Shown here: piece by piece, positions 1 to 64,000 of the stretch
How the letters are laid out: every line of letters starts with the position of its first letter
Numbering within the stretch: the first letter of the stretch is position 1
The notes under the pieces: model-generated
Told to the model about the DNA's origin: nothing
The model's input: the letters and a program-made list of their open reading frames with translations, nothing else
The model's database searches: none
Position numbers and translations under genes: made by a program
Assembly (NCBI RefSeq): GCF_001625445.1
Contig: NZ_LWHG01000029.1
Coordinates: 310,001-374,000 of the forward strand
DNA length: 64,000 nucleotides
Source: Haladaptatus sp. R4
GTDB taxonomy: Archaea; Halobacteriota; Halobacteria; Halobacteriales; Haladaptataceae
Direction of reading: 5' to 3'

Positions 1-111
1 TCCCCAGAGTTCGCCGAGCCAGAGGCCGTCGTAGCCGAGCGTCTCGGCACGGACGCTCAATTCGGTGTGATCGAGGGTAGTCACCTGGGGCAACAGTAGA
101 TCGGTTGGCAT
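1..111 (-). CDS. LLM-class flavin/F420-dependent oxidoreductase, N-terminal fragment
   Basis: The first 37 codons of a minus-strand gene run off the left edge of the window. The start codon is the ATG at 109-111. The visible residues end in TLGYDGLWLGELWG. This matches the first beta-strand and helix of luciferase-like (bacterial luciferase superfamily) oxidoreductases, where a YDxLWLxE-type segment follows the first strand. In haloarchaea such proteins usually use F420 or FMN; substrate cannot be told from this fragment. It points away from the replication origin to its right. The family call rests on one short motif, so confidence is moderate. Confidence 0.55.
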   Translation of the reverse strand, partial: MPTDLLLPQVTTLDHTELSVRAETLGYDGLWLGELWG

Positions 112-172
112 GGTCTATAGCACGTCGTGGCGGATGAAAAATCGGCAGGGTAGACTCGGCCAAATCGGTCAG

Positions 173-196
173 CCCCCACCCCTCAAACCGAGTGAA
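173..196 (+). repeat. origin recognition box (ORB) 1
   Basis: A C-rich string (CCCCCACCCCTC) is followed by AAACCGAGTGAA. All 24 bases are identical to the box at 268-291. The C-string faces left, away from the AT-rich core. Confidence 0.8.
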
Positions 197-267
197 TGGC
201 AGACAACGGGGGGACACCGGACACCGAGTGAATTCGGAAATACATGAACGAATGGGAAGAACGAGCA

Positions 268-291
268 CCCCCACCCCTCAAACCGAGTGAA
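268..291 (+). repeat. origin recognition box (ORB) 2
   Basis: A perfect 24-base copy of the box at 173-196, in the same orientation. Confidence 0.8.
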
Positions 292-349
292 ATGGTTCGA
301 AGGGGTACCCCCCTCGAATGACGTCAGACGTTTGGCTGACAAGCGGCGG

Positions 350-370
350 ACACCCCTCGAACCGAGTGAA
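350..370 (+). repeat. origin recognition box (ORB) 3, shorter variant
   Basis: ACACCCCTCGAACCGAGTGA has the same orientation and core (CCCCTC, one to two variant bases, then ACCGAGTGAA) as the first two boxes, with a shorter C-string. Confidence 0.7.
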
Positions 371-454
371 AAACGACGGTGAACGGCACGGAGACAATGT
401 GAAAACGGAGAGCGAGAACGGTTCTCTAGCGGCGTCTTTCCCGCTCCTCTTTCG

Positions 455-515
455 CGTATATTATATATTTTACTATATAGGTAAACAACACAACTAGCTT
501 ACTCCCTAAACAACT
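455..515. other. AT-rich core, probable duplex unwinding element
   Basis: The run from CGTATATTATATATTTTACT onward is strongly AT-rich compared with the roughly 60% GC surroundings. It lies centrally between the opposed boxes, as expected for the DNA melted at initiation. Confidence 0.7.
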
Positions 516-625
516 AGAAGAAGTGTTCTAATAACGATTTACAATGAGACGATGTCATCACCGTCTGTCTTTTATATACTTCTCCCCGTGCAACCGTCAT
601 TCCCCTCCACCCCTCCGAACCCCAT

Positions 626-649
626 TTCACTCGGTATGAGGGGTGGGGG
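626..649 (-). repeat. origin recognition box (ORB) 4, inverted
   Basis: TTCACTCGGTATGAGGGGTG, followed by more G, is the reverse complement of boxes 1 and 2 except at two to three positions. It lies on the right of the AT-rich core, so the boxes face each other across it. Confidence 0.78.
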
Positions 650-711
650 GCTATACGATTACGATCCCTGAAAACACGTTCTCGTTCCGGATAAACGAGG
701 ATTTCACACAA

Positions 712-727
712 TTCACTCGGTTCGAGG
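712..727 (-). repeat. origin recognition box (ORB) 5, inverted and short
   Basis: TTCACTCGGTTCGAGG matches the reverse complement of box 3 without a long G-string. It lies just upstream of the orc1/cdc6 TATA element, so initiator binding here could also repress its own gene (inference). Confidence 0.6.
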
Positions 728-734
728 TCGGTAG

Positions 735-740
735 TTTTAT
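735..740 (+). promoter_or_regulatory. TATA element of orc1/cdc6
   Basis: TTTTAT lies 28-33 bases before the ATG at 768, the spacing of a leaderless or nearly leaderless haloarchaeal transcript. It follows directly after ORB 5. Confidence 0.5.
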
Positions 741-767
741 CTTTATGCCACTCGGTCACATAACGTA

Positions 768-2264
768 ATGACCGACGCGGAGAAGGACGAGGGCTTGGAC
801 GGCGAATCGGACTCTCCCGACGCCGATAGGGAGGGTGACCTACGGGATTTCGGCGGCGAATCGGCGTCATCGAAGCGGTACGACCACGACAACGGCGACA
901 ACAGCAACGACGACAACGGCAACGACGACAGTCACGATGAGGACGACTACGGGTTCGACAATAACAACGTTCTCGACGCTCACGACGAGAACGACGCTCA
1001 CAACGAGAACGACGACGCCGATAACGGATTCGACGAATCCAGCCGTCCCAATTCCACCAACGAAGACGACTTTGGCGACCCCTTCGCTGTCGGTGATATC
1101 TTCGCACGCGAGGAGCTATTACGAGTCGGCTACGTTCCGGACCGGGACCGAATCATCGGGCGTGACGACGAGATTCGAGCGGTCGGGAAAGCACTCGGCC
1201 CCGCCGTCCGTGGCGGACCCCCACGGAATCTGTTGTTGTACGGAAAAACTGGAACTGGGAAGTCGCTCGTCTCGAAACACATGGCTCGCGAGGCTCGGGA
1301 CAGGGCACACCGCAACGACGTCAATCTCATCTATCAGTACATCGATTGCTCGAACGACGATACGGAAACCCGTGCCGCACGGGAACTCGCACTCGGGGTC
1401 CGTGATACGCTCGCGCCCGACTTCGATATCCCTCGCAAAGGGATCGGCGCCGCCGAGTACTTCCGTCACCTGTGGGATATGCTCGACGAACACGAGGTTC
1501 GCTCGCTCATCGTCATCCTCGACGAGGTGGACAAACTCGGTGGCGACGACGACATCCTCATGACGCTCTCCCGAGCGGAAGAGACGGGGAAGACGAACTC
1601 CTACGTCGGCATCATCGCCATCAGCAACAAGATTCAGTACCGTGAGACCATCGGCGAACGCGTCGATTCGTCGCTGCAGGACCGCGAATTCGTCTTTCAT
1701 CCGTACGATGCGAACCAACTCCGCCACATCCTCGAAAATCGCCGCGACGCGTTCTACGAAGACGTGCTGTCCGAGGACGTGATCCCGAAGGTTGCCGCCC
1801 TCGCTGCGCGGGAACACGGCGACGCTCGGAAAGCGATCGACATCCTCCGCTATGCTGGCGCGATCGCCGAGGAGTCGGGCACGTCGGAAGTGCTGGGCGA
1901 GCATATCGACAGCGCGATGGAGCGCGCCGAGGCGGACCGGTTCGCCGAACTGGTGTCCGGAAGCACCCCGCACGTGAAACACATCCTCGTCGCGCTCGCA
2001 TCGCTGACGATGAACCGCGAGGAAGAGGAGTTCGCCAAACAGGACATCTACTCCGCGTACAAGACCGTCTGTAAGAACGAGGGTTCCGCCCCGATTTCGT
2101 GGGATCGGGTCTCCCGACTGCTGAAAGAGCAGTCGTTCCTCGGCATCACGGAAAGCCGTCACACCGGCGGCGGCTACGAAAAAGGGAGCTATCGGGTGCA
2201 CTCGCTGAACCGCGACCCCGCAATCGTGCTGAAGGCGCTGAACTCCGGCACGGACCCGATCTAA
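768..2264 (+). CDS. orc1: Orc1/Cdc6 family replication initiator with long acidic N-terminal extension
   Basis: This 498-residue AAA+ ATPase binds origin recognition boxes and starts DNA replication. Walker A (GKTGTGKS) is at residues 159-166 and Walker B (LIVILDEVDK) at 247-256; a sensor-1-like IIAISN segment follows. The last 80 or so residues fit the Cdc6 winged-helix domain. Residues 1-105 are unusual: a low-complexity tract of Asp, Asn and His that is absent from the second initiator in this window. Omitting it leaves a normal length of about 400. The gene lies directly beside the predicted origin, which supports its role as cognate initiator. The ATG at 768 is chosen from the TATA spacing. 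Confidence 0.95.
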   Translation: MTDAEKDEGLDGESDSPDADREGDLRDFGGESASSKRYDHDNGDNSNDDNGNDDSHDEDDYGFDNNNVLDAHDENDAHNENDDADNGFDESSRPNSTNEDDFGDPFAVGDIFAREELLRVGYVPDRDRIIGRDDEIRAVGKALGPAVRGGPPRNLLLYGKTGTGKSLVSKHMAREARDRAHRNDVNLIYQYIDCSNDDTETRAARELALGVRDTLAPDFDIPRKGIGAAEYFRHLWDMLDEHEVRSLIVILDEVDKLGGDDDILMTLSRAEETGKTNSYVGIIAISNKIQYRETIGERVDSSLQDREFVFHPYDANQLRHILENRRDAFYEDVLSEDVIPKVAALAAREHGDARKAIDILRYAGAIAEESGTSEVLGEHIDSAMERAEADRFAELVSGSTPHVKHILVALASLTMNREEEEFAKQDIYSAYKTVCKNEGSAPISWDRVSRLLKEQSFLGITESRHTGGGYEKGSYRVHSLNRDPAIVLKALNSGTDPI

Positions 2265-2369
2265 AGCGTCGGACGCGTAGCCCGTGCGACCGACGTACGA
2301 ACGTTTCCGCCCGCGGGGACGGGGGACGAGAGACCGGATTTTTCAGCCGTGACTTCCTACGGGAGACGT

Positions 2370-2747
2370 ATGCACTTCGATCAGCGAACCCAAGACGCCC
2401 TCCGTGAAACCGGTGGACTATCGACTTCCGAAATCGCGGCCGTCGCCGACACTATCGTCGAGACGACCCGAGAGGACGCCGACCGTCTGGAAGCGTTCTT
2501 CGACGGCGTCGATACGATTTACTCCGACATGGAACAGGCACACTCGGCCAGAGAATTTCCGGAACACGAGATACGATATCTGGACCTCTACACGCACGCC
2601 GACGCGATTCGTGGGTACCTCCGATTCGGCACGTGGGGGGTTCCCGTCGAAGGCGGTCGAATCCTCACCGAAAACTGCGTCGAACTGACGCTCGGAAAGC
2701 CGACGAACGCGCGGGTTCGGTTCGCGCTTGACCGCGACGACCTTTGA
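2370..2747 (+). CDS. hypothetical protein, 125 aa
   Basis: A small acidic protein that I do not recognise. The ATG at 2370 is preferred over an in-frame GTG at 2349. Residues 15-60 look helical (EIAAVADTIVETTREDADRL), and the C-terminal half is a mixed segment ending in an Arg/Asp-rich tail. There are no membrane segments, signal peptide or cysteine motifs. It follows orc1 after about 100 bases on the same strand, but a separate promoter is likely. Amino-acid composition is typical of a haloarchaeal cytoplasmic protein, so I regard it as a real gene of unknown function. Confidence 0.65.
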   Translation: MHFDQRTQDALRETGGLSTSEIAAVADTIVETTREDADRLEAFFDGVDTIYSDMEQAHSAREFPEHEIRYLDLYTHADAIRGYLRFGTWGVPVEGGRILTENCVELTLGKPTNARVRFALDRDDL

Positions 2748-2774
2748 AATTCGACGGAACAGGCCTTCAAAACC

Positions 2775-2860
2775 CACAATAGAAAGAATAGGTGGGGTTG
2801 ATAAAATAGGTGTGATACTCACAATAGGTACAATTTCAACAAGAGGTGCAATAGGTGGCT
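2775..2860. repeat. AATAGGT-rich degenerate spacer repeat
   Basis: AATAGGT or AAATAGGT occurs four times at irregular spacing of about 15-30 bases, plus a related AGAGGTG. On the other strand it reads ACCTATT, the same word that dominates the pyrimidine-rich spacer at 19.04-19.75 kb. The two places share the 14-mer CTCACAATAGGTAC (2818-2831 and 19020-19033). Confidence 0.55.
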
Positions 2861-2927
2861 ATCTAATATAGCTCTGATCTGCATCCGTCCCAAAAACGAG
2901 CCGAAGACGGATTTGGTTACGTGTTTT

Positions 2928-3248
2928 TTACGGTGCTCCGGCGAGGACGAACTTGGACTCGGTGTCGCCGTTGTGTATCTGGCGGGTCGCCTCCGGTGGT
3001 ACCCGTAGCGCGTCGCCGCTTTCCATCGTCACGTCCTCGCCATCGATGGTCACGGTCGCTTTCCCGTCCAACAGGAGGTACACTTCCTCGTGCTCGCGGT
3101 CGACGTGAGCGTGCTCCTTTCCGGTCCACCCCGGCTCACATTCGAGGACAGTCATGCCGAACTTCTCGCAGCCGAGCGGGTCCCGGAGGAAGTGCATTCC
3201 GTCGCCCACCGATTCCACGTCTCGATAGTTGACTTTCGTGTGTGCCAT
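2928..3248 (-). CDS. single-domain cupin protein
   Basis: A 106-residue cupin-2 barrel. The first cupin motif is visible as GWTGKEHAHVDREHEEVYLL, with metal-ligand-type histidines and glutamate; the second follows as ESGDALRVPPEATRQIHN. Such stand-alone cupins bind a metal and act as small isomerases, dioxygenases or sugar/ligand-binding proteins; the substrate cannot be told here. The ATG is at 3246-3248. The gene stands alone, convergent with the hypothetical gene to its left. Family confident, function open. Confidence 0.88.
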   Translation of the reverse strand: MAHTKVNYRDVESVGDGMHFLRDPLGCEKFGMTVLECEPGWTGKEHAHVDREHEEVYLLLDGKATVTIDGEDVTMESGDALRVPPEATRQIHNGDTESKFVLAGAP

Positions 3249-3598
3249 CCCAAACCACTACTCCTTCCTCCAGCAAAGCTCTCCCGCCCGACGAAGAGCT
3301 ACCAATCGTTGACGAACCGTTATCAGTACCGTAGCCACTGGGTACGGTGGAAGTGGTAAGGAAAGCGGGGTGCCCTCACAATCGGCACGGGTGCAATGCC
3401 GGTGATGGCGCCGGACAGGCGGTCCGTGCCGGGTTTGTGAGAGCGTATCTTTACCAAAGACCGGAACAGTAAAACGCGTTCCGGAAGCTAAAAATCTCAT
3501 TGTAGTAATCCACATCCGCGTCTACTTTCGACCTATTCAGCGTCCCGTCGGCGATTAGCACGTGATGATGGGTAGTGATGAGTGGTGATGAGGCCGAA
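3249..3598. other. intergenic region, 350 bases
   Basis: No convincing gene lies here. An 85-codon minus-strand frame (3258-3515) has no recognisable domain and an untypical Arg/Leu-rich composition. A short GATGATGGG/GTGATGAG low-complexity patch lies at about 3560-3592, just behind the amidohydrolase stop codon. The promoter of the cupin gene should lie just right of 3248; I see no clear TATA box. Confidence 0.5.
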
Positions 3599-4699
3599 TC
3601 AGAGGTCGTACAACCGTTCCGCGTTCCCCCGAAGAACGTTCCGAGCGACCGTCGCGGCGTACGCTTCGTTCACGAACCCGTCGGCGACTAGATTTTCGAG
3701 AACCGTCGCGAGCGCATCCCGCGTTCGTCGTTCGGCGAGGACGTATCGTTCGGGTACCGAGCAGGCGTCGCTACCGTACAGCACCTTCGTCGTCGGCACC
3801 AGTTCGAACGCCGATTCGATGACCCGCTCACAGCCGTGCTGCACGAACGGGATGGCGAGCGAGAGGTCGAGATAAACGTTGTCGAACGTCGATGCGACGT
3901 ATCCGGATTCGCGGACGTAGGGGTAGCCCGCGTGCAGAAGGACGACTTTCGTCGACGGATGCTGGACGATGAAATCGGAGAGGTGCGTCGGATCGACCCG
4001 TCGCGGATGCGCATCCGAATCGCCGAATCCGGTGTGGAACTGTATCGGAACCGCCCGCTCCGCCGCAAGCGCACTCGCCCGGTGGACGAAATAGTCGAGC
4101 ACCGTCGGATCCGAAATCCGTCCCGACCAGCCGTTTTTGACCGCCGAAAACGCCGTGCTGGCTTCGCTACGGTCCGGATTCCCGACCGCCAAGCCGCTTC
4201 GGTACGCGACGATGGTCTTCAATCCGACGTAATCGTCGGCGAGCGCGTCGTCTATCGCGTCCTCGAACGCACGCTCGACGCCCGCGAACGAGTCGTGTCG
4301 ATCCAGTAGCTCCTCCAATACGGGTTCGATTCGCAGGAGCGGGTGGACCGCCGCGGTCGTGTACGTGCGGAAGTCGTCCGGCGACGTGTCGGGAAACCCG
4401 TCATCGACGAGGATTTTCTCGGTGTTCGTTCCGTCGATGAGGTCGCGGCTGTACGATTCGAGGTCGACGGCGGCACGTCGGGAGAGCAGTTCGTCTTCGG
4501 TCTTACCCTCGAACCGTTCATCCAAAAGGTCGAGAGCGGCCCGATAGTTGAGCGTCTGTCGGGCGTGTCTCGGCGAGAGGTCGCCCTCGGTGAAGTACCC
4601 CGCGAACGATTCCCGAACTGTCTCCGCGGACAGCGGTTCGACGGGGTGGGCGTGGTTGTCGACGAGCGCGATGCCCTCGATTTGCTCCCGGAGGTCCAT
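3599..4699 (-). CDS. amidohydrolase-2 family protein (FluG N-terminal type)
   Basis: A 366-residue TIM-barrel metal-dependent hydrolase. The metal-binding HxH is at residues 16-18 (DNHAHP); QFHTGFGDSD, VVLLHAGYPY and LYGSDACSVPERY follow in the order seen in amidohydrolase-2 proteins. The same family forms the N-terminal half of FluG/nodulin proteins, whose C-terminal half is a glutamine synthetase. Here a glutamine synthetase-like gene is divergent across 173 bases, so the two may act on one gamma-glutamyl or amide substrate (inference). The ATG at 4697-4699 starts directly before the conserved N-terminus. The reaction is unknown. Confidence 0.85.
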   Translation of the reverse strand: MDLREQIEGIALVDNHAHPVEPLSAETVRESFAGYFTEGDLSPRHARQTLNYRAALDLLDERFEGKTEDELLSRRAAVDLESYSRDLIDGTNTEKILVDDGFPDTSPDDFRTYTTAAVHPLLRIEPVLEELLDRHDSFAGVERAFEDAIDDALADDYVGLKTIVAYRSGLAVGNPDRSEASTAFSAVKNGWSGRISDPTVLDYFVHRASALAAERAVPIQFHTGFGDSDAHPRRVDPTHLSDFIVQHPSTKVVLLHAGYPYVRESGYVASTFDNVYLDLSLAIPFVQHGCERVIESAFELVPTTKVLYGSDACSVPERYVLAERRTRDALATVLENLVADGFVNEAYAATVARNVLRGNAERLYDL

Positions 4700-4740
4700 G
4701 GGAACTCATCCACCCCGCGATACAAGGCCGTTGCCTCCGG

Positions 4741-4796
4741 AAACGCCACTGTCGTTGACGGCATCGGTAAACGCCACCGTCGCTGACGGCATCGGT
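4741..4796. repeat. 28-base tandem direct repeat, two copies
   Basis: 4741-4768 and 4769-4796 both begin AAACGCCAC and end TGACGGCATCGGT, with two C/T differences in 28 bases. They lie head to tail in the short region between the divergent amidohydrolase and glutamine synthetase genes and may be a duplicated regulatory site. Confidence 0.8.
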
Positions 4797-4872
4797 GCTT
4801 CCACGCTCGACCGACTGCCCTCACGACTGGTAGAAACCATGACGTGTGTTGCCGTGGTAGAGTGTATGGATC

Positions 4873-6215
4873 ATGCCCACCGAATCGGCGGTCATCGACA
4901 TCTGTGCGGGTGATGACGTGGAACTCGTCCGACTGCTTTGGGTCGACAACGCGGGCGTCGAACGGGGGCGGGTCGTCAACGCGGCGAACGTCGAGGACGT
5001 TTTCGTCTCCGGCGCGAACATCGCGCAGGCCCAACAGGCGTTCACCGACCTCGATTACCCCACCGAGGATGCGCCGCTGGGACGCGTCGGGGAGGTCAGA
5101 CTCGTCCCGGATCCCGACACCTTTCGAACCCTCCCGTACGCCGAACGCGCCGCGGCGATGATGTGTGACATCCATCGACTCGACCGGACGCCGTGGGAGA
5201 TCGATCCCCGGTCACGGCTTCGCAGCTTTCTCGACGAATTCGAATATCGGTCGCGCGCCGCGTTCGAACCCGAGTGGTATCTCGTCCGGGAAACGGCGGC
5301 GGGAATCGAACCGTTCGACCGAAGCGGCTGTTACACGGCGGACGGGATTCAGAGCGCCCACGACGTCGTCCTCGAAATCGTCGACGATCTCGCGGCCCAG
5401 GGGATCGAGATGGCGACGTACTACCCCGAGTACAGCCCCGGTCAGCAGGAGATCGCTATCGAACCCGGCGACGGCCTCACCCCGGCGGACGACCACGCGT
5501 TCTACAAACAGACGGTGAAAGCGGTGGCGGAAAACCACGATACCAGAGCCACGTTCTCCCCGAAACCGTTTCCCGACCACGCGGGTAGCGGGTGCCATCT
5601 CCACCTCTCCCTCTGGAACGGGGAGGAAAAAACGTTCACGACCCGGACGACGAGTCGCCGTACGGGATTTCGGAGACGTGTAAGCGGTTCGTCGGTGGCG
5701 TGCTCGCCCACGCGAGGGCGCTCGTCGCGCTGACGGCACCCTCGGTCGTCTCGTACAAACGACTGCAACCGGGTTCGTGGGCGTCGGCGTACACGGCGTG
5801 GGGGCTCGACAATCGGGAAGCGATGGTGCGCATTCCGTCCGCACAGTGGGAGAACGCCGCGGCCACGACTCGTCTGGAACTGAAAGCCGCCGACAACACC
5901 GCGAACCCGTACCTCGCGCTCCTCGGCGTCCTGGCCGCGGGGCGGGACGGCATCGAGCGCGGCCTCGACCCGGGAGAACCGCTCGACGTCGATCCGGGGA
6001 GCCTCTCCGAATCGGAGCGGGAACGTCGCGGTATCGAACGGCTCCCGCAGTCGCTCGGCGAGGCCATCGACGAACTCGAAGCCGACACAGTCCTTTCGGA
6101 CGCGATGGGCGACGACCTCCATCGGACGTACGTCGCGGTGAAGCGCGCGACGTGGACCGATGCGGCGACCGCGGTCACCGATTGGGACGTGGAAACCTAC
6201 ACGCGGCTCTACTGA
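4873..6215 (+). pseudogene. glutamine synthetase family protein (FluG C-terminal type), frameshifted
   Basis: A glutamine synthetase-like, ATP-dependent ligase joining an amine to glutamate. The first frame (ATG at 4873) carries the beta-grasp N-terminal part and reaches FPDHAGSGCHLHLSLWNG, the usual GSGxHxHxS nucleotide/metal motif. The protein continues in another frame from GGKNVHDPDDESPYG to the end, including ADNTANPYLALLGVLAAG. The shift falls in the A6 run at 5627-5632; one more A restores a single frame of about 447 residues, the normal length. Both halves are well conserved, so a sequence error is likely. It is paired with the divergent amidohydrolase. It resembles gamma-glutamyl-polyamine-type ligases more than classical GlnA. 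Confidence 0.85.
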
Positions 6216-6254
6216 ACGTCAATCCCTATCGTTTCCCGCCAGGAACGACCGGCC

Positions 6255-6620
6255 TCATGCGACCAGTTCGTCGATGATGGCGTTCGCGCTCGCGAGATTG
6301 GTCGCGAGGGGAACGTCATGAACGTCGCACACTCGCAGGAGTGCGTTGATGTCCGGCTCGTGCGGCTGTGCGGTCAACGGATCCCGGAGGAATATCACGG
6401 CGTGACAGTTTCCGGCGGCGACCGCGGCTCCGATCATCATGTCCCCGCCGAGCGGTCCGGACTCCTTCGGTTCGACGACGAGGTCGGTTTCCTCGTTGAT
6501 TCGTTGGCCGGTCGTCCCGGTCGAGATGCAGTCGGCGGTCGAAAGCTGGTCGATGTTCCGCCGGACGAACTCCACCATCTCCGGTTTCTTCTCGTCGTGT
6601 GCGATGAGCGCAATCTGCAT
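6255..6620 (-). CDS. mgsA: methylglyoxal synthase
   Basis: MgsA converts dihydroxyacetone phosphate to methylglyoxal and phosphate, a bypass that relieves phosphorylated-sugar stress. The 121-residue length fits bacterial MgsA. Visible family segments are IALIAHDEKKPEM, the phosphate loop STGTTGQRI, GPLGGDMMIG, and RDPLTAQPHEPDINALLRVC, which holds conserved Asp and His residues, then PLATNLASA. The ATG at 6620 (MQIALIAHD) is preferred over an upstream in-frame codon because family members start there. It stands alone, convergent with the glutamine synthetase gene. Confidence 0.95.
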   Translation of the reverse strand: MQIALIAHDEKKPEMVEFVRRNIDQLSTADCISTGTTGQRINEETDLVVEPKESGPLGGDMMIGAAVAAGNCHAVIFLRDPLTAQPHEPDINALLRVCDVHDVPLATNLASANAIIDELVA

Positions 6621-6734
6621 GTGAGCCGGTACAACCGGGAGCATCTTCAAGCTACGTCGTCACCCGACCGGAAAGCGACGACGAAGATGAAAACGAACAC
6701 GTCGCCGAGACGTGTCTCCATCGTGTCTACAAAG

Positions 6735-6740
6735 CTTATA
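6735..6740 (+). promoter_or_regulatory. TATA element of the 6765 membrane protein gene
   Basis: CTTATA lies 25-30 bases before the ATG at 6765, which supports that start and a leaderless transcript. Confidence 0.5.
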
Positions 6741-6764
6741 TTCTCTCGACACAATAGTTATCGT

Positions 6765-7592
6765 ATGGCTGGACGATTTCGACGCGGACTTTCCATCGTT
6801 GACGACAGTGTCGACGTCTTCCGGGACAATCCCTCCCTCGCGATCCTTCCGCTCCTGAGCCTTCTTTCGGTCGGGAGCGCGTTCGCCGCCGTGGCCGGGG
6901 TGTTGCTCTACTACGGCGTCCTCGGCGACGTGCTCGGAAGCGACTTCCTTCAGTACGTGGGCGTGTTCGTCGGGTTGGCCGTCTCGTCGAGCGTCGGCGT
7001 GTTCTTCAACGCCGCCGTCGTCCACTGTGCGGCGAAATACTTCGACGGCGAGGAAACGTCCGCCCGCGAAGGGCTCGCCGCCGCGTGGCGAGTTCGACGG
7101 CGGATCGCCCTGTGGTCGGTGGCCGCGGCGACGCTCGGGACCGTGCTGTACATCATCGACGACAAGCTCGGCCCCCTCGGGAGCCTCGCACGATTGCTCT
7201 TCGACCTCGCGTGGTCGTTGCTGACGTTCTTCGTCGTCCCCGTCATCGTGCTCGAAGACACGGACGCCCTTCGTCCGATGTTACGCCAAAGTGGGGCCGC
7301 GTTCCGCGACACGTGGGGCGAGAGCGTCAGCGCGTCGCTGGGCGTTTCGCTCGTGTTCCTTCCGGTCGCACTGGTCGGACTCGTCTGTCTCGGCTGGGCG
7401 TATTTCGTCGCCGCCGGACTCGTGGCGTACGCCCTCGGAACCGTCGGCTTCGTGTTGCTCGTCGCTTCGATGGTCATCTCACAGGTCGTCGGCATGATCG
7501 CACGAACCGCCCTCTATCAGTACGCCACGGACGGAGAGGAGGTCGGGCCGTTCGACGGTCGAAAACCGGATAGCGTCTTCCCCTCGAAGTAA
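6765..7592 (+). CDS. polytopic membrane protein (DUF6159-like)
   Basis: A 275-residue integral membrane protein of unknown function. The opening MAGRFRRGLSIVDDSVDVFRDNP is an amphipathic lead typical of haloarchaeal DUF6159 proteins; about six hydrophobic segments follow, roughly at residues 24-55, 65-90, 115-135, 145-165, 195-220 and 225-250. The C-terminal tail is polar (FDGRKPDSVFPSK). The open frame extends much further upstream, but the ATG at 6765 is chosen from the TATA element and the protein profile. The neighbours give no functional clue. Confidence 0.8.
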   Translation: MAGRFRRGLSIVDDSVDVFRDNPSLAILPLLSLLSVGSAFAAVAGVLLYYGVLGDVLGSDFLQYVGVFVGLAVSSSVGVFFNAAVVHCAAKYFDGEETSAREGLAAAWRVRRRIALWSVAAATLGTVLYIIDDKLGPLGSLARLLFDLAWSLLTFFVVPVIVLEDTDALRPMLRQSGAAFRDTWGESVSASLGVSLVFLPVALVGLVCLGWAYFVAAGLVAYALGTVGFVLLVASMVISQVVGMIARTALYQYATDGEEVGPFDGRKPDSVFPSK

Positions 7593-7701
7593 CCACCCAA
7601 CTCCCATCGACATCGCTAACGCGATTATAACCGGCTAATCGAGGGAAAAATCGTCGATACGGTTCGCTGTTTTTCGATGAGGCTGTTTTTCGATGAGACA
7701 G

Positions 7702-8599
7702 TTAGTCGTCGATGCGCGCTTCCGTTCCCGCGAGGTCCTCGATGACCTGCATCACGCCGGAGTTGTCGTCACGGCCGCGTCCCGTGGTCTCCATCGATTT
7801 GTACAGTTCGTGTGCGACCGACGTCTGTGGGAGCGGGACGCCGAACTCCTCACCGGCGTCGGTTGCGATTCGGAGGTCTTTGTACTGATACGAGGCGAAA
7901 AAGCCGGGATCGAAGTCCCCCTCGATCATTTGTGGCGCGCGGTTGTCGAGCGTCCAACACCCCGCGGCACCGCCGCTGATCGCGTCGATCACGGCTTCGA
8001 GATCCGCACCCGCTTTTTCCGCGAAGACGAGGGCTTCGCTGACGCCGACCATCTGTGCCGAGACGACGATCTGATTGCACGCCTTCGTCGTCTGACCCGC
8101 GCCGTTCGGCCCGCAGTGGGTAACCGTCTCGCCCATGACTTCGAAGAGGTCCATCTGCTCGTCGAACACCGCCTCGTCGCCGCCCGCCATGATGGAGAGC
8201 GTTCCTCTACGCGCCGATTTCGCCGCCGCTGATCGGCGCGTCGAGCATGCTCGCGCCCTTCTCGGCGATGTCCGCGGCGAGTTCTTCGGTCGTCGTCGGC
8301 GAAATCGTGGACATGTCGATGACCGTCATGCCCTCGCTCACACCCGCGAGGATTCCGTCGTCGCTCCGGACGATTTTCTCGACGACCGCCGAATCCGGCA
8401 GACACGTGATGACGACGTCGACCCGCTCCGCGACATCGCGCGGGGAATCGCCCGCCGCACCGCCGTACTCGACGAGTTCGTCAACCGGTTCCTGTGAGCG
8501 ATTGTACCCGACGACGTCGTATCCCGCGTCGATGAGGTTCTTCGCCATTGGTTTCCCCATGATTCCGAGTCCGATGAAGCCGATATTCTTCCCTGTCAT
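7702..8599 (-). pseudogene. NAD(P)-dependent beta-hydroxyacid dehydrogenase (GarR/3-hydroxyisobutyrate type), frameshifted
   Basis: Enzymes of this family reduce tartronate semialdehyde or oxidise 3-hydroxyisobutyrate-type acids. The N-terminal frame (ATG at 8599) shows the dinucleotide fold IGFIGLGIMGKPMA and the substrate motif DAPISGGEIGA. It then stops; a different frame from about 8196 continues with SIMAGGDEAVF, GPNGAGQTTKACNQ (holding the catalytic Lys) and the helical C-terminal domain. A net +1 or -2 shift lies at about 8190-8206. Joined, the protein has about 298 residues, the usual family length. Alternative substrates (glyoxylate, succinic semialdehyde) cannot be excluded. Confidence 0.85.
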
Positions 8600-8706
8600 C
8601 GTTTGTTGGTTCGTGTGCGACAGCAAAATTATGGGGGTAACGGCGAGGCGGATGGGTTCGGGTTTCGAACCCGTGGTGATTTCCGGTACTGCGTCCAGTC
8701 GTCGGG

Positions 8707-10310
8707 TCAGTCGTCGCTGGTAACGGACCGATTCGGCGACTGACTCGATGCCGGTTTCGGGGAGATGTCCTTGCGCCGAGCGTCCAAACCGGAGAACGCG
8801 TACACCAGTGCGATCAGCGTCACGAGGCCGATGGGGAGCAGAACGAGCGGGCCGACGTTCGTGAGTCCGTACAGCAGGTATAGGAACGCCGTCGCCGTGA
8901 GGACGGTGAACGCGTAGTACATCTGCGTTCGAACGTGATCGATGTGATCCGATCCGGCGAACGTCGATGCGAGGACGGTCGTGTCCGAGATGGGCGAGCA
9001 GTTGTCCCCGAAGATGGCTCCGCTAAACATCGCGCCGACCGAGACGGCGATGAATCCGGGGGAATGGCCACCGATATTCCACGCCAGCGGAATCACGATG
9101 GGAGTCATGATGGACATCGTCCCCCACGAGGTGCCGATGGCGAGGGAGATGACGGCGGAGATGAGGAAGATGACGACGGGGAGCACCGTCGGCGAAACCG
9201 TTCCCGATGCGTACTGCGTGACGTACTGGCCGGTCCCGAGCGCCGACGCCACCGATCCGATGGACCACGCCAACACGAGGATACTGACCGCCGGAAGCAT
9301 CGTTCCGAACCCGTCGAGGATGGTGTCCATCGTCTGGTCGAGCGTCATGATTCCCTCCCCGAGCGCCAGCGCGATGGCCGTGGCGACCATGGCGAACGAC
9401 CCCCAGACGAGTGCGGTGGCGATGTTCGTGTTGTTGACCATCTCTATCGTCGACCGACCGGGACTGTATCCCATCATCACCGCGCCACCGACGAGACGGC
9501 GACGAGCGCGAAGACGGGAAGGACGAACGTCCGAAGGGGAGCATCGTCGTCCAGCGGTTTGCCCAGATCATCCTTGATGTTCTGAAGCGGGTTCGCGTCG
9601 TCGCGGATGACGTTGCCGGTCCGCTGTGCGCGGTTTTCGGCGTCCAGCATCTCGCCGAAATCCCGGCCGCTGATGACGATGATGCCGACCATCGCCAGCG
9701 CCAGTATGGAGTACATGTTGTACGGAACGCTGTGGAGAAACGTCGCGGTCGCGGTGGGGGTCTGTTCGGCGATTCCGAGCTTTTTGTACTGATCCGCTAT
9801 CAATCCTATTTCGAACGCGACCCAACTGGAGATGCCGATGGTCGCCATCGGCGCGGCCGTCGAATCGAGGATGTAGGCTAACTTCTCGCGCGACATTCGC
9901 TTCTCGTCGGCGATGCTCTTCAGCGAACTGCCGACGATGGCGTTGTTGGCGTAGTCGTCGAAGTTCCAGATGAGGCCGAGCAGCCACCCCACGACCCCGA
10001 CCTTTCGATGGGAGTCGATCCGCCTCGTGGCGAACCGCGTTATCGCCATCGCGCCACCTAACCGCCAGATGAGCGCGATTCCGGCCCCTAAAAGCATAGT
10101 AAAGACGAGAATCTTCGCGTTGAACGTGCTGTTCCCGATGGAGTTGATTATCCAATCGAACGTCTTCGCGATGCCGACGTTTCCGCTGTAGATGATGCCG
10201 CCCGTCCAGACGCCGATGAAGAGCGACAGCATCGCCCGGCGCGTGATAACGGCGAGCACGATGGCCAAAACGGGTGGTACCAGTGATAACGCTCCGAAAT
10301 CCGATGGCAT
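8707..10310 (-). pseudogene. NhaC-type Na+/H+ antiporter family protein, frameshifted
   Basis: A polytopic transporter of the NhaC/IT-like antiporter family, exchanging Na+ and H+ or a related solute. The first frame (ATG at 10310, MPSDFGALSLVPP) runs to LRTFVLPVFALVAVSSVA; the rest continues in another frame with VMMGYSPG. One missing base near 9480-9487 explains it (GCGCGG where GCGGCGG is expected). Conserved segments include IWNFDDYANNAIVGS in the first part and GTSWGTMSIMTPI and IFGDNCSPISDTT in the second, characteristic of NhaC proteins. The joined protein has about 534 residues. An upstream in-frame start at 10325 is possible. Confidence 0.87.
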
Positions 10311-10417
10311 GCTATGCTCCTTCACACCACGGGTTAATAGTGGTTTTTGCCGATGTTGATAAACCGGCCGGTTCTCTGAATTTTATGTCGAGCGGGAACT
10401 CGCAGTGGTAACGACGG

Positions 10418-10512
10418 GATACCTTTCATTATCCATCCATCAATATCATCGATTATCCACCGACTATTCACCTTCCACCATCCATCATCCATCCACCGAC
10501 TATCCTCCGACC
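10418..10512. repeat. ATCC/CCATC-rich low-complexity patch
   Basis: TATCCATCCATC, CCACCATCCATCATCCATCC and similar words recur, always pyrimidine-rich on the plus strand. It lies just upstream of the thiamine-binding protein gene and resembles the larger spacer at 19 kb in style, with different words. Confidence 0.5.
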
Positions 10513-10518
10513 ACCCGG

Positions 10519-10524
10519 TTATAT
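10519..10524 (+). promoter_or_regulatory. TATA element of the thiamine-binding protein gene
   Basis: TTATAT lies 26-31 bases before the ATG at 10550. Confidence 0.5.
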
Positions 10525-10549
10525 CGTCCGGGAATACGAACGTCGAGGC

Positions 10550-10879
10550 ATGACCGTCACGGCCATGCTCGTTGTCGCACCGCTCGACGATTTGAACGCC
10601 GATTTCGACGCGGAAATCGCGAACGCGATAGACGCACTGGAGGAGTTCGACGTTCAGTACGAGACACATCCGATGGAGACGACGATTCAAGCCGACGAAC
10701 TCTCGGAAGTGTTCGCCGCCGCACAGGCGGCCACCGAGGCGGTCGATGCGTCACGGACACTGACGACGCTCAAAATCGACCACTTCCGCGAGGAGACGCT
10801 CGACGTGAGCGAGAAAGTCGAGCGCGTCGAACGCCACCTCGGACGCTCGGCACGAAATTCGGACGACGATGCGGAATAG
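10550..10879 (+). CDS. MTH1187-family thiamine-binding protein
   Basis: A 109-residue single-domain protein of the MTH1187/YkoF-related (UPF0045, DUF77) family, which binds thiamine in a ferredoxin-like fold. Family features seen are a first strand in MTVTAMLVVAPLDD, YETHPMETTIQ in the second strand pair (a ligand-proximal segment), VFAAAQAATEAVDA, and TTLKIDHFREE near the end. The acidic tail is usual for haloarchaea. It stands alone, convergent with the P450 gene at 10968. Family assignment is firm; its biological role (thiamine salvage or sensing) is an inference. Confidence 0.85.
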   Translation: MTVTAMLVVAPLDDLNADFDAEIANAIDALEEFDVQYETHPMETTIQADELSEVFAAAQAATEAVDASRTLTTLKIDHFREETLDVSEKVERVERHLGRSARNSDDDAE

Positions 10880-10967
10880 TACCGCGGATAAAACGTGAAC
10901 GATCGGTGGAATCGGTACACCGTGTTCGAGGCAGGTGCCGTATTCCCTGCCGGTAGCCCCCCTACGA

Positions 10968-12172
10968 CTATTTCTCGCAGTAGCACGGGAGCGATTCGAG
11001 ACCGTACAGGCCGCTCAACGGTTGCAAGTCCGTCAAATCGGCTTCGACCGTTTCGAATCGGTCGAGAAGCGCTTCGAGCGCGATGTCCGCCTCCAGTCGA
11101 GCGAGCGGCGCGCCCAGACAGTAGTGAACCCCTTTTCCGAACGCGATGTGCCGATTCGGCCGTCGCTCCGGGCGGAACTCCTCGGGGTCATCGAACAGTT
11201 CCGGGTCGCGGTTCGCGGCACCTAACCATCCCGTGACGACGTCTCCGGCCTGAATCTGTTGTCCGTTCAGTTCCACGTCCTTCAGGGCGATTCGGTCCAG
11301 CGATTGGATCGGCGACCGATAGCGGAGTACTTCCTCTATCACCTTCTTGCAGTCTATCTCCCCCGTTCGGACCGCATCCATCATCCCTTCCTCTTCCAAA
11401 CACCAGATGGCGTTCGTGAGGAGGTTCGTCGTCGTGATGTTGCCCGCGAGAAGCAACAACATGCAGAACCCGACCCGTTCTTTCTGGGTCAGTTCCTCTG
11501 TCGTCGCTGCGAGGGTGATGAGGTCGTCACCGTCGCCCCCTCGGCGCTCCTCCAGCAACTCCGCGAAATACCGACCCATCTCTTCCTGTGCCTGCCGACG
11601 CTCCCGTCTGATTCGGTCGATGTCGGTGCCGTCCGTGGAACGTGCGACGAGCGCATCCGACCACTCCTTGAACTGGTCGCGTCGGTCGGACGGGATGCCG
11701 AGCAGTTCGGCGATGACGATGACGGGCAGGGGGACGGCGAAGCTATCGACGAAATCGAATCGGTCGTCGCCCTCGATGTCGTCCAGCAACTCCTCGGTCA
11801 GTTCCTCTATTCGCGGTCGATACTCCCGCAACGTTCCCGGCTGAAATCGTTCGCTGACGAACCCTCGCAGTCGCTCGTGTTCGGGCGGGTCCACGCTGAT
11901 CATCGTCTGTAGTATCGACCAGCCCTCGTCGAGGCGCGCGCGGGGTCGTCCGCGAGCACACCTCGATCCGAGGTAAACGTCTCGTGGTCGCCGAGTATGC
12001 GGTCGATCTCTTCGTATCGGAAGAGGTCCCACCGCCGTCGCTCTTCGTTGAAGTGAACGGGGGAGTCGCGTCGCATTTCGGCGTACCATTCGAACGGTTC
12101 CAGCTGTCCCTCTCGACCGCGAATCGCTTTCGGAAGCGTTCCCTTTCCTACGGGCGAATCTGATGACGACAC
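10968..12172 (-). pseudogene. cytochrome P450 (first), frameshifted
   Basis: A soluble bacterial-type (class I) P450 monooxygenase of about 401 residues. Seen are the I-helix LLLLAGNITTTNLL, the ExxR motif in EEVLRYRSP, and the haem loop FGKGVHYCLGAPLARLE with its Cys ligand. The N-terminal frame ends after SDRGVLADDPA; the rest resumes in another frame at RLDEGWSILQ. A base is missing within the GCGCGCGC stretch at about 11932-11945. The GTG at 12172 is chosen as start because a TetR-type operator and TATA box lie directly upstream; an ATG at 12241 would include them. It follows the TetR gene on the same strand. Substrate unknown. Confidence 0.88.
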
Positions 12173-12173
12173 A

Positions 12174-12197
12174 AATTTACTGAACGTTCGGTAAATT
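12174..12197. promoter_or_regulatory. palindromic operator, probable TetR site, before P450-1
   Basis: A 24-base inverted repeat with 11 of 12 pairs matching; its core is TTTACTGAACGTTCGGTAAA at 12176-12195. It lies between a TATA-like box (TATAAT on the minus strand, 12201-12196) and the GTG start at 12172, so bound protein would block transcription. It shares 17 of 20 bases with the site at 13170-13189. Confidence 0.75.
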
Positions 12198-12237
12198 ATA
12201 GACCTTTTGGTGACTCCTCCACCGAGGGCTTCGCTTT

Positions 12238-12840
12238 TCACCCCTGTATCAGTTCGTTGTTGATGTACGACAACAACGAGACGCGAACTGCCGCGACCGC
12301 GGCGCTCCGGTCGGTCGTCGCCCGGTTGTACGTCGCTCCGCTCGTCGTGGCGAAGATGTGCTCCGCAACGCGTCTGGAATCGACGTTTCGAAACACGCCT
12401 TCGTCGATTCCCCTATCGATTATCCGCTCCATCCGTTTCACGATCAGGCCGTCTATCTCCGTGAACTGCTCGCGGAATTTGTCGTTCATGACCGCCTGTG
12501 AGCGAAGCTCCACCATCACGGCCCGATGTTGACTCTCTTCGTCACTCAGTTGGAGGGGGAGAAGCGCTTCTACGAGTTGTTCGAGCTCTCGATTGGGGGC
12601 TTCGTCGTCGGTATCGATATTGGCTTCGAGTCGATCGATCGTGAATTCGAGAAAGGACTGCAACAGGTCCTCCTTGGAGTCGTAGTGGTAGTACAACGAG
12701 GCCTTCGATTGGTTCAGTTCATCGGCGATTCGGGAAATCGAGAGCTGTGCATACCCGTGCTGGAGTAACGCCCTCCGTGTCGCCTCCATGATCTGTTCTT
12801 CGGACTCGCTCCATCTGTTTCCGATCGTATCTTCGGACAT
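12238..12840 (-). CDS. TetR/AcrR family transcriptional regulator
   Basis: A 200-residue TetR-type repressor. The helix-turn-helix is at about residues 30-50 (LSISRIADELNQSKASLYYH), and the rest is the variable all-helical ligand domain. The ATG at 12840 (MSEDTIGNRW) is chosen because the TetR fold begins 15 residues later; the frame stays open about 60 codons further upstream without family resemblance. It sits between two P450 genes, in line with the first and divergent from the second. Both have a closely matching palindrome at their start, so it very likely represses both (inference from operator position). The inducing ligand is unknown. Confidence 0.9.
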   Translation of the reverse strand: MSEDTIGNRWSESEEQIMEATRRALLQHGYAQLSISRIADELNQSKASLYYHYDSKEDLLQSFLEFTIDRLEANIDTDDEAPNRELEQLVEALLPLQLSDEESQHRAVMVELRSQAVMNDKFREQFTEIDGLIVKRMERIIDRGIDEGVFRNVDSRRVAEHIFATTSGATYNRATTDRSAAVAAVRVSLLSYINNELIQG

Positions 12841-13195
12841 TGTCGTGTTCACGTTGCTGTCGGTGCGGGGTGATTCGGAACCGGGATTTTCACGCGGAAA
12901 GCGACGGTTGGCCACCGGCCGGGTCTCGTACGGACGTCCCCGCACCGTCTCTCCCGTATGGATGCATATCGATGTCGTCGTCGGATAAACTGCCACGATA
13001 CACTCCGAACAGCCCACGTCTCGCGGAACGGTGGGCTGCCGGAGTTCACTGTTTCCCTATCCGCCGAATGGGTAGTTGGTAGCAAAAACGTTTCGCTGAA
13101 CTGATACTGATACGGGGGTCTTCCCTGATTTCGAGGCTGCTGGAAGGACCATCGGCCACCAAAAGGACTTTTACTGAACGGTCGTTAAGCAACTT
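12841..13195. other. intergenic region between the TetR and second P450 genes
   Basis: 355 bases holding the TetR promoter (no obvious TATA box or operator near 12866-12872) and, at the right end, the P450-2 operator. The open frames through it belong to the upstream extension of the TetR frame and look non-coding. Confidence 0.5.
13170..13189. promoter_or_regulatory. operator, probable TetR site, before P450-2
   Basis: TTTACTGAACGGTCGTTAAG ends six bases before the ATG at 13196 and overlaps the position of the TATA box. It matches the 12176-12195 site at 17 of 20 positions; the left half-site (TTTACTGAACG) is identical and the right half is weaker. Confidence 0.7.
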
Positions 13196-14371
13196 ATGGC
13201 GAATCAGAACCCCGAACTCGACAGGCGACTTCCGAAAGGGCTCGAACCGTCCGAGCGACGGATGGACCCGTTCCCGTGGTACGAGACGATGCGTCGCACC
13301 GAACCCGTTCGGTACGACGAAGCGCGCGAGCGGTGGGACATATTCGGCTACGACGACGTCAAACGCGTGCTCTCGGACTACGAAACCTTCTCCTCCGCGG
13401 AACTGTCGGATTTCGACCCGTTCGGCTCCCTCGGTACGGTTCTGGTGGACGAGAATCCACCCGAACACAGCCGCATCCGTGGCATCGTCGACGAGTATTT
13501 TCGTCCGGGGAACCTCGAATCCCTCCGCCCATCTATTCGAGCCATCGCCGACGACCAACTCGACGAGGCGCTCGCCAGCGGTCCCGACATCGACGTAATC
13601 TCGGAACTCACCGCGCCCGTCACGGCGCGTACCATCTCCCGTCTGCTCGGAATCCCCGCCGACCAGTGGGACATCATCAAACGGTGGACCGGTGCGATGG
13701 AGGGGTCGAAGGAGGACCCGCAAAAGCTGTTCGCGGAAGTGCGCGAGTACTTCGGGGAACTCATCGAGGAGCGTCGAGTGACGGGCGGGGACGACCTCAT
13801 CTCGGTTATCATTGATACCGACTCACACGACGTTCCCCTTTCCAAGGAGGAACAGGTCTCGTTCTGTATCTTCCTCTTCCTTGCCGGTCACTCGACGACG
13901 ACACACGCCGTCGGCAACGCGCTGTGGACGCTCGACGAGGAAGGGTACTACGCGGACCTGCGTGACGGGACGATCGATCCGAAGATGACATTCGAGGAGG
14001 TCCTCCGGTATCGCGGCCCCGTGCAATCGCTCTCCGGACGGGTGACGACGGAGGAGGTGGAGTTGAGCGGGACGGTCATTCCCGCTGGAGAGCAGATAAC
14101 CTCGTGGATCGGATCCGCCAACCGCGACCCGGCGGTGTTCGACGACCCCGAGGAGTTCCGCCCCGAGCGGCGGGCGAACCGCCATATCGCGTTCGGGTTC
14201 GGACCGCACCACTGTCTGGGCGCTCCGCTCGCGAAACTGGAGGGGGATATCATTCTCGATGCCGTCACCGACCACGTCGAGGATATCGAAGTCCTCTCGG
14301 AGTCGGTCGAACCGGTGACCTCACCGGTCAGTTACGGATTCGACCGCCTCCCGATGAAGTTCTACACTTGA
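13196..14371 (+). CDS. cytochrome P450 (second)
   Basis: An intact 391-residue P450. The I-helix LFLAGHSTTTHAVGNALW, ExxR in EEVLRYRGP, and the haem loop FGFGPHHCLGAPLAKLE are all visible. It is a close paralogue of the first P450: NRDPAVFDDPEEFRPERRAN and the surrounding order of motifs are nearly the same. It is divergent from the TetR gene, with the operator directly before its start. Redox partners (ferredoxin and reductase) are not encoded nearby. It may hydroxylate a lipid, terpenoid or foreign compound; no substrate can be named from the sequence. Confidence 0.95.
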   Translation: MANQNPELDRRLPKGLEPSERRMDPFPWYETMRRTEPVRYDEARERWDIFGYDDVKRVLSDYETFSSAELSDFDPFGSLGTVLVDENPPEHSRIRGIVDEYFRPGNLESLRPSIRAIADDQLDEALASGPDIDVISELTAPVTARTISRLLGIPADQWDIIKRWTGAMEGSKEDPQKLFAEVREYFGELIEERRVTGGDDLISVIIDTDSHDVPLSKEEQVSFCIFLFLAGHSTTTHAVGNALWTLDEEGYYADLRDGTIDPKMTFEEVLRYRGPVQSLSGRVTTEEVELSGTVIPAGEQITSWIGSANRDPAVFDDPEEFRPERRANRHIAFGFGPHHCLGAPLAKLEGDIILDAVTDHVEDIEVLSESVEPVTSPVSYGFDRLPMKFYT

Positions 14372-14520
14372 GCCACACTTGCGCCATCGGTTCGTTCCGT
14401 CGAACCGTCGATAACCGCCACCCGAACGGACGAAACCGACTATGCGGTTCGAACGGCTCTATCCCGTTGTCATTCCCGTTGGTCATACCTCGTTCGTCGT
14501 TCGGTTGTCTCCTTCGTGCG

Positions 14521-14949
14521 TCATTCGGCCGTCTCGGGTGTCTCACGCGTGTACCACCACGCCCAGAGGACGAGAGCGCCTTGAAGCGGGAGACGGACCC
14601 ACACCCCGATCCGAGTGATATCTTCGGCCCAGTCCGGAACCGCATCGGGGAGTTCGCCGCTCATCGCCATGTGGACGTTCGCCGGGAAGACGGCGACCAG
14701 CAGTGCGATGATTCCCCACGCGGAGAGGCGACGCGTTCGTCGAATCATCACGCCGATTCCGAGGACTATCTCCGCGATTCCGGAGAGATACACCAGCACG
14801 ACGGGTTTCGGGAACTGTGGCGGCACGATTCGAGCGTACACCTTCGGGACGACGAAATGCATCACCCCCGCGATGGTGTAGAACAGCCCCATCACGTAGA
14901 GCAGCGGTCGTTCGAGTCGAGACAGGACGCCATCGCCATCGTCGTTCAT
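14521..14949 (-). CDS. DoxX family membrane protein
   Basis: A 142-residue protein with four predicted membrane helices (about residues 14-34, 49-68, 76-96, 115-133). The DoxX-like pattern is visible in YVMGLFYTIAGVMHFVVP, with a charged/His residue inside the first helix region, and VYLSGIAEIVLGIGVM in the second. Family members are linked with respiratory or redox membrane complexes, but a specific role is not known. The ATG is at 14947-14949. It is convergent with P450-2 and divergent from the TRIC-type channel gene. A stand-alone gene. Confidence 0.85.
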   Translation of the reverse strand: MNDDGDGVLSRLERPLLYVMGLFYTIAGVMHFVVPKVYARIVPPQFPKPVVLVYLSGIAEIVLGIGVMIRRTRRLSAWGIIALLVAVFPANVHMAMSGELPDAVPDWAEDITRIGVWVRLPLQGALVLWAWWYTRETPETAE

Positions 14950-15101
14950 ACTGGGGGTACGGACCGACGGACAAAAACGGTGTTCCGTCTTCGACCCACG
15001 ACGAATTTCGTCGCGGTTCCGACAGTCGCCCGTCGATCAGTCCCCCAAGGTGAACGACCGATTCGGAGCGCTCAATACGGACAGTCCGCTACGGGAAACC
15101 A

Positions 15102-15773
15102 GTGGTTCAGGACATCCTCGGAACGCTGTTCGGCGGCCCGTTTGCGGTGATGAACACCATCGGACTCGTCGCCTTCGCATTGGTCGGCGCGACCAAGGCG
15201 ATACGCGAGGAGTTCGATCTGTTCGGCATCACCGTCGTCGGCCTCGCCACCGCGTTTGCAGGCGGGATGACACGCGACGTGCTCGTGAATCGGGTGCCGC
15301 TCGCGCTCACGTCCCCGATAGAGATCGGTTTGGGTGTGTTCGGCGTCTGTCTGGCGGTCGGGCTGACCCTCGTGCTCGATTCCCCCGACGATCACCCCGT
15401 GACGCTCCTCTCCGACGCCGTCGGCCTCGCCGCGTTCGCCACCACCGGGGCCATCGTGGCGACCCAAACCGGCGTCTCGGGCTTCGGCGTCGTCGCCATC
15501 GCGACCATCAACGCGGTCGGTGGCGGCGCGCTCGCGGACGTGCTGTTGAACCGGTCGCCGTTCATCCTGCTCGAAGATTTCTACGCGAGTTGCGCGGTGT
15601 TGGGCGGCGGCACGTATTGGCTCGTCACCGCCCTCGGCGGTGTCGGCGTCGGAAATACCGCCGCCGCGATGTGCGCCGCGGTGACCGTCGGGACGCGGGT
15701 GGCGGCGGTCACGTACGGATGGTCGCTTCCGACGGTGCAGATACTCGGCGTGGAGAGGAAGGAAGGCCAGTAA
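15102..15773 (+). CDS. TRIC-type (UPF0126) cation channel family protein
   Basis: A 223-residue membrane protein of the prokaryotic trimeric intracellular cation channel family (formerly UPF0126). It has two repeats of a three-helix unit plus a seventh helix. The family marks are the internal pairs GLVAFALVGATKA with FAGGMTRDVLVNRVPLAL and GLAAFATTGAIVA with VGGGALADVLLNRSPFIL, where the glycine-rich kinks line the pore. The GTG at 15102 is the first start; an ATG 16 codons on would lose part of the first helix. It stands alone and is convergent with the gene at 15789. Confidence 0.92.
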   Translation: MVQDILGTLFGGPFAVMNTIGLVAFALVGATKAIREEFDLFGITVVGLATAFAGGMTRDVLVNRVPLALTSPIEIGLGVFGVCLAVGLTLVLDSPDDHPVTLLSDAVGLAAFATTGAIVATQTGVSGFGVVAIATINAVGGGALADVLLNRSPFILLEDFYASCAVLGGGTYWLVTALGGVGVGNTAAAMCAAVTVGTRVAAVTYGWSLPTVQILGVERKEGQ

Positions 15774-15788
15774 TTACGATCGCGATCC

Positions 15789-16948
15789 TCAGCCGATACG
15801 GTACCGTTCGATCTTGTCGTGATCGATTTCGATCCCGAGGCCCGAACCCCGTGGCACGTCGAGCGTGCCACCGGTGCAGTCGAACGGGTCCTCGATAACG
15901 TCGTCCTCCCAACCGTAGTAGACCGAATCGGGCGGGAGCGAAAAACCCGGTATTCCGTGGACCGCGTGCAGAATCGCCGCCGTTCTGATTCCGAGGTCGA
16001 ACGCGCAGTGATGTGCCATCGGGAGTCCGGCGTCCTCCGCGATGGCCGCCTGCTGCCGCAATCCCGCTATACCACCAGCGGGGGTCAAATCCAACACGGC
16101 GACGTCGATTGCCCCTGCGTCGATGAGTCGCCGCAGGTTGTGCGGAATGTAGGTGTCCTCGTTCGGCCCGACCGGTTGTCCGGTGCGCTTCAGTCCGGCC
16201 AAGGACTCGTGTGCATCGACTCGGATCGGTTGTTCCATGTACTGGAGATAGATCCCGGCGTCGGCGAGCATCGAACCGACGCGGATCGCTTGGTCTGTGG
16301 TCCACCCCTGATTGGGATCGAGACGGAACTCAAGTTCGCCATCGACCGCGTCGTGCATCGCCTCGATACGGGCGACGTCCTCCTTCCAGTCCCGCCCGGC
16401 TTTCGTCTTCAGCACGGAGTATCCCGCGTCGCGCACGGCGACGGCGCGTTCACGGGACTGCTCGGGCGACAGGATTCCGAGGCAGTACGCGATTTCGACC
16501 TCGTGGCCCTCCCCGTATTCCCCCTGGTGCTCCCGGTGTCTCGTCTCCGTCTGGTTCGGTGTTGTCCATCCGCCGAGCAGTTCGTATATCGGTTTTTCGA
16601 GCGACTTGCCGACGATGTCCCAGCAGGCGACTTCGACGGGTGCGAAGAACGGGTCGCGTTGGCGTACTCGATGAACACCTGCCGCCGGAGTTTTTCCAGT
16701 TCGAACGGCGATTGACCGACGACGAGGGGGCGAATCCCCTCCTCGATGATGGCGACGGTCGCTTCCGGCGTCAGGAACACGCGAACCTCCCCCCATCCGG
16801 AAATTCCCTCGTCGGTGTCCACCCGAACGAGGACGCGGTCCATGTCCGTCAACGAGTTGTGATTCGTGACGTAGGGTCCGATGCCACCGTCTTCGAACGG
16901 GACGAGCGGGACGTTGACGACGACCGCTTCGATATCCGTGATCTTCAT
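15789..16948 (-). pseudogene. mandelate racemase/muconate lactonizing enzyme family protein, frameshifted
   Basis: An enolase-superfamily sugar-acid dehydratase, racemase or lactonizing enzyme. The N-terminal capping domain starts at the ATG at 16948 (MKITDIEAVVVNVPL) and reaches FIEYANA. The barrel resumes in another frame with DPFFAPVEVACWDIVGK. One G is missing at about 16654. The barrel shows the KTKAGRDW segment with a catalytic-type Lys, the metal-ligand strand RLDPNQGW, then MEQP and GPNED. Joined, the protein has about 386 residues. The lack of the ERLYSRW motif separates it from the two DgoD-like genes in this window. Substrate unknown. Confidence 0.85.
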
Positions 16949-17176
16949 GGAGAGGAAATCATCACCGCGTGAGTCTGTGAGGGTTCGTTCCCGGACGCGT
17001 CGGCCCAACCGACGCGTTCCGTATTCGGATACTGGTATGCCATAGAATATCTCTCATAGCCGGTGATGATAAATCCGTATCATCGGACTACGCGTCGGTA
17101 AATATGGCAAACATATTAATATATAGCCAACAGCCGTTAATTTAATTAATTACGACCTTCGAATCTCAACTGGATC

Positions 17177-17977
17177 ATGAAACCCAATCGACGGCGGTTC
17201 CTGAAAGGTGCGAGTGTCGCCGGACTCACCACGATGAGTGGTTTGGCGTTCAGCGGCACGACGACTGCCGCGTCCTACACGATAGACAGCGACCTTCGGC
17301 AGACCGTCGGAATCTCCGGTAGCCAGCTCGACTCGGCGGTCGATTCGGTGTCGCCGGGGAGTCCGCTCGTCGGGCTCGGCGACACGTGGGTCGACGTCCA
17401 GAACAATCGAAACATCAACGCGGTGTACATGGCGGCCCACGCCGCGCTCGAATCGGCGTGGGGACGGAGCAACATCGCACAGGAGAAGAACAACATCTAC
17501 GGCTTCAACGCACGGGACATCTGCCCGGCGGAGTGTGCCGACGGATACGCGTCGTTCGAACAGTGTGTCCGCCAAGTGATGGCGTACGTTGACGAGGAGT
17601 ACCTCTCCACGGACGGGACGTACTACGAAGGTTCGACGCTGCGCGGCATGAACGTCCACTACGCGTCGGACGACCAGTGGGCGGAGAAGATCGCAGACAT
17701 CATGAACGACATCGCCGCAGAGCTTCCCTCGGGCGGTGGCGGCGACGGCGGAAGCGGCGGCTTCGCCGACGGCGACCAAGTGGCACCGACGACGGCGTTG
17801 CACACCCGGAAACAGCCCGGTACGGACCAGACGGTCGTCGCAACGATCTCGGCTGGCGAGGTCGGCGAGATCATGAACGGTCCCATCGACAAGGACGGGT
17901 ACACCTGGTGGGGCGTCCACTGGCTCGACCGCGGCGTGTGGGGCTGGTCGGTCGAACGCTACCTCACCGACGCATAG
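17177..17977 (+). CDS. secreted glucosaminidase (GH73-like) with C-terminal SH3-type domain
   Basis: A 266-residue exported enzyme. Residues 1-32 form a Tat signal (NRRRFLKG). Residues about 75-185 are a glucosaminidase/lysozyme-like domain: AALESAWGRSNIAQEKNNIY (89-108) holds the catalytic Glu92 and the NNIYGF motif of GH73-type enzymes. A Gly/Ser/Asp linker (186-198) leads to a bacterial-SH3-like domain (199-266, ending YTWWGVHWLDRGVWGWSVER). Known relatives cut the glycan of bacterial peptidoglycan between GlcNAc and MurNAc. Haloarchaea have no peptidoglycan, so the target is probably bacterial walls or another GlcNAc polymer (inference). It is followed 20 bases later by an amidase gene with the same SH3 module. 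Confidence 0.88.
   Translation: MKPNRRRFLKGASVAGLTTMSGLAFSGTTTAASYTIDSDLRQTVGISGSQLDSAVDSVSPGSPLVGLGDTWVDVQNNRNINAVYMAAHAALESAWGRSNIAQEKNNIYGFNARDICPAECADGYASFEQCVRQVMAYVDEEYLSTDGTYYEGSTLRGMNVHYASDDQWAEKIADIMNDIAAELPSGGGGDGGSGGFADGDQVAPTTALHTRKQPGTDQTVVATISAGEVGEIMNGPIDKDGYTWWGVHWLDRGVWGWSVERYLTDA
17818..17967 (+). repeat. SH3-module DNA duplication, copy 1
   Basis: The roughly 150 bases coding for the SH3-type module are almost identical to 18190-18340 in the next gene; differences are mostly third-position changes. Two stretches of more than 40 bases each are exact. This suggests recent duplication or gene conversion. Confidence 0.8.
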
Positions 17978-17997
17978 TACTCACAACTCACCGATTC

Positions 17998-18901
17998 TCA
18001 TCCAGCAACAACGGCAACAACGGCAACAACGCAACAACGACACGAAAACTCGATCGACGATCCGCGATCAAGACCATCGGAACCGGCGCGGCAGGCATCG
18101 GCATCCCGATCGCACTGAGCGGTTCGGCGGCCGCATTCAGCGACGGCGAAGAGGTCGAAGCGACGACTGCACTGAACACCCGAGAACAGCCAGGCACGGA
18201 CCAGACGGTCGTCGCTACGGTGAACGGACGGCGAAGTCGGCGAGATCATGAACGGTCCCATCGACAAAGACGGGTACACCTGGTGGGGCGTCCATTGGCT
18301 CGACCGCGGCGTGTGGGGCTGGTCGGTCGAACGTTACCTCACGTCCACCAGTGGCGGCGGTAGCGGCGGTTCCAAGCCCTCGGTGACGTTCGACCAAGCC
18401 GCGTCGGGCAACTACGCGGCGGCAAACCGAACGGCGAGCGACATCAACTGGATCATCATACACACCATCCAAGGCTCGTACGAGGGTGGCATCAGCGTGT
18501 TCAACGATCCGGATTCCGGCGTGAGTGCCCACTACGTCGTCGGCAACAGTTCGGGACAGATCACCCAGATGGTGTACGACGACGACATCTCCTACGCGGC
18601 CGGGAACTACGACTACAACAGCGCGGGCCTCAACTTCGAGAACGAGGGCTACGCGTCCGAAAGCCATCCCGACCAACTGTATCAGAACCTCGCCTCCATC
18701 GTGAGTTGGGCGTGCGAGGAGTACGGCATTCCGAAATCCCACCCGACCGGCGTCGCTCCGGCGGACCCGGCCGACGGATCGGGTATCATCGGTCACGAAC
18801 AGGTTCCCGACCCCGACAACCCCAGCGTCGGCGGTGGCGCGAGCCATCACACCGACCCGGGCAGCGGGTGGGAGTGGGACTACTTCATGAGCCTCCTGTA
18901 A
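17998..18901 (+). pseudogene. secreted N-acetylmuramoyl-L-alanine amidase with SH3-type domain, frameshifted and without a clear start
   Basis: An exported zinc amidase of about 300 residues that would cut the peptide stem from MurNAc in peptidoglycan. In order: an Asn/Thr-rich lead, a Tat signal (DRRSAIKTIG ... LSGSAAA), an SH3-type module, a Gly/Ser linker and an amidase-2 domain. The amidase shows IIIHTIQGSYEGG (first His ligand), SAHYVV, AAGNYDYNSAG, NFENEGY and SHHTDPGSGWEWDYF with the second His ligand. A net +1 shift at about 18226 separates signal plus half the SH3 module from the rest. No ATG, GTG or TTG lies between the previous stop (17977) and the Tat motif in any frame, so the start is lost or unusual. 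Probably co-transcribed with the glucosaminidase. Confidence 0.83.
18190..18340 (+). repeat. SH3-module DNA duplication, copy 2
   Basis: Nearly identical to 17818-17967 in the preceding glucosaminidase gene. The extra base at 18226 is absent from the first copy. Confidence 0.8.
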
Positions 18902-19850
18902 AATCGTCCCGCGCAAAACGCACGGAGTTCGCTGATTTTTGACCGTCGTCGGGGATCACACTGATCGACATCACTCGTTCATCAGGAACGCCACTCCGTG
19001 ACACGCCTTTCTACAATCTCTCACAATAGGTACCTCAGATTCAATTCCCACCGATTTAACGTATCTATTCTATCTTTCCTATTTCACCTACCTTAGCTAC
19101 TTCACCTACGCTTCCCATCTGTCCTTTTCCCCATCCCTGTGCTTTCCTCCCTCTTACACCACTACCTGAACTACTTATTGAATCTATGCTACCTAAGATA
19201 CCTATCGCAAATTGTTCACCTATCCCCACTTGTTCCATCCCTTGCCATTCCGCTGCGGTACCCTCACCGTCTCGCCTGATTACCCATCTCACCTATTCTA
19301 TCTATTTCACCTATTCCTATGTTTTAGTCCGTCTACCCCTCGCATTCCCCCCAACCCGTGATGTTACCGATCCTCCCCGCGTGTTATTCATCCCCCCGTG
19401 TCTCCTTTTTCTGTCCCACCTATTGCTACTATTTTGGATTAACTACCTATTCCCACTACCCTGTCTATTTCGACTCTCGTTCCTATCTTCAGTTTCCCAT
19501 CTATCCCACGCGGCCTACTCTATCTGTGCTACCTATTCCATCTATCCAACCTATCCGACCTATTTTATCGATTCTAGCTATCCCAACGCCTCTATCTATT
19601 TCATCTACCCTCCACATTTCATCTGTTCTATCTCACCCATTCCAGATATTGTTCCTATCCTTTCTCGTTCACCTATTCTACCTACTCCACCTATTCTATC
19701 TTTTCTACCTATTCTACCTATTCTACCTTTCTCACCTGCTTTGCCTCTCGTCCGATTATTCGCGGTTGTTCGGTTCCCGATGGTTCGACCGTTATTTCGT
19801 CCACGTGTTGTCGATACGATTATGAGGCGTGCCCACGGATGGCACGCTGA
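18902..19850. other. intergenic spacer, 949 bases, mostly pyrimidine-rich repeat
   Basis: No gene is supported. The first 120 bases are ordinary intergenic DNA; the rest to about 19750 is the pyrimidine-rich tract. Two long plus-strand frames (19186-19854 and 19358-19825) cross it, but they consist of Ile/Pro/Tyr/Ser/Leu repeats that simply translate the repeat and look nothing like the acidic proteins around them. Confidence 0.7.
19040..19750 (+). repeat. pyrimidine-rich degenerate repeat tract
   Basis: About 700 bases of almost only C and T with regularly spaced A on the plus strand. The recurring words are CCTATTC, ACCTATTCTA and TCTATCTA. At about 19668-19735 it becomes a near-perfect 9-base tandem (ACCTATTCT). 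Upstream the spacing drifts. Shorter related patches lie at 2775-2860 (opposite strand) and 35260-35370. Confidence 0.75.
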
Positions 19851-20606
19851 ATGATCCGTCCAGCGATTCAACTCTACACGCTCCGTGATCTCGACGAACC
19901 GCTCACGAAAACCATCTCCCGCGTCTCCGAGACGACGTACGACGGTGTCGAATTCGCCGGGTTCCACGACCAGTCACCGGAAACCATCGCCACGGCACTC
20001 GACGACTCCGACCTCGAACCGGTCGGTGCGCACGTCGGCCTGGACGCGTTGGAGTCCGAGTACGACGCCGTCGTCTCGGAGTACGGGACGGTCGGCTGTG
20101 ACCGAATCGTCGTCCCGTCGTACGGTACGGACGGTTTCGAGTCCACCTCGGCCATCGCCGAGACCGCGAGCCACCTCTCGGAACTCGCCGATCGACTCGC
20201 GGACGACGGCTTTCGACTGTCCTACCACAACCACGCGTACGAGTTCGAGACGATCGAGGGCGACTCCGCCACCGCGTACGACGAGTTCGTCGCGCGGAAA
20301 AGCGACAGCCTCGAACTGGAGTTCGACGTCGGACTCGCTCGGTTCGGCGGCGTCGACCCGCTTTCGTATCTCGACCGATACGCCGACGACATCTCGCTCG
20401 TCCACCTGACCGACACGGTTCCCGGCGACGATGCCACGCTGCACGTCGATCTCGGGGAGGGCGTCCTCGACCTCGATGCGTGTGTTCGGGCGGCCGACGA
20501 TACCGGTGCCGAGTGGCTCATCCACGAAAACGGGTTGACGGAGAATCCCGCAGCGACGTTGGAATCGAGTGCGATTCGCGTCGGTGAACTGCTCGATAGC
20601 GCGTAA
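19851..20606 (+). CDS. sugar phosphate isomerase/epimerase family protein (first)
   Basis: A 251-residue xylose-isomerase-like TIM barrel that binds a divalent metal and isomerises or epimerises a sugar or inositol derivative. Typical segments are IQLYTLRD at the start, YDGVEFAGFHD, LSYHNHAYEFE with metal/substrate-type His and Glu residues, LEFDVGLARFGG, and VHLTDT. The ATG at 19851 directly follows the repeat tract. It is followed, 100 bases on, by two Gfo/Idh/MocA genes on the same strand, a common pairing in inositol or modified-sugar catabolism. Exact substrate unknown. Confidence 0.9.
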   Translation: MIRPAIQLYTLRDLDEPLTKTISRVSETTYDGVEFAGFHDQSPETIATALDDSDLEPVGAHVGLDALESEYDAVVSEYGTVGCDRIVVPSYGTDGFESTSAIAETASHLSELADRLADDGFRLSYHNHAYEFETIEGDSATAYDEFVARKSDSLELEFDVGLARFGGVDPLSYLDRYADDISLVHLTDTVPGDDATLHVDLGEGVLDLDACVRAADDTGAEWLIHENGLTENPAATLESSAIRVGELLDSA

Positions 20607-20708
20607 TCGTCCGGCGCGATTCGATACCGTAAACGTACATTTCGTCGTTCGTCCGCTCCGACTTTCCCGCGTCCAAATCCTTATCACAACGCGGCAGTAC
20701 GTAGCCAT

Positions 20709-21689
20709 ATGCGACGCATCGTCCTCGTCGGAAGGAACGGCTCGATACGAGCACACGCCGAGCGATACGCTCGCTTCGAGGATGCGACCGTCGCCGGGGT
20801 CGTTCCCGACGCCGACTCCGGCACCGACCCCCTCGACGGAATCGACGCGCCACGATACGACTCGCTGGCGACCGCCCTCGATACGACCGTCGCTCACGGG
20901 GTCGATATCTGCGGGTCGGGCGTCGGCCGCGCCGACGCGATAGATACCGCGCTCTCCGCCGACGTCCCGGTTCGGTGTGATCCGCCGCTCTCGCTCGACG
21001 ACGCGGCGACCGAACGGCTCGTTTCGCGGGCATCGACCGGAAACGGATGGGTACTCGTTCGTTCCCCACACCGCTTCTCCCGGCTGTACGACCGACTCCG
21101 AGCGGGCGTCGAAACGGGGAGCATCGGAACGATCGGCGTCGCTCGAATCAAGCGAACCGCACCGTTCGACGGCCCCGGTTGGAACGTCTCGTATGCCGGT
21201 GTGCAACGCGAAAATCCCGTCGAAGACGTGCTCTGTGAGGTTCTCGCTCACGACTTCGACGTCTTGGACTGGACGTTCGACGCCGTCGAGCGGGTCTTCG
21301 TCCGCACTCGGTCCCGGGAGGGATACGCCCACGGACACGCGCTCCTGACCTTTCGGGGCGGCGGCCGAGCGACCGTCGAAACGACGTGGGGACGGGACGA
21401 CGCTCCCGCCCCACGACTCCACGTCGAGTACAGCGGCAATCACGGTCGGCTCGACTTCCACGAGCGCGATGCATCTACCGCTCTCTCGGACGGAAGGCGG
21501 TGTCTCACCGTCGATCCCATCGAAGACGATTGCCGCGGTCGCTCGCTCCGAACGTTCGTGGATTCGGTTCGCGGCGAGAAACGGCACCCCGAAACCGTCT
21601 CCGACCGCGTTGCAACACGGATTGCGGTCGCCGCCCGCCGGTCGGCGGACCGCGGAAAACCGGTCACGCTCACGGGGGGAGACGCGTGA
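20709..21689 (+). CDS. Gfo/Idh/MocA family oxidoreductase (first)
   Basis: A 326-residue NAD(P)-dependent sugar/inositol dehydrogenase-like protein. The N-terminal Rossmann domain starts MRRIVLVGRNGSIRAHAERY. It is a divergent member: the usual EKP motif is not evident (VRCDPPLSLDD stands in that position), so activity on the normal substrate class is uncertain. The C-terminal part has LAHDFDVLDWTFD (His/Asp pair) and GRATVETTWGRD as in the family. It overlaps the next gene by four bases (stop TGA within GTGA), so the two are probably translated together. Confidence 0.85.
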   Translation: MRRIVLVGRNGSIRAHAERYARFEDATVAGVVPDADSGTDPLDGIDAPRYDSLATALDTTVAHGVDICGSGVGRADAIDTALSADVPVRCDPPLSLDDAATERLVSRASTGNGWVLVRSPHRFSRLYDRLRAGVETGSIGTIGVARIKRTAPFDGPGWNVSYAGVQRENPVEDVLCEVLAHDFDVLDWTFDAVERVFVRTRSREGYAHGHALLTFRGGGRATVETTWGRDDAPAPRLHVEYSGNHGRLDFHERDASTALSDGRRCLTVDPIEDDCRGRSLRTFVDSVRGEKRHPETVSDRVATRIAVAARRSADRGKPVTLTGGDA

Positions 21690-22672
21690 CGATTCGACTC
21701 GGTATCTGTTCGACGGCTCACGTCAACTCCGGAGTGTACGCGTCCCTCATCTCACAGCTTCATGGGGTCGAACTCGTCGGCATCTCGGACGAAAATCGCG
21801 AACGTGCGCGCCGACAGGCCAACGCGGTCGGAACGTCCGTGCTGTCACAGCACGAATTGATGGTGGAAACCGACGGAATCGTCCTCTGTTCGCCGACTTC
21901 CCGCCACGGCGAACTCATCGACCTCGCGCTCCAGTACGACGTGGCGATCCTCTGTGAGAAACCCCTCGCCACGTCGGTCTCAGGCGCCGCTGCGATTCGG
22001 GACCGGTGTGCGGAAAGCGACGTGGTCGCCGGAATGGCCATGCCGATCCGATGTAGCCGCCCGATGCGACGGCTGAAGGAACGGTACGAGGCGGGAGAAC
22101 TCGGCGATCTCGTCGCCGTCTCGGGGATCAATCGCGGCCGAATGCCCGGGGGCTGGTTCGTCAACCCGGACCTCGCGGGCGGTGGCGCGGCCGCCGACCA
22201 CACCGATCACATCGTGGATATCGTTCGGTGGCTCACCGGCGAGGAAGTCACCGAGGTGTACGCCGAGATGGACACCCGGTTCTACGACATCCCCGTCGAG
22301 GACGTGAACCTGCTGTCGATGGAACTGACGAACGGCGCGCCGTTCGTCCTCGACGGGTCCTGGAGCACTCCACAGGAAAGTTCGTTTTGGGGGGATGCCG
22401 AAGTCGAACTCGTCGGGTCGAACGGAACCCTTTCGGCCGACTGTTTCGGCCAGCGATATACCAGTATCTGCGATACAAATCACGGCAACCACAACGAAAC
22501 GCTGTACTGGGGTGCCGACCCGAACAACGAACTTCTGAACGACTTCGTCGAGGCGATTCGTACCGGTCGGGAGCCCGTGACGCCGATAGACGAAGCCGTC
22601 AAGACGACCGCCGTCATGGAAGCGGCCTACGAATCCATCGAGCGGGACGAACCGGTCGAAGTCGCGTACTGA
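21686..22672 (+). CDS. Gfo/Idh/MocA family oxidoreductase (second)
   Basis: A 328-residue dehydrogenase with both domains complete. The GTG start at 21686 overlaps the stop of the previous gene; the frame stays open upstream, but homology begins at VTIRLGICSTAHVNSG. Seen are the cofactor-domain end VAILCEKPLATS (EKP motif), GRMPGGWFVNPDLAGGGAAA, DHTDHIVDIVRWLTGEEV with the catalytic Asp/His region, and VEDVNLLSMELTNG. It closely resembles the convergent gene at 22696-23706, sharing long motifs, so the two are paralogues facing tail to tail with 23 bases between. Substrate unknown. Confidence 0.92.
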   Translation: MTIRLGICSTAHVNSGVYASLISQLHGVELVGISDENRERARRQANAVGTSVLSQHELMVETDGIVLCSPTSRHGELIDLALQYDVAILCEKPLATSVSGAAAIRDRCAESDVVAGMAMPIRCSRPMRRLKERYEAGELGDLVAVSGINRGRMPGGWFVNPDLAGGGAAADHTDHIVDIVRWLTGEEVTEVYAEMDTRFYDIPVEDVNLLSMELTNGAPFVLDGSWSTPQESSFWGDAEVELVGSNGTLSADCFGQRYTSICDTNHGNHNETLYWGADPNNELLNDFVEAIRTGREPVTPIDEAVKTTAVMEAAYESIERDEPVEVAY

Positions 22673-22695
22673 CGACGAAGCGAAAGCGAGTCGCG

Positions 22696-23706
22696 TCAGT
22701 CCAACGCGGCCGTCTCGGTCGTCTCGACCGCCACGGACTCGCCCCGTTTCGCGGATTCGTACGCGGCTTCCACGACGGCGACGTCGCGTACGGCGTCCGC
22801 ACCGGTTTTGAGCGGCGGTCGGTTCTCCGCGACGCTCTCGACGAAATCGGCCACGAGTCCTTCGTCCGGGTTCGACCCCCAGTACAGCGACCGAATTCCG
22901 GCATCGTCGGTATCGCGCGTCTGTTTTATCTTCTGGTCGAAGCAATCGATGGAGACGACTCCTTCCGTTCCGACGAGTCTGAGCGTCGCGTCGCCCCAGA
23001 AATCCCACTCGTCGGGTTTGCTCCACGAGCCGTCGAGGACGAACTCCGTCCCGTCGGTGAGCTTCATCGACAGCAGGTTCACGTCCTCCACAGGGATATC
23101 GTGGAATCGCGTTCCGATTTCGGCGTACACTTCGCTCACCTCCTCACCGGTGAGCCACCGAACGATGTCCACGATGTGAACCGAGTGGTCGGTCGTCGCC
23201 CCGCCGCCGGAAGCCTCCGGATCGACGAACCAACCGCCGGGCATCTGGCCGCGGTTCGTCCCGCTCAGGAACTTGAGGGTGCCGAGGACGCCGTTTTCGA
23301 GCGCCGTCTTCGCGTTGCGCACCGGCTGGTTGAACCGGAGCGGCATGGCGACGCCGAGGTTCACACCGGCGGTCTCGCACACGCTTACGATTTCGCGCGC
23401 CTCGGAGACGGTCGGCGCGAGCGGCTTCTCACAGAGGATATCGACGCCCGCCGCGGCGGCGTCCTGCACCCACATCGCGTGGTCCCTGTTCGTCGAACAG
23501 ACGACGACGCCGTCCACCGCGGCCAGCAGTTCGGTCGGTTGCATGAACTCGACGCCGTACTCGTCGGCTTTCGCGCGGGTCGCGGTGACCCCGTCGCCGG
23601 TCTCCGTGACGCCGACCAGTTCGACGTCCGGGAGGTCGTTCAGACAGGCGGCGTACGAGTCGGCGTGGAGGTGGGCCGTCGAACAGATGCCGATGCGGAC
23701 GGTCAT
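22696..23706 (-). CDS. Gfo/Idh/MocA family oxidoreductase (third)
   Basis: A 336-residue NAD(P)-dependent dehydrogenase, paralogue of the gene at 21686. It starts MTVRIGICSTAHLHAD (ATG at 23706) and shows VDILCEKPLAPT, GQMPGGWFVDPEASGGGATT, DHSVHIVDIVRWLTGEEV and IPVEDVNLLSMKLTDG. It overlaps the following upstream gene by four bases (23703-23706), so the two form one transcription unit read leftward. Together with the isomerase and dehydrogenases around it, it likely oxidises a cyclic polyol or sugar imported from outside (inference). Confidence 0.92.
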   Translation of the reverse strand: MTVRIGICSTAHLHADSYAACLNDLPDVELVGVTETGDGVTATRAKADEYGVEFMQPTELLAAVDGVVVCSTNRDHAMWVQDAAAAGVDILCEKPLAPTVSEAREIVSVCETAGVNLGVAMPLRFNQPVRNAKTALENGVLGTLKFLSGTNRGQMPGGWFVDPEASGGGATTDHSVHIVDIVRWLTGEEVSEVYAEIGTRFHDIPVEDVNLLSMKLTDGTEFVLDGSWSKPDEWDFWGDATLRLVGTEGVVSIDCFDQKIKQTRDTDDAGIRSLYWGSNPDEGLVADFVESVAENRPPLKTGADAVRDVAVVEAAYESAKRGESVAVETTETAALD

Positions 23707-24701
23707 GTGTGCACCTCCGCGGGGGAGACGGCTTCACCGCGCTCGCTCGATTCGATGGCGGCCAGGGCGATTCTAACGGCTTGACGGGCGTCGTCGGGCG
23801 AGATGTCCGGTTCGGTGCCGTTGCTCACACAATCGACGAAGTGTTCGAGTTCCAGCGTGTACGGACTCGTCGCCAGCGGGCTGGACGGCGCGTTGGTTCC
23901 CTCGGCGCCGCCGGAGACGCGGACGGAGTTCTCGTCGCGTGAATCGAACTCCAACAATCCCTCGTCGCCCGCGAACTCGTAGCTCGTGGTGAACGGCGTC
24001 CCCTCGGGATACCCCCACGACGCTTCGACGTGTCCGACGACGCCGTTCTCGAACCGCAACGTCACCGACGAGTGTTGGTTCAGGTGGCCGTCGTCCCACG
24101 ACGCCGTTCGGGCGAAGACCCGGTCCACGTCACCGGCAATCCAACGAAGGTAATCGAAGTCGTGAATCGCCATGTCGAGGAGGACGCCCCCGCTTTGTTC
24201 GGTATCGCCGAACCACGAGTTGGTGCCGTATCGCGGCGGCGAGGAGAGCCGCTCGGTGTGAAGCGTTCCCAGCGACCCGACCTCCCCGGCGTCGATACGG
24301 CGCTTGGCTTCGACATATTCGGGGAAGTACCGGAGTACGTGCCCCGTCATGAAGGTGACATCCGCGTCGGTCACCGCCTCGACGATGGCGTCCGCATCCG
24401 TCGTCGTTCTGGCGAGCGGTTTCTCGCAGAACACGTCGAGACCACGTTCGGTGGCCGCCTCGACGAGTGGCCGGTGTGTCGGCGTCGGCGTGCAGATATC
24501 GACGGCCGTGACGTCGGCGTCGTTCATCATCTCCGCCGCGTCCTCGTACACGTCGGCGTTCGCCGTCTGCTCCTCGGCGAACGTGTAACGCTCGTCGTCG
24601 AGCGACGCGACGGCCGCGATTTCGGCCCCGTCTATCTCCTGATAACTGTTAGCATGTGTCGTGCCCATGAATCCAGTTCCCACTAATCCGATTCGTTCCA
24701 T
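23703..24701 (-). CDS. Gfo/Idh/MocA family oxidoreductase (fourth)
   Basis: A 332-residue dehydrogenase of a different subgroup from the previous two. The Rossmann motif is IGLVGTGFMGTTHANSY, followed by VDICTPTPTHRP, LDVFCEKPLART and GGVLLDMAIHDFDYLRWIAG, which carries the catalytic Asp/His pair. The ATG at 24701 is preferred; a GTG lies one codon before. A TATA-like CTTAAA (24727-24732, read TTTAAG on the minus strand) is 26-31 bases upstream, so this is the leading gene of the leftward pair. Substrate probably a sugar or inositol. Confidence 0.92.
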   Translation of the reverse strand: MERIGLVGTGFMGTTHANSYQEIDGAEIAAVASLDDERYTFAEEQTANADVYEDAAEMMNDADVTAVDICTPTPTHRPLVEAATERGLDVFCEKPLARTTTDADAIVEAVTDADVTFMTGHVLRYFPEYVEAKRRIDAGEVGSLGTLHTERLSSPPRYGTNSWFGDTEQSGGVLLDMAIHDFDYLRWIAGDVDRVFARTASWDDGHLNQHSSVTLRFENGVVGHVEASWGYPEGTPFTTSYEFAGDEGLLEFDSRDENSVRVSGGAEGTNAPSSPLATSPYTLELEHFVDCVSNGTEPDISPDDARQAVRIALAAIESSERGEAVSPAEVHT

Positions 24702-24755
24702 CACCCTATACTGTGGAAGTAGTGCTCTTAAACCTTCTGTCGCCGCCGATAAATT

Positions 24756-26036
24756 TCAGATGTTCGACCACGTCGTCGCGGTCGCCCCCGAGGTCGGCCC
24801 GACCCCGGCGAACCGACTGCTCTCGTCGAACACCGGTCGGATGACGGACGGGTCTTCGATGAGGTGCAGACGCAGGTAACTGCCCCGAGCGCGTCCGTCG
24901 CCGGTTCGCGTGATATCGAGCACTTCGAGGAACTCCCACTCCCGAAGCAGGTCGTGGACGCGCCGCTTCGAGAGGACCGTGAGACCGGCGTCGGCACAGA
25001 CGTCCTCGTAGGCCGCGTACACGTCCGTCGTCTTGAACGTCCGCGACCGCTCGACGAGAGCCAGCGAGACGATGGCGAGGAGCGTCGCCTTCTGTTGGGC
25101 CGTCGCCCCCTCGAACAGCGTTTGGAACCGGTCGCGCTCGGCGAGCGTGTCGGCGCTTTGGACGTGGTCGACGGTGATGGTTTCGGACTCCTCACCGACG
25201 GCGAGTTCCCCGGCGTGACGGATCAGGTTGATGGCCTTCCGTGCGTCGCCGTGTTCCTCCGATGCCAGCGACGCACAGGTCGAAAGCACCTCGTCCGAAA
25301 GCACCCCGCGACGGAACGCCTCGGAGCGGCTCCGAATGATTTCACCGAGTTCGTCCCGGCTGTACGGGGCGAATATGATCTCGCGTTCCTGCAGGCTACT
25401 CTTCACGCGTTCCTGCAACCGTTCGCGGTATCTCACCTTGTTGCTGATTCCGACGATACCCACCGAGCAACGGGAGAGCTTCCCGGTTTCCTCGGCGCGC
25501 GACAACTGCAGGAGCAGTTCGTCGTTTTCGAGTCGGTCTATCTCGTCCAGCACCACGAGCGCGACGTCGTATCGTGAATCGAGAACGTCCCAGAGCAGAC
25601 GATAATACCGCGACCGTCCGAAGCCTGTCTCGGGCACGTCGATGCCCGTTTCGTCCGGGTCGTTCATCTCCCGGGCGAGCGCCCTGACCGCGCGCGTCTC
25701 GGTGTCCTCCTGCGAACAGTCGATGGTTGCACGGGCGATGGAAACCCCGTTCTCCCTCGCGGCATCCACGATACGACCCGTCGCGTATCGGGCACAGAGG
25801 GACTTTCCGGTCCCCGTCTTTCCGTACAGGAACGTGTTGTTCGGCGCGCCCCCGCCGATGGCGGGATTCAACGCGGTCGCGAGGCGTCTGATCTCCTCGT
25901 TGCGGGCCACGATGTGCCTCGACTCCGGCGCGTATCCGATTTCGAGAAGGCCCTTTCTGGCGAAAACGTCCTCCTGTAACCGAAACACTCCGTCGAGGGC
26001 GTCCGCGTTCTCCGGTGGGCTGTCACGCCGTGTCAT
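24756..26036 (-). CDS. Orc1/Cdc6 family replication initiator (second)
   Basis: A 426-residue AAA+ initiator. Walker A (GKTGTGKS) is at residues 72-79, Walker B (VVLDEID) at 161-167, sensor-1-like VGISNK next, and a winged-helix C-terminus (YAAYEDVCADAGLTVLSKRR). Unlike the initiator at 768 it lacks a long acidic extension, and the two differ widely, so they belong to separate Orc lineages. Haloarchaea often carry many orc genes, of which only some have an adjacent origin. Upstream of this one I find a single origin-box-like motif and no paired set, so its own origin is uncertain. Confidence 0.95.
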   Translation of the reverse strand: MTRRDSPPENADALDGVFRLQEDVFARKGLLEIGYAPESRHIVARNEEIRRLATALNPAIGGGAPNNTFLYGKTGTGKSLCARYATGRIVDAARENGVSIARATIDCSQEDTETRAVRALAREMNDPDETGIDVPETGFGRSRYYRLLWDVLDSRYDVALVVLDEIDRLENDELLLQLSRAEETGKLSRCSVGIVGISNKVRYRERLQERVKSSLQEREIIFAPYSRDELGEIIRSRSEAFRRGVLSDEVLSTCASLASEEHGDARKAINLIRHAGELAVGEESETITVDHVQSADTLAERDRFQTLFEGATAQQKATLLAIVSLALVERSRTFKTTDVYAAYEDVCADAGLTVLSKRRVHDLLREWEFLEVLDITRTGDGRARGSYLRLHLIEDPSVIRPVFDESSRFAGVGPTSGATATTWSNI

Positions 26037-26350
26037 GACACAGTACTGCGGCTACTTCCTCATAAATTCGTCGGGGAAATCGACCGTTGAATTTTGGAAT
26101 TTCGGTGGATGTCGTCTCGACCGTCGGACTCGATTCGTGGGACGGGGCGGACTTCCGTGCGTATTTTGCCCGTATCCACAGCCCCCTCCCCCCTCGTTTC
26201 ACCTGTATTCCATTACGACCATATTTCTGTAAAGCCATGACTGTCTCTCACACTCACGACCTATCAGTTTGGATTCGTACTCGGGGTTCGTCGGCGGCGA
26301 GACTCACCGCCGCCTCGTTTTTCCTTCGGGACGAAAAGATGCGGTCGGTA
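26037..26350. other. intergenic region behind the PIG-L gene and before the second orc1/cdc6
   Basis: 314 bases without a supported gene. It contains one ORB-like motif (26179-26204) and moderately AT-rich DNA. A 98-codon plus-strand frame (26087-26383) crosses into the PIG-L gene and has no recognisable features. Confidence 0.5.
26179..26204 (+). repeat. single ORB-like motif upstream of the second orc1/cdc6
   Basis: A C-rich string (CCCCCTCCCCCCTC) is followed by GTTTCACCTG. This has the layout of haloarchaeal origin boxes (G-string plus GTGAAAC core) but different bases from the boxes at the left origin. Only one copy is seen. Confidence 0.4.
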
Positions 26351-27049
26351 TCAGTCGAGGAACTCGGAGGCCCGCTCGTGTAGCGGGACGAATCCCTCGG
26401 CGAACCCTGCGCCGCGCGTCCGTCCGAGAACGCGCGCTTGCGCCCTCACGTCCGCCAGTATGTCCTCGAACTCGGAATCGACGCCGCCGTGTTCGTTCAA
26501 CCACTCGACCTGCGATTCGTGTTCGAGGATGGCCTCCTCCTTGGTCGATTGCTGTTCGCTGATATCGATGTACACCTCCGGTTCGAACGACGACGTCGCC
26601 TTGCCGAAGTAGTAGACGTTGTCGGGTTCCCACGGTTCGTCGTCCGTTTCCAACAGCGGCAGTGCGGCCATGTAGTACGCGTCCGTCACCAACCGCGACG
26701 TGGCTCGATGGTCCGGATGCATGTCGTCGCTGAAATGCGTGAGAACGACGTCGGGCCGGTGCTCGCGGAGCGCTTCGACGAGCCGGAGCCTGTTTTCCAT
26801 CGAGTACGTGATCCGTCCGTCTTCGAAGCCGAGGAACGCCGTTTCCGCGCCGAGCGTCTCCGCCGCCGCCTCGGCTTCCTTCTCACGCGTCGCGGCGACG
26901 GCCGACTCGGTGGTGTCGAACCCGCCGTACTCGCCGCGCGTCATGTAGACGACGGTCACGTCGTCGCCGCGTTCGGCGTGCTTTGCGAGGGTACCGCCAC
27001 AGAAGATGTCGGCATCGTCCGGATGTGCAACTACTGCTACGAGATGCAT
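26351..27049 (-). CDS. PIG-L (LmbE-like) family deacetylase
   Basis: A 232-residue zinc-dependent hydrolase removing N-acetyl groups from GlcNAc-type sugars. The zinc motif AHPDD is at residues 8-12, and the third ligand lies in THFSDDMHPDHRATS. The ATG at 27049 (MHLVAVVAHPDD) is chosen over a GTG two codons upstream. In a region rich in chitinases and sugar dehydrogenases, an N-acetyl-glucosamine or chito-oligosaccharide deacetylase would make sense, but other acetylated sugars or thiol-type compounds are possible. It follows the sugar isomerase gene on the same strand with a 49-base gap. Confidence 0.92.
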   Translation of the reverse strand: MHLVAVVAHPDDADIFCGGTLAKHAERGDDVTVVYMTRGEYGGFDTTESAVAATREKEAEAAAETLGAETAFLGFEDGRITYSMENRLRLVEALREHRPDVVLTHFSDDMHPDHRATSRLVTDAYYMAALPLLETDDEPWEPDNVYYFGKATSSFEPEVYIDISEQQSTKEEAILEHESQVEWLNEHGGVDSEFEDILADVRAQARVLGRTRGAGFAEGFVPLHERASEFLD

Positions 27050-27098
27050 ACACACGAACCTACTCCAAGCGGGTAATAAATATTGTGTCGCCGGTGTG

Positions 27099-27902
27099 CT
27101 ACGAAAAGAGGTGTTCGAGGTCCGCTCGCAACCGGGGCGGCAGTCGCTCGGGTGCCGTCCGATACGGGGACACCTCCGCCGTTATCCACCCGTCGTAGCC
27201 GATTTCCGCCAACGCCTCGTCGACCGCGGTCCAGTCGATATCACCCTCAAGCGGATAGGTGAACCCTCCCATCGTGTCGATATCCGTCCGATAGTCCTTG
27301 ACGTGAACCCGCTCGACGTGCTCCCCGAGGATCCGAATCCACTGGGCCGGATAGCCGAACCGCTTGACGTTCCCGACGTCGAAGTACGCGCCCACCGGTC
27401 CGGCGTCGGACGCCGCCTCGACGAACCGAGCGAACTCCAGCGGGGACAACAGGAAGTCGTTCCACACGTTTTCGACACAGACCGTCACGCCGCGGTCGGC
27501 ACCGCTCGCCGCCAACGCCCGAACCGAGTCGAGCGCGCGGTCGTACGCCTCGTCGTAGGGCGTTCGCTCGTCAACGACTGCCGGGACGATGAGCACCGCA
27601 CCGGAACCGAGTTCCTCGGCGACTTCGAGCATTCGCTCGCCCGCGTCGATGCCCGCGGCGCGCGTTTCGTCGTCCGCGGCGGACAACCGGCGCTCCCAGT
27701 GAAGCGTGGTCGAAATCGCCGGAACGTCGAGTCCGAGTCGCTCCAGTTCGTCGGCCAGTTCCTCAACGAACTCGTCGTCCCACAGCGGACCGTCGGCCGT
27801 GAGGTTCGGTTCGATACCGTCGTATCCGGCGTCCGCGAGGAGTCGTGCGTTTTCCAGCAGTCCCTCCTCGGGGAACCCCATCTGATTGAGTGCAAACCGC
27901 AT
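27099..27902 (-). CDS. sugar phosphate isomerase/epimerase family protein (second)
   Basis: A 267-residue xylose-isomerase-like TIM barrel. Family marks: MRFALNQMGFPEE, GYDGIEPNL, VTVCVENVWNDF (Glu and Asn), VGAYFDVGNVKRFG with metal-ligand Asp, VERVHVKDYRTD with His, and GWITAEVSP near the end. The ATG at 27902 is used; another ATG lies one codon upstream. It reads leftward together with the PIG-L deacetylase and is divergent from the Gfo/Idh/MocA gene at 28006. A short palindrome (AAGTTAACTT) lies between the divergent starts. Probably acts on the same sugar derivative as its neighbours (inference). Confidence 0.9.
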   Translation of the reverse strand: MRFALNQMGFPEEGLLENARLLADAGYDGIEPNLTADGPLWDDEFVEELADELERLGLDVPAISTTLHWERRLSAADDETRAAGIDAGERMLEVAEELGSGAVLIVPAVVDERTPYDEAYDRALDSVRALAASGADRGVTVCVENVWNDFLLSPLEFARFVEAASDAGPVGAYFDVGNVKRFGYPAQWIRILGEHVERVHVKDYRTDIDTMGGFTYPLEGDIDWTAVDEALAEIGYDGWITAEVSPYRTAPERLPPRLRADLEHLFS

Positions 27903-27965
27903 CACTCCTAGCCTCTCGTTTGCGGTGATTTATACGTTTGTGCCGGTCTTGGTGTTGTTTTATCG

Positions 27966-27975
27966 AAGTTAACTT
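27966..27975. promoter_or_regulatory. perfect 10-base palindrome between divergent sugar genes
   Basis: AAGTTAACTT lies about 64 bases from the isomerase start and 30 bases before the ATG at 28006, next to a TTTAAC TATA-like element. It could be an operator or part of a promoter; weak evidence. Confidence 0.3.
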
Positions 27976-28005
27976 TAACACACGCCGCACCAGACACGGT
28001 GACAC

Positions 28006-29069
28006 ATGACACACAGTGTCGGATTCATCGGTGCCGGTGGCATCGCGTCGATCCACCTGGAAACGCTCGACGCGGTGGTCGAGTCGGGGACGGTCGGGGA
28101 AGACCGAGCGCCGTGCGATATCGAACTGGCGGCGATAGCGGACATCGACGGGGAAACGGCGCGCGCCGCCGCCCGTCCGCGCGGAGCGACGGCGTACACC
28201 GACGGCGTCGAACTGATCGAGTCGGAATCGCTCGACGCGCTCGTTATCGCCGTTCCGCCGTTCGCCCACGGCGAGTACGAGCTGGCCGCCGCCGACCGGG
28301 ACCTCGACCTATTCATCGAGAAACCCGTGGCCCTCACGATGGGGGACGCACGCGAGACGGCCCGACGTCTAGCCGACAGCGAGGGACTCTCGCACGTCGA
28401 TACGTCTGTCGATACGCACGGATCACGGAGCACGCACGGGAACTCCTCGACGCCGACGAATCGGCCACATCGACAGCACCTACTGGGTCCCGGTCCCCGA
28501 GTCCGACTGGTGGCGAGAGCGGCGCTACTCCGGCGGACAAATCGTCGAGCAGTCCACCCACGTCTACGACCTCCACCGGTATCTGGCGGGCGACGTCGTG
28601 GCGGCGACGCAGCGGAACCGACGGCTTGCTCGTCGGGACCGTCGACTTTCAGGACGCGACTTCGGTCACGCTCGACCACGGTTCCGGTGCCGTCTCGCAC
28701 GTCTCGTCGACCTGTGCGTCGCCGACGCCACGGTTCGAGGTGCGTATCGCGGCCGAAGACGCCGTCCTCGAACTGGATTACATGGATCACTCGCTCGCGG
28801 GAACCGTCGATGGCGAACCCGTGGAGTACGATGGCGACGGCGAGTGGTACCGACGGGAGTTCGAGGCGTTCCTTCGTGCGTCGGCGACCGATCACGGCGA
28901 ACGACGGACGAACGACGCGGAATCGGTCGATATTCGTTCGGACTTCGACGACGCCGCCGCGACGCTCGACGCGACGCTCGCCGCCCGCGAGGCGGCGGAA
29001 ACGGGTGAGAAGGTGCGTACGACGGTCGAGACGGCGGTCGACGTTTCGAACGCCGGTACCACCCTATGA
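28006..29069 (+). pseudogene. Gfo/Idh/MocA family oxidoreductase (fifth), with three frameshifts
   Basis: A sugar/inositol dehydrogenase-like gene whose pieces use all three frames. Frame one (ATG at 28006) covers VGFIGAGGIASIHLETL to LFIEKPVALTMGDARE and SHV. Frame two covers RYARITEHARELLDAD; frame three IDSTYWVPVPESDWW and IVEQSTHVYDLHRYLAGD; the last part (GLLVGTVDFQDATSV to VSNAGTTL) returns to frame two and ends at 29069. Shifts lie near 28400 (-1), 28461 (-1) and 28605-28615 (+1 or -2). The joined length of about 355 residues is normal. Three shifts in 220 bases make this the strongest case for real decay, although each piece is well conserved. Confidence 0.82.
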
Positions 29070-29070
29070 A

Positions 29071-29080
29071 TTTATTACGG
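29071..29080 (+). promoter_or_regulatory. TTTATTACGG element before the ABC ATPase gene
   Basis: TTTATTACGG, 33-42 bases before the ATG at 29113, recurs at 30354-30363 before the substrate-binding protein gene of the same importer. The TTTATTA part suits a TATA box with a short leader; the shared ACGG may be a regulator contact. Confidence 0.4.
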
Positions 29081-29112
29081 CTGGTTACAAAGGCCATCAG
29101 TAGTGCCTCAGT

Positions 29113-30250
29113 ATGGGTAAGTTAGACATACGCAACCTCCGGAAGGAGTTTCTCGACGGGGACCGGTCGATCGTCGCGGTCGAGGATCTGAATATCGACA
29201 TCGACGACGGGGAGTTCCTCATCTTCGTCGGTCCGTCGGGGTGCGGCAAATCGACGACGCTTCGCTGTATCGCCGGACTCGAATCGCCGACCGACGGCAA
29301 CATCCTGTTGAACGAAACCGACATCACGAACAAACCCCCCACCGAGCGCGACATCGCGATGGTGTTCCAGAACTACGCGCTGTACCCGCACCTCAACGCG
29401 CGCAAGAATATCGGATTCGGTCTCAAGATGTCCACCGACATGGGGGCCGACGAAATCGAGCGTCGGGTCGATGACGTCGCCGAGATGATGGGCATCGAGG
29501 AGATACTCGAAAAGAAACCGGGCGAACTCTCCGGCGGGCAACAACAGCGCGTCGCGCTCGGCCGCGCCATCGTCCGCGAACCGGAGGTGTTCCTGATGGA
29601 CGAACCGCTCTCGAACTTGGACGCGAAGCTCCGGACGACGATGCGGACGGAGCTACAGAACCTCCAGCAGGACCTGAACATTACGACCATCTACGTGACC
29701 CACGACCAGACGGAAGCGATGACGATGGGCGACCGGATCGCCATCCTGAACGACGGGAAACTCCAGCAACTCGGGACGCCGCTCGAATGTTACTACGAAC
29801 CCGCGAATCGGTTCGTCGCCGGGTTCATCGGCTCCCCCTCGATGAACTTCTTCGAGGTCGACTACGTCGACGGCGGAACTCGTCCACGACTCGTTCCGGT
29901 ACGACCTCTCGCCGAAGGCGCGCGAGCAACTCGTCGGCTACGAGGGGCGGATGACGCTCGGCATCCGCCCGGAGAGCATCGAAACCGTCCCGGCCGACGA
30001 ACCGGGAGCGATTTCGACGACCGTCTCGGTGACCGAACCGATGGGAGAACTCACGTACGCCTACGTCGATATCGGCGGCCAGACGTGTACGGTGACGCTT
30101 TCCGGGGAGCGGATGGTGGAATCCGGAACGACGCTCACCATCGATTTCCCCGAGGACAAGATACACCTCTTCGACCCCGACACCGGCGAAACCGTCAAGA
30201 CGAGGAGCGTCTCGACCGCGACCGACACCAACGTCGACGCTCGCGCATAA
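29113..30250 (+). pseudogene. sugar ABC transporter ATP-binding protein (MalK/UgpC type), frameshifted
   Basis: The ATPase of a carbohydrate importer, about 378 residues. Walker A GPSGCGKST, the Q-loop in MVFQNYALYPHLNARKN, signature LSGGQQQR, Walker B VFLMDEPLSNLD and the switch His in VTHDQTEAMTMGD are all present. The C-terminal regulatory OB-fold starts with GFIGSPSMNFFEV. A shift near 29874 (net +1 or -2) moves the rest into another frame, through REQLVGYEGRMTLGIRPE to the stop at 30250. It is the first gene of a cluster followed by substrate-binding protein and two permeases. The paralogue at 58931 is intact. Confidence 0.88.
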
Positions 30251-30353
30251 TTTCCGAAAAACAACTCGGTTCCGGGTAAAAAACTCGGATCGTCCCGACT
30301 TCCCTCCGATTACTGGCCAGATTGGAATGGTATTTGGTACCCTGTGGCAAATA

Positions 30354-30363
30354 TTTATTACGG
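30354..30363 (+). promoter_or_regulatory. TTTATTACGG element before the substrate-binding protein gene
   Basis: A second exact copy of the 29071-29080 decamer, 29-38 bases before the ATG at 30392. It suggests that the ATPase gene and the following genes have separate, similarly controlled promoters. Confidence 0.4.
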
Positions 30364-30391
30364 AGTAGCATCGTTCTTCGGTCAGAGCGGT

Positions 30392-31663
30392 ATGAGCAAC
30401 AGAAACCTCACTCGACGTAACGTTCTCACAACGGCTGGCACCATCGGCGCAGGAAGCCTCGCCGGTTGTTCGGGCATGATGCCCGGTAGCTCCGGCGACG
30501 GCGACGGCGGCGCAAAGTCCGGAACGCTTTGGGCGTGGAACGACCCCGGTCTTTCGCCGATTCGCAAAAAGCAGGCGAAGGCCCTCGCAAAACAGAGCGA
30601 CAAAATATCCGACCTCAGTTGGGAGTACTACCCCTTCGAGAACTATCTCGCCAAGGCGACGACCGCGATCCCCGCAGGTAACGCGCCGGACAGCCTCGCG
30701 TTGTCCGTTCTGTGGGTGCCGCGGTTCGCCGACAAGGGCGTCGCACTCAACCTCGAAAAGAACGGTTTCAACCCGGACGACTACGTCTCGGCCGCACGAC
30801 GCAACGCAAGCTACGACGGCAACCTGTGGGCGGTCCCGTGGTACGCCGACTGTCGTCTGGTGGCGATAAACAAGAAGAAGTTCAAGGAAGCGGGCTTGGA
30901 GATTCCCGAACCGACCCACCGTCCGAGCTGGGACGAGTTCGGTTCGTGGATCGACGAGTTGGGCAAGAAGAACAAGGCGGCGTTCTCCATGTCCGCCGGT
31001 GAGGGCTTCGACTGCTTCGCGCTCTCCAATGGGAGCGGCTACCTCAACGACGACGGGACGAAGGCGATAATCAACGACGACGCGGCGGTTCAAGCGGCGA
31101 AATTCCTCCAGCCGAGGGTCGTCGAGGACAAGTCCATCATCACGCGGAACTCCGGCGGCAGCCTCGCCATCGAGGACTTCCTCGCCGGGGAAGCCGCGAT
31201 GTGTTTCGCGGGATCGTGGAACTATCCGCGCCTGCGCGACAGCGGTATCGATTATCAGTACGTTCCGTACCCCAGCGGCCCGAAGATCGACAAGAGCCAC
31301 ACGTGGAGCGCGGGCGTGTTCTACACCGTTCCGAACCGCGGTGGCGCGGACAAGGAGGTCGGCCTCGAATGGCTGAACTACGTGAACTCCATGGACGTTC
31401 AGAAGAATGTCACCAAATCGATGGGCGGGTTCCCGGGACGGAAGGAGGCCTACGATTCGGACGAGTTCAAGAACTTCATCGACAACAATCCGAAGTTGAA
31501 ACCCGTCGCACAGGAGATGGACAACACCGTCCCCTTCCCCAGCCACCCCGACGTGTCGAAGATGTGGGATTCGGTCCACAAGCAGGCACAGGCGATGTGG
31601 CAGGGAACGGACCCGAAAAAGGCACTCGACAAGGCCGCTAGCGACATCAACAAACTCCTCTAA
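30392..31663 (+). CDS. extracellular solute-binding protein of a sugar ABC importer
   Basis: A 423-residue family 1 solute-binding lipoprotein. The signal is of Tat type (LTRRNVLTTAGTIGAG) with a lipobox SLAGC, so Cys26 should carry the lipid anchor outside the membrane. A Gly/Asp/Ser-rich linker precedes the two-lobed binding domain, which has the usual GEAAMCFAGSWNYP segment. The ATG at 30392 is chosen because the Tat signal begins there, although the frame is open further upstream. Two permease genes follow directly (3-base gap). The ligand is likely a mono- or oligosaccharide; given nearby chitinases it may be a chito-oligosaccharide (inference). Confidence 0.93.
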   Translation: MSNRNLTRRNVLTTAGTIGAGSLAGCSGMMPGSSGDGDGGAKSGTLWAWNDPGLSPIRKKQAKALAKQSDKISDLSWEYYPFENYLAKATTAIPAGNAPDSLALSVLWVPRFADKGVALNLEKNGFNPDDYVSAARRNASYDGNLWAVPWYADCRLVAINKKKFKEAGLEIPEPTHRPSWDEFGSWIDELGKKNKAAFSMSAGEGFDCFALSNGSGYLNDDGTKAIINDDAAVQAAKFLQPRVVEDKSIITRNSGGSLAIEDFLAGEAAMCFAGSWNYPRLRDSGIDYQYVPYPSGPKIDKSHTWSAGVFYTVPNRGGADKEVGLEWLNYVNSMDVQKNVTKSMGGFPGRKEAYDSDEFKNFIDNNPKLKPVAQEMDNTVPFPSHPDVSKMWDSVHKQAQAMWQGTDPKKALDKAASDINKLL

Positions 31664-31665
31664 CC

Positions 31666-32604
31666 ATGTCACAATCTCAGGGAACCACGGGCGTTCGGGA
31701 CCGTCTCGACGGATTCGTTTCCGGCCTCACCGTCGGCAACGCCGATACGGACCTGTCGTGGTACGCTATCGTTCTCCCGAAGGTGTTCATCTTCGCCGCC
31801 GTCCTGCTGATCCCGTTCCTCGGCGCGTTTTACGTGAGCCTTCATCAGTGGGAGCCGTTGGCTCAATCCCATCCGTTCGTCGGTATCGACAACTACGTTC
31901 GGCTGGTGCAAGACCCGATATTCTGGGACGCGCTGATAAACACCGCTGGCTACAGTCTGGCCCTCCTCGTCTTCGACGTTCCCATCGCGCTCGGGTTGGC
32001 ACTGCTGTTGAACATGAACCTGCGCGGGACGAAGTTCTACTCCGCGGCCATCTTCCTCCCCGTCGTGACCTCGTGGGTCGTCGTCTCGCTCATCTGGTCG
32101 TGGATCTACAACCCGCAGTACGGGTTGTTGAACACGATGTTGGGGACCATCGGTCTCCCGCAACTCTCGTGGCTCCAGAGTTCCAAGACGGCGCTGGCGT
32201 CCATCGCCCTCATGAGCATCTGGAAGCACATCGGGTTCAACATGGTCATCTTCCTCGCCGGGTTGAAGGGAATCCCGGACGACCTGTACGAGGCGGCCAT
32301 CATCGACGGCGCGAACCGCTGGGAGCGGTTCCGCTACGTCACACTGCCGCTGCTGAAGCCGACGACGTTCTTCGTGTTCATCGTGACGCTCGTCTTCTCG
32401 TTCCGCGTCTACACGCAGGTGTACGTGATGACCAACGGCGGTCCCGTTCACTCCACCTACACCATCGTCTACTACTTCTGGCAGACCGGCTTCCAGCAGT
32501 TCGAGATGGGCTACGCGAGCGCCATCGCGGTCGTGTTGTTCCTGCTGGTGTTCGGACTGAGCGTCCTCCAACAGCGCACGTGGGGTGACGACGTTGGCTA
32601 CTGA
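31666..32604 (+). CDS. sugar ABC transporter permease (MalF/UgpA type)
   Basis: A 312-residue membrane subunit with six predicted helices. The cytoplasmic coupling motif is at about residues 207-226 (EAAIIDGANRWERFRYVTLP), the EAA loop that contacts the ATPase. The N-terminal 35 residues are polar. It starts three bases after the stop of the binding protein and overlaps the next permease by 20 bases, so the genes are co-transcribed. Confidence 0.94.
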   Translation: MSQSQGTTGVRDRLDGFVSGLTVGNADTDLSWYAIVLPKVFIFAAVLLIPFLGAFYVSLHQWEPLAQSHPFVGIDNYVRLVQDPIFWDALINTAGYSLALLVFDVPIALGLALLLNMNLRGTKFYSAAIFLPVVTSWVVVSLIWSWIYNPQYGLLNTMLGTIGLPQLSWLQSSKTALASIALMSIWKHIGFNMVIFLAGLKGIPDDLYEAAIIDGANRWERFRYVTLPLLKPTTFFVFIVTLVFSFRVYTQVYVMTNGGPVHSTYTIVYYFWQTGFQQFEMGYASAIAVVLFLLVFGLSVLQQRTWGDDVGY

Positions 32605-33475
32605 GGACCTCGACTTCGAGGACGACCAACCGAGCGTCGAATACGAGGGTTCGCGGTACGACACGGTCGCAAAATGGGTCGCCCACGGCATCCTCATCGT
32701 CATGAGCGCCATCATGACGATTCCGTTCCTCTGGGCGTTTCTCACGTCGTTGAAACCCGAGAACAAGATATTCACGACGATTCACCAAATCATCCCGGCG
32801 CATCCGACGTTCGCCAACTACGTGAACGTCTGGATGCAGAACCCGCTCGACCGCTGGGTGCTCAACAGCCTCGTCCTGACGGTCGGCGTGGTGTTTTTCA
32901 CCCTGCTGCTCGACACGCTCGCGGGCTACGCGCTGGCGAAGGGTGATTTCAAGGGGAAATCGTTCGTCTACACGCTGGTCATCGGGACGCTCGTCATCCC
33001 GCCGCAGGTCGTGCTCGTCCCGCTGTATCTGGAGATGAACGCGCTCAACTGGTCGAACACCTACTGGGCTATCATCGTGCTGTACGTCGCCAACCCGTTC
33101 GGGACGTTCATGATGCGACAGTTCTTCCTCGGCGTCCCCGACTCGCTCATCGAGGCGGCCAGAATGGACGGTTGTAGCACGATTCAGATCTACACGCGGG
33201 TCATGTTGCCGCTGGCGAAACCCGCCCTGTCGTCGCTGGGCGTGTTCACGTTCATCTTCGTCTGGGGCGCGTTCCTGTGGCCGCTGGTCATCCTCAACGA
33301 TTCGGCGATGTACCCGCTCCAGGTCGGCATCGGCCTGCTCACAGGGAAGTACAGCTCGCAGTGGGGACAACTCCTCGCGGGGGTCGTGCTCGCCGCGCTG
33401 CCCGTCATCGCGGCTTACCTGCTCGCACAGCGGACCTTCATGGAGGGTATCGCGCTGACTGGAGGGAAGGGATGA
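32585..33475 (+). CDS. sugar ABC transporter permease (MalG/UgpE type)
   Basis: A 296-residue partner permease with six predicted helices. The EAA loop is EAARMDGCSTIQIYTRVMLP. The GTG at 32585 is the first start in frame and overlaps the end of the upstream permease. The acidic first 25 residues (ATEDLDFEDDQPSVEYEG) are typical of haloarchaea. Its stop overlaps the start of a small membrane protein gene (ATGA at 33472-33475). Confidence 0.94.
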   Translation: MTTLATEDLDFEDDQPSVEYEGSRYDTVAKWVAHGILIVMSAIMTIPFLWAFLTSLKPENKIFTTIHQIIPAHPTFANYVNVWMQNPLDRWVLNSLVLTVGVVFFTLLLDTLAGYALAKGDFKGKSFVYTLVIGTLVIPPQVVLVPLYLEMNALNWSNTYWAIIVLYVANPFGTFMMRQFFLGVPDSLIEAARMDGCSTIQIYTRVMLPLAKPALSSLGVFTFIFVWGAFLWPLVILNDSAMYPLQVGIGLLTGKYSSQWGQLLAGVVLAALPVIAAYLLAQRTFMEGIALTGGKG

Positions 33476-33711
33476 TCACCCTGTCCGCCGCTCCCCTGTT
33501 CACCGTCCTGTTGCGTCTCGGCTACTCCGGGCGCAACGAACCGGTTGTCGGCGGCGCGCTCGTCTTCTTCGTCGCCGCGGCGGGACTGCTGTACCTCTCG
33601 TTCGTCCGCGACGAGATGGACGCGGGGCCGCTGATGAAGGTGGGCGGGTTCCTCCTGCTCGGGATGGCGTTCCTCGCGTTCTTCTGGCCGTGGAGGCCGT
33701 GGCCGCACTGA
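33472..33711 (+). CDS. small two-helix membrane protein in the ABC importer operon
   Basis: A 79-residue hydrophobic protein with predicted membrane helices at about residues 24-44 and 55-73 and a Trp/Pro-rich C-terminus (FFWPWRPWPH). The ATG overlaps the permease stop codon, so it is almost certainly translated from the same message. I do not recognise a family. By position it could be an accessory or assembly subunit of the importer (inference). The open frame continues upstream inside the permease gene but has no meaning there. Confidence 0.7.
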   Translation: MITLSAAPLFTVLLRLGYSGRNEPVVGGALVFFVAAAGLLYLSFVRDEMDAGPLMKVGGFLLLGMAFLAFFWPWRPWPH

Positions 33712-33731
33712 CCTGACAGCTTTTTATTCTA
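33712..33731 (+). terminator. probable T-rich terminator of the ABC operon
   Basis: The TTTTTATTCT stretch directly follows the stop codon at 33709-33711; haloarchaeal transcripts commonly end in such T-tracts without a strong hairpin. Confidence 0.35.
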
Positions 33732-33769
33732 GGGGTATCACTCAAGAGGCTTCCCGAGAGAGTGGGAAC

Positions 33770-35219
33770 ATGCAAGTTGCCGTCGGTGCCATCAGCCACG
33801 AAACGAACACGTTCGCGGACGGGCGGACCGGACTCGAAACGTTCTCGACCACGACGGGTGCCGACCTCCTGACGACGGAGCACGTCGGCCGCTCGATCCG
33901 TGGCATCGTGGATGAACTCGAACGCGCGGGCGTCGATATCCTCCCGACGGTGGGCGCGAGCGCGCTTCCGGCCCCGACCGTCGAGGCGAGCGCGTTCGAG
34001 TGGATGCGGTACGAACTCGTCTCTAGACTCGACGGCGAACCCGTGGACGGCGTCTGTCTCGACCTGCACGGCTCGATGTACGTCGAGGGGGAACCCGACC
34101 CCGAAGGCGCGCTGCTCGAAGCGGTCCGCGCGGTGGTCGGCGAGGACGTTCCGATCACGGCGGCGCTCGACATGCACGCCACCATCACCGAGCGAATGGT
34201 CGCCACCCTCGACGGCGTCGCGGGGTATCGCACCGCGCCGCACACCGACGTCACGGAGACGGGAACGCGGGCCGCGAAGCTCCTGCTCGCCGACCTGCGC
34301 GGGGACGCCTCGCTCACGCTCGGCTGGGAACGACTGCCGATGCTCCTCGCCGGGGAGCAGTCCGAATCGGAATTCGAACCGATGCGCTCGCTCGTCGCGG
34401 CGCTCCGCGACGCTGACGAGCGGGACGGCATCCACGACGCGAACTTCTTTCTCGGATTTCCGTGGGCCGACTCCCCGAACGCTGGCTGCCACGCGCTCGT
34501 GACCGGCGACGCCGCCGCGCCCGAATCCCTCACCGAAGCGACGACCGAACTCGCGCGGGCGTTCTGGCGGAAACGCCGCGAGTTCGACTTCTCGACCGAC
34601 GCCTACGACCCGGCCGTCGCCCTCGAATCGGCAACGCACGACCGACGCCGACCGGTCGTTATCTCCGACACGGGCGACATCCCCGGCGCGGGCGCGTCCG
34701 AGGACACGACGAACCTCCTATCGAAGATGCGCGAGCGCTCGGACCTCGGGCCGTCGCTGTTCGCCGTCGTCGCGGACGATGCGAGCTACGAGCAATGCTA
34801 CACCGCTGGTGAAGGCCGATCAGTCCGACTCGACCTCGGCCGGAACGTTCCCGAAAACATGCCGCTCACGGCGGACGGAACCGTGTCGAAATTGGTCGAA
34901 TTCGACGGGGGCGGAACCGCCCTCGTTTCGCTGGACGGCGGCGTGGACGTGGTCGTGGCCGACACGCGGACGAACCTGCACCGCGACCCCACGTTCCTCC
35001 ACCGGTTCGACGCCGCCCCGGACGACTACGACTGCGTCGTCCTGAAAAGCGGTTACTTGAGTCCCGCGTGGAAAGCCGTCGCGGCGCGGGAACTGTTCGC
35101 GCTCACGCCCGGCGACACGAACCAGTTGCTCGCCGATCTGCCGTACGAAGAAATCCCGCGTCCGACGTTCCCGCTGGACGAGGACGCGGAGATGGGAACC
35201 GAAAAACGGCGAGAACTGA
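33770..35219 (+). CDS. M81 family (MlrC-like) metallopeptidase
   Basis: A zinc peptidase of the microcystinase C (DUF1485/MlrC) family, about 482 residues. Metal-site segments are AISHETNTF near the N-terminus, CLDLHGSMYVEGEPDPEG and ALDMHATITERM; the MlrC C-terminal domain follows (VISDTGDIPGAGASEDTTNL, VLKSGYLSPAWKAVA) and ends at IPRPTFPLDED. As written the frame runs on to 35578 through a pyrimidine-rich tract into antisense chitinase DNA. Removing one A from the run at 35202-35206 brings a TGA at 35217-35219, inside a strong hairpin, which I take as the true end. Family members cleave small cyclic or linear peptides; the substrate is unknown. Confidence 0.87.
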
Positions 35220-35243
35220 CCCGCTTTGCGGGCCGTTCTCGCC
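35208..35243. terminator. hairpin between the convergent M81 and chitinase genes
   Basis: GGCGAGAAC (35208-35216) pairs with GTTCTCGCC (35235-35243), and an inner CCCGC/GCGGG (35220-35224, 35228-35232) extends the stem around a TTT loop. A T5 run follows at 35256-35260. The hairpin overlaps the predicted M81 stop codon and could end transcription from both sides. Confidence 0.55.
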
Positions 35244-35259
35244 CCTGTCGTCCGCTTTT

Positions 35260-35370
35260 TCACTCCCTGTTCGTTTTCGCTCGCCTATCCGTTCTCTCCC
35301 TCCCTGTTCGTTTTCTCCCTCCTTGTGCGTTTTCGCTCTCCTTGTCCGCTCTTTCTCTCTTTCCCGCTCA
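35260..35370. repeat. pyrimidine-rich repeat between M81 and chitinase genes
   Basis: CCCTCCTTGTGCGTTTTCGC, CTCCCTGTTCGTTTTC and similar words recur about five times with a period of some 20-25 bases. It is again C/T-rich on the plus strand, as at 19 kb, but with GTTCGTTTTC as the main word. Confidence 0.6.
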
Positions 35371-36752
35371 GTCCTCGTCGTCCTCGAACTGGTGGAACAC
35401 GTCGGCGTACGCCGCCGCGTTCGATTTGTGCAGCGCCCAGAAGCTCAGCAGGCCGATGTCCTTGCTCTCGGCCCAATCGAGCACCTGCTGGGCGGTGTCG
35501 GTCGTGAACCCAGACTCGGCCACGTTCGGCGTCACGCCGAGCATCTCCCAGCGTTCGGCTTCGGACTTGTTCGGGTAGATTCCCGCGAGCCAATCGACGG
35601 TTCCCTGTCCCGCCGACGCCACGATGTCCGCCGTCGTCGGGTTGAAGTCCATCGTCATGATGTTCACGTACTCCAGTTCGACGCCCTGCTGGACCGCGTC
35701 CGAGACCATGTCCCGCGCGGGGGCGTAGTTCCGGTTCTCGATGCCGTTCTGTCCCGCCGGAACGGTGTAGCTGACCGTCACCTCGGGTCGTTCGGACTGG
35801 AGCATCGCCAGCGCCTCGTTGCGGAGTCGGTAGACACTCCCGTCGCGTCCGGATTCGTCCGCGTTCTCGTCGTCGATGTCGAGGTGGGTGACGCCCAACG
35901 TATCGAGGATACCCGCGTAGGCCTCCTTCAATTCGGTGGCGTCCGTCGCGTCGCGGGCGACCACGCGGCCGTCCCAGCCGCCGATGGAGACCCACACGTC
36001 GATGCCCTGGCTCTGAAGCGTCGATATCTCGTCCGAGAAGTCCGACACCGGCCGTTGTCCGCTCGACGTGAGCCATCCGGGGTTCACGCCGTCGCCGGAC
36101 GTCCCGTCGCCGAGGAACGACACGACGATGCGGTCGGTGTTCGCGCCGGTCGTATCCCCGACGACGTCGCCCCACGTCCCCTCGTACGGGGTCGAACGCG
36201 TCGTCGTCCTTTGTGGTGCCGCCGCCGCCCGAATCGCCAACCGAGACGGTACTGCTGGCCGACCCGGTCGCCCCGGCGTCGTCGGTCACGGTCAGCGTGA
36301 CGGTGTAGCTTACCGGCGCTGCCGTAGCTGTGTGTGGTGGTCTGTCCGCTCGCGGTGGTGCCGTCGCCGAACGTCCAATCGTAGGACGCGATGCTGCCGT
36401 CGGAATCCGAGGAGCCGTTGGCGTCGAAGCTCACCGACTCGCCCGGCGAGACGGACGATGACGAGGTGCTGAACGAGGCGGTCGGGGCCGCATTGCCGCC
36501 GCCGCTCCCGTCGCAGGGTCCGACCTTCACCCAGACCGAATCGCTCGGTTCCGGTTCGTTGGCTTGCGTCCACCACTGGGCTTCCCAGAGCGCCCCGTCG
36601 TAGACGACGCGGTCGCCGTCCGTGTACGAGGTGTCCGAGCGCCAGTCCGGATAACCGCTGCAGTCCGCCGCCGCCGCGAGACCGCTCGCGCCGATTCCCA
36701 GTGCTGTCAGTGCCGATACGTCGCGTAGTACGTTGCGTCGTGTGTATTTCAT
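35368..36752 (-). pseudogene. secreted GH18 chitinase A, with two frameshifts
   Basis: An exported chitin hydrolase of about 460 residues joined. The Tat signal (YTRRNVLRDVSAL) starts at the ATG at 36752, followed by a chitin-binding CBM5/12-like module (GYPDWRSDTSYTDGDRVVYD and WWTQANEP), a PKD domain (SYDWTFGDGT) and a GH18 catalytic domain with the motif LDIDDEN (DxDxE). Frame changes lie near 36308-36310 (one extra base within the PKD domain) and in the GGGG at 36188-36191 (one extra base). The catalytic domain is closest to that of chitinase C (38567), a smaller GH18 type. It is the last of three chitinase genes read leftward. Confidence 0.88.
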
Positions 36753-36799
36753 GATCGTGTTCTCGTGTTGTCGTGTTCGTTCTTCGTTTTCTCTTCGCG

Positions 36800-38554
36800 C
36801 TATACGTTCGCCACGATGGTGTCGAGGAGCGTCTCGTTCCAGTCCTGTGCGAGTTCCCAGAACATCACGCCCCCCATGCCGCGGTCCTTGGCGAACTGGA
36901 CTTTTTCGGCGATGGACTGCTCGTCGTCGTAGCTGATGATCGTCTCCTCCTCTTCGTTGACGATGTACGGGACCGCGCCGGGGTCGTGGTACTGCTTCGT
37001 CCAACCCGACTCGCCCTCGTAGTTCTCCTCCAAATCACCGAAGTCGAACGCGCCGGTCATGTCGGCACCGCCGCTTTCCGAGTCGTCCCACGTTCCCGCC
37101 GGGAGGCCCTGATAACTGCCGTACAGTTCCGTACCGTTGAACCCGCGGCCGTAGAACGGTAGTCCGAGCACCAGTTCTCCGTGGTCGGCCGGTGGCGACG
37201 GCGGATACTTCCACTGACCGGGCCAGTAGCCCGTCTCGTCGAGGTCCCCGCCCCAGAGCGTGTCCGCGGCGTACTCGACGTAGTATTGCGTGTCGTACGT
37301 CTCGCCGTACTGGGTGTTGTCGGTCGGGTGGCCGTCACCGTACAGCGGCGCGTTCTGCCCCACGGAGTCCATCCACGACCCCGTGAAGTCGTAGGCCATG
37401 ATGCACGTGTAATCACAGACGTCGCCGATCTGATCGTGCCGGAGGCCACCGGCGTTCCAGTCCGAACCGCCGTTCGCGACCGAGAGCCAGTACCGCTTCC
37501 CGTCCTCGCTTCCGGCCGCGTCCAGCGCGTCCCGGAGCGCCTGTAGGAAGTCGATCTGATTGACGTAGTCCTCGTTGCTGCCGCACTGGCACTTGCCCTG
37601 TTGGCTACCGGGGTGTTCCCAGTCGATGTCCACGCCGTCCAGATTGTACTGTTGGATGATCTCCACACAGCGGTCGGCGAACGTCGCTCGCTTGTTCGCA
37701 CTCGCCGCTATCTGGCTGAACCCTTCGGAGTTGGCCCACCCGCCGACGGATATCTTCACGCGGGTGTCGGCCGCCGCTCCCGACTTGAGTTCCTTGAATT
37801 TCTCCAGGTTCTGCTCGTCTCGATCCTTCATGATGGTCGGCACCGCGTTCTCGGCGTCCACGCCGAGGAACGCGTACTGCACGTCGGTCACCTTGTCCCA
37901 CGGCACGTCCTCGGGGTAGTAGTCGTACTCCGGCGTGGCCTTCCACCCGGGATAGTAGCCGATGATCTTGAACTCGTCCGTCGGTTCGGCGCCGACGGAA
38001 ACGTTCGTCGTCGCCGATGCGCTCGCGCCGCCGTCGTCGGTGACCGTCAGCGCGACCGCGTAGGTCCCCGCCGCGTCGAACGTGTGCGTGACGGTTTCGC
38101 CCGACGCATCGTCGGTGCCGTCGTTCGTGAAGTCCCAGTTGTAGGATGCGACGGTGCCGTCGGAATCGGACGACCCAGACGCGTCGAACGTGACTTCGTC
38201 TCCCGGCGCGGGCACCGACGGAGTCACGGTAAACGAGGCGGTCGGTGATTCGTTGCCGGTTCCGCCGTCGCCGCCGTCACCGCCGTCGCCACCATCGCCA
38301 CCGCCGCTGCCGTCACAGTCGCCGACTTTGACCCACACCGAATCGCTCGCCTCGGGTTCGTTCGCTTGCGTCCACCACTGGGCTTCCCAGAGTGCATCGT
38401 CGTAGACGACGCGGTCGCCGTCCGTGTACGCCGTATCCGACTGCCACGCCGAATAGCCGCTACAGTCCGCGGCCGATGCGACGCCGCTGATACCGTACGC
38501 GAGGGCAGGGGTGGCCAACACTTTCCGCAGGAGGTCCCGTCGTGAGTGATCCAT
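36800..38554 (-). CDS. secreted GH18 chitinase B
   Basis: An intact 584-residue chitinase. Residues 1-29 are a Tat signal (SRRDLLRKV). A CBM5/12-like chitin-binding module (31-79, with YTDGDRVVYDDALWEAQWWT) is followed by a Gly/Asp linker (80-101), a PKD domain (about 103-188) and a GH18 barrel from 195. The catalytic motif is DGVDIDWE at 306-313, Glu313 being the proton donor. VKISVGGW and YDFTGSW are further GH18 marks. It cuts beta-1,4-GlcNAc chains outside the cell. It lies 12 bases behind chitinase C and 47 before chitinase A, all leftward, suggesting a shared operon or recent tandem duplication. Confidence 0.96.
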   Translation of the reverse strand: MDHSRRDLLRKVLATPALAYGISGVASAADCSGYSAWQSDTAYTDGDRVVYDDALWEAQWWTQANEPEASDSVWVKVGDCDGSGGGDGGDGGDGGDGGTGNESPTASFTVTPSVPAPGDEVTFDASGSSDSDGTVASYNWDFTNDGTDDASGETVTHTFDAAGTYAVALTVTDDGGASASATTNVSVGAEPTDEFKIIGYYPGWKATPEYDYYPEDVPWDKVTDVQYAFLGVDAENAVPTIMKDRDEQNLEKFKELKSGAAADTRVKISVGGWANSEGFSQIAASANKRATFADRCVEIIQQYNLDGVDIDWEHPGSQQGKCQCGSNEDYVNQIDFLQALRDALDAAGSEDGKRYWLSVANGGSDWNAGGLRHDQIGDVCDYTCIMAYDFTGSWMDSVGQNAPLYGDGHPTDNTQYGETYDTQYYVEYAADTLWGGDLDETGYWPGQWKYPPSPPADHGELVLGLPFYGRGFNGTELYGSYQGLPAGTWDDSESGGADMTGAFDFGDLEENYEGESGWTKQYHDPGAVPYIVNEEEETIISYDDEQSIAEKVQFAKDRGMGGVMFWELAQDWNETLLDTIVANV

Positions 38555-38566
38555 GATTTTCCCTCC

Positions 38567-40006
38567 TCACTGCACCTGATTGTAGATGTTCGAGAACTCG
38601 TACGGGTCCTGTGCGATTCCGCTACAGGTGGCCCACACCGTCCCGTCGGGACACCCGCCGTTGTCGCGGTCGATGGACCAGAACGCCACGCGCCCGATGC
38701 CCTTCTCCACGACGAACGAGGCGACCTGTTGTGCGTCGTCAAGGTGATGGGTGCCACCGGCGTCGTTGGCTCCGATCATCGGCGTGATGCCGACCATTCC
38801 CCACGCCTCGCTGGACGACACCCCGGAGAATATCTCCACGATGTCGTCGTGCGTGCCGTTGGCCGAATCCTCGATGGTGCTCGCGCTCGGTTCGACCCAG
38901 CCGTAATCCATCGTCATGATGTTGACGATGTCGACGTCCACGCCGTGACTCACCGCGTTGTTCAGGATGTCCTTCCCGTGGCTGGTCAGCCCGGTCGTTT
39001 TACAGCGGAGCGTGTAGGACACGCTGAGATCCGGTCGATCCGACTGGAGTTGACTCAGCGCCTGATTGCGCCGGTCCACTGCGTCCGTGTTCACCGACTC
39101 GATGTCGAAATCGAGATGCGTGACGCCGTAGGTGTCCATCACCTTCTCGTACTCCGATCGTATCTTCGAAACGTCGGTGGTGTCCTGCGCTATCATCGTC
39201 CCCATCGCGCCGCCGAACGAGACGATGACCGTGCCGCCCGCGTCCTGATACGACTGGATTTCCGACCCGTATCCGGCTTCGCCGACGAGTTTGTTGACCG
39301 AACCACCCCACGCGGCGTTACCGCTGCCGTCCGAGAGGACGAACGCCGCCGTGACGGTGTCGTTGCTCGCCTGCCCGTAGATGTCCGTCAGCGTGGTGCC
39401 CGATTTGACGCTCATGTCGTTGTACGGCGCGAACGCCGTACTCCCGCTCGAACTCGTCGTTCCGACCGATATCGTCCGGGTGGCGGTTCCCGTCGCCCCG
39501 TCGTCGTCGGTGACGGTCAGCGTCACGGTGTAATCCCCGTCCGATCCGTACGAGTGGCTTACCGACCCACCCGACCCGGACGCGCCGTCGCCGAACGTCC
39601 AATCGTAGGACGCCACCGACCCGTCCGAATCCGAGGAGTCGCTCGCGTCGAAGCTCACCGACTCGCCCGGAGCGGGGAACAGCGAGGACGCGCTGAACGA
39701 GGCGGTCGGCGCACTATTGCTGGTTCCGCCGTCGCCACCGTCGCCACCGTCGCCGCCGCTCCCGTCGCACGGACCAACCTTCACCCAGACGGAGTCGCTC
39801 ATCTCGGGTTCGTTGGCTTGCGTCCACCACTGGGCTTCCCAGAGCGCGTCGTTGTAGACGACACGGTCGCCGTCCGTGTACGCCGTATCCGATTGCCACG
39901 CCGAATAGCTGCTACAGTCGGCCGCCGACCCGAGCCCGCTTGCTCCTATCGCCAATGCCGAAAGTGCCGATGCATCCCTCAGTAGTCGTCTGCGAGTGTA
40001 TTTCAT
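38567..40006 (-). CDS. secreted GH18 chitinase C
   Basis: An intact 479-residue protein. The ATG at 40006 begins a Tat signal (YTRRRLLRDASAL). A CBM5/12-like module (31-79), a Gly/Asp linker, a PKD domain (about 98-183) and a smaller GH18 domain follow. The catalytic motif is LDFDIE (DxDxE at 299-303, Glu303 donor). FVLSDGSGN and YDAGGTVIVSFGGA-like segments place it with the ChiD/Streptomyces-type or endo-chitinase-like GH18 proteins rather than with chitinases B and D. It is the first gene of the leftward chitinase run. Confidence 0.95.
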   Translation of the reverse strand: MKYTRRRLLRDASALSALAIGASGLGSAADCSSYSAWQSDTAYTDGDRVVYNDALWEAQWWTQANEPEMSDSVWVKVGPCDGSGGDGGDGGDGGTSNSAPTASFSASSLFPAPGESVSFDASDSSDSDGSVASYDWTFGDGASGSGGSVSHSYGSDGDYTVTLTVTDDDGATGTATRTISVGTTSSSGSTAFAPYNDMSVKSGTTLTDIYGQASNDTVTAAFVLSDGSGNAAWGGSVNKLVGEAGYGSEIQSYQDAGGTVIVSFGGAMGTMIAQDTTDVSKIRSEYEKVMDTYGVTHLDFDIESVNTDAVDRRNQALSQLQSDRPDLSVSYTLRCKTTGLTSHGKDILNNAVSHGVDVDIVNIMTMDYGWVEPSASTIEDSANGTHDDIVEIFSGVSSSEAWGMVGITPMIGANDAGGTHHLDDAQQVASFVVEKGIGRVAFWSIDRDNGGCPDGTVWATCSGIAQDPYEFSNIYNQVQ

Positions 40007-40334
40007 GGTTTCTCGACTGAACCGCGATGGAGGCGACGACCAGCGGTCCCGCTCATCTGCGACCGCCCGTTCGTCTCCAAAGCCGCTGGCTATCGCCCCC
40101 GAGTACGCTCTAACTCCTTTGTTTTCTGAACTACGATGGTAAAATATACATATAGAGGTAAATAATTTTCTATAATTAAAATACACTAATTATTGGATAT
40201 AACGTGGTGAGATGCTGGATGGTGGGAAGATGGATGTATTTGGCGCGAAATTGGCCATTCGGCGAAGTTCTCCCCTCGCCCCCTCGACACGATTCGTTCG
40301 TCACGGTTTTGTAATCTTCCGTGCATCGACGAGT
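40007..40334. other. intergenic region between divergent chitinase C and DgoD-like genes
   Basis: 328 bases with an AT-rich centre (about 40136-40200), which should hold the promoters of both genes. A GATGG/GGATGG low-complexity patch lies at 40208-40235. No gene is supported. Confidence 0.5.
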
Positions 40335-41487
40335 ATGGAAATTACCGGCTACGACCTGTACGAACTTCCGCCCCGATGGCTGTTCCTGAAGATCGAAACC
40401 GACGAGGGTGTCGTCGGGTGGGGTGAACCCATCGTCGAGGGACGTGCGAAGACCGTCCGGGCGGCGGTGTCGGAGATGCTCGACGGCTATCTGGTCGGGC
40501 GTGACCCTCGACAAATCGAGGACCACTGGCAGGCGCTGTACCGGAGTGGGTTCTATCGCGGCGGTCCCATTCTCATGAGCGCCATCGCCGGAATCGATCA
40601 GGCGCTGTGGGACATCAAGGGGAAGTACTACGACCTCCCCGTCTACGAACTGCTCGGCGGGAAGTGCCGGGACAAGATTCGCGTGTACCAGTGGGTCGGC
40701 GGCGACCGTTCGTCGGACGTCATCGAGGAGGCCAACCGACTCGCCGACACCGGTTACACCGCGCTGAAGATGGACGCGACGAACCAGACCCGTCACATCG
40801 AGACGGCCGCCACGATAGACCGGGTCGTCGACCGTATCCGGGGGGTGCGGGACGCCGTGGACGACACGGTGGACCTCGGCGTCGATTTCCGCGGTCGCGT
40901 CTCGAAGTCGATGGCGAAGACGCTCACCGCCCGGTTGTCCGACTGCAACCTCATGTTCGTCGAGGAACCCGTCCTCCCGGAGAACGTCGAACACCTCCCC
41001 CGAATCGCCGAGGGGTCACACGTTCCCATCGCCACCGGGGAACGACTGTACTCCCGATGGGATTACAAGCCGGTCTTCCGCGGCGGGGCGGTGGACCTCA
41101 TCCAACCCGTCGTCTCCCACGCCGGGGGCATTTCGGAACTGGTGAAACTCGACGCGATGGCCGAAGCACACGGACGTGGCCGTCGCCCCGAACTGCCCGC
41201 TCGGTCCCATCGCGCTCGCGGCGTCGTTGCAGGTCGATACCGTGATTCCGAACCTCGCCGTGCAGGACCACGGGTTCGACGTCCACCCGTCGGCCCGCGG
41301 CCCCGCGTATGACTACCTCGAAGACGCCTCCGTTTTCTCGTTCGAGGACGGCTACCTCGACGTTCTCGACGGACCCGGTCTCGGTATCGATATCGACGAG
41401 GCCGCCGTCGAGGAACGGTCGGAGGGTCACGTCGAGTGGTACAACCCGACGTGGCGAAACGAGGACGGCAGCATCGCCGACTGGTAA
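40335..41487 (+). pseudogene. D-galactonate dehydratase-like (DgoD type) enolase-superfamily protein 1, frameshifted
   Basis: A sugar-acid dehydratase that would turn an aldonate into its 2-keto-3-deoxy form. The ATG at 40335 starts MEITGYDLYELPPRWLF. Seen are GGPILMSAIAGIDQALWDIK, the metal-site strand DLGVDFRGR, FVEEP, and ATGERLYSRWDYKPV, which is diagnostic for the galactonate/gluconate dehydratase group. One extra G near 41170 shifts the frame in AMAEAH; the rest (VAVAPNCPLGPIALAASLQ to DGSIADW) follows. The joined length of 383 residues equals that of the paralogue at 57006-58157. An IclR regulator lies directly downstream. Confidence 0.88.
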
Positions 41488-41535
41488 TCCCGGTCATCGA
41501 CCAGTACTACTCGGCACCGATTTCGAATCACGAAA

Positions 41536-41542
41536 TACTTAT
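41536..41542 (+). promoter_or_regulatory. TATA element of the first IclR gene
   Basis: TACTTAT lies 25-31 bases before the ATG at 41567. The same word at the same distance precedes the second IclR gene (51427-51433). Confidence 0.5.
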
Positions 41543-41566
41543 CAGCATTTAATTCCATACGTGGGT

Positions 41567-42309
41567 ATGGATGATGGTGGCCAGACATCGATGGTTTCGG
41601 CGCCGAAGAAGACGTTCGCCCTGATTACGACGATGGCGAACCGCGGTGGAACCGTCGGGATTTCCGAACTCGCCGACGCGTTGGGATTCACCAGAAGCAC
41701 CACGTACAAACACCTGGCGACGCTGCGGGAGTTGGGATACGTCGAGAAGGACGGGGTCGAATACTCCCTTTCGTACCGCTTCCTCGAAATCGGTTCCCGA
41801 ATCCAGTACGATTCCGACCTCTATCGCGCCGGACGGCCCGCCATCGACCGACTGGCGACGACCACCGACGAGACGGTCAGCCTCGTCGTCAAACAGGGAT
41901 CGTCGGCCATCGACCTCTACCAGTCCACGGACACCCCGTCGAAATCCGAACTCACCGACCGCTATCTCCACTGTACCGCCGCGGGAAAGGCCATCCTCGC
42001 GCGTCTCTCGCCGACGGAAATCGACGCGATACTCGACGACGTCGGACTCCCCGAGCGGACGGACAACACCATCACCGACCGGGACCGACTCGAACGCGAA
42101 CTGGACGGTATCCGCGAGCGCGGCATCGCCATCGAGCGGGGCGAACAGCACCCCGAGCGAAACGGCATCGCCGTCGCGCTGAACACGACGGCGACGTCGC
42201 CGCTGTGTACGTGGCGGGGCACGCTGATCGATTGAGTAGCAAGCGACTCGAAGAGAACGTTCCGGGGCTGGTGCTCGGCACGGTCCGACAGCTCAAAACG
42301 GCACTCTGA
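41567..42309 (+). pseudogene. IclR family transcriptional regulator 1, frameshifted near the end
   Basis: A regulator of about 247 residues. The winged helix-turn-helix is at about residues 15-75 (VGISELADALGFTRSTTYKH); the IclR effector domain follows, with LHCTAAGKAILARLSP and ERTDNTITDRDRLERELDGI. A missing base near 42193 (GCGACG where GCGGACG is expected) ends the first frame at 42235; the true C-terminus continues as VAAVYVAGHADRL and ends at 42309. The ATG at 41567 fits the TATA spacing. It lies 80 bases behind the DgoD-like gene and likely controls it, sensing a sugar acid (inference). Confidence 0.87.
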
Positions 42310-42534
42310 GACGAAACGCCGAGTCTCTACGAGAATCGTCGTCTTCTCAGTAGTTGTAACTACACGCCAACCAAACACTTCTCCTCGAAACAAATGGGAC
42401 GTTCGAGGCCTCCCTCTCATCCGAATCTGCGCACGTCTTCGTAGAGTTCGCTCTCCCATCGCACGCTCAACGATTGCCACTCTGATCGCCTCCTCGAAAA
42501 AACTCGAACTTTTCGCTCTGACCGTTCCCGGTCG

Positions 42535-44204
42535 CTAGAGATGGTCGAGCATCGCGTCCAGCAGCACCTCGTTCTTGTCGTTGGCGAACGCCCAGAACAT
42601 CACCCCGCCGAAGTCGTTGTCCACGGCGTAATCGGTCTTGGCACCGATGGACTGCTCGTTGTCGTAGGTGATGAAGATGTCCTTCGACGGCGAGTAGAGC
42701 CACGGGACCTTCGCCGTGTCGTCCCAGTAGTAGTCGTACGCCGAACTCGGTTCGAGGTTCTGATTGATGTCCCAGAACTCCTTGACGCCGTTGTCCTGCC
42801 CCCACGTTCCGCTGGCGGCGCCGTCGAACGACTGGTACAGCCCGTCGTTCGTGCTGCTCGTGACGTTGGCGAAGCTCCGGCCGTAGAACGGCATCCCCAT
42901 CGAGAGCTGTGACGCGTCGAACGCCGTGTTGGCCCAGTAGTTCATCGAAGCGTTGACGTTGAAGTCCGACGCCCGCGGCGACGGGTCGTTCGACTTGGCG
43001 TACAGCGGCGCGTCGTGGTTGGTGTAGTCGTCGAACGCGCCGTGGTAGTCGTAGGCCATGACGCTCGCGTAATCGAGCGCCTCCGCGTTCGCCGCGTGGT
43101 CCAGACCCTCCGCCTTGTCGGGGTCGGCGGACATCGCCGCGGTCAGGAGGTACTCCTTACCGTCCGCCGCCTCGGCGTCGTCGAGTTGCGAGCGGACTTC
43201 CTGCAGGAGCTTCGTGAACCGCGCCTTGTCACCGTCGCGGACGACGTTTCCGGATTTGCCGCCGCCGCCCGGATACTCCCAGTCGATGTCGATGCCGTCG
43301 AAATCGTTCTCCTGCATGATGTCGATGGCCGTACTCGCGAACCGCTCGCGGTTCGCCTGCGTGTTGGCCGCATCGGAGAAATGCGTCGAATCGCTCCATC
43401 CGCCGATGGAGAACAGGAACTTCGTGTTCGGGTCGTCCACGAGGCTGTCGAAGCCGGTCCAGTCCTGCCACGACTTCGGTTGGAGAACGTTCATCGCCGC
43501 GCTCTCCTGAATGTAGTCCACGGTGCCGTCCTGTTCGACCGTCAGGAACGCGTAGTTGACGTGCGACACCTTGTCCACCGGGATGTCGCCCGGATAGTAG
43601 TCCCGGTCCCATTGGGACCACTGCATGTAGTAGCCCGTGACGCGTTGGTCGAGCGACGTTCCGCCGTCGGCGACGGTGACGGTCTTCGTCGCGGAACCGG
43701 TCGCGCCCGAATCGTCGGTCACGGTCAGCGTGACGGTGTAGTTACCGGCGCTGCCGTAGCTGTGCGTGACGCTTTGGCCAGTCGCGCTGCTGCCGTCGCC
43801 GAACGTCCAGTCGTAGGACGTCACGGACCCGTCCGAGTCGGAGACCCCGAGGCGTCGAACGTGGCCGTCTCACCCGGCGCGGGTGAAATCGGGTTCGCGG
43901 TAAACGAGGCGGTCGGCGCAGTGTTGCCGTCCCCGCCGTCGCCACCGTCACCGCCGCTCCCGTCGCACGGGCCGACCTTCACCCAGACGGAGTCGCTCGT
44001 CTCGGGTTCGTTGGCTTGCGTCCACCATTGGGCCTCCCAGAGCGCGCCGTCGTAGACGACGCGGTCGCCGTCCGTGTAGGCGACGTCCGACTGCCAGTCG
44101 GAGTAACCGCTGCAGTCCGCCGCCGTCGCCAGCCCGCTCGCGCCGAGCGTCAGCGCTGAAAGTGCCGATACCTTGCGTAATACGTTGCGTCGCGTTTGTT
44201 TCAT
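42535..44204 (-). pseudogene. secreted GH18 chitinase D, frameshifted
   Basis: A chitinase of about 556 residues joined, closest to chitinase B in its catalytic domain. The Tat signal (QTRRNVLRKVSAL, ATG at 44204), CBM5/12-like module (GYSDWQSDVAYTDGDRVVYD), Gly/Asp linker, PKD domain and GH18 barrel are in order. The catalytic motif is DGIDIDWEYPGG; FLFSIGGWSDS and MAYDYHGAFD also fit. A base is missing at about 43840-43846 in the PKD domain (SGSS becomes SGSP plus a shifted frame). It stands alone, about 2.5 kb from the other three chitinase genes, and reads leftward as they do. Confidence 0.9.
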
Positions 44205-44387
44205 GGATTCGATTGATGGGGTCGTGACTCACGACCGGCATCGGTGTGCCGAAACTGTGTGACCGACCCTCATGGTTGGTTTGAGAGCACAACGATTTAA
44301 ATTCATCTATTACTATAAAATAATATTTACATCTGGTACAGAACATTAAATTTTGCTGTCCTCTCGCGTCCGCATACGACGGGGCGA

Positions 44388-44404
44388 GTGTTTCGTCATA
44401 GTGA
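44388..44404 (+). repeat. 17-base direct repeat, copy 1
   Basis: GTGTTTCGTCATAGTGA, exact copy at 44694-44710, 306 bases away. Both are preceded by a GGGG-containing segment. Confidence 0.7.
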
Positions 44405-44693
44405 CACCCGTTTCCGCAGTGAACACTTACGACCGTGGGAACGCAGTCGACTGGATCCGTTCGAAACGCGAGGTCCCGTGAACCTACCCCAATCTTCGGT
44501 CCGTTCCGACTCCATCCCATTTCTCAGAACGAAATCCTCGTCGTAGTCGGTTTGAACACCCCTCGACTGGCACTTCCACTGTGCGTCCCTTGTCGGTCGC
44601 TTCACCGATTTCGTGCGCAGCAACCGTTCGCGCTCGTCGTACGTTCGCCGAACGAGGCCGTCCGTCACGCATACGGCATCCGTGACGGGGGAC

Positions 44694-44710
44694 GTGTTTC
44701 GTCATAGTGA
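44694..44710 (+). repeat. 17-base direct repeat, copy 2
   Basis: Exact copy of 44388-44404 in the same orientation. Confidence 0.7.
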
Positions 44711-44937
44711 TAGTCGCGTCGGAAGCGTCCCGCCGTCGCATTTCTCCCGACGTTCGCCGCGATAGTTCGTCGTTGAACCACTCGGAACTATTACAACAAT
44801 ATCTCTGTAATGGATTCGGAGGCGACGGCATTCCCCGGTCACGAACCACCCGAGTTCCGATTCGTGGCACGGTTCGTCGTCCGCACCCGTTCCGCACTCC
44901 GCCCCATCCGTCTTTGTCCGTCTTCGTCCGTGCCGTC

Positions 44938-46959
44938 TCAGTCGGTCGTGTTCGCACTCAGTTTCGACCGGCTGGCCATGTCCTTACCGCGCAGGAGCCG
45001 ATAACAGACGATACTCGCCTCCCCATTCGACAGGGGGTCACCCCCTTCTATTCCGTCGGGGAGAACGGAAGTCGGGACGTCCTCGCGGAGTTCGGTAGCC
45101 AGTAACCGACGGAATTCGTCCGCCGTGATCGGTGTCATCCCCGCCGTTTCGTCAGGCGAACTCCGTGCCCAATCGGACGGGTCCGTTTCGGTTTCCGTTT
45201 CCGACCGGAGTGCGGCCGTAGCTCGGCTCCAGTGTTGTGCACGCGAAACCGACAACGCCGACGTCGGATCCGAATCGTAGGAGTCGAAGAATCCCTTCGT
45301 CCCCAGATACTGCACTGCGGGTATCCACGCTTCGTCCTCGGTTTCGGCGACGTCGACGTCGTTGAAAAACGAGTACATGACTCCCGCCTCGCCGAGTGCG
45401 GATTGGAGTTCTTCGACGTCGATATCGGCGACCGGTACGCTCCGTCGTTGGGCGATTGCGGCCGCGAACCCTGCCGACTCGCCGATGTGGAGCCACGTCG
45501 GTTCGAGCCGAATCGTCCCGTAGGCCACGTGCGTGGAGGAGAGTGGAACGGGAACGAGCAGGTTGTCGATATCCTTGGGCAACAGCGCCCGGTACGGAAC
45601 TTGGGACGGCCGCGTCACCTGCGAGGCGTAGAAGAATCCCTCGCGCTCGCTACCCACCTGTTGTTCCGTTCGGCAAGCGTGGGAGTCCAGCGGATATTCG
45701 GCGACCGCAATCGAATCGGATTTGATCGGCGTTCGATCCAGTCCCGGCGCGTGTCTCGCGTCGTTCTCGGTGAAGACGGCTCTGCCTTCCAACCGCCGTG
45801 CTTCCCGAACGTACAACTGCCACGGGAAGTTGTCGGTGTCGGTGAACTCGTCGGTGGCGAGCCCCCACTCGCGGGCGTCAGAACGCAATTCCTCCGGGAC
45901 GGCATCGTCGTTCTGGAGGAAGTACAGCAGTCCCAACGCGTGGTTTTTGTGCCGTCGTGCGATTTCGTTCCGTCGCTCCCAGTCCGAATCCGGGTAGTCG
46001 TGGTTCTCGCCGGGCAAATCGGCGGCGTTCATGTCGGCCTTGTCGTTCGGAAGGTACCGGAGCAACAGATACCGACGAACCCCTGCTTCGACCATCTCGT
46101 CCAGTTCTTCGAGATACTCCTCACGGTCGTACTCGTCCGGTTTCTCGGGGAGCCGTCTCGTCTCCGGATTCCGGCTCAAACAGAGCCGGTAGTTGTAGGC
46201 CTGAATGGCGTCGTCGCCCTCGCCGGTGCTCCCCGGATATATCTCCGTCAGCCCGGCGGGATGGGGAACGATATCGAGGCGTCCCTGCTGCTTGTCGGTC
46301 GGCACGTGGAGCGGCCCGCGTCGGTCCATCGAAGCCGTATCGTCTCCGTCGCCAACCGCGGCGCGCGGGTAGAATCTGTCCCCGCGAATCCCGGTGAACA
46401 GTCGCCCCGCGAACTGCTCGTTGAACTCGGCCCGCGATTCCCGCCCAACGCGGTACGCCGTCCCGGCGGCGGCCATGAGGTCCCCCTCGTACGTCGCTTC
46501 GACGAACGTCGAACCGCTCACCTCGAACGTCGAATCGTCGTCGAACGATTCGAACGTGACCGATTCGAGCATCGACCCGTTTCGCGTCACGGCCGTCGGT
46601 CGGTAGCCACGTCGAACCGTCAGATTCGGTTCGTCGGCAACGAATTCCTCGAAGATGCTCTCGGCGATGTGGGGTTCGCAGATGTAACCGTCCTCGCAGA
46701 ACTCGTACTGCTCCGAATCGGGACCGTATTCGCTTCGGTAGTGTTCCCGAACGGTCGAGAAGAACTCGTCGAGCAGCGGTGCTCGTGGCTTCTTGATGAG
46801 CGTGTCGGTGTAGCTGAGTCCACCGGCCATCATTCCGCCGAGATGCTGGTTGTAGGTGACGAGGAGGGTTTCTGCGCCGTTCCGTGCGGCACGGACCGCG
46901 GCTCCGATACCGCCCGCTGTTCCGCCGCCGACGACGACTGGATAGTGGTCTGCTGTCAT
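44938..46959 (-). CDS. FAD-dependent oxidoreductase (FAD_oxidored/PF12831 type)
   Basis: A 673-residue flavoprotein. The dinucleotide-binding motif VVVGGGTAGGIGAAVRAARNG lies at the N-terminus, followed by LVTYNQHLGGMMAGGLSYTD, a segment characteristic of the PF12831 group often found with sugar catabolism genes. FVEATYEGDLMAAAGTAYRV and IRLEPTWLHIGESAGFAAAI (FAD-binding end) are also typical. The ATG at 46959 (MTADHYP) is preferred to a TTG two codons upstream. No signal peptide is apparent. It stands alone and reads leftward; its substrate is unknown, perhaps a polyol or sugar. Confidence 0.88.
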   Translation of the reverse strand: MTADHYPVVVGGGTAGGIGAAVRAARNGAETLLVTYNQHLGGMMAGGLSYTDTLIKKPRAPLLDEFFSTVREHYRSEYGPDSEQYEFCEDGYICEPHIAESIFEEFVADEPNLTVRRGYRPTAVTRNGSMLESVTFESFDDDSTFEVSGSTFVEATYEGDLMAAAGTAYRVGRESRAEFNEQFAGRLFTGIRGDRFYPRAAVGDGDDTASMDRRGPLHVPTDKQQGRLDIVPHPAGLTEIYPGSTGEGDDAIQAYNYRLCLSRNPETRRLPEKPDEYDREEYLEELDEMVEAGVRRYLLLRYLPNDKADMNAADLPGENHDYPDSDWERRNEIARRHKNHALGLLYFLQNDDAVPEELRSDAREWGLATDEFTDTDNFPWQLYVREARRLEGRAVFTENDARHAPGLDRTPIKSDSIAVAEYPLDSHACRTEQQVGSEREGFFYASQVTRPSQVPYRALLPKDIDNLLVPVPLSSTHVAYGTIRLEPTWLHIGESAGFAAAIAQRRSVPVADIDVEELQSALGEAGVMYSFFNDVDVAETEDEAWIPAVQYLGTKGFFDSYDSDPTSALSVSRAQHWSRATAALRSETETETDPSDWARSSPDETAGMTPITADEFRRLLATELREDVPTSVLPDGIEGGDPLSNGEASIVCYRLLRGKDMASRSKLSANTTD

Positions 46960-47036
46960 TGTCAAATAAGTCGTGTATGTGCTGTCGATTGCTGTTGTAG
47001 TCGTATTCGAGTCGTTGTGCTGTTCGAGCTATCGCG

Positions 47037-47564
47037 TTATTCGAGTCGTTCGATGAGCGATGCAGTCGCGTCCGGCAGCAACGCCGCCGTGAACGCGTGT
47101 GCGGCGTGTTCTTCGAGACGCCGATGAGACGGCCGTGACGGTCGCCCGATTCCGAGCCACCCGGTGATTCGGGCGAGCGGGCGACGACGGTCCCGGTCCT
47201 TCCAATCCGGCGCTCGCGTCTCCAATTCGTAGTGGGCCAGTTCGTGGGCACAGACCGCCGTCCGAAGGGCGGTGTGGTCGAAATCCGCGTCCGCCGCGAC
47301 GCGCCCTATTTGCGCGTCGTACAGCGTGATGACGCCGTTCGCGTAGGTGCCGAGCAGTCGTACGGCGTCGAGACCGTCCCAGGCGTCCTCCGCGATTCGA
47401 ACACCCTCCGCTTCGGCGATTCGGTACGGGTCGGCGGTTCCGTGTCTCGCCCGGATGGCACGAGCACGGCGTCTTCCCGTCGATTTCGCTCGATCGAGTG
47501 ACGAAATCGGTTCACCCCCTGCGTCTCGGCTCTCGTCCGCCGAGTTTTGAACCCCTCCGCTCAT
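47037..47564 (-). CDS. ImmA/IrrE-like zinc metallopeptidase
   Basis: A 175-residue protein with the zinc motif HELAHYELE (HExxH at residues 107-111). The preceding part (DPYRIAEAEGVRIAED, LLGTYANGVITLYDAQ) matches the layout of ImmA/IrrE peptidases: short helical N-terminus, beta-strands, then the HExxH helix. Such proteins often cleave repressors; this one has no helix-turn-helix of its own. Its ATG overlaps the stop of the HyuA-like gene (47561-47564, ATGA), so the two are translationally coupled. Such a pairing is unexpected, and a target is not evident. It could also be a degenerate or specialised peptidase. Confidence 0.7.
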   Translation of the reverse strand: MSGGVQNSADESRDAGGEPISSLDRAKSTGRRRARAIRARHGTADPYRIAEAEGVRIAEDAWDGLDAVRLLGTYANGVITLYDAQIGRVAADADFDHTALRTAVCAHELAHYELETRAPDWKDRDRRRPLARITGWLGIGRPSRPSHRRLEEHAAHAFTAALLPDATASLIERLE

Positions 47565-49704
47565 GGTTTCTCCGCGATGATGACGAGTTGCTCGGAGTCG
47601 GGGAGTTCGCCGAACTCGACATCGACCAGCGAGTGTATCTGTTCCCGCGAGGACACTCCGCTGACGTCCAGTAGTTGGTGACCGTGACAGACGTAGAGGT
47701 TGGGGAGTTTTGCCGAGGCGTTGCTGAACACGGATTCTTCGTCCAGCACCTTGCCCACGACCCGGTCGAGGATTTCCCCGGTCGCTTTGTAGACGCTGGC
47801 GTCGTTCAACTTGAGCTTGATGACGCCGCTTTCGTCGACTACGGCGGTTCGATTCGTGCTGTTCGTCACGAGACCGAAGAACTTCGAACTCGTCTCCTCG
47901 GCCTGGAAGACGGACAGTCCGTCGGTCGAAGCGACTCGATCGATGGTTACCGCATCGGCGTCGAGGCTCGACGCGGCCGTCTCCCTGAGTTCGCTCTCGT
48001 CGACCGCGCCCTGTGAGAGGTCGCGGGTTTGGAGTTCGGTCGAACCTTCGGCTTCCGCGCGGAGCAGGTTGCGCGAGCCATCGAACTCCACTTTCGCCTC
48101 GACGGTCTCCTGATTCGCGCCCATGCCGACCACGGAGTCGATTGCCTCCCGTCGGAGCTGTTGGATTTCGTCCTCGCCGGGGTCCATGACGTTCCGTTCG
48201 ATGACGTCACGGACCATCGCCAGCCCGACGCCGATGGTGCTGATGGTCTCGTGATTGCGCGCGAGTCGGGCCTCGTAGTCGGTCGTCCCGGACAGGTACG
48301 GGACCAGCGCCGCGCTGCCACCACCGCCGCCGACCAATTCGAGGAGGTTCGTGTCGAGGTCGTACTCCTCCACGATGTCCTCGATGACGGGGAGTATCTT
48401 GCCGATGCTCGCATCGAGAACCATTTCGGCGGCCGTCTCGACATCGACGCCCAGTTCCTCGGCGAGCGGTTCGAACGCGCGCCGCGCCGACTCCGGGTTC
48501 CCCGCCGCGTACGCGTCCTCACCCACGTACCCCAGCAGGTTCGCCGCGCCGCTCGGCGTGAGCGCGTACCGGCTTCCGTCCTCGGTTTCGACCGCGACGT
48601 ACTCGGGGTCCTCCGGTTTCGGGCGGACCTTCACGAGCGACGGTGAGCGGATTTCCTCGCGGTCGGCGTACACCGCGTACGGGAGGTCCGCGATGTGGGC
48701 GCTTCGAGGACCGACTTCGGCGATTTCGTCGCCGTCGAGACGGATCATCGACCCGCCGGCGATTCCCTCGGTCCGGATGTCGAGCGTTCGAGGAACGTCG
48801 TGTGCCCCCCGATTTCGGCGGCCTTCCACTTCGGTTGTCCCCGTTCGATGACGCTGATGTCGCTACTCGTTCCGCCGACCTCGATGAAGATGCCGTCGGT
48901 GATGTTCTCGTACATCAGCGCGCCCGCGACACCTGCGGCCGGGCCGGAGAGGATGGTCTGGATGGGACGGCGCTCCATCTCCCCGATTTCCATGACGCCA
49001 CCGTCCGACCGCATTATCATCAGCGGCGCATCGATACCCATGCCGCCGATGCTCTCGACCGTCGAACGCGAGGTCTCTATCATCCGCGGGAGGATACTGC
49101 CGTTGACGACCGCGGTTCTGGTTCGGACTTTCAGTCCGTATCGCTTCGAGACGACGTTCGCCCCGATAGCGGCGAGTCCGTCCTCGACCACGATGTCACA
49201 CACCGCATCCTCGGCAGTCGGGTCGTCCACGCCGAACGCTTCGCTCACGACGACGGCTTCGACACCGCTCGCCTCGAACCCATCGAGAATCGTCCGGATT
49301 TCGTCCGTCGGAATTCCGTCGTCCAGCATGACGAACCCGTGGTCGCATTCGATGACCTGCGTGTCGTTCAACGAGATGTTGCCGACGTCGGTTTCGGACC
49401 GGCCGCGGCGACCTTTGAGGCCGCGACCCATTCCGATGACGCCGACTTTCGCGACGTCGCCTTCCAACAGCGCGTTCGTCGCCTGCGTCGTCCCGTGTGC
49501 GATAAACACAACGTCGTCGGGGGTCGCGTTCACCGATTCGAGGACGGTCGAAGCCGCTTCGACGATGCCCGCCGCTACCCCGGCGTCCGCGTCGTGGGTC
49601 GTCGGTACCTTCACCTGTTCGATGAGTTCCAAGGTGTCGGTGTCGATAGCCACCGCGTCCGTGAACGTTCCGCCGACGTCGATCCCGATGCGTATCCGTG
49701 TCAT
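47561..49704 (-). pseudogene. hydantoinase/oxoprolinase family protein (HyuA type), frameshifted
   Basis: An ATP-dependent ring-opening hydrolase of the hydantoinase A/5-oxoprolinase/acetone carboxylase beta family, about 714 residues joined. The ATG at 49704 begins MTRIRIGIDVGGTFTDAV, the phosphate-binding motif of the actin-like ATPase fold. FIAHGTTQATNALLEG, MRSDGGVM and SGPAAGVAGA follow, then GGTSSDISV. One base is missing in the C6 run at 48805-48810 (G6 on the coding strand), after KAAEIGG; the second frame continues to the stop at 47561. No HyuB partner is seen. It starts two bases behind the permease stop and overlaps the ImmA-like gene. Confidence 0.9.
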
Positions 49705-49705
49705 T

Positions 49706-51016
49706 TTAGAGTCCAAAGAGGTAGACCGAGACGATAACTCCTACTGCCGCCGTCGCCCACGCGAACGGGAGGATGCTTTTCGTTATCTCGTTGACGTTGA
49801 TATCCATCTCGTCGGCCGTCCACGCGTTGTGCGTGTTCGTCGGATCGGCCGGTGCCTGCACGCGGAGCGCGCTTACGGCCGTCGTCGTGATGAGCGCCGG
49901 GTTGATTCCGATGGCGGCGAGCACGCCGATAATTCCGCTTCCAAGCCCCCACAAGTTCAGCGGTCCGCGATACAGCGCCAGCGGGGCTAGAACGATGAAC
50001 ATCACCGCGTAGAGTATCATGTTCTGTGGGATGATGAGGGTCAACAACGGTTTCATCGTCGCCGCAACCGGCTCCGCGAAGACCGCTTGGAGAAGCCACC
50101 CGATTGCCACCATCAGCGCGATGGCGGGTGCAGCGTCCGAAATCCCCTCGTGAAACGCGTACGTGACCTGATTGAGGGTCCCTTTCAGGTTCTTGAACCC
50201 GGCCAGTCCGGGTTTGCTCGCCACCGCCGCGTACAGGATTCCGATGACGAAGGCGGGGAGAACTGGACTGCCGACGATTACCAACAGCACCGGCAATATC
50301 GGCGCGAGCAGTGCGTACGTCGGCACTACGGACTCGAACTGTTGTTCGATTTCGTCCGACGTGACGGACGCATCGTCGGCGCTCGTCGCCCACGTCGCCT
50401 GAATGTTGCCCCGGTGGGTCTGAAATCCGATGTACGCCAGTCCCGCGATCAGCGCCGCGATTCCGGTCGGAATCGCCCAAGACAACACCCGTTGCAGTTC
50501 GATTCCGGTCACGTCGGCGTAAAACACCCAGTTGGCGGGATTGAACATGACGCCGTTCCCGTACGCGAGGAGGACGATTCCGGCCGCGATTTTCCGTTGA
50601 AAGCCGATACTGACCATTATCGGGAAGACGATGGTCGCGATCATGATGAACGCGCCCAGTCCCGAAATGCTGGTCGCGATGACCGCGACGGCCAGATAGA
50701 GCAGAATCGAGACGACGATCGCGTTATCGCCGCCGAGTTCCGCGGCCGACTTCACTATCTCCTCGGCGATACCGGTCTGCTCGATCATCGCCCCGAGTGC
50801 GGCACCGAAGAACACGGCGACGAACGCCGATGCCAGCCTCGTCGAACCGCTTACGATGACCGTATTCGTTATTCCATTCAGTCCAAGCCCACCGACGGCC
50901 GCGATACCGAGCGCCATTGCGGCCAGTGCCACGAAAGTAGGCATGAGTTCCGTCATCATCAGAATTCCGAACACAGCGAACACGACGAGAATTCCGATTG
51001 CCCCGATGAGTTCCAT
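49706..51016 (-). CDS. ion transporter-superfamily organic acid permease (GntT/CitM/DctM-like)
   Basis: A 436-residue membrane protein with about twelve hydrophobic segments. MELIGAIGILVVFAVFGILMM starts at the ATG at 51016; the frame is open 30 codons further upstream but without membrane-protein character. AVFFGAALGAMIEQTGIAEEI, and ISGLGAFIMIATIVFPIM are like the two halves of GntT or dicarboxylate-type transporters; a hydrophilic loop (QATWATSADDASVTSDEIEQ) separates the halves. Placed before the HyuA-like gene, it probably imports the cyclic amide or an organic acid precursor (inference). It is divergent from the second IclR gene. Confidence 0.8.
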   Translation of the reverse strand: MELIGAIGILVVFAVFGILMMTELMPTFVALAAMALGIAAVGGLGLNGITNTVIVSGSTRLASAFVAVFFGAALGAMIEQTGIAEEIVKSAAELGGDNAIVVSILLYLAVAVIATSISGLGAFIMIATIVFPIMVSIGFQRKIAAGIVLLAYGNGVMFNPANWVFYADVTGIELQRVLSWAIPTGIAALIAGLAYIGFQTHRGNIQATWATSADDASVTSDEIEQQFESVVPTYALLAPILPVLLVIVGSPVLPAFVIGILYAAVASKPGLAGFKNLKGTLNQVTYAFHEGISDAAPAIALMVAIGWLLQAVFAEPVAATMKPLLTLIIPQNMILYAVMFIVLAPLALYRGPLNLWGLGSGIIGVLAAIGINPALITTTAVSALRVQAPADPTNTHNAWTADEMDINVNEITKSILPFAWATAAVGVIVSVYLFGL

Positions 51017-51295
51017 ACGTCTCAAACACCGACTTGATGTGCACAAAGCCAGTATATAATTATTTTCTAAGAAATATGTCATTATATACTTATGAATACT
51101 GGCCAATTATGGGGGGAAGAAATAACTGGGTTCCAATACGATGATTCGGATTCAATCAGAATTTGGTTTCTCAACCACGCAAAATGCGGATTTCTGACCC
51201 TTGGGTTCTCGAACCAACCGCTCAGATTCACACGATCCAACGTCTCGAATCTACATATGTTTTCTTACTATTTTAAATTGTCATTACTTGATGTA

Positions 51296-51310
51296 TTCCG
51301 CTGTGCGGAA
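51296..51310. promoter_or_regulatory. TTCCGC-TGT-GCGGAA palindrome, probable IclR operator
   Basis: A perfect 6-base inverted repeat around TGT, within the region shared by the permease and IclR promoters. The same half-sites recur at 51387-51424. Confidence 0.6.
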
Positions 51311-51386
51311 CGCGTGGACTGTGTTGTTGTCTCTTTTATAAATGACTGTTCGTGATGGTTGTCCTGTGGAGGAATAACGGCAACCC

Positions 51387-51424
51387 GTTCCGCATAGTGA
51401 AATAACAGTTCTACTAAGCGGAAC
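51387..51424. promoter_or_regulatory. GTTCCGC ... GCGGAAC inverted repeat, probable autoregulatory operator
   Basis: GTTCCGC (51387-51393) and GCGGAAC (51418-51424) form 7-base half-sites 24 bases apart. The right half ends two bases before the TATA element at 51427, so a bound regulator would cover the IclR promoter. Confidence 0.55.
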
Positions 51425-51426
51425 AG

Positions 51427-51433
51427 TACTTAT
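51427..51433 (+). promoter_or_regulatory. TATA element of the second IclR gene
   Basis: TACTTAT lies 26-32 bases before the ATG at 51459, which supports that start over an upstream ATG at 51432 that would overlap the box. Confidence 0.5.
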
Positions 51434-51458
51434 GTTGGTGCGACACGTGCGTTCCGAC

Positions 51459-52226
51459 ATGAATGACACGACGGAAAGCCCGATTCAGGCGCTCGATACC
51501 GGTATCGAACTCCTCGAAACGCTTGGCGAACTGAACGGCGCGGGCGTTTCGGCCATCGCGGACGAAGTGGGGCGACCGAAGAGCACGGTTCATCGCCACC
51601 TCAAAACGCTCGAAAACAGAGGTTACGTGCTCAAGGATGGCACGGAGTACTACGTCGGCTTGAAGACGTTGCGCCTCGGCGCGAACGCGCTCAATCGACA
51701 TCTCGTCTATCCGGTCACGAAATCGGTCGTCAACAGCCTCGTCGAGGAGACCGGTGAATCGGCCGCCGTCGCGGTCGAGGAATCCGGGCAAGCGGTGTAC
51801 CTCTACTACAACCGGACGGACCACGCGGTGAAAACGGACGCACGGCTTGGAATTCGCCTGTATCTCCACTGTACCGGTACCGGGAAAGCGATACTGGCAC
51901 ATATGTCGGACGAACAAATCGATCGAATCATCGACCAGCACGGACTCCCACGGCGGACGGAACACACCATCACCGACCGGGACGAACTGGACGCGGAACT
52001 GGAGCGGGTGCGTCGGGAGGGCGTTGCGTTCGACGACGAGGAACGGTTGGACGGAATGCGCGGCGTCGCAACGCCGATACTGAACCAGGAAACGGGCGAC
52101 CTCTTGGGCGCACTCACGGTCGCAGGACCGACCCATCGAGTCCACGGCGATTGGTTCCGGGAGGACATCCCCGAACTGCTCCAGCGCGCGACGAAGATGG
52201 TGGAAGTCAACCTCACGTACCGATAG
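51459..52226 (+). CDS. IclR family transcriptional regulator 2
   Basis: An intact 255-residue regulator. The winged helix-turn-helix is at about residues 15-75 (VSAIADEVGRPKSTVHRHLK), followed by the IclR effector domain with LHCTGTGKAILAHMSDEQID, RTEHTITDRDELDAELERV and the C-terminal VATPILNQETGDLLGALTV. It is divergent from the permease-HyuA-ImmA operon, and palindromes of TTCCGC/GCGGAA lie in the shared region, so it likely controls that operon and itself. It resembles the first IclR protein. The ligand is unknown. Confidence 0.94.
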   Translation: MNDTTESPIQALDTGIELLETLGELNGAGVSAIADEVGRPKSTVHRHLKTLENRGYVLKDGTEYYVGLKTLRLGANALNRHLVYPVTKSVVNSLVEETGESAAVAVEESGQAVYLYYNRTDHAVKTDARLGIRLYLHCTGTGKAILAHMSDEQIDRIIDQHGLPRRTEHTITDRDELDAELERVRREGVAFDDEERLDGMRGVATPILNQETGDLLGALTVAGPTHRVHGDWFREDIPELLQRATKMVEVNLTYR

Positions 52227-52273
52227 CGCGCGGGATAGGTGAACTCAAGTTCCCGCCCGAACTCGGTTTCGAC

Positions 52274-52681
52274 ATGACACCACGGACGTACACCCACGAC
52301 ATCGAGGTTCAGTTTCGTGACCTCGATACCCGCTCGCACGTCAATCACGTCGTTTACGCCAGCTACTTCGAACGCGGGAAAGAACGGCTGTTCGAGGAGG
52401 TGCTCGATACCTCGCTCTCGTCCGCACCGACCGTGGTGCGGTCGCTGGACGTCGAGTACGTGGCCCCCATCGAACCGGACGCCACCGTCACCGCGGCGCT
52501 CGGTCCGGTCGAAACCGGCGAGACCAGCCTCACCATCGAATACGAACTCGTGACCGAGGACGACACCGTCGCCACCGGCCGAACGGTCTCCGTCTACCTC
52601 GACGACGACGGCCAGCCAACCCCGCTTCCCGACGCCTGGCGGGACGCGCTCGCACCGTATTGCGCGGACGAAGCGGATTAA
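52274..52681 (+). CDS. acyl-CoA thioesterase (4HBT hot-dog fold)
   Basis: A 135-residue hot-dog thioesterase of the YbgC/4-hydroxybenzoyl-CoA thioesterase group. VQFRDLDTRSHVNHVVYASY carries the catalytic-type Asp and the HVNHxxY motif; LDVEYVAPI is the next strand. The ATG at 52274 (MTPRTYTHDIEV) is chosen because the fold begins there. It follows the IclR gene by about 50 bases, perhaps in the same transcript, and overlaps the end of the convergent MFS gene by four bases. The acyl group hydrolysed is not known. Confidence 0.92.
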   Translation: MTPRTYTHDIEVQFRDLDTRSHVNHVVYASYFERGKERLFEEVLDTSLSSAPTVVRSLDVEYVAPIEPDATVTAALGPVETGETSLTIEYELVTEDDTVATGRTVSVYLDDDGQPTPLPDAWRDALAPYCADEAD

Positions 52682-54084
52682 CGAGGCCGTTCGTCGTCCG
52701 GCGGGCGAAGCGCGAACGCACCGACCCCGGCGGCGATGGCGAGACCGCCGCCGACGAGGAATACCGGCGTCCACCCCGCGACCCCGGCGAGCCATCCGGA
52801 GACGACCCCGCCGAAGACGCCACCCAGTATCTTCGCCGAATAGAGGACGGCGTAGTTCGCCGAGGAGTGACGTTCCCCGTAGTAGTCGGCGACGAGGCTC
52901 GGAAACAGCGTGTACTGTGATCCCTCCAAACCGGCCGCCACGACGAGGGCGAGGAGGAATCCGAGCGACGACCCGACCGCTCCCGTGCCGACGAGCGACA
53001 GGAGTCCGATTCCGCAGAGCGAGAACGTCACCGTCATCAATCGCTCACGACTGACACGGTCCGAAATCCCGCCGACGACGAGTTCGCCGATGGCGTCCGC
53101 GACGGGGAGGATGGTCGCCGTCAGCGTCACCAGCAGCGCGGCGAACCCGAACTGGTCCGCGAACGGAATGAGGTTCGCCGTGAGCATCAGCCCCGCCCCG
53201 GAAATCCCGACGAATAGGGCATACATCGTCCAGAACTGCCACGTCCGGACGACTTCGCGCCACGTGTACTGGCGACCCGTTCCGATTCCGGTCCACTCGC
53301 TCGCCGTTTCCGATCCCTCGTCGCGGGCGTCATCGACGAAATCCCTGTGAGCTTCATCCTCACCGCCGTCGTTGTCAGCGTCCTCGTTTTCACCAGTCTC
53401 ATCATTGGCCTCACCAGTCCCAATATCGACCTCACCCGCCTCGTCATCATCTCTACTGCCGTCGTCCAGCCAATCCTTCGGGGGATCACGAAGGACGAGC
53501 GCACACGCGATGACGCCGATGCCGACGAGCAGGCCGATGGTTCGAAGCCCCGGCAGAAACGCACCGGAAGCCGATTGGAACCGAATGTAGGGGACGAACA
53601 GCGCGCTCCCCGCGGTGAACGCCATCGAACCCGCACCGGTGGTGATCCCGCGACGGTCCGGAAACCACTTGAGGGCGGTGTTGATGGCGACCGTGTACAC
53701 CATTCCGGTTCCGATGGCCCCCAACGAGTAGAGCAGATACACCTGCCACAGTTCGGTGGCGAACGTCAGTCCGACGTACCCGCTCCCGGCGAGCACGCCC
53801 GCCAGAACGGCCATCGGTCGTGGTCCGTGATTGTCCCGCCACCACCCTGCGGGGAACTGTGACCCTGCCTGAAAGAACACGTACAGGCTGAACACCGCTC
53901 CGAGCGCGGACAGCGGAACCCCGAGGTCCCGCGCCAGCGGTCCCTGCACCGACGACCACATGTACTGGTACGGGCTGACCAACCCCATCATGACGACGCC
54001 AGCTACGATCTGCCACCACCGCGAAAACCCCAGTATGTCCCGCGCTCGCGTCGAAACGTCGCTTCCCTCCGTTTCAGATATCAT
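52678..54084 (-). CDS. MFS transporter (oxalate/formate antiporter-like)
   Basis: A 468-residue major facilitator with twelve predicted helices. The N-terminal MVGLVSPYQYMWSSVQGPLA-like segment, GWWRDNHGPRP (the loop 2-3 motif of MFS) and YTVAINTALKWFPDRRGITT are typical of the OFA/monocarboxylate group. A long, very acidic central loop (about residues 205-260, DDDEAGEVDIGTGEANDETG) separates the two halves. The ATG at 54084 is used; the frame is open nine codons upstream. It probably exchanges organic acids such as oxalate, formate or lactate (inference). Confidence 0.88.
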   Translation of the reverse strand: MISETEGSDVSTRARDILGFSRWWQIVAGVVMMGLVSPYQYMWSSVQGPLARDLGVPLSALGAVFSLYVFFQAGSQFPAGWWRDNHGPRPMAVLAGVLAGSGYVGLTFATELWQVYLLYSLGAIGTGMVYTVAINTALKWFPDRRGITTGAGSMAFTAGSALFVPYIRFQSASGAFLPGLRTIGLLVGIGVIACALVLRDPPKDWLDDGSRDDDEAGEVDIGTGEANDETGENEDADNDGGEDEAHRDFVDDARDEGSETASEWTGIGTGRQYTWREVVRTWQFWTMYALFVGISGAGLMLTANLIPFADQFGFAALLVTLTATILPVADAIGELVVGGISDRVSRERLMTVTFSLCGIGLLSLVGTGAVGSSLGFLLALVVAAGLEGSQYTLFPSLVADYYGERHSSANYAVLYSAKILGGVFGGVVSGWLAGVAGWTPVFLVGGGLAIAAGVGAFALRPPDDERPR

Positions 54085-54298
54085 CGCTCGGTGTCGAATC
54101 CTGATACGCACTCAAACGGCTGTACGCCGTCACGACGACGACGAGCGTGATACGCGTTACGGCGGAAATACGGGGTGACAGTACCTCGACGACTCTAACC
54201 GGTCCCTCGAAACCGGTATGGGGCGTCTCCCTTCCGTATTCGAAGGCTCTGCTAGTAGCCGCTCTGTCTATACCCTCCCCAGCGAGTAGGGACGAACG

Positions 54299-55464
54299 AT
54301 GGAGAAACAAAACCGCCCGATGGAACCCGAGGTGCAACATCCGATGTTCGCTGCGGTGGAAACCAGCCGACGGCGAGCGACTCTCGCGATACTGCTCGAC
54401 CGAACGGCGGCAACGGACGAGCGGGAACTCGCCCGTCTCCTCGCGGCGACCGAGGAGGGAACACCGGTGGCGGACGTTTCGGAGGAAGACGTGCAGACCA
54501 ACCGCCTCGACCTCCACCACAAACAACTCCCGGTGTTACGGAACAGCGGTCTCGTTGACTGGAACGAGGGGACCGGAACCGTGACCACGACGGACCACCG
54601 CGCGCTTACCGACCCGCGATTCCGGCAACTCCTCGAAACCGAGGAAACGGGGGTCGACGACGTCCTGTTCGGTTTGTCGGACCGACGCCGCCGGTATCTC
54701 CTCTCCGTCCTCCGTGACAATTGGGAGACCCGAACCGCAGTGTCGCGCTCGGTCCTCGCCCGTCGAATCGCTCGACACGAAACCGATACGGAGGAACCGG
54801 ATCAGTCGACGCTCGACGAAATCCTGCTGGCCCTGACCCACATCCATCTCCCGATGCTCGCGACGGCCGATATCGTCCGATACAACCCCGAATCCGGTCG
54901 GGTTGCGTACGCCGGAAATCCAGCGCTCGAACGGGTCGTGACGATCTTCAACGAACCGGACAACCGCTCGGTGAGCAGGCTCGTTGGATTCTTCGGCGGG
55001 TTATTGACCTCCTATCAGGAGGCGGGTGGGGGGCGGGCACCTCGCTCGACTGGCCGAGTTTCTGGAGAGACCCGCATCATGGGTAGACCGCTGGAACTGT
55101 GGGCGTTCATCTTCGCCAACACGCTGCTGTTCGTGATGAGCAGTCTACTGATGACGCTGAGCTTCATCGCGTACTATCAGAACCCGAAAATGAAATCGTA
55201 TCTGCTCTCCACCATCGGGTTCGTATTCATCGTCCTCGGCGGTCTCGTGGACCCGGTGTATCGACTAATAATCCGTGGCGAATACTTCCTGAACGGCACC
55301 GAACGCCTGCTCCTCCAGTCGAGCGAAGGCGTGCTGCTGTCGATCGGGCTTGGCCTCCTCTTCTACGCCATCATGCGCCACGACGTCGCTCATCGCCGAC
55401 GGATGGCCACGATTCCATGGACACGGACATCTACGGCTTCGACGAACACCGGCACGACGATTGA
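54299..55464 (+). CDS. DUF7344-type winged-helix membrane protein, frameshift near the C-terminus
   Basis: About 388 residues with two tandem haloarchaeal DUF7344-like winged-helix domains (about residues 15-105 and 125-215; each has RRRATLAILLD- or RRRYLLSVLRD-like openings and a DLHHKQLPVL or HIHLPML helix). After a Gly/Arg linker come three to four membrane helices (about 260-345). Such proteins are thought to be membrane-tethered regulators; that is an inference. Near 55410 a base is missing; the true tail is DSMDTDIYGFDEHRHDD ending at 55464, not the 413-residue run-on. With this correction it ends 12 bases before the convergent HTH-10 gene. Confidence 0.8.
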
Positions 55465-55476
55465 ACGACCCGTCGG

Positions 55477-56152
55477 CTATTTTCCCTCTCCTTCGGCACC
55501 CCGACCGACCATGACCGTGTTTTTGATCAGGTTCTTGTGACCGCGATGCAGGCGCTCGGAGAGCGCCTGCTGGGGAGATGTCGAGGTCCCGCGCGAGATC
55601 GTCCATCGTGACCTCCTGTGGAATCTCGAAGTAGCCGCGCTCGAACGCGGCTTCGAGCGTCTCCTGTTGTTGCTCCGTGAGGCCGAACCGGCCGCCTTTC
55701 CCCTCGTCCAACCGGTAAATGCGCTTGACGTCGAACGTCAGGTCGTTGTTCGTACAGTAATCGTACGTTCTCGACAGCGAACCGTACTCCGGAAACAGCG
55801 CCCGGACGTGCCACATTCCGTCCCGTCCGAACGCCGCCAAAATGGTTCCCTCCTCTTCGACCAGAATTTGCACGAGCGTCTGGATGGAATCTATCCAGTC
55901 CATCTGGTACAGCCATTCGCCGTCGAGTTCGGCGACCAACCGAACGTTCGCGGTGCTCGGGTCGCCCTCCAGCGCCCCCTGTACCCGCTCGCCGTCGGCA
56001 TCTTCTCCACTCACCCAGATGAACGGCATGACTCGCTCGGGGTCGTGAGCGACGATTCGCTCGATTTCGAACGCCAACCCCTCTACCGCCGTCCCCGTTT
56101 CCCAGAGCGCGAATTCGTCCGCCGGAATTTCCGCCTCTACGACGACACCCAT
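55477..56152 (-). CDS. HTH-10 family regulator (bacterio-opsin activator-like), frameshift near the C-terminus
   Basis: A haloarchaeal transcription regulator of about 224 residues. The N-terminal part (MGVVVEAEIPADEFALW to about 155) matches the GAF/HTH-associated domain of Bat-like proteins. The C-terminal HTH-10 starts at FGLTEQQQETLEAAFERGYF and continues VTMDDLARDLDIS. The G4 run at 55572-55575 (C4 on the coding strand) has one base too many; with C3 the frame reads QQALSERLHRGHKNLI, the expected recognition helix, and ends at 55477. It probably responds to light, redox or another small signal, as its relatives do (inference). Confidence 0.85.
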
Positions 56153-56263
56153 GACCGATACTAACGTTCGCTACTGCAATAACGGGCACGCCCACGGGGG
56201 AGATATTTACGAGCGGATACGAAACCGGTACACAATTTTACCAGCGGATACGAAACCGGTACA

Positions 56264-56917
56264 CTACTCTTCGGTTACCGATTCGATACCTTCCGATATC
56301 GCCACGCTCCGTGTGTTCTTCTCCGTCTCGATTCGCCATCGCTCGATGTCCTCGTACTCCGCCAGCAGGTCGCTGACGCTCCGTTTCAGCGAATCGTCGT
56401 TGACGTTTACCTCGAACCGATACTGCGGCCGTCCGGACCCGATTCGGTCGATGTTCGCGCTGACGAGCGCGTTGTCGAAGTAACACGGCGATACTTTCGT
56501 CATCACGTGTTTGTACACCGTGTTCTCGACCGCACGGAGGCCTTTCCGCGCCGCCGTGTCGGCCGCACGGGTCGCGTGTTCCACCGCTTCTTGCCCCTCT
56601 TCGGCCGCGTCCTCTAAATCACCGTCTTCGAGCTCTTGAATCGTCCCCCCAATACTATCCCCCGCGGTACTGATATCTTCCAGCGGAGTTTTCCCGGCTT
56701 TTTCACCGTCCCCCTCGCTCGTGCTGGCCTGTTCCGCGGTCTTCTCGTTGACCTCTTCCCCGAATCGTTCCTCCGCCTTTGGACGCCACTCGTCCCAGTC
56801 CTCGAACTCTGCCCCGGAAATCCCTTCCGCTTCCAGCGCGGCAGTGATGCGCTCGCCGTGCTCGACCACGGCGACCCATCCACCTTCCTGCTTGAACCCC
56901 GAAACGCTCTCTTCCAT
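56264..56917 (-). CDS. DUF5828-like haloarchaeal protein
   Basis: A 217-residue acidic protein. The N-terminus (EESVSGFKQEGGWVAVVEHG) and the C-terminal half (MTKVSPCYFDNALVSANIDR and RFEVNVNDDSLKRSVSDLL) look like the conserved parts of haloarchaeal DUF5828 proteins. The centre (about residues 50-115) is a Glu/Ala/Gly-rich, probably helical linker. There are no membrane segments or catalytic motifs. It is downstream of the DgoD-like gene on the same strand but 88 bases away. Function unknown. Confidence 0.72.
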   Translation of the reverse strand: MEESVSGFKQEGGWVAVVEHGERITAALEAEGISGAEFEDWDEWRPKAEERFGEEVNEKTAEQASTSEGDGEKAGKTPLEDISTAGDSIGGTIQELEDGDLEDAAEEGQEAVEHATRAADTAARKGLRAVENTVYKHVMTKVSPCYFDNALVSANIDRIGSGRPQYRFEVNVNDDSLKRSVSDLLAEYEDIERWRIETEKNTRSVAISEGIESVTEE

Positions 56918-57005
56918 GGATAGGTGATACGGGGTCAGCGTGGCTATCCTTCGTCCCGGGATATCCCTGCAGTTTATACGCGAACCGGAACTCGCGCCCG
57001 AAGCG

Positions 57006-58157
57006 TTACCACTCGGCGAAACTCCCGTCGTCGTGATGCCAGATTGGATTGTGCCACATCACGTTCGTGTTCGGCACGCTCCCGAACTCGCTCTTCGTCG
57101 ATGGACACGCCGAGTCCCGGCGCGTCCGGTGCCGTCACGTACCCGTCCGCGAAGCCGAACACCGATGGGTCTTCGAGGAGGGCCAAGCCGGTACTCCGTT
57201 CCACGTCGTGAAGGTTCAAACTGTGTTCCTGTACCACGATGTTCCCCGAGCAGAACCCCACTTGGAGGCTGGCGGCGAGCGCGATGGGGCCGAGGGGACA
57301 GTGGGGAACGAGCGCGACACCGTGCGTCTCGGCTATCGTGGCTACCTTTCGCATCTCCGAGATACCCCCGACGTGCGTGATGTCGGGGTTGAAGACGCCG
57401 ACGACGCCGTCGATGAGCGCCTCCTCGAACTCCCACCGCGAGTACAGTCGCTCGCCGGTCGAAACCGGCACCGTGGTGTGCGTGGCGACTTCCCGAAGCC
57501 GTCCGTTCTGCTCCGGCGGAACCGGCTGTTCGAAGTACATCGGGCTGTACTTCTCCAGCGCGCTCACGATCCGTTTCGCCATCGGAAACGAAACGCGGCC
57601 GTGGAAATCGATGCCGATGTCCACGTCGTCGCCGACGGCGGTTCGAACCGCCCGCAATCGGGATTCGACGGCGTCCACTTCCGCCGGAGACGCCAAGGGT
57701 CGAAACTCCATGGTTCCGTTCATCTTCAGCGCGGAGTAACCCGCGGAGACCATCTCGCGGGCCGAGACGGCGATTTCCTCGGGTGATTCGCCGCCGATCC
57801 ACTGGTGAACCCGCAGTCTGTCCCGAACCGGTCCCCCGAGGAGCGCGTGAACGGGCGCGCCGTAGTGTTTTCCCTTGATGTCCCACAGCGCCATGTCGAT
57901 ACCGGCGATGGCGCTCATCAGAATCGGGCCGCCGCGGAAGAACCCGCCGCGATACATCGTCTCCCAGTGTTTCTCGATGGGGAGCGGTCCTCGCCGACGA
58001 GATACGTCTCCAGCAGTTCCTCGACCGCGCCGCGAACCGCCTTGATCCGTCCCTGCACTATCGGCTCTCCCCAGCCGACGGTTCCGTCGGTGGTTTCTAG
58101 CCGCAGGAGGAGCCACCGGGGCGGCACTTCGAACAGTTCGTAGTCGACGATGCGCAT
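57006..58157 (-). pseudogene. D-galactonate dehydratase-like (DgoD type) protein 2, with two frameshifts
   Basis: A paralogue of the gene at 40335 with the same joined length of 383 residues. The ATG at 58157 starts MRIVDYELFEVPPRWLL. A missing base near 57988-57992 shifts the frame after LVGED; the next frame begins LPIEKHWETMYRGGFF and includes MALWDIK, DIGIDFHGR, YFEQP and STGERLYSRWEF. A second shift near 57062-57066 hides the true end, which reads VMWHNPIWHHDDGSFAEW and stops at 57006 (paralogue: VEWYNPTWRNEDGSIADW). It likely dehydrates an aldonate. A class II aldolase gene lies 84 bases upstream, so both may serve one sugar-acid route. Confidence 0.88.
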
Positions 58158-58241
58158 ACGCGACCCTCTCGGTGGAACCACTTGATCCTTCCGTGCATCA
58201 ACGGAACGGGGGAATCAAATGAACGTTCGATGCGACGGTCG

Positions 58242-58901
58242 TTATTCGCTCGTGCCGTAGCTCTCCAGTTTGCCCTGTATCCGCCGAATCTCCTCGTCGG
58301 GGAGGATATCGGGCGTCCCGACGGTGGACGCGAGGTGATGGATCCGGGCGCAGTACTCGACCATCTCGGCCACGTCGAACGCGCTGGCGAGCGAGTCGTC
58401 GGCCGTCAACACGCCGTGGTTTTTCAACAGCGTCGCGTTGAACTCGTCACCGAGTGATTCCGTTGCCGCTTCACCGAGTTCGGGGGTGGCGTGGGTCCGA
58501 TACTCCGCGACCGGGACATGCGTTCCCGCGAACGCCACGAGGTAGTGCGACGCCGGAATCGGTTCGCCGAGCGCCGCGAAGGACGTCGCGTACGGCGAGT
58601 GGGTATGAACGACGCCGCCGACGTCGTCGCGCCGCTCGTACACCGCCAAGTGCATCGGCAGTTCCGTCGATGGCTCCCGGTCGCCCGTGAGGACGTTGCC
58701 GTCGAGGTCCACGACCGGAACGTCCCACACGTCGATTTCGCTGTAGGGGACGCCGGACGGGCTAATGGCGATGTGTTCGTCGTCGATTCGCATGCTCAGG
58801 TTTCCGCCGGTTCCCTCGGTCAGTCCGCGTTCGATGAGTTCGATGCCGTACTCGCGTATCGCGTCCCGTTCGTCGTGATATGGGTCTTCCGTTTCGTCCA
58901 T
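58242..58901 (-). CDS. class II aldolase/adducin family protein (fuculose/ribulose-phosphate aldolase type)
   Basis: A 219-residue zinc aldolase or epimerase-like protein. GTGGNLSMRI and ISPSGVPYSEI bind the phosphate; GVVHTHSPYATSFAA and VAEYRTHATPELGEAA hold the metal-ligand histidines, and LLKNHGVLTAD the third. The ATG at 58901 follows a TTG-like region; another in-frame start lies seven codons upstream. Substrates in the family include L-fuculose-, L-ribulose- and related sugar phosphates. It is between the DgoD-like gene and the ABC importer ATPase gene, all leftward, suggesting a common catabolic unit. Confidence 0.92.
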   Translation of the reverse strand: MDETEDPYHDERDAIREYGIELIERGLTEGTGGNLSMRIDDEHIAISPSGVPYSEIDVWDVPVVDLDGNVLTGDREPSTELPMHLAVYERRDDVGGVVHTHSPYATSFAALGEPIPASHYLVAFAGTHVPVAEYRTHATPELGEAATESLGDEFNATLLKNHGVLTADDSLASAFDVAEMVEYCARIHHLASTVGTPDILPDEEIRRIQGKLESYGTSE

Positions 58902-58930
58902 GTTGTCTCCTATTCGCTCCACCGTTGTGA

Positions 58931-60103
58931 TTACTCCGATGTGACGCCGACGTCAGCCATCCGATCGGAGAGTTCGGATTCCGCTTCCTCGGTGAGTGTT
59001 CGGTGATGAATCGCGTTCCCGGTTTCCGTGTCGAAGAGGTACACCGTCTCGGCGGGGATATCGGCGTACAACTCCTCGCCTTCGTCCACCGGACGCTGGC
59101 CGTCGATCTCCACGACGAACGTGCCGTCGTGCGACTGTTCGACCGGTTTGAGGTACAGATAGCGGATACTACCCATCGGCTCCACGACGTCGACCGTACA
59201 TCGGAACCCGTTCACGCCCTCCTCCTCGGTTCTGATCTCCACGTCTTCCGGTCGGACGCCGATGGTCACGCGCTCGTGTCCCTCGGTGGACGCCGCGATG
59301 TCCTCGGAAAGTTCGTAGTCGAACCCGTCCGCGAGGAGCGTTCGCCCCTCGCGTTCGGCTTCGAAGAAGTTCATCGACGGCGACCCGATGAAACTCGCGA
59401 CGAAGAGGTTTTCCGGCCGGTAGAAGCATTCGAGTGGGGTGCCGATCTGCTGTAACTCGCCTTCGTTGAGGACGACGAGGCGGTCGCCCATCGTCATCGC
59501 TTCCGTCTGGTCGTGGGTGACGTACAGCGTCGTCACGTCCAGTTCGGACTGGAGGCGGTTGATTTCGGTCCGCATGACGGTACGGAGTTTCGCGTCCAAA
59601 TTGGACAGCGGTTCGTCCATCAGGAACGCGTTAGGGTCGCGGACGATGGCGCGGCCGAGCGCGACGCGCTGTCGTTGCCCACCGGACATCTGGGACGGGT
59701 TGTTGTCCAGCAAGTTCTCGATGTCCATCGTCCGTGCAACGCGTTCGACGCGCTCCTCGATTTCCTCGTCCGAGAGGTCGGTGGACATCTTGAGGCCGAA
59801 GCTCATGTTCTCGCGGACGCTCATGTTCGGGTAGAGCGCGTAGTTCTGGAACACCATCGCGATGTCCCGATCGCGTGGCGACATCCCGTTCACGAGTTCG
59901 TCCTGAATCCAGATGTCACCTTCCGTCTGTTGTTCGAGTCCCGATACCATCCGGAGCAGGGTCGATTTCCCGCTCCCGGACGGTCCGACGAGGACGACGA
60001 ACTCGCCATCCCCGATGTCGATGTCGACATCATCGACGGCAGTGATCTCACCCTGCCGACTGTCGAACCGTTTGACGACGCTGTCGATACTGATTCCTGC
60101 CAT
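58931..60103 (-). CDS. sugar ABC transporter ATP-binding protein (MalK/UgpC type) 2
   Basis: An intact 390-residue ATPase. Walker A GPSGSGKST, MVFQNYALYPNMSVREN, signature MSGGQRQR, Walker B FLMDEPLSNLD and VTHDQTEAMTMGD are all visible; the C-terminal OB-fold regulatory domain begins at GSPSMNFFEAE. The ATG at 60103 is preceded by a TTTATTTGG element 26-34 bases upstream. It lies downstream of the two permease genes and the binding-protein gene, completing the second importer. It resembles the frameshifted ATPase at 29113 throughout. Confidence 0.95.
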   Translation of the reverse strand: MAGISIDSVVKRFDSRQGEITAVDDVDIDIGDGEFVVLVGPSGSGKSTLLRMVSGLEQQTEGDIWIQDELVNGMSPRDRDIAMVFQNYALYPNMSVRENMSFGLKMSTDLSDEEIEERVERVARTMDIENLLDNNPSQMSGGQRQRVALGRAIVRDPNAFLMDEPLSNLDAKLRTVMRTEINRLQSELDVTTLYVTHDQTEAMTMGDRLVVLNEGELQQIGTPLECFYRPENLFVASFIGSPSMNFFEAEREGRTLLADGFDYELSEDIAASTEGHERVTIGVRPEDVEIRTEEEGVNGFRCTVDVVEPMGSIRYLYLKPVEQSHDGTFVVEIDGQRPVDEGEELYADIPAETVYLFDTETGNAIHHRTLTEEAESELSDRMADVGVTSE

Positions 60104-60171
60104 TGGTCTAGTATGCTCGTTCTTCCCAAATAAATGTTGACTTTATTCGGTTCATTTCAAATCCCATATAT

Positions 60172-61002
60172 TTATTCCTTCAACACGGCTCCGAAGCTCA
60201 GTCCCGACGCGAGGTAGCGATTCGCGGCGACGAGAAGCACCAACACCGGGATGATCATCGTCATCGACGCGGCCGCCAGCATCGACCACTCGATGTTTCG
60301 GGAGCCGATGAAGCCGTACACCGCCAGCGAAAGCGTCTGTGCGTGGTTGTTCGTGAGGATGAGCGAGAACAGTAGCTCGATCCACGCGAAGATGAAGCTG
60401 ATGATGGCGACGGAGATGATGCCCGGGAGCGCCGAGGGCAACACGACCTTCCGGAACGCCTGTGATCGCGTCGCGCCGTCCACGAGCGCCGCCTCTTCGA
60501 GCGATTCCGGAATGCCGTCGAAGAAGGCCTTCATCACCCAGACCACCAGCGCGATGTTGATGGTCACGTACATGAACACCAATCCGACCAGCGTGTCGTA
60601 GAGGTGGAACGTCCGGAAGATGACGAAGAACGGGATCACCACGGCGATGGGTGGCAACATCCGGGACGACAGTATCCAGATGAGCACGTCCGGCTTCTTC
60701 GGCACGTCGTAGCGCGAGAGGACGTACGCGCCCGGAACGCCGATCACCAGCACGATGATCACCGAGGCGGTGACGCTGATGAGGCTGTTGGTGAGCGCGT
60801 GGACGAACGACGGGTCGTTCGCCAACTGCATGTAGTTGTACACCGTCGGCAGGAACACCCACTTCGGCGGGAGGTCCAGCGCGTGTCCCGGCGGTTTGAG
60901 GGACATGAACCCGATCCAGCAGAGTGGGGCGAGACAGACGAACGCCCACACGAGCAGGACGACGTGTCGCCCCACGTTCTTCGCCCTATTCGAGACCGCC
61001 AT
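60172..61002 (-). CDS. carbohydrate ABC transporter permease (MalG type) 2
   Basis: A 276-residue permease with six predicted helices. The EAA loop is EEAALVDGATRSQAFRKVVLP. The ATG at 61002 overlaps the stop of the upstream permease (ATGA); a GTG lies one codon earlier. The end is at 60172, where the DNA turns AT-rich before the ATPase gene. Part of the second sugar importer. Confidence 0.94.
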   Translation of the reverse strand: MAVSNRAKNVGRHVVLLVWAFVCLAPLCWIGFMSLKPPGHALDLPPKWVFLPTVYNYMQLANDPSFVHALTNSLISVTASVIIVLVIGVPGAYVLSRYDVPKKPDVLIWILSSRMLPPIAVVIPFFVIFRTFHLYDTLVGLVFMYVTINIALVVWVMKAFFDGIPESLEEAALVDGATRSQAFRKVVLPSALPGIISVAIISFIFAWIELLFSLILTNNHAQTLSLAVYGFIGSRNIEWSMLAAASMTMIIPVLVLLVAANRYLASGLSFGAVLKE

Positions 61003-61940
61003 CACTCCAACACCCCCTCGAAGCCGACGACGCGAATCAGCACGTTACAGATGATGAGGACGACGACGAGGTACACGATGGCGAGCGCGCTCGCCGCGCC
61101 GATGTCGATGTACGTGAACCCGGTCTGGAAGATTTGGATGCTGATGAGCTTCGTCGCGTTGCCCGGGCCACCGCGGGTCAGTCCGTACACTGTCCCGAAC
61201 GTACGGAACAGGTCGATGAGGCGGATGAGGAACGCCACGAAGATGACCGGTTTCATGTACGGGATGATGACGTGGACGTACGTCCGCCACGTCGGCGCGC
61301 CGTCGATGCGCGCCGCCTCTTTCAGTTCGTCCGGAACCGACGACATCCCCGCGTAGAGGATGATGAACATGAACGGCGTCCAGTTCCACGCGTCCATGAG
61401 GATGACCGTCAGCAGCGGCAGGTTCGTGAGGAAGTTCGGTGCCACGAAGGGCGTGTACGTGTTGATGGCGTACGCGATGATACCGAGTTGCGGGTCGAGC
61501 ATGATCCGTCCGATCATCGCCAAACTGACCGGCGCGACGGCCATCGGCAGGATGAAGACGATCCTGTAGAACGTCTCGGCCCACCTGTTCTCCACGTTCG
61601 TCAGCAACGCGGCGAGGAAGAACCCGATGACGAGTTCGAGGATCAACGCACACGTCACGAAGATGGCCGTCACCGTGATCGACTTCCAGACGACGGGGTC
61701 GGTGAATATCACCCGGAAGTTGTGGAGTCCGGTGAACGTCCCGAGTTGCTCGGGGTGGACGTAGTTGTAGTTGACGAGGCTGAGGTACAGGTCGTATATT
61801 CCGGGGAAGATCGTGATGAGGAGGACGACGAGCACCATCGGCGTGGCGAGCCACACCGGGAGGTACTCGTTCCACGCGCTGCGGAATCGCCCCTCGGACT
61901 GCGTTCCTTGGTTCGTTCCTGATTGGGTGTCGAGACTCAT
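61002..61940 (-). CDS. sugar ABC transporter permease (MalF type) 2
   Basis: A 312-residue permease with six predicted helices; a polar first 25 residues precede VWLATPMVLVVLLITIFPG. The coupling loop is KEAARIDGAPTWRTYVHVIIP. The ATG at 61940 begins MSLDTQSGTNQGTQSEG. It lies about 120 bases downstream of the binding-protein gene; the gap holds a GGTT/GTCGATT low-complexity patch. Confidence 0.94.
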   Translation of the reverse strand: MSLDTQSGTNQGTQSEGRFRSAWNEYLPVWLATPMVLVVLLITIFPGIYDLYLSLVNYNYVHPEQLGTFTGLHNFRVIFTDPVVWKSITVTAIFVTCALILELVIGFFLAALLTNVENRWAETFYRIVFILPMAVAPVSLAMIGRIMLDPQLGIIAYAINTYTPFVAPNFLTNLPLLTVILMDAWNWTPFMFIILYAGMSSVPDELKEAARIDGAPTWRTYVHVIIPYMKPVIFVAFLIRLIDLFRTFGTVYGLTRGGPGNATKLISIQIFQTGFTYIDIGAASALAIVYLVVVLIICNVLIRVVGFEGVLE

Positions 61941-62060
61941 GGTTTGTCGGTCGAATTCGTCGTTCTGTGGTGGTTCGGTGATCGACGGTTAGTCGATGGT
62001 TGTCGGTTGTCGATTGTTCGGTGGTCCGCCGTCGGTCGGTGGTTCGGTTCTCGATTCATG
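61941..62060. repeat. GTCG/GGTT-rich low-complexity patch between importer genes
   Basis: GGTTGTCG, GATGGTTGTCGG, GTCGATTGTTCGGTGG and related words recur, here G/T-rich on the plus strand. It separates the binding-protein stop from the permease start inside an otherwise tight operon, and may affect mRNA processing or differential expression. Confidence 0.5.
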
Positions 62061-63476
62061 TCAGTTCCCTCCGACGGTCAACTCGGCCTGCTGTGCCGCT
62101 TTCTTCATCGCTGAATCGACGGACTTCCCGCCGGTTATGGCCTTCTGGAGTTGGATGGAGTACTTCTGGGCCCAGACGGGGTACATCGCGTCGTACGGCT
62201 CCGTCTCGGCGCTCTTCAGCGATTCGAGGGACACCTTGCTGAACTCCTCGCCGTACTTCTTCTCGTACGCCTTCTCCGACCAGATGGATTTTCGCGTCGG
62301 GAACGAGGCGCTCCGCTGAATCGCCATCCATCGCTGGGTCGGCTTCGACGTGGCCCAGAGCATGAACAGGAACGCCGCCTCGGAGTGTTTCGCGGCCTTC
62401 GACGTGGACAGTTGCCACGTGAACGCGCCCGGCGCGAACTTGCTTTCCTTCGTCTTCGGCGTCACCATCTTCGCGACGCCGATGTCGCCGCCGTCCGGGG
62501 AGGCGTCCGCCAGGGTCCCCCAGAACAGGTTCGCGTCGTTCATCACGTGCGCGGCGGTGCCCTGTTGCATCGCCGCGACGACTTCGGACCACGTCATGGT
62601 GCCGATGGATGGCGGGCCGTAGTTCTGGAGCGCTTCCACGTAGTACTTGCCCGCCTTCTTCGCCACGTCCGTGTCGAGGCCGGACTTTTCCGGATACGAT
62701 TTCCATAGCTTGCCGCCGTACTCGCGGAGCCACGCGTCCATCGTGTAGACGTTCATCCCGTACCCCTTTTGACCGCGGTTGACGAGCCCCGAGACGCCGT
62801 CTTCGTTCTCCTGAATGACTTTCGCGTTGTGCAGGAACTGGTCCGTCGTCTTCGGAATCGACAGGTCGTGTTTCTCGTAGAGGTCCTTCCGGTAGAACAT
62901 CGTGTGGACCTCGACGGTTATCGGCATCCCCGTCCACTTTTTCGTCCGCCCGGCCCCGTGGACCGCCTCCTGACACACGCCGAGAAGGTCATCCCGGTTG
63001 TACCAGTCCGGGTCGTAGAGGTCGTCGTCCTGGAAGTACGGGTCGAGGTACTGGAGCCACCCGGCCTGCCGGAACTGGTTGACGACTTGGTCCATGAAGA
63101 ACACGTCGAACTTCCCGGCCCCGGTGCTCACGTCGGTCAGCCGCTTCGTTCGGAACTGCTGTTCCGGGAGGATGTTCCACACCACGTCGATCCCCGTGAG
63201 TTTCTCGAACATGGGAACGAGCGGTCGAATACTGTCGATCCACGCGTGCTGGACGGCACCGACGTTGACCTTCTTCCCGGAGTGTTTCTTCCACTCAATG
63301 TTCGCGTCGGTGTACGCCGAGAGGTCGATGGTCCCGTCTCCCTTCGACGGGTCCACGGTCTTCGTTCCGTCGCCCCCCGAGCTCGCACTGCCGCCGCGCG
63401 TACAGCCGCTCAACGTGAGCGCTACACCCGTCCCCGCGTACGCGAGGAAGTCGCGGCGCGTTCTATTCGTCGTCAT
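62061..63476 (-). CDS. extracellular solute-binding protein of a sugar ABC importer 2
   Basis: A 471-residue lipoprotein. The Tat signal (NRTRRDFLAYAG) ends in a lipobox LSGC with Cys25. A Ser/Gly/Asp linker leads to a family 1-type binding domain. The ATG is at 63476. It heads the second importer operon (binding protein, permease, permease, ATPase), read leftward and divergent from the SDR gene at the right end. The ligand is probably a sugar processed by the aldolase and DgoD-like enzyme downstream (inference). Low resemblance to the first importer's binding protein suggests a different ligand. Confidence 0.93.
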   Translation of the reverse strand: MTTNRTRRDFLAYAGTGVALTLSGCTRGGSASSGGDGTKTVDPSKGDGTIDLSAYTDANIEWKKHSGKKVNVGAVQHAWIDSIRPLVPMFEKLTGIDVVWNILPEQQFRTKRLTDVSTGAGKFDVFFMDQVVNQFRQAGWLQYLDPYFQDDDLYDPDWYNRDDLLGVCQEAVHGAGRTKKWTGMPITVEVHTMFYRKDLYEKHDLSIPKTTDQFLHNAKVIQENEDGVSGLVNRGQKGYGMNVYTMDAWLREYGGKLWKSYPEKSGLDTDVAKKAGKYYVEALQNYGPPSIGTMTWSEVVAAMQQGTAAHVMNDANLFWGTLADASPDGGDIGVAKMVTPKTKESKFAPGAFTWQLSTSKAAKHSEAAFLFMLWATSKPTQRWMAIQRSASFPTRKSIWSEKAYEKKYGEEFSKVSLESLKSAETEPYDAMYPVWAQKYSIQLQKAITGGKSVDSAMKKAAQQAELTVGGN

Positions 63477-63721
63477 CGTTCACCCGATCCGTTGCGCTGA
63501 TTCGGTTGCTGGTGTTCATGGTTCTGTGTCCGCCTGTCATCCACACCGCTGTCCCGTGAGGGGACGTCGTGTCACACCGTCCGGTTCGATGCGGTTCAGC
63601 TATCCACGCGAGTAATTTGATTACAGATAATTAAGTATTGTCCTTATCGATGATCACGTTGATAGTTCATATCTCGTATGCTACCACAACGACTATGTTC
63701 AGCGAATCGCTCACCGTAGCC

Positions 63722-64000
63722 ATGGACTGTGACTTGACAGACCGTACCGCCCTCATCACGGGTGCTGGCCGCGGAATGGGAAAGAAAACGGCGAAGACGT
63801 TCGCACGAAACGGTGCCGACGTCGTCATCAACGACGTGGACCCCGACGTGGCGGAGGAGACCGCCGCGGAAGTCCGGGACCTCGGCGTCGAAGCAGTCGG
63901 CATCGCCGCCGACGTGAGCGACGCCGCGGAAGTCCAGGCGATGGTCGAACGGGCGACGGAGGAACTGGGTCCCATCGACGTCCTCGTGAACAACGCGGGC
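63722..64000 (+). CDS. SDR family oxidoreductase, N-terminal part
   Basis: The first 93 codons of a short-chain dehydrogenase run off the right edge. The cofactor motif TGAGRGMGKKTAKTFA (TGxxxGxG) and the strand end DVLVNNAG are clear. ATG at 63722 (MDCDLTDRTALITGAG) is preferred; an in-frame ATG at 63695 would add nine residues. The Asp in INDVD suggests preference for NAD+. It is divergent from the importer operon and probably oxidises a sugar, polyol or a 3-keto intermediate. The active-site Ser/Tyr/Lys lie beyond the window. Confidence 0.9.
   Translation, partial: MDCDLTDRTALITGAGRGMGKKTAKTFARNGADVVINDVDPDVAEETAAEVRDLGVEAVGIAADVSDAAEVQAMVERATEELGPIDVLVNNAG

Follow-up and report, generated by a model that had tools for sequence, protein, structure and literature searches.

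Bacteria-killing peptidoglycan hydrolases of archaea are already known: according to the main text of Strock et al. 2025 (PMC12352652), the haloarchaeal enzymes Danwoldo and Woldo kill Halalkalibacterium halodurans. The enzymes presented there are GH73 and M23 proteins carrying PG_binding_1 domains, and the same text leaves open whether archaeal hydrolases serve defence, predation or scavenging, remarking of the clustering of antibacterial genes that it 'is by no means guaranteed'. As that article describes it, the underlying survey required a catalytic Pfam domain together with a wall-binding Pfam domain.

The window analysed here, a 64-kb stretch (64,000 nucleotides) of the genome of Haladaptatus sp. 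R4, carries two neighbouring genes, referred to below as gene 1 and gene 2 (Table 1). Haloarchaea are themselves without peptidoglycan. A preliminary description had read the pair as two tandem hydrolases, both with a Tat signal and an SH3-type module; this holds for gene 1, which is intact, and not for gene 2, which is split and has no start. The Tat motif of gene 1 is RRRFLKG, and its signal scored 16.7 bits against TIGR01409, exactly at the cut-off of 16.7, and 17.2 bits against PF10518, under the cut-off of 22.7. The GH73 domain was found well above its curated threshold (65.2 bits versus 30.2), and Glu92, named beforehand as the catalytic residue, is the invariant glutamate of an HAA(L/W)E motif on a conserved helix in the alignment of archaeal, bacterial and phage relatives. 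The gene 1 product is predicted to cleave GlcNAc-MurNAc bonds. By sequence its closest solved relative is LytB of Streptococcus pneumoniae (E=2e-24), and the AlphaFold model (mean pLDDT 76) matched LytB (Foldseek E=5.9e-10), AtlE and the Atl glucosaminidase.

Table 1. Positions in the window of the features of gene 1 and gene 2.
Feature	Position	Strand	Evidence or remark
Gene 1, Tat-type GH73 glucosaminidase with C-terminal SH3-like module	17177-17977	+	266 aa, intact
Gene 1, Tat signal MKPNRRRFLKGASVAGLTTMSGLAFSGTTTAA	17177-17275	+	sequence; TIGR01409 and PF10518 scores
Gene 1, GH73 glucosaminidase domain (PF01832)	17384-17713	+	residues 70-179, E=1.2e-17
Gene 1, catalytic Glu92	17450-17452	+	motif HAALESAWG
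Gene 1, SH3-like module	17765-17965	+	alignment; Foldseek match to C. perfringens bacterial SH3
Gene 2, 5' piece in frame 1: ACG at start position, Tat signal, N-terminal SH3 half	about 18037-18225	+	sequence, comparison with orthologues
Gene 2, frame break, one extra base relative to gene 1 SH3	about 18225-18232	+	DNA alignment
Gene 2, 3' piece in frame 2: C-terminal SH3 half and Amidase_2	18248-18901	+	ATG at 18248; PF01510
Gene 2, conserved amidase ligand positions His72, His183, Asp203	18461-18463, 18794-18796, 18854-18856	+	invariant in alignment

The C-terminus of gene 1 was modelled as a beta-barrel region and has an SH3 fold, as judged from its match to the clostridial bacterial SH3 structure 2krs (Foldseek probability 1.0, E=5e-3, TM 0.64 of target). 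The domain search that had been proposed returned PF01832 and PF01510 above their cut-offs and left the SH3 family PF08239 (SH3_3) below it, at 13.8 bits against 27; divergent homologues of the module in other haloarchaea do exceed that cut-off. Under the survey rule of PMC12352652, as described in that article, gene 1 would probably be missed, its catalytic domain passing and its SH3 module falling short. Surveys that rely on Pfam binding domains are thus likely to undercount such enzymes.

Residues 3-196 of gene 1 also matched NF052335 (NCBIfam) with E=3e-75 and 253.6 bits, under the 500-bit equivalog cut-off because the remainder of the protein differs, the PG_binding_1 part being absent. 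NF052335 is named after Halogranum salarium HSB1_29560, which we take to be Danwoldo, the link between locus tag and name being our own; NF052336 (HSB1_00310) is likewise presumed to be Woldo. Together with the domains, this family match supports the idea of putative peptidoglycan-acting enzymes in an archaeon that lacks the polymer. GH73 relatives are present in bacterial phages (best 44%), but in the tree the archaeal GH73s clustered together, separate from the six sampled sequences of bacteria and phages.

Gene 2 retains an Amidase_2 domain. Its 3' open reading frame matched PF01510 (E=5.8e-21, 75.6 bits versus a cut-off of 26), its product is 75% identical to the SH3-amidase of Halocatena marina, and the proposed zinc ligands His, His and Asp are all retained in the alignment. 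Structure prediction, suggested as a check on both enzymes, was informative for gene 1 and uninformative for this frame (mean pLDDT 44.6). No ATG, GTG or TTG was found in any frame between the stop codon of gene 1 and position 18220. The orthologue in a related genome (G084) begins ATG-ACA-CGA-AAA-CTC, and gene 2 reads ACG-ACA-CGA-AAA-CTC at 18037-18039 and onwards. As the gene is split, has no normal start codon and carries its Tat signal in another frame, no secreted amidase can be made from it as assembled, and the reading of the window as holding two intact, working secreted enzymes is not supported. In the sister species Haladaptatus sp. DYF46, gene 1 is kept at 87% identity and gene 2 is a shredded remnant, which again has ACG at the start position, contains a stop and a deletion, and is missing the amidase. 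Both Haladaptatus copies (window 18037-18039; L035) thus carry ACG at a position that is ATG in other genera.

Whether gene 2 is broken in the cell or in the assembly was considered from both sides. Within the 64-kb window and the single loci covered by these counts, at least six genes of the window besides gene 2 are split, adjacent open reading frames carrying complementary parts of one protein or Pfam domain (a chitinase, a Na+/H+ antiporter, a hydroxyisobutyrate-dehydrogenase type protein, an enolase-superfamily protein, a hydantoinase and a glutamine synthetase), and NamZ and AnmK of the same genome are likewise split by frameshifts as assembled. Six split genes lie at window positions 4873-6215, 7702-8626, 8707-10325, 15789-17008, 42535-44204 and 47561-49716. 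Either the assembly contains many indel errors or the contig is full of pseudogenes; with so many split genes in the window and at NamZ and AnmK, assembly indel errors are likely, and the frameshift of gene 2 may be one of them. The change from ATG to ACG is not accounted for by an indel error. The amidase frame nevertheless looks alive from its sequence: its branch carries 26 synonymous and 16 nonsynonymous changes (26/15 in gene 1), 26 of the 42 fall at third positions, its end branch in the tree is 0.19 against 0.13 and 0.16 in intact orthologues, and the ligands are kept. A long-dead pseudogene was rejected on these grounds, the branch being not long and the changes mostly synonymous, as in gene 1. 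On the sequence evidence gene 2 would be either very recently disabled or still working from some other start.

We lean towards the former. A recently inactivated pseudogene is suggested by two independent lesions, the missing start and the frameshift, and by the far-decayed state of the same gene in DYF46, although the pervasive frameshifts of the assembly put one of these lesions in doubt and the amidase frame shows strong coding constraint. An intact gene in the living cell, with the frameshift an assembly error and translation beginning either from the ACG or from a start further upstream that escaped recognition, can be held only tentatively. It draws on the other split genes, NamZ and AnmK included, and on a coding constraint equal to that of gene 1 with no long branch, and a non-canonical start may be used. 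Against it stand the ACG shared with the DYF46 remnant, which goes beyond what an indel error explains, the lack of any ATG, GTG or TTG upstream, and the clearly dead DYF46 copy. In Haladaptatus halobius one more amidase gene (G001:C1:2514504-2515021) contains a stop codon and gives split matches, a further sign of gene loss in this family.

Further along, a pyrimidine-rich tract of about 0.8 kb (window positions 19000-19850) contains degenerate repeats of 9 bases (ACCTATTCT and similar) and has a GC skew of about -0.6 and a GC content of 45-48% against a background of 60-65%. The enolase-superfamily gene beside gene 1 was considered as a muropeptide epimerase and this was not established, only MR_MLE domains being found in a gene that is itself split.

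Among 394 Halobacteriales genomes the SH3 module was present in 56 and GH73 in 22. A pattern-based scan of GTDB genomes found this SH3 subfamily in Halobacteriales only, with no bacterial bearer; a viral origin was also rejected, no relative being encoded on any IMG/VR contig. The bearers of the module combine in cassettes. In G084 the order is GH73-SH3 > SH3-M23 > SH3-amidase, the M23 enzyme matching NF052336 with E=7e-59, and in Halocatena marina it is SLT-SH3 > SH3-M23 > SH3-amidase, with GH73-SH3 located elsewhere. An SLT-SH3 > SH3-M23 pair occurs in H. pleomorpha, H. salina (plasmid NZ_CP096020), YIM A00010 and YIM A00013, and Halocatena pleomorpha and YIM A00010 have in addition an adjacent amidase and GH73, both without SH3. 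The same activities are found fused, as amidase-SH3x4-GH73 (G118, G301), amidase-SH3x2-GH73 (G283), GH73-SH3x2-M23 (G212) and SLT-SH3-M23 (G354). The glucosaminidase-amidase association with a common binding module, proposed from the window alone, is thus recurrent, as adjacent genes in G084, H. pleomorpha and YIM A00010 and as the first three of these fusions. Most other Haladaptatus species carry amidase-SH3, SLT-SH3 and SH3-M23 genes, unlinked, and several have GH73 fused to two PG_binding_1 domains, which is the plan of Danwoldo. A search of the genome of Haladaptatus sp. R4 found neither the SLT-SH3 nor the SH3-M23 enzymes of its relatives. The window GH73 and the window amidase each grouped with cassette members in the trees (support 100/100).

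SH3 modules within one genome are alike across different partner domains: in 17 of 39 cases the nearest module was one of the same genome, where shuffling would give 1.1. This likeness suggests gene conversion or recent shuffling, and would fit one shared target. An 855-aa secreted protein of Actinarchaeum halophilum and YIM A00013 combines DUF900 (alpha/beta-hydrolase-like), four SH3 modules and Amidase_2 (L124:18266-19897, L132:12698-15265). A GH73 match of 3e-37 (L096/L163), far above that in any other haloarchaeal genome, lies on an 8.6-kb contig (G346:C34) that is possibly bacterial contamination.

NamZ belongs to an exo-acetylmuramidase family specific to peptidoglycan. Of 394 genomes, 26 contain it, and every one of the nine Haladaptatus genomes is among these. 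AnmK was found in 23 of 265 genomes, again with all nine Haladaptatus among them; all 23 also hold NamZ, and in 22 the two are adjacent on the same contig, 2.7-16 kb apart. The genome of Haladaptatus sp. R4 has NamZ, a NagZ-like enzyme and AnmK, the set taken here to indicate peptidoglycan salvage, on a contig other than that of gene 1 (L250, G000:C3:73000-90000), where AnmK, NamZ and a NagZ-like GH3 lie with a beta-lactamase-family hydrolase, a Tat GH18 and oligopeptide-transporter ATPases. Across L250, L251-L256 and L258, the salvage loci hold AnmK, NamZ, NagZ-like GH3, beta-lactamase-family and creatininase-family proteins and an IclR regulator, and often add a secreted amidase and an oligopeptide transporter. 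Next to NamZ (L251:9142-10323, L254:10136-11320, L256:6705-7928, L258:16493-17680) lies a conserved protein, VAVWSYPWRLL..., about 395 aa long, whose L251 copy has no Pfam or NCBIfam match and which is a candidate new enzyme of muropeptide use. For the MurQ etherase, only weak, partial TIGR00274 matches below cut-off were found, inside open frames of about 400-650 codons, so that the route onward from MurNAc-6-phosphate is left without an assigned enzyme.

Hydrolase and salvage genes meet at several loci. A Tat-Amidase_2 gene lies inside the NamZ locus in five genomes (three Halorussus, G059 and YIM A00010), the GH73-SH3 gene of H. marina is about 5 kb from NamZ, and around the G084 cassette lie genes for an M55 D-aminopeptidase, a PLP decarboxylase, an oligopeptide-binding protein and an NlpC/P60 enzyme. 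Leaving out Haladaptatus or its family only partly removes the kinship of the genomes from the co-occurrence values, which for NamZ and Amidase_2 were p=6e-14 (Fisher), 1e-7 without Haladaptatus and 5e-4 without its family, and for GH73 and Amidase_2 p=2e-10 and 5e-6 without that family. Outside Haladaptatus, NamZ was present in only 2 of 12 GH73-bearing genomes, a weak overlap (p=0.09), and some genomes have hydrolases and no NamZ.

Taken together, the reading we prefer, with a probability of about 0.68, is that SH3-targeted hydrolases serve feeding on bacterial peptidoglycan, with muramic acid salvaged, and that the two window genes represent a haloarchaeal cassette in reduced form. Gene 1 would be a Tat-exported endo-beta-N-acetylglucosaminidase (GH73) whose SH3b-like module holds bacterial peptidoglycan, and the remains of gene 2 would be those of an SH3-targeted N-acetylmuramoyl-L-alanine amidase, a partner that is either former or mis-assembled. 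In an intact cassette a glycan-strand cutter, either GH73 or a lytic transglycosylase, would be joined by an M23 endopeptidase and an amidase. Each would be Tat-exported with the same module, and together they would dismantle walls outside the cell, with mostly Gram-positive bacteria as targets. Fragments would enter the cell by an ABC transporter of the oligopeptide type, and NamZ, the NagZ-like GH3 and AnmK would recover the sugars, the main use being food from the peptidoglycan of dead or killed bacteria. The sequences themselves show the domains, the conservation of catalytic residues, orthology, genes that cluster or are fused, and co-occurrence with salvage genes, and from these we infer secretion, substrate, killing, uptake and nutritional benefit. 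That Haladaptatus, Halorussus and Halocatena species can live on bacterial peptidoglycan by means of SH3-targeted cassettes and a NamZ-NagZ-AnmK-oligopeptide transporter locus we regard as evenly balanced.

The link of hydrolase genomes to muramic-acid salvage makes peptidoglycan feeding the likeliest main use, and favours killing as a means to, or a by-product of, digestion for food. An antibacterial weapon, secreted chiefly to kill competing bacteria as for Woldo and Danwoldo, with nutrients incidental, would share its catalytic families with these two proven killers as described in PMC12352652, and both the patchy distribution given above and the resemblance of multi-enzyme cassettes with one common targeting module to bacteriolysins speak for it. 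The strong association with NamZ, AnmK, oligopeptide-transport and dipeptide-degradation genes would, however, be unexpected for a pure weapon, and we consider the weapon reading unlikely; killing and feeding are not mutually exclusive, and killing without feeding is possible in the genomes having hydrolases but no NamZ. The window does hold the four chitinase (GH18) loci and the PIG-L deacetylase (26351-27055) noted in the preliminary description, two of the GH18 loci being split or truncated as assembled, all within 30 kb, and GH73 enzymes cut GlcNAc linkages, so that gene 1 might serve the surrounding chitinase region in breaking down chitin or another N-acetylglucosamine polymer. This we judge very improbable, since the amidase, M23 and lytic transglycosylase partners have no chitin substrate, the nearest solved relatives LytB and AtlE are peptidoglycan enzymes, and the closest haloarchaeal family is the bactericidal Danwoldo. 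The suggested feeding on amino sugars finds better backing in NamZ, AnmK and the NagZ-like gene on another contig than in the chitinases.

In a literature search that left most subscription journals outside its scope, no description of SH3 cassettes or of NamZ and AnmK in haloarchaea was found. Haloarchaeal hydrolase genes do cluster, in cassettes and fusions with one common targeting module, and the strong enrichment of hydrolase-bearing genomes in muramic-acid salvage genes makes the question of food or weapon testable in culturable species. If the feeding reading is true, archaea that lack peptidoglycan would for the first time be known to have a catabolic pathway for it, and these archaea would eat bacterial walls besides killing bacteria. 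The cassettes are also predicted to provide a set of salt-stable bacteriolytic enzymes.

Danwoldo (Halogranum salarium J2ZJU5, NF052335) and Woldo (J2ZZK6, NF052336) share Tat export and the catalytic families of gene 1 and the cassette M23 enzyme, but have two PG_binding_1 domains where gene 1 and the cassette enzymes have the SH3 module. In the main text of PMC12352652 each is presented as a protein on its own, and neither an amidase or transglycosylase partner nor a salvage locus is described. Peptidoglycan recovery in Bacillus subtilis (NagZ-NamZ, AnmK and dppA/ykfC-type dipeptide use) has NamZ, a NagZ-like GH3 and AnmK in common with the haloarchaea, and its dipeptide use is paralleled by the D-aminopeptidase (M55), NlpC/P60 and oligopeptide-binding protein adjoining the G084 cassette; in contrast to bacterial recovery, these archaea have no peptidoglycan of their own to recycle, and MurQ was not found. 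LytB, the GH73 enzyme that is the best solved relative of gene 1, functions in daughter-cell separation and, unlike gene 1, carries choline-binding repeats. The pairing of glucosaminidase and amidase around a shared module, initially thought unusual, follows the plan of staphylococcal Atl, in which an amidase, SH3-like repeats and a glucosaminidase join the same two activities by SH3-like wall-binding modules, and with which the G118, G301 and G283 fusions share their domain order. However, Atl remodels its own wall, of a kind that these archaea do not have, and unlike Atl the archaeal activities are mostly encoded by separate genes, with M23 or a transglycosylase added.
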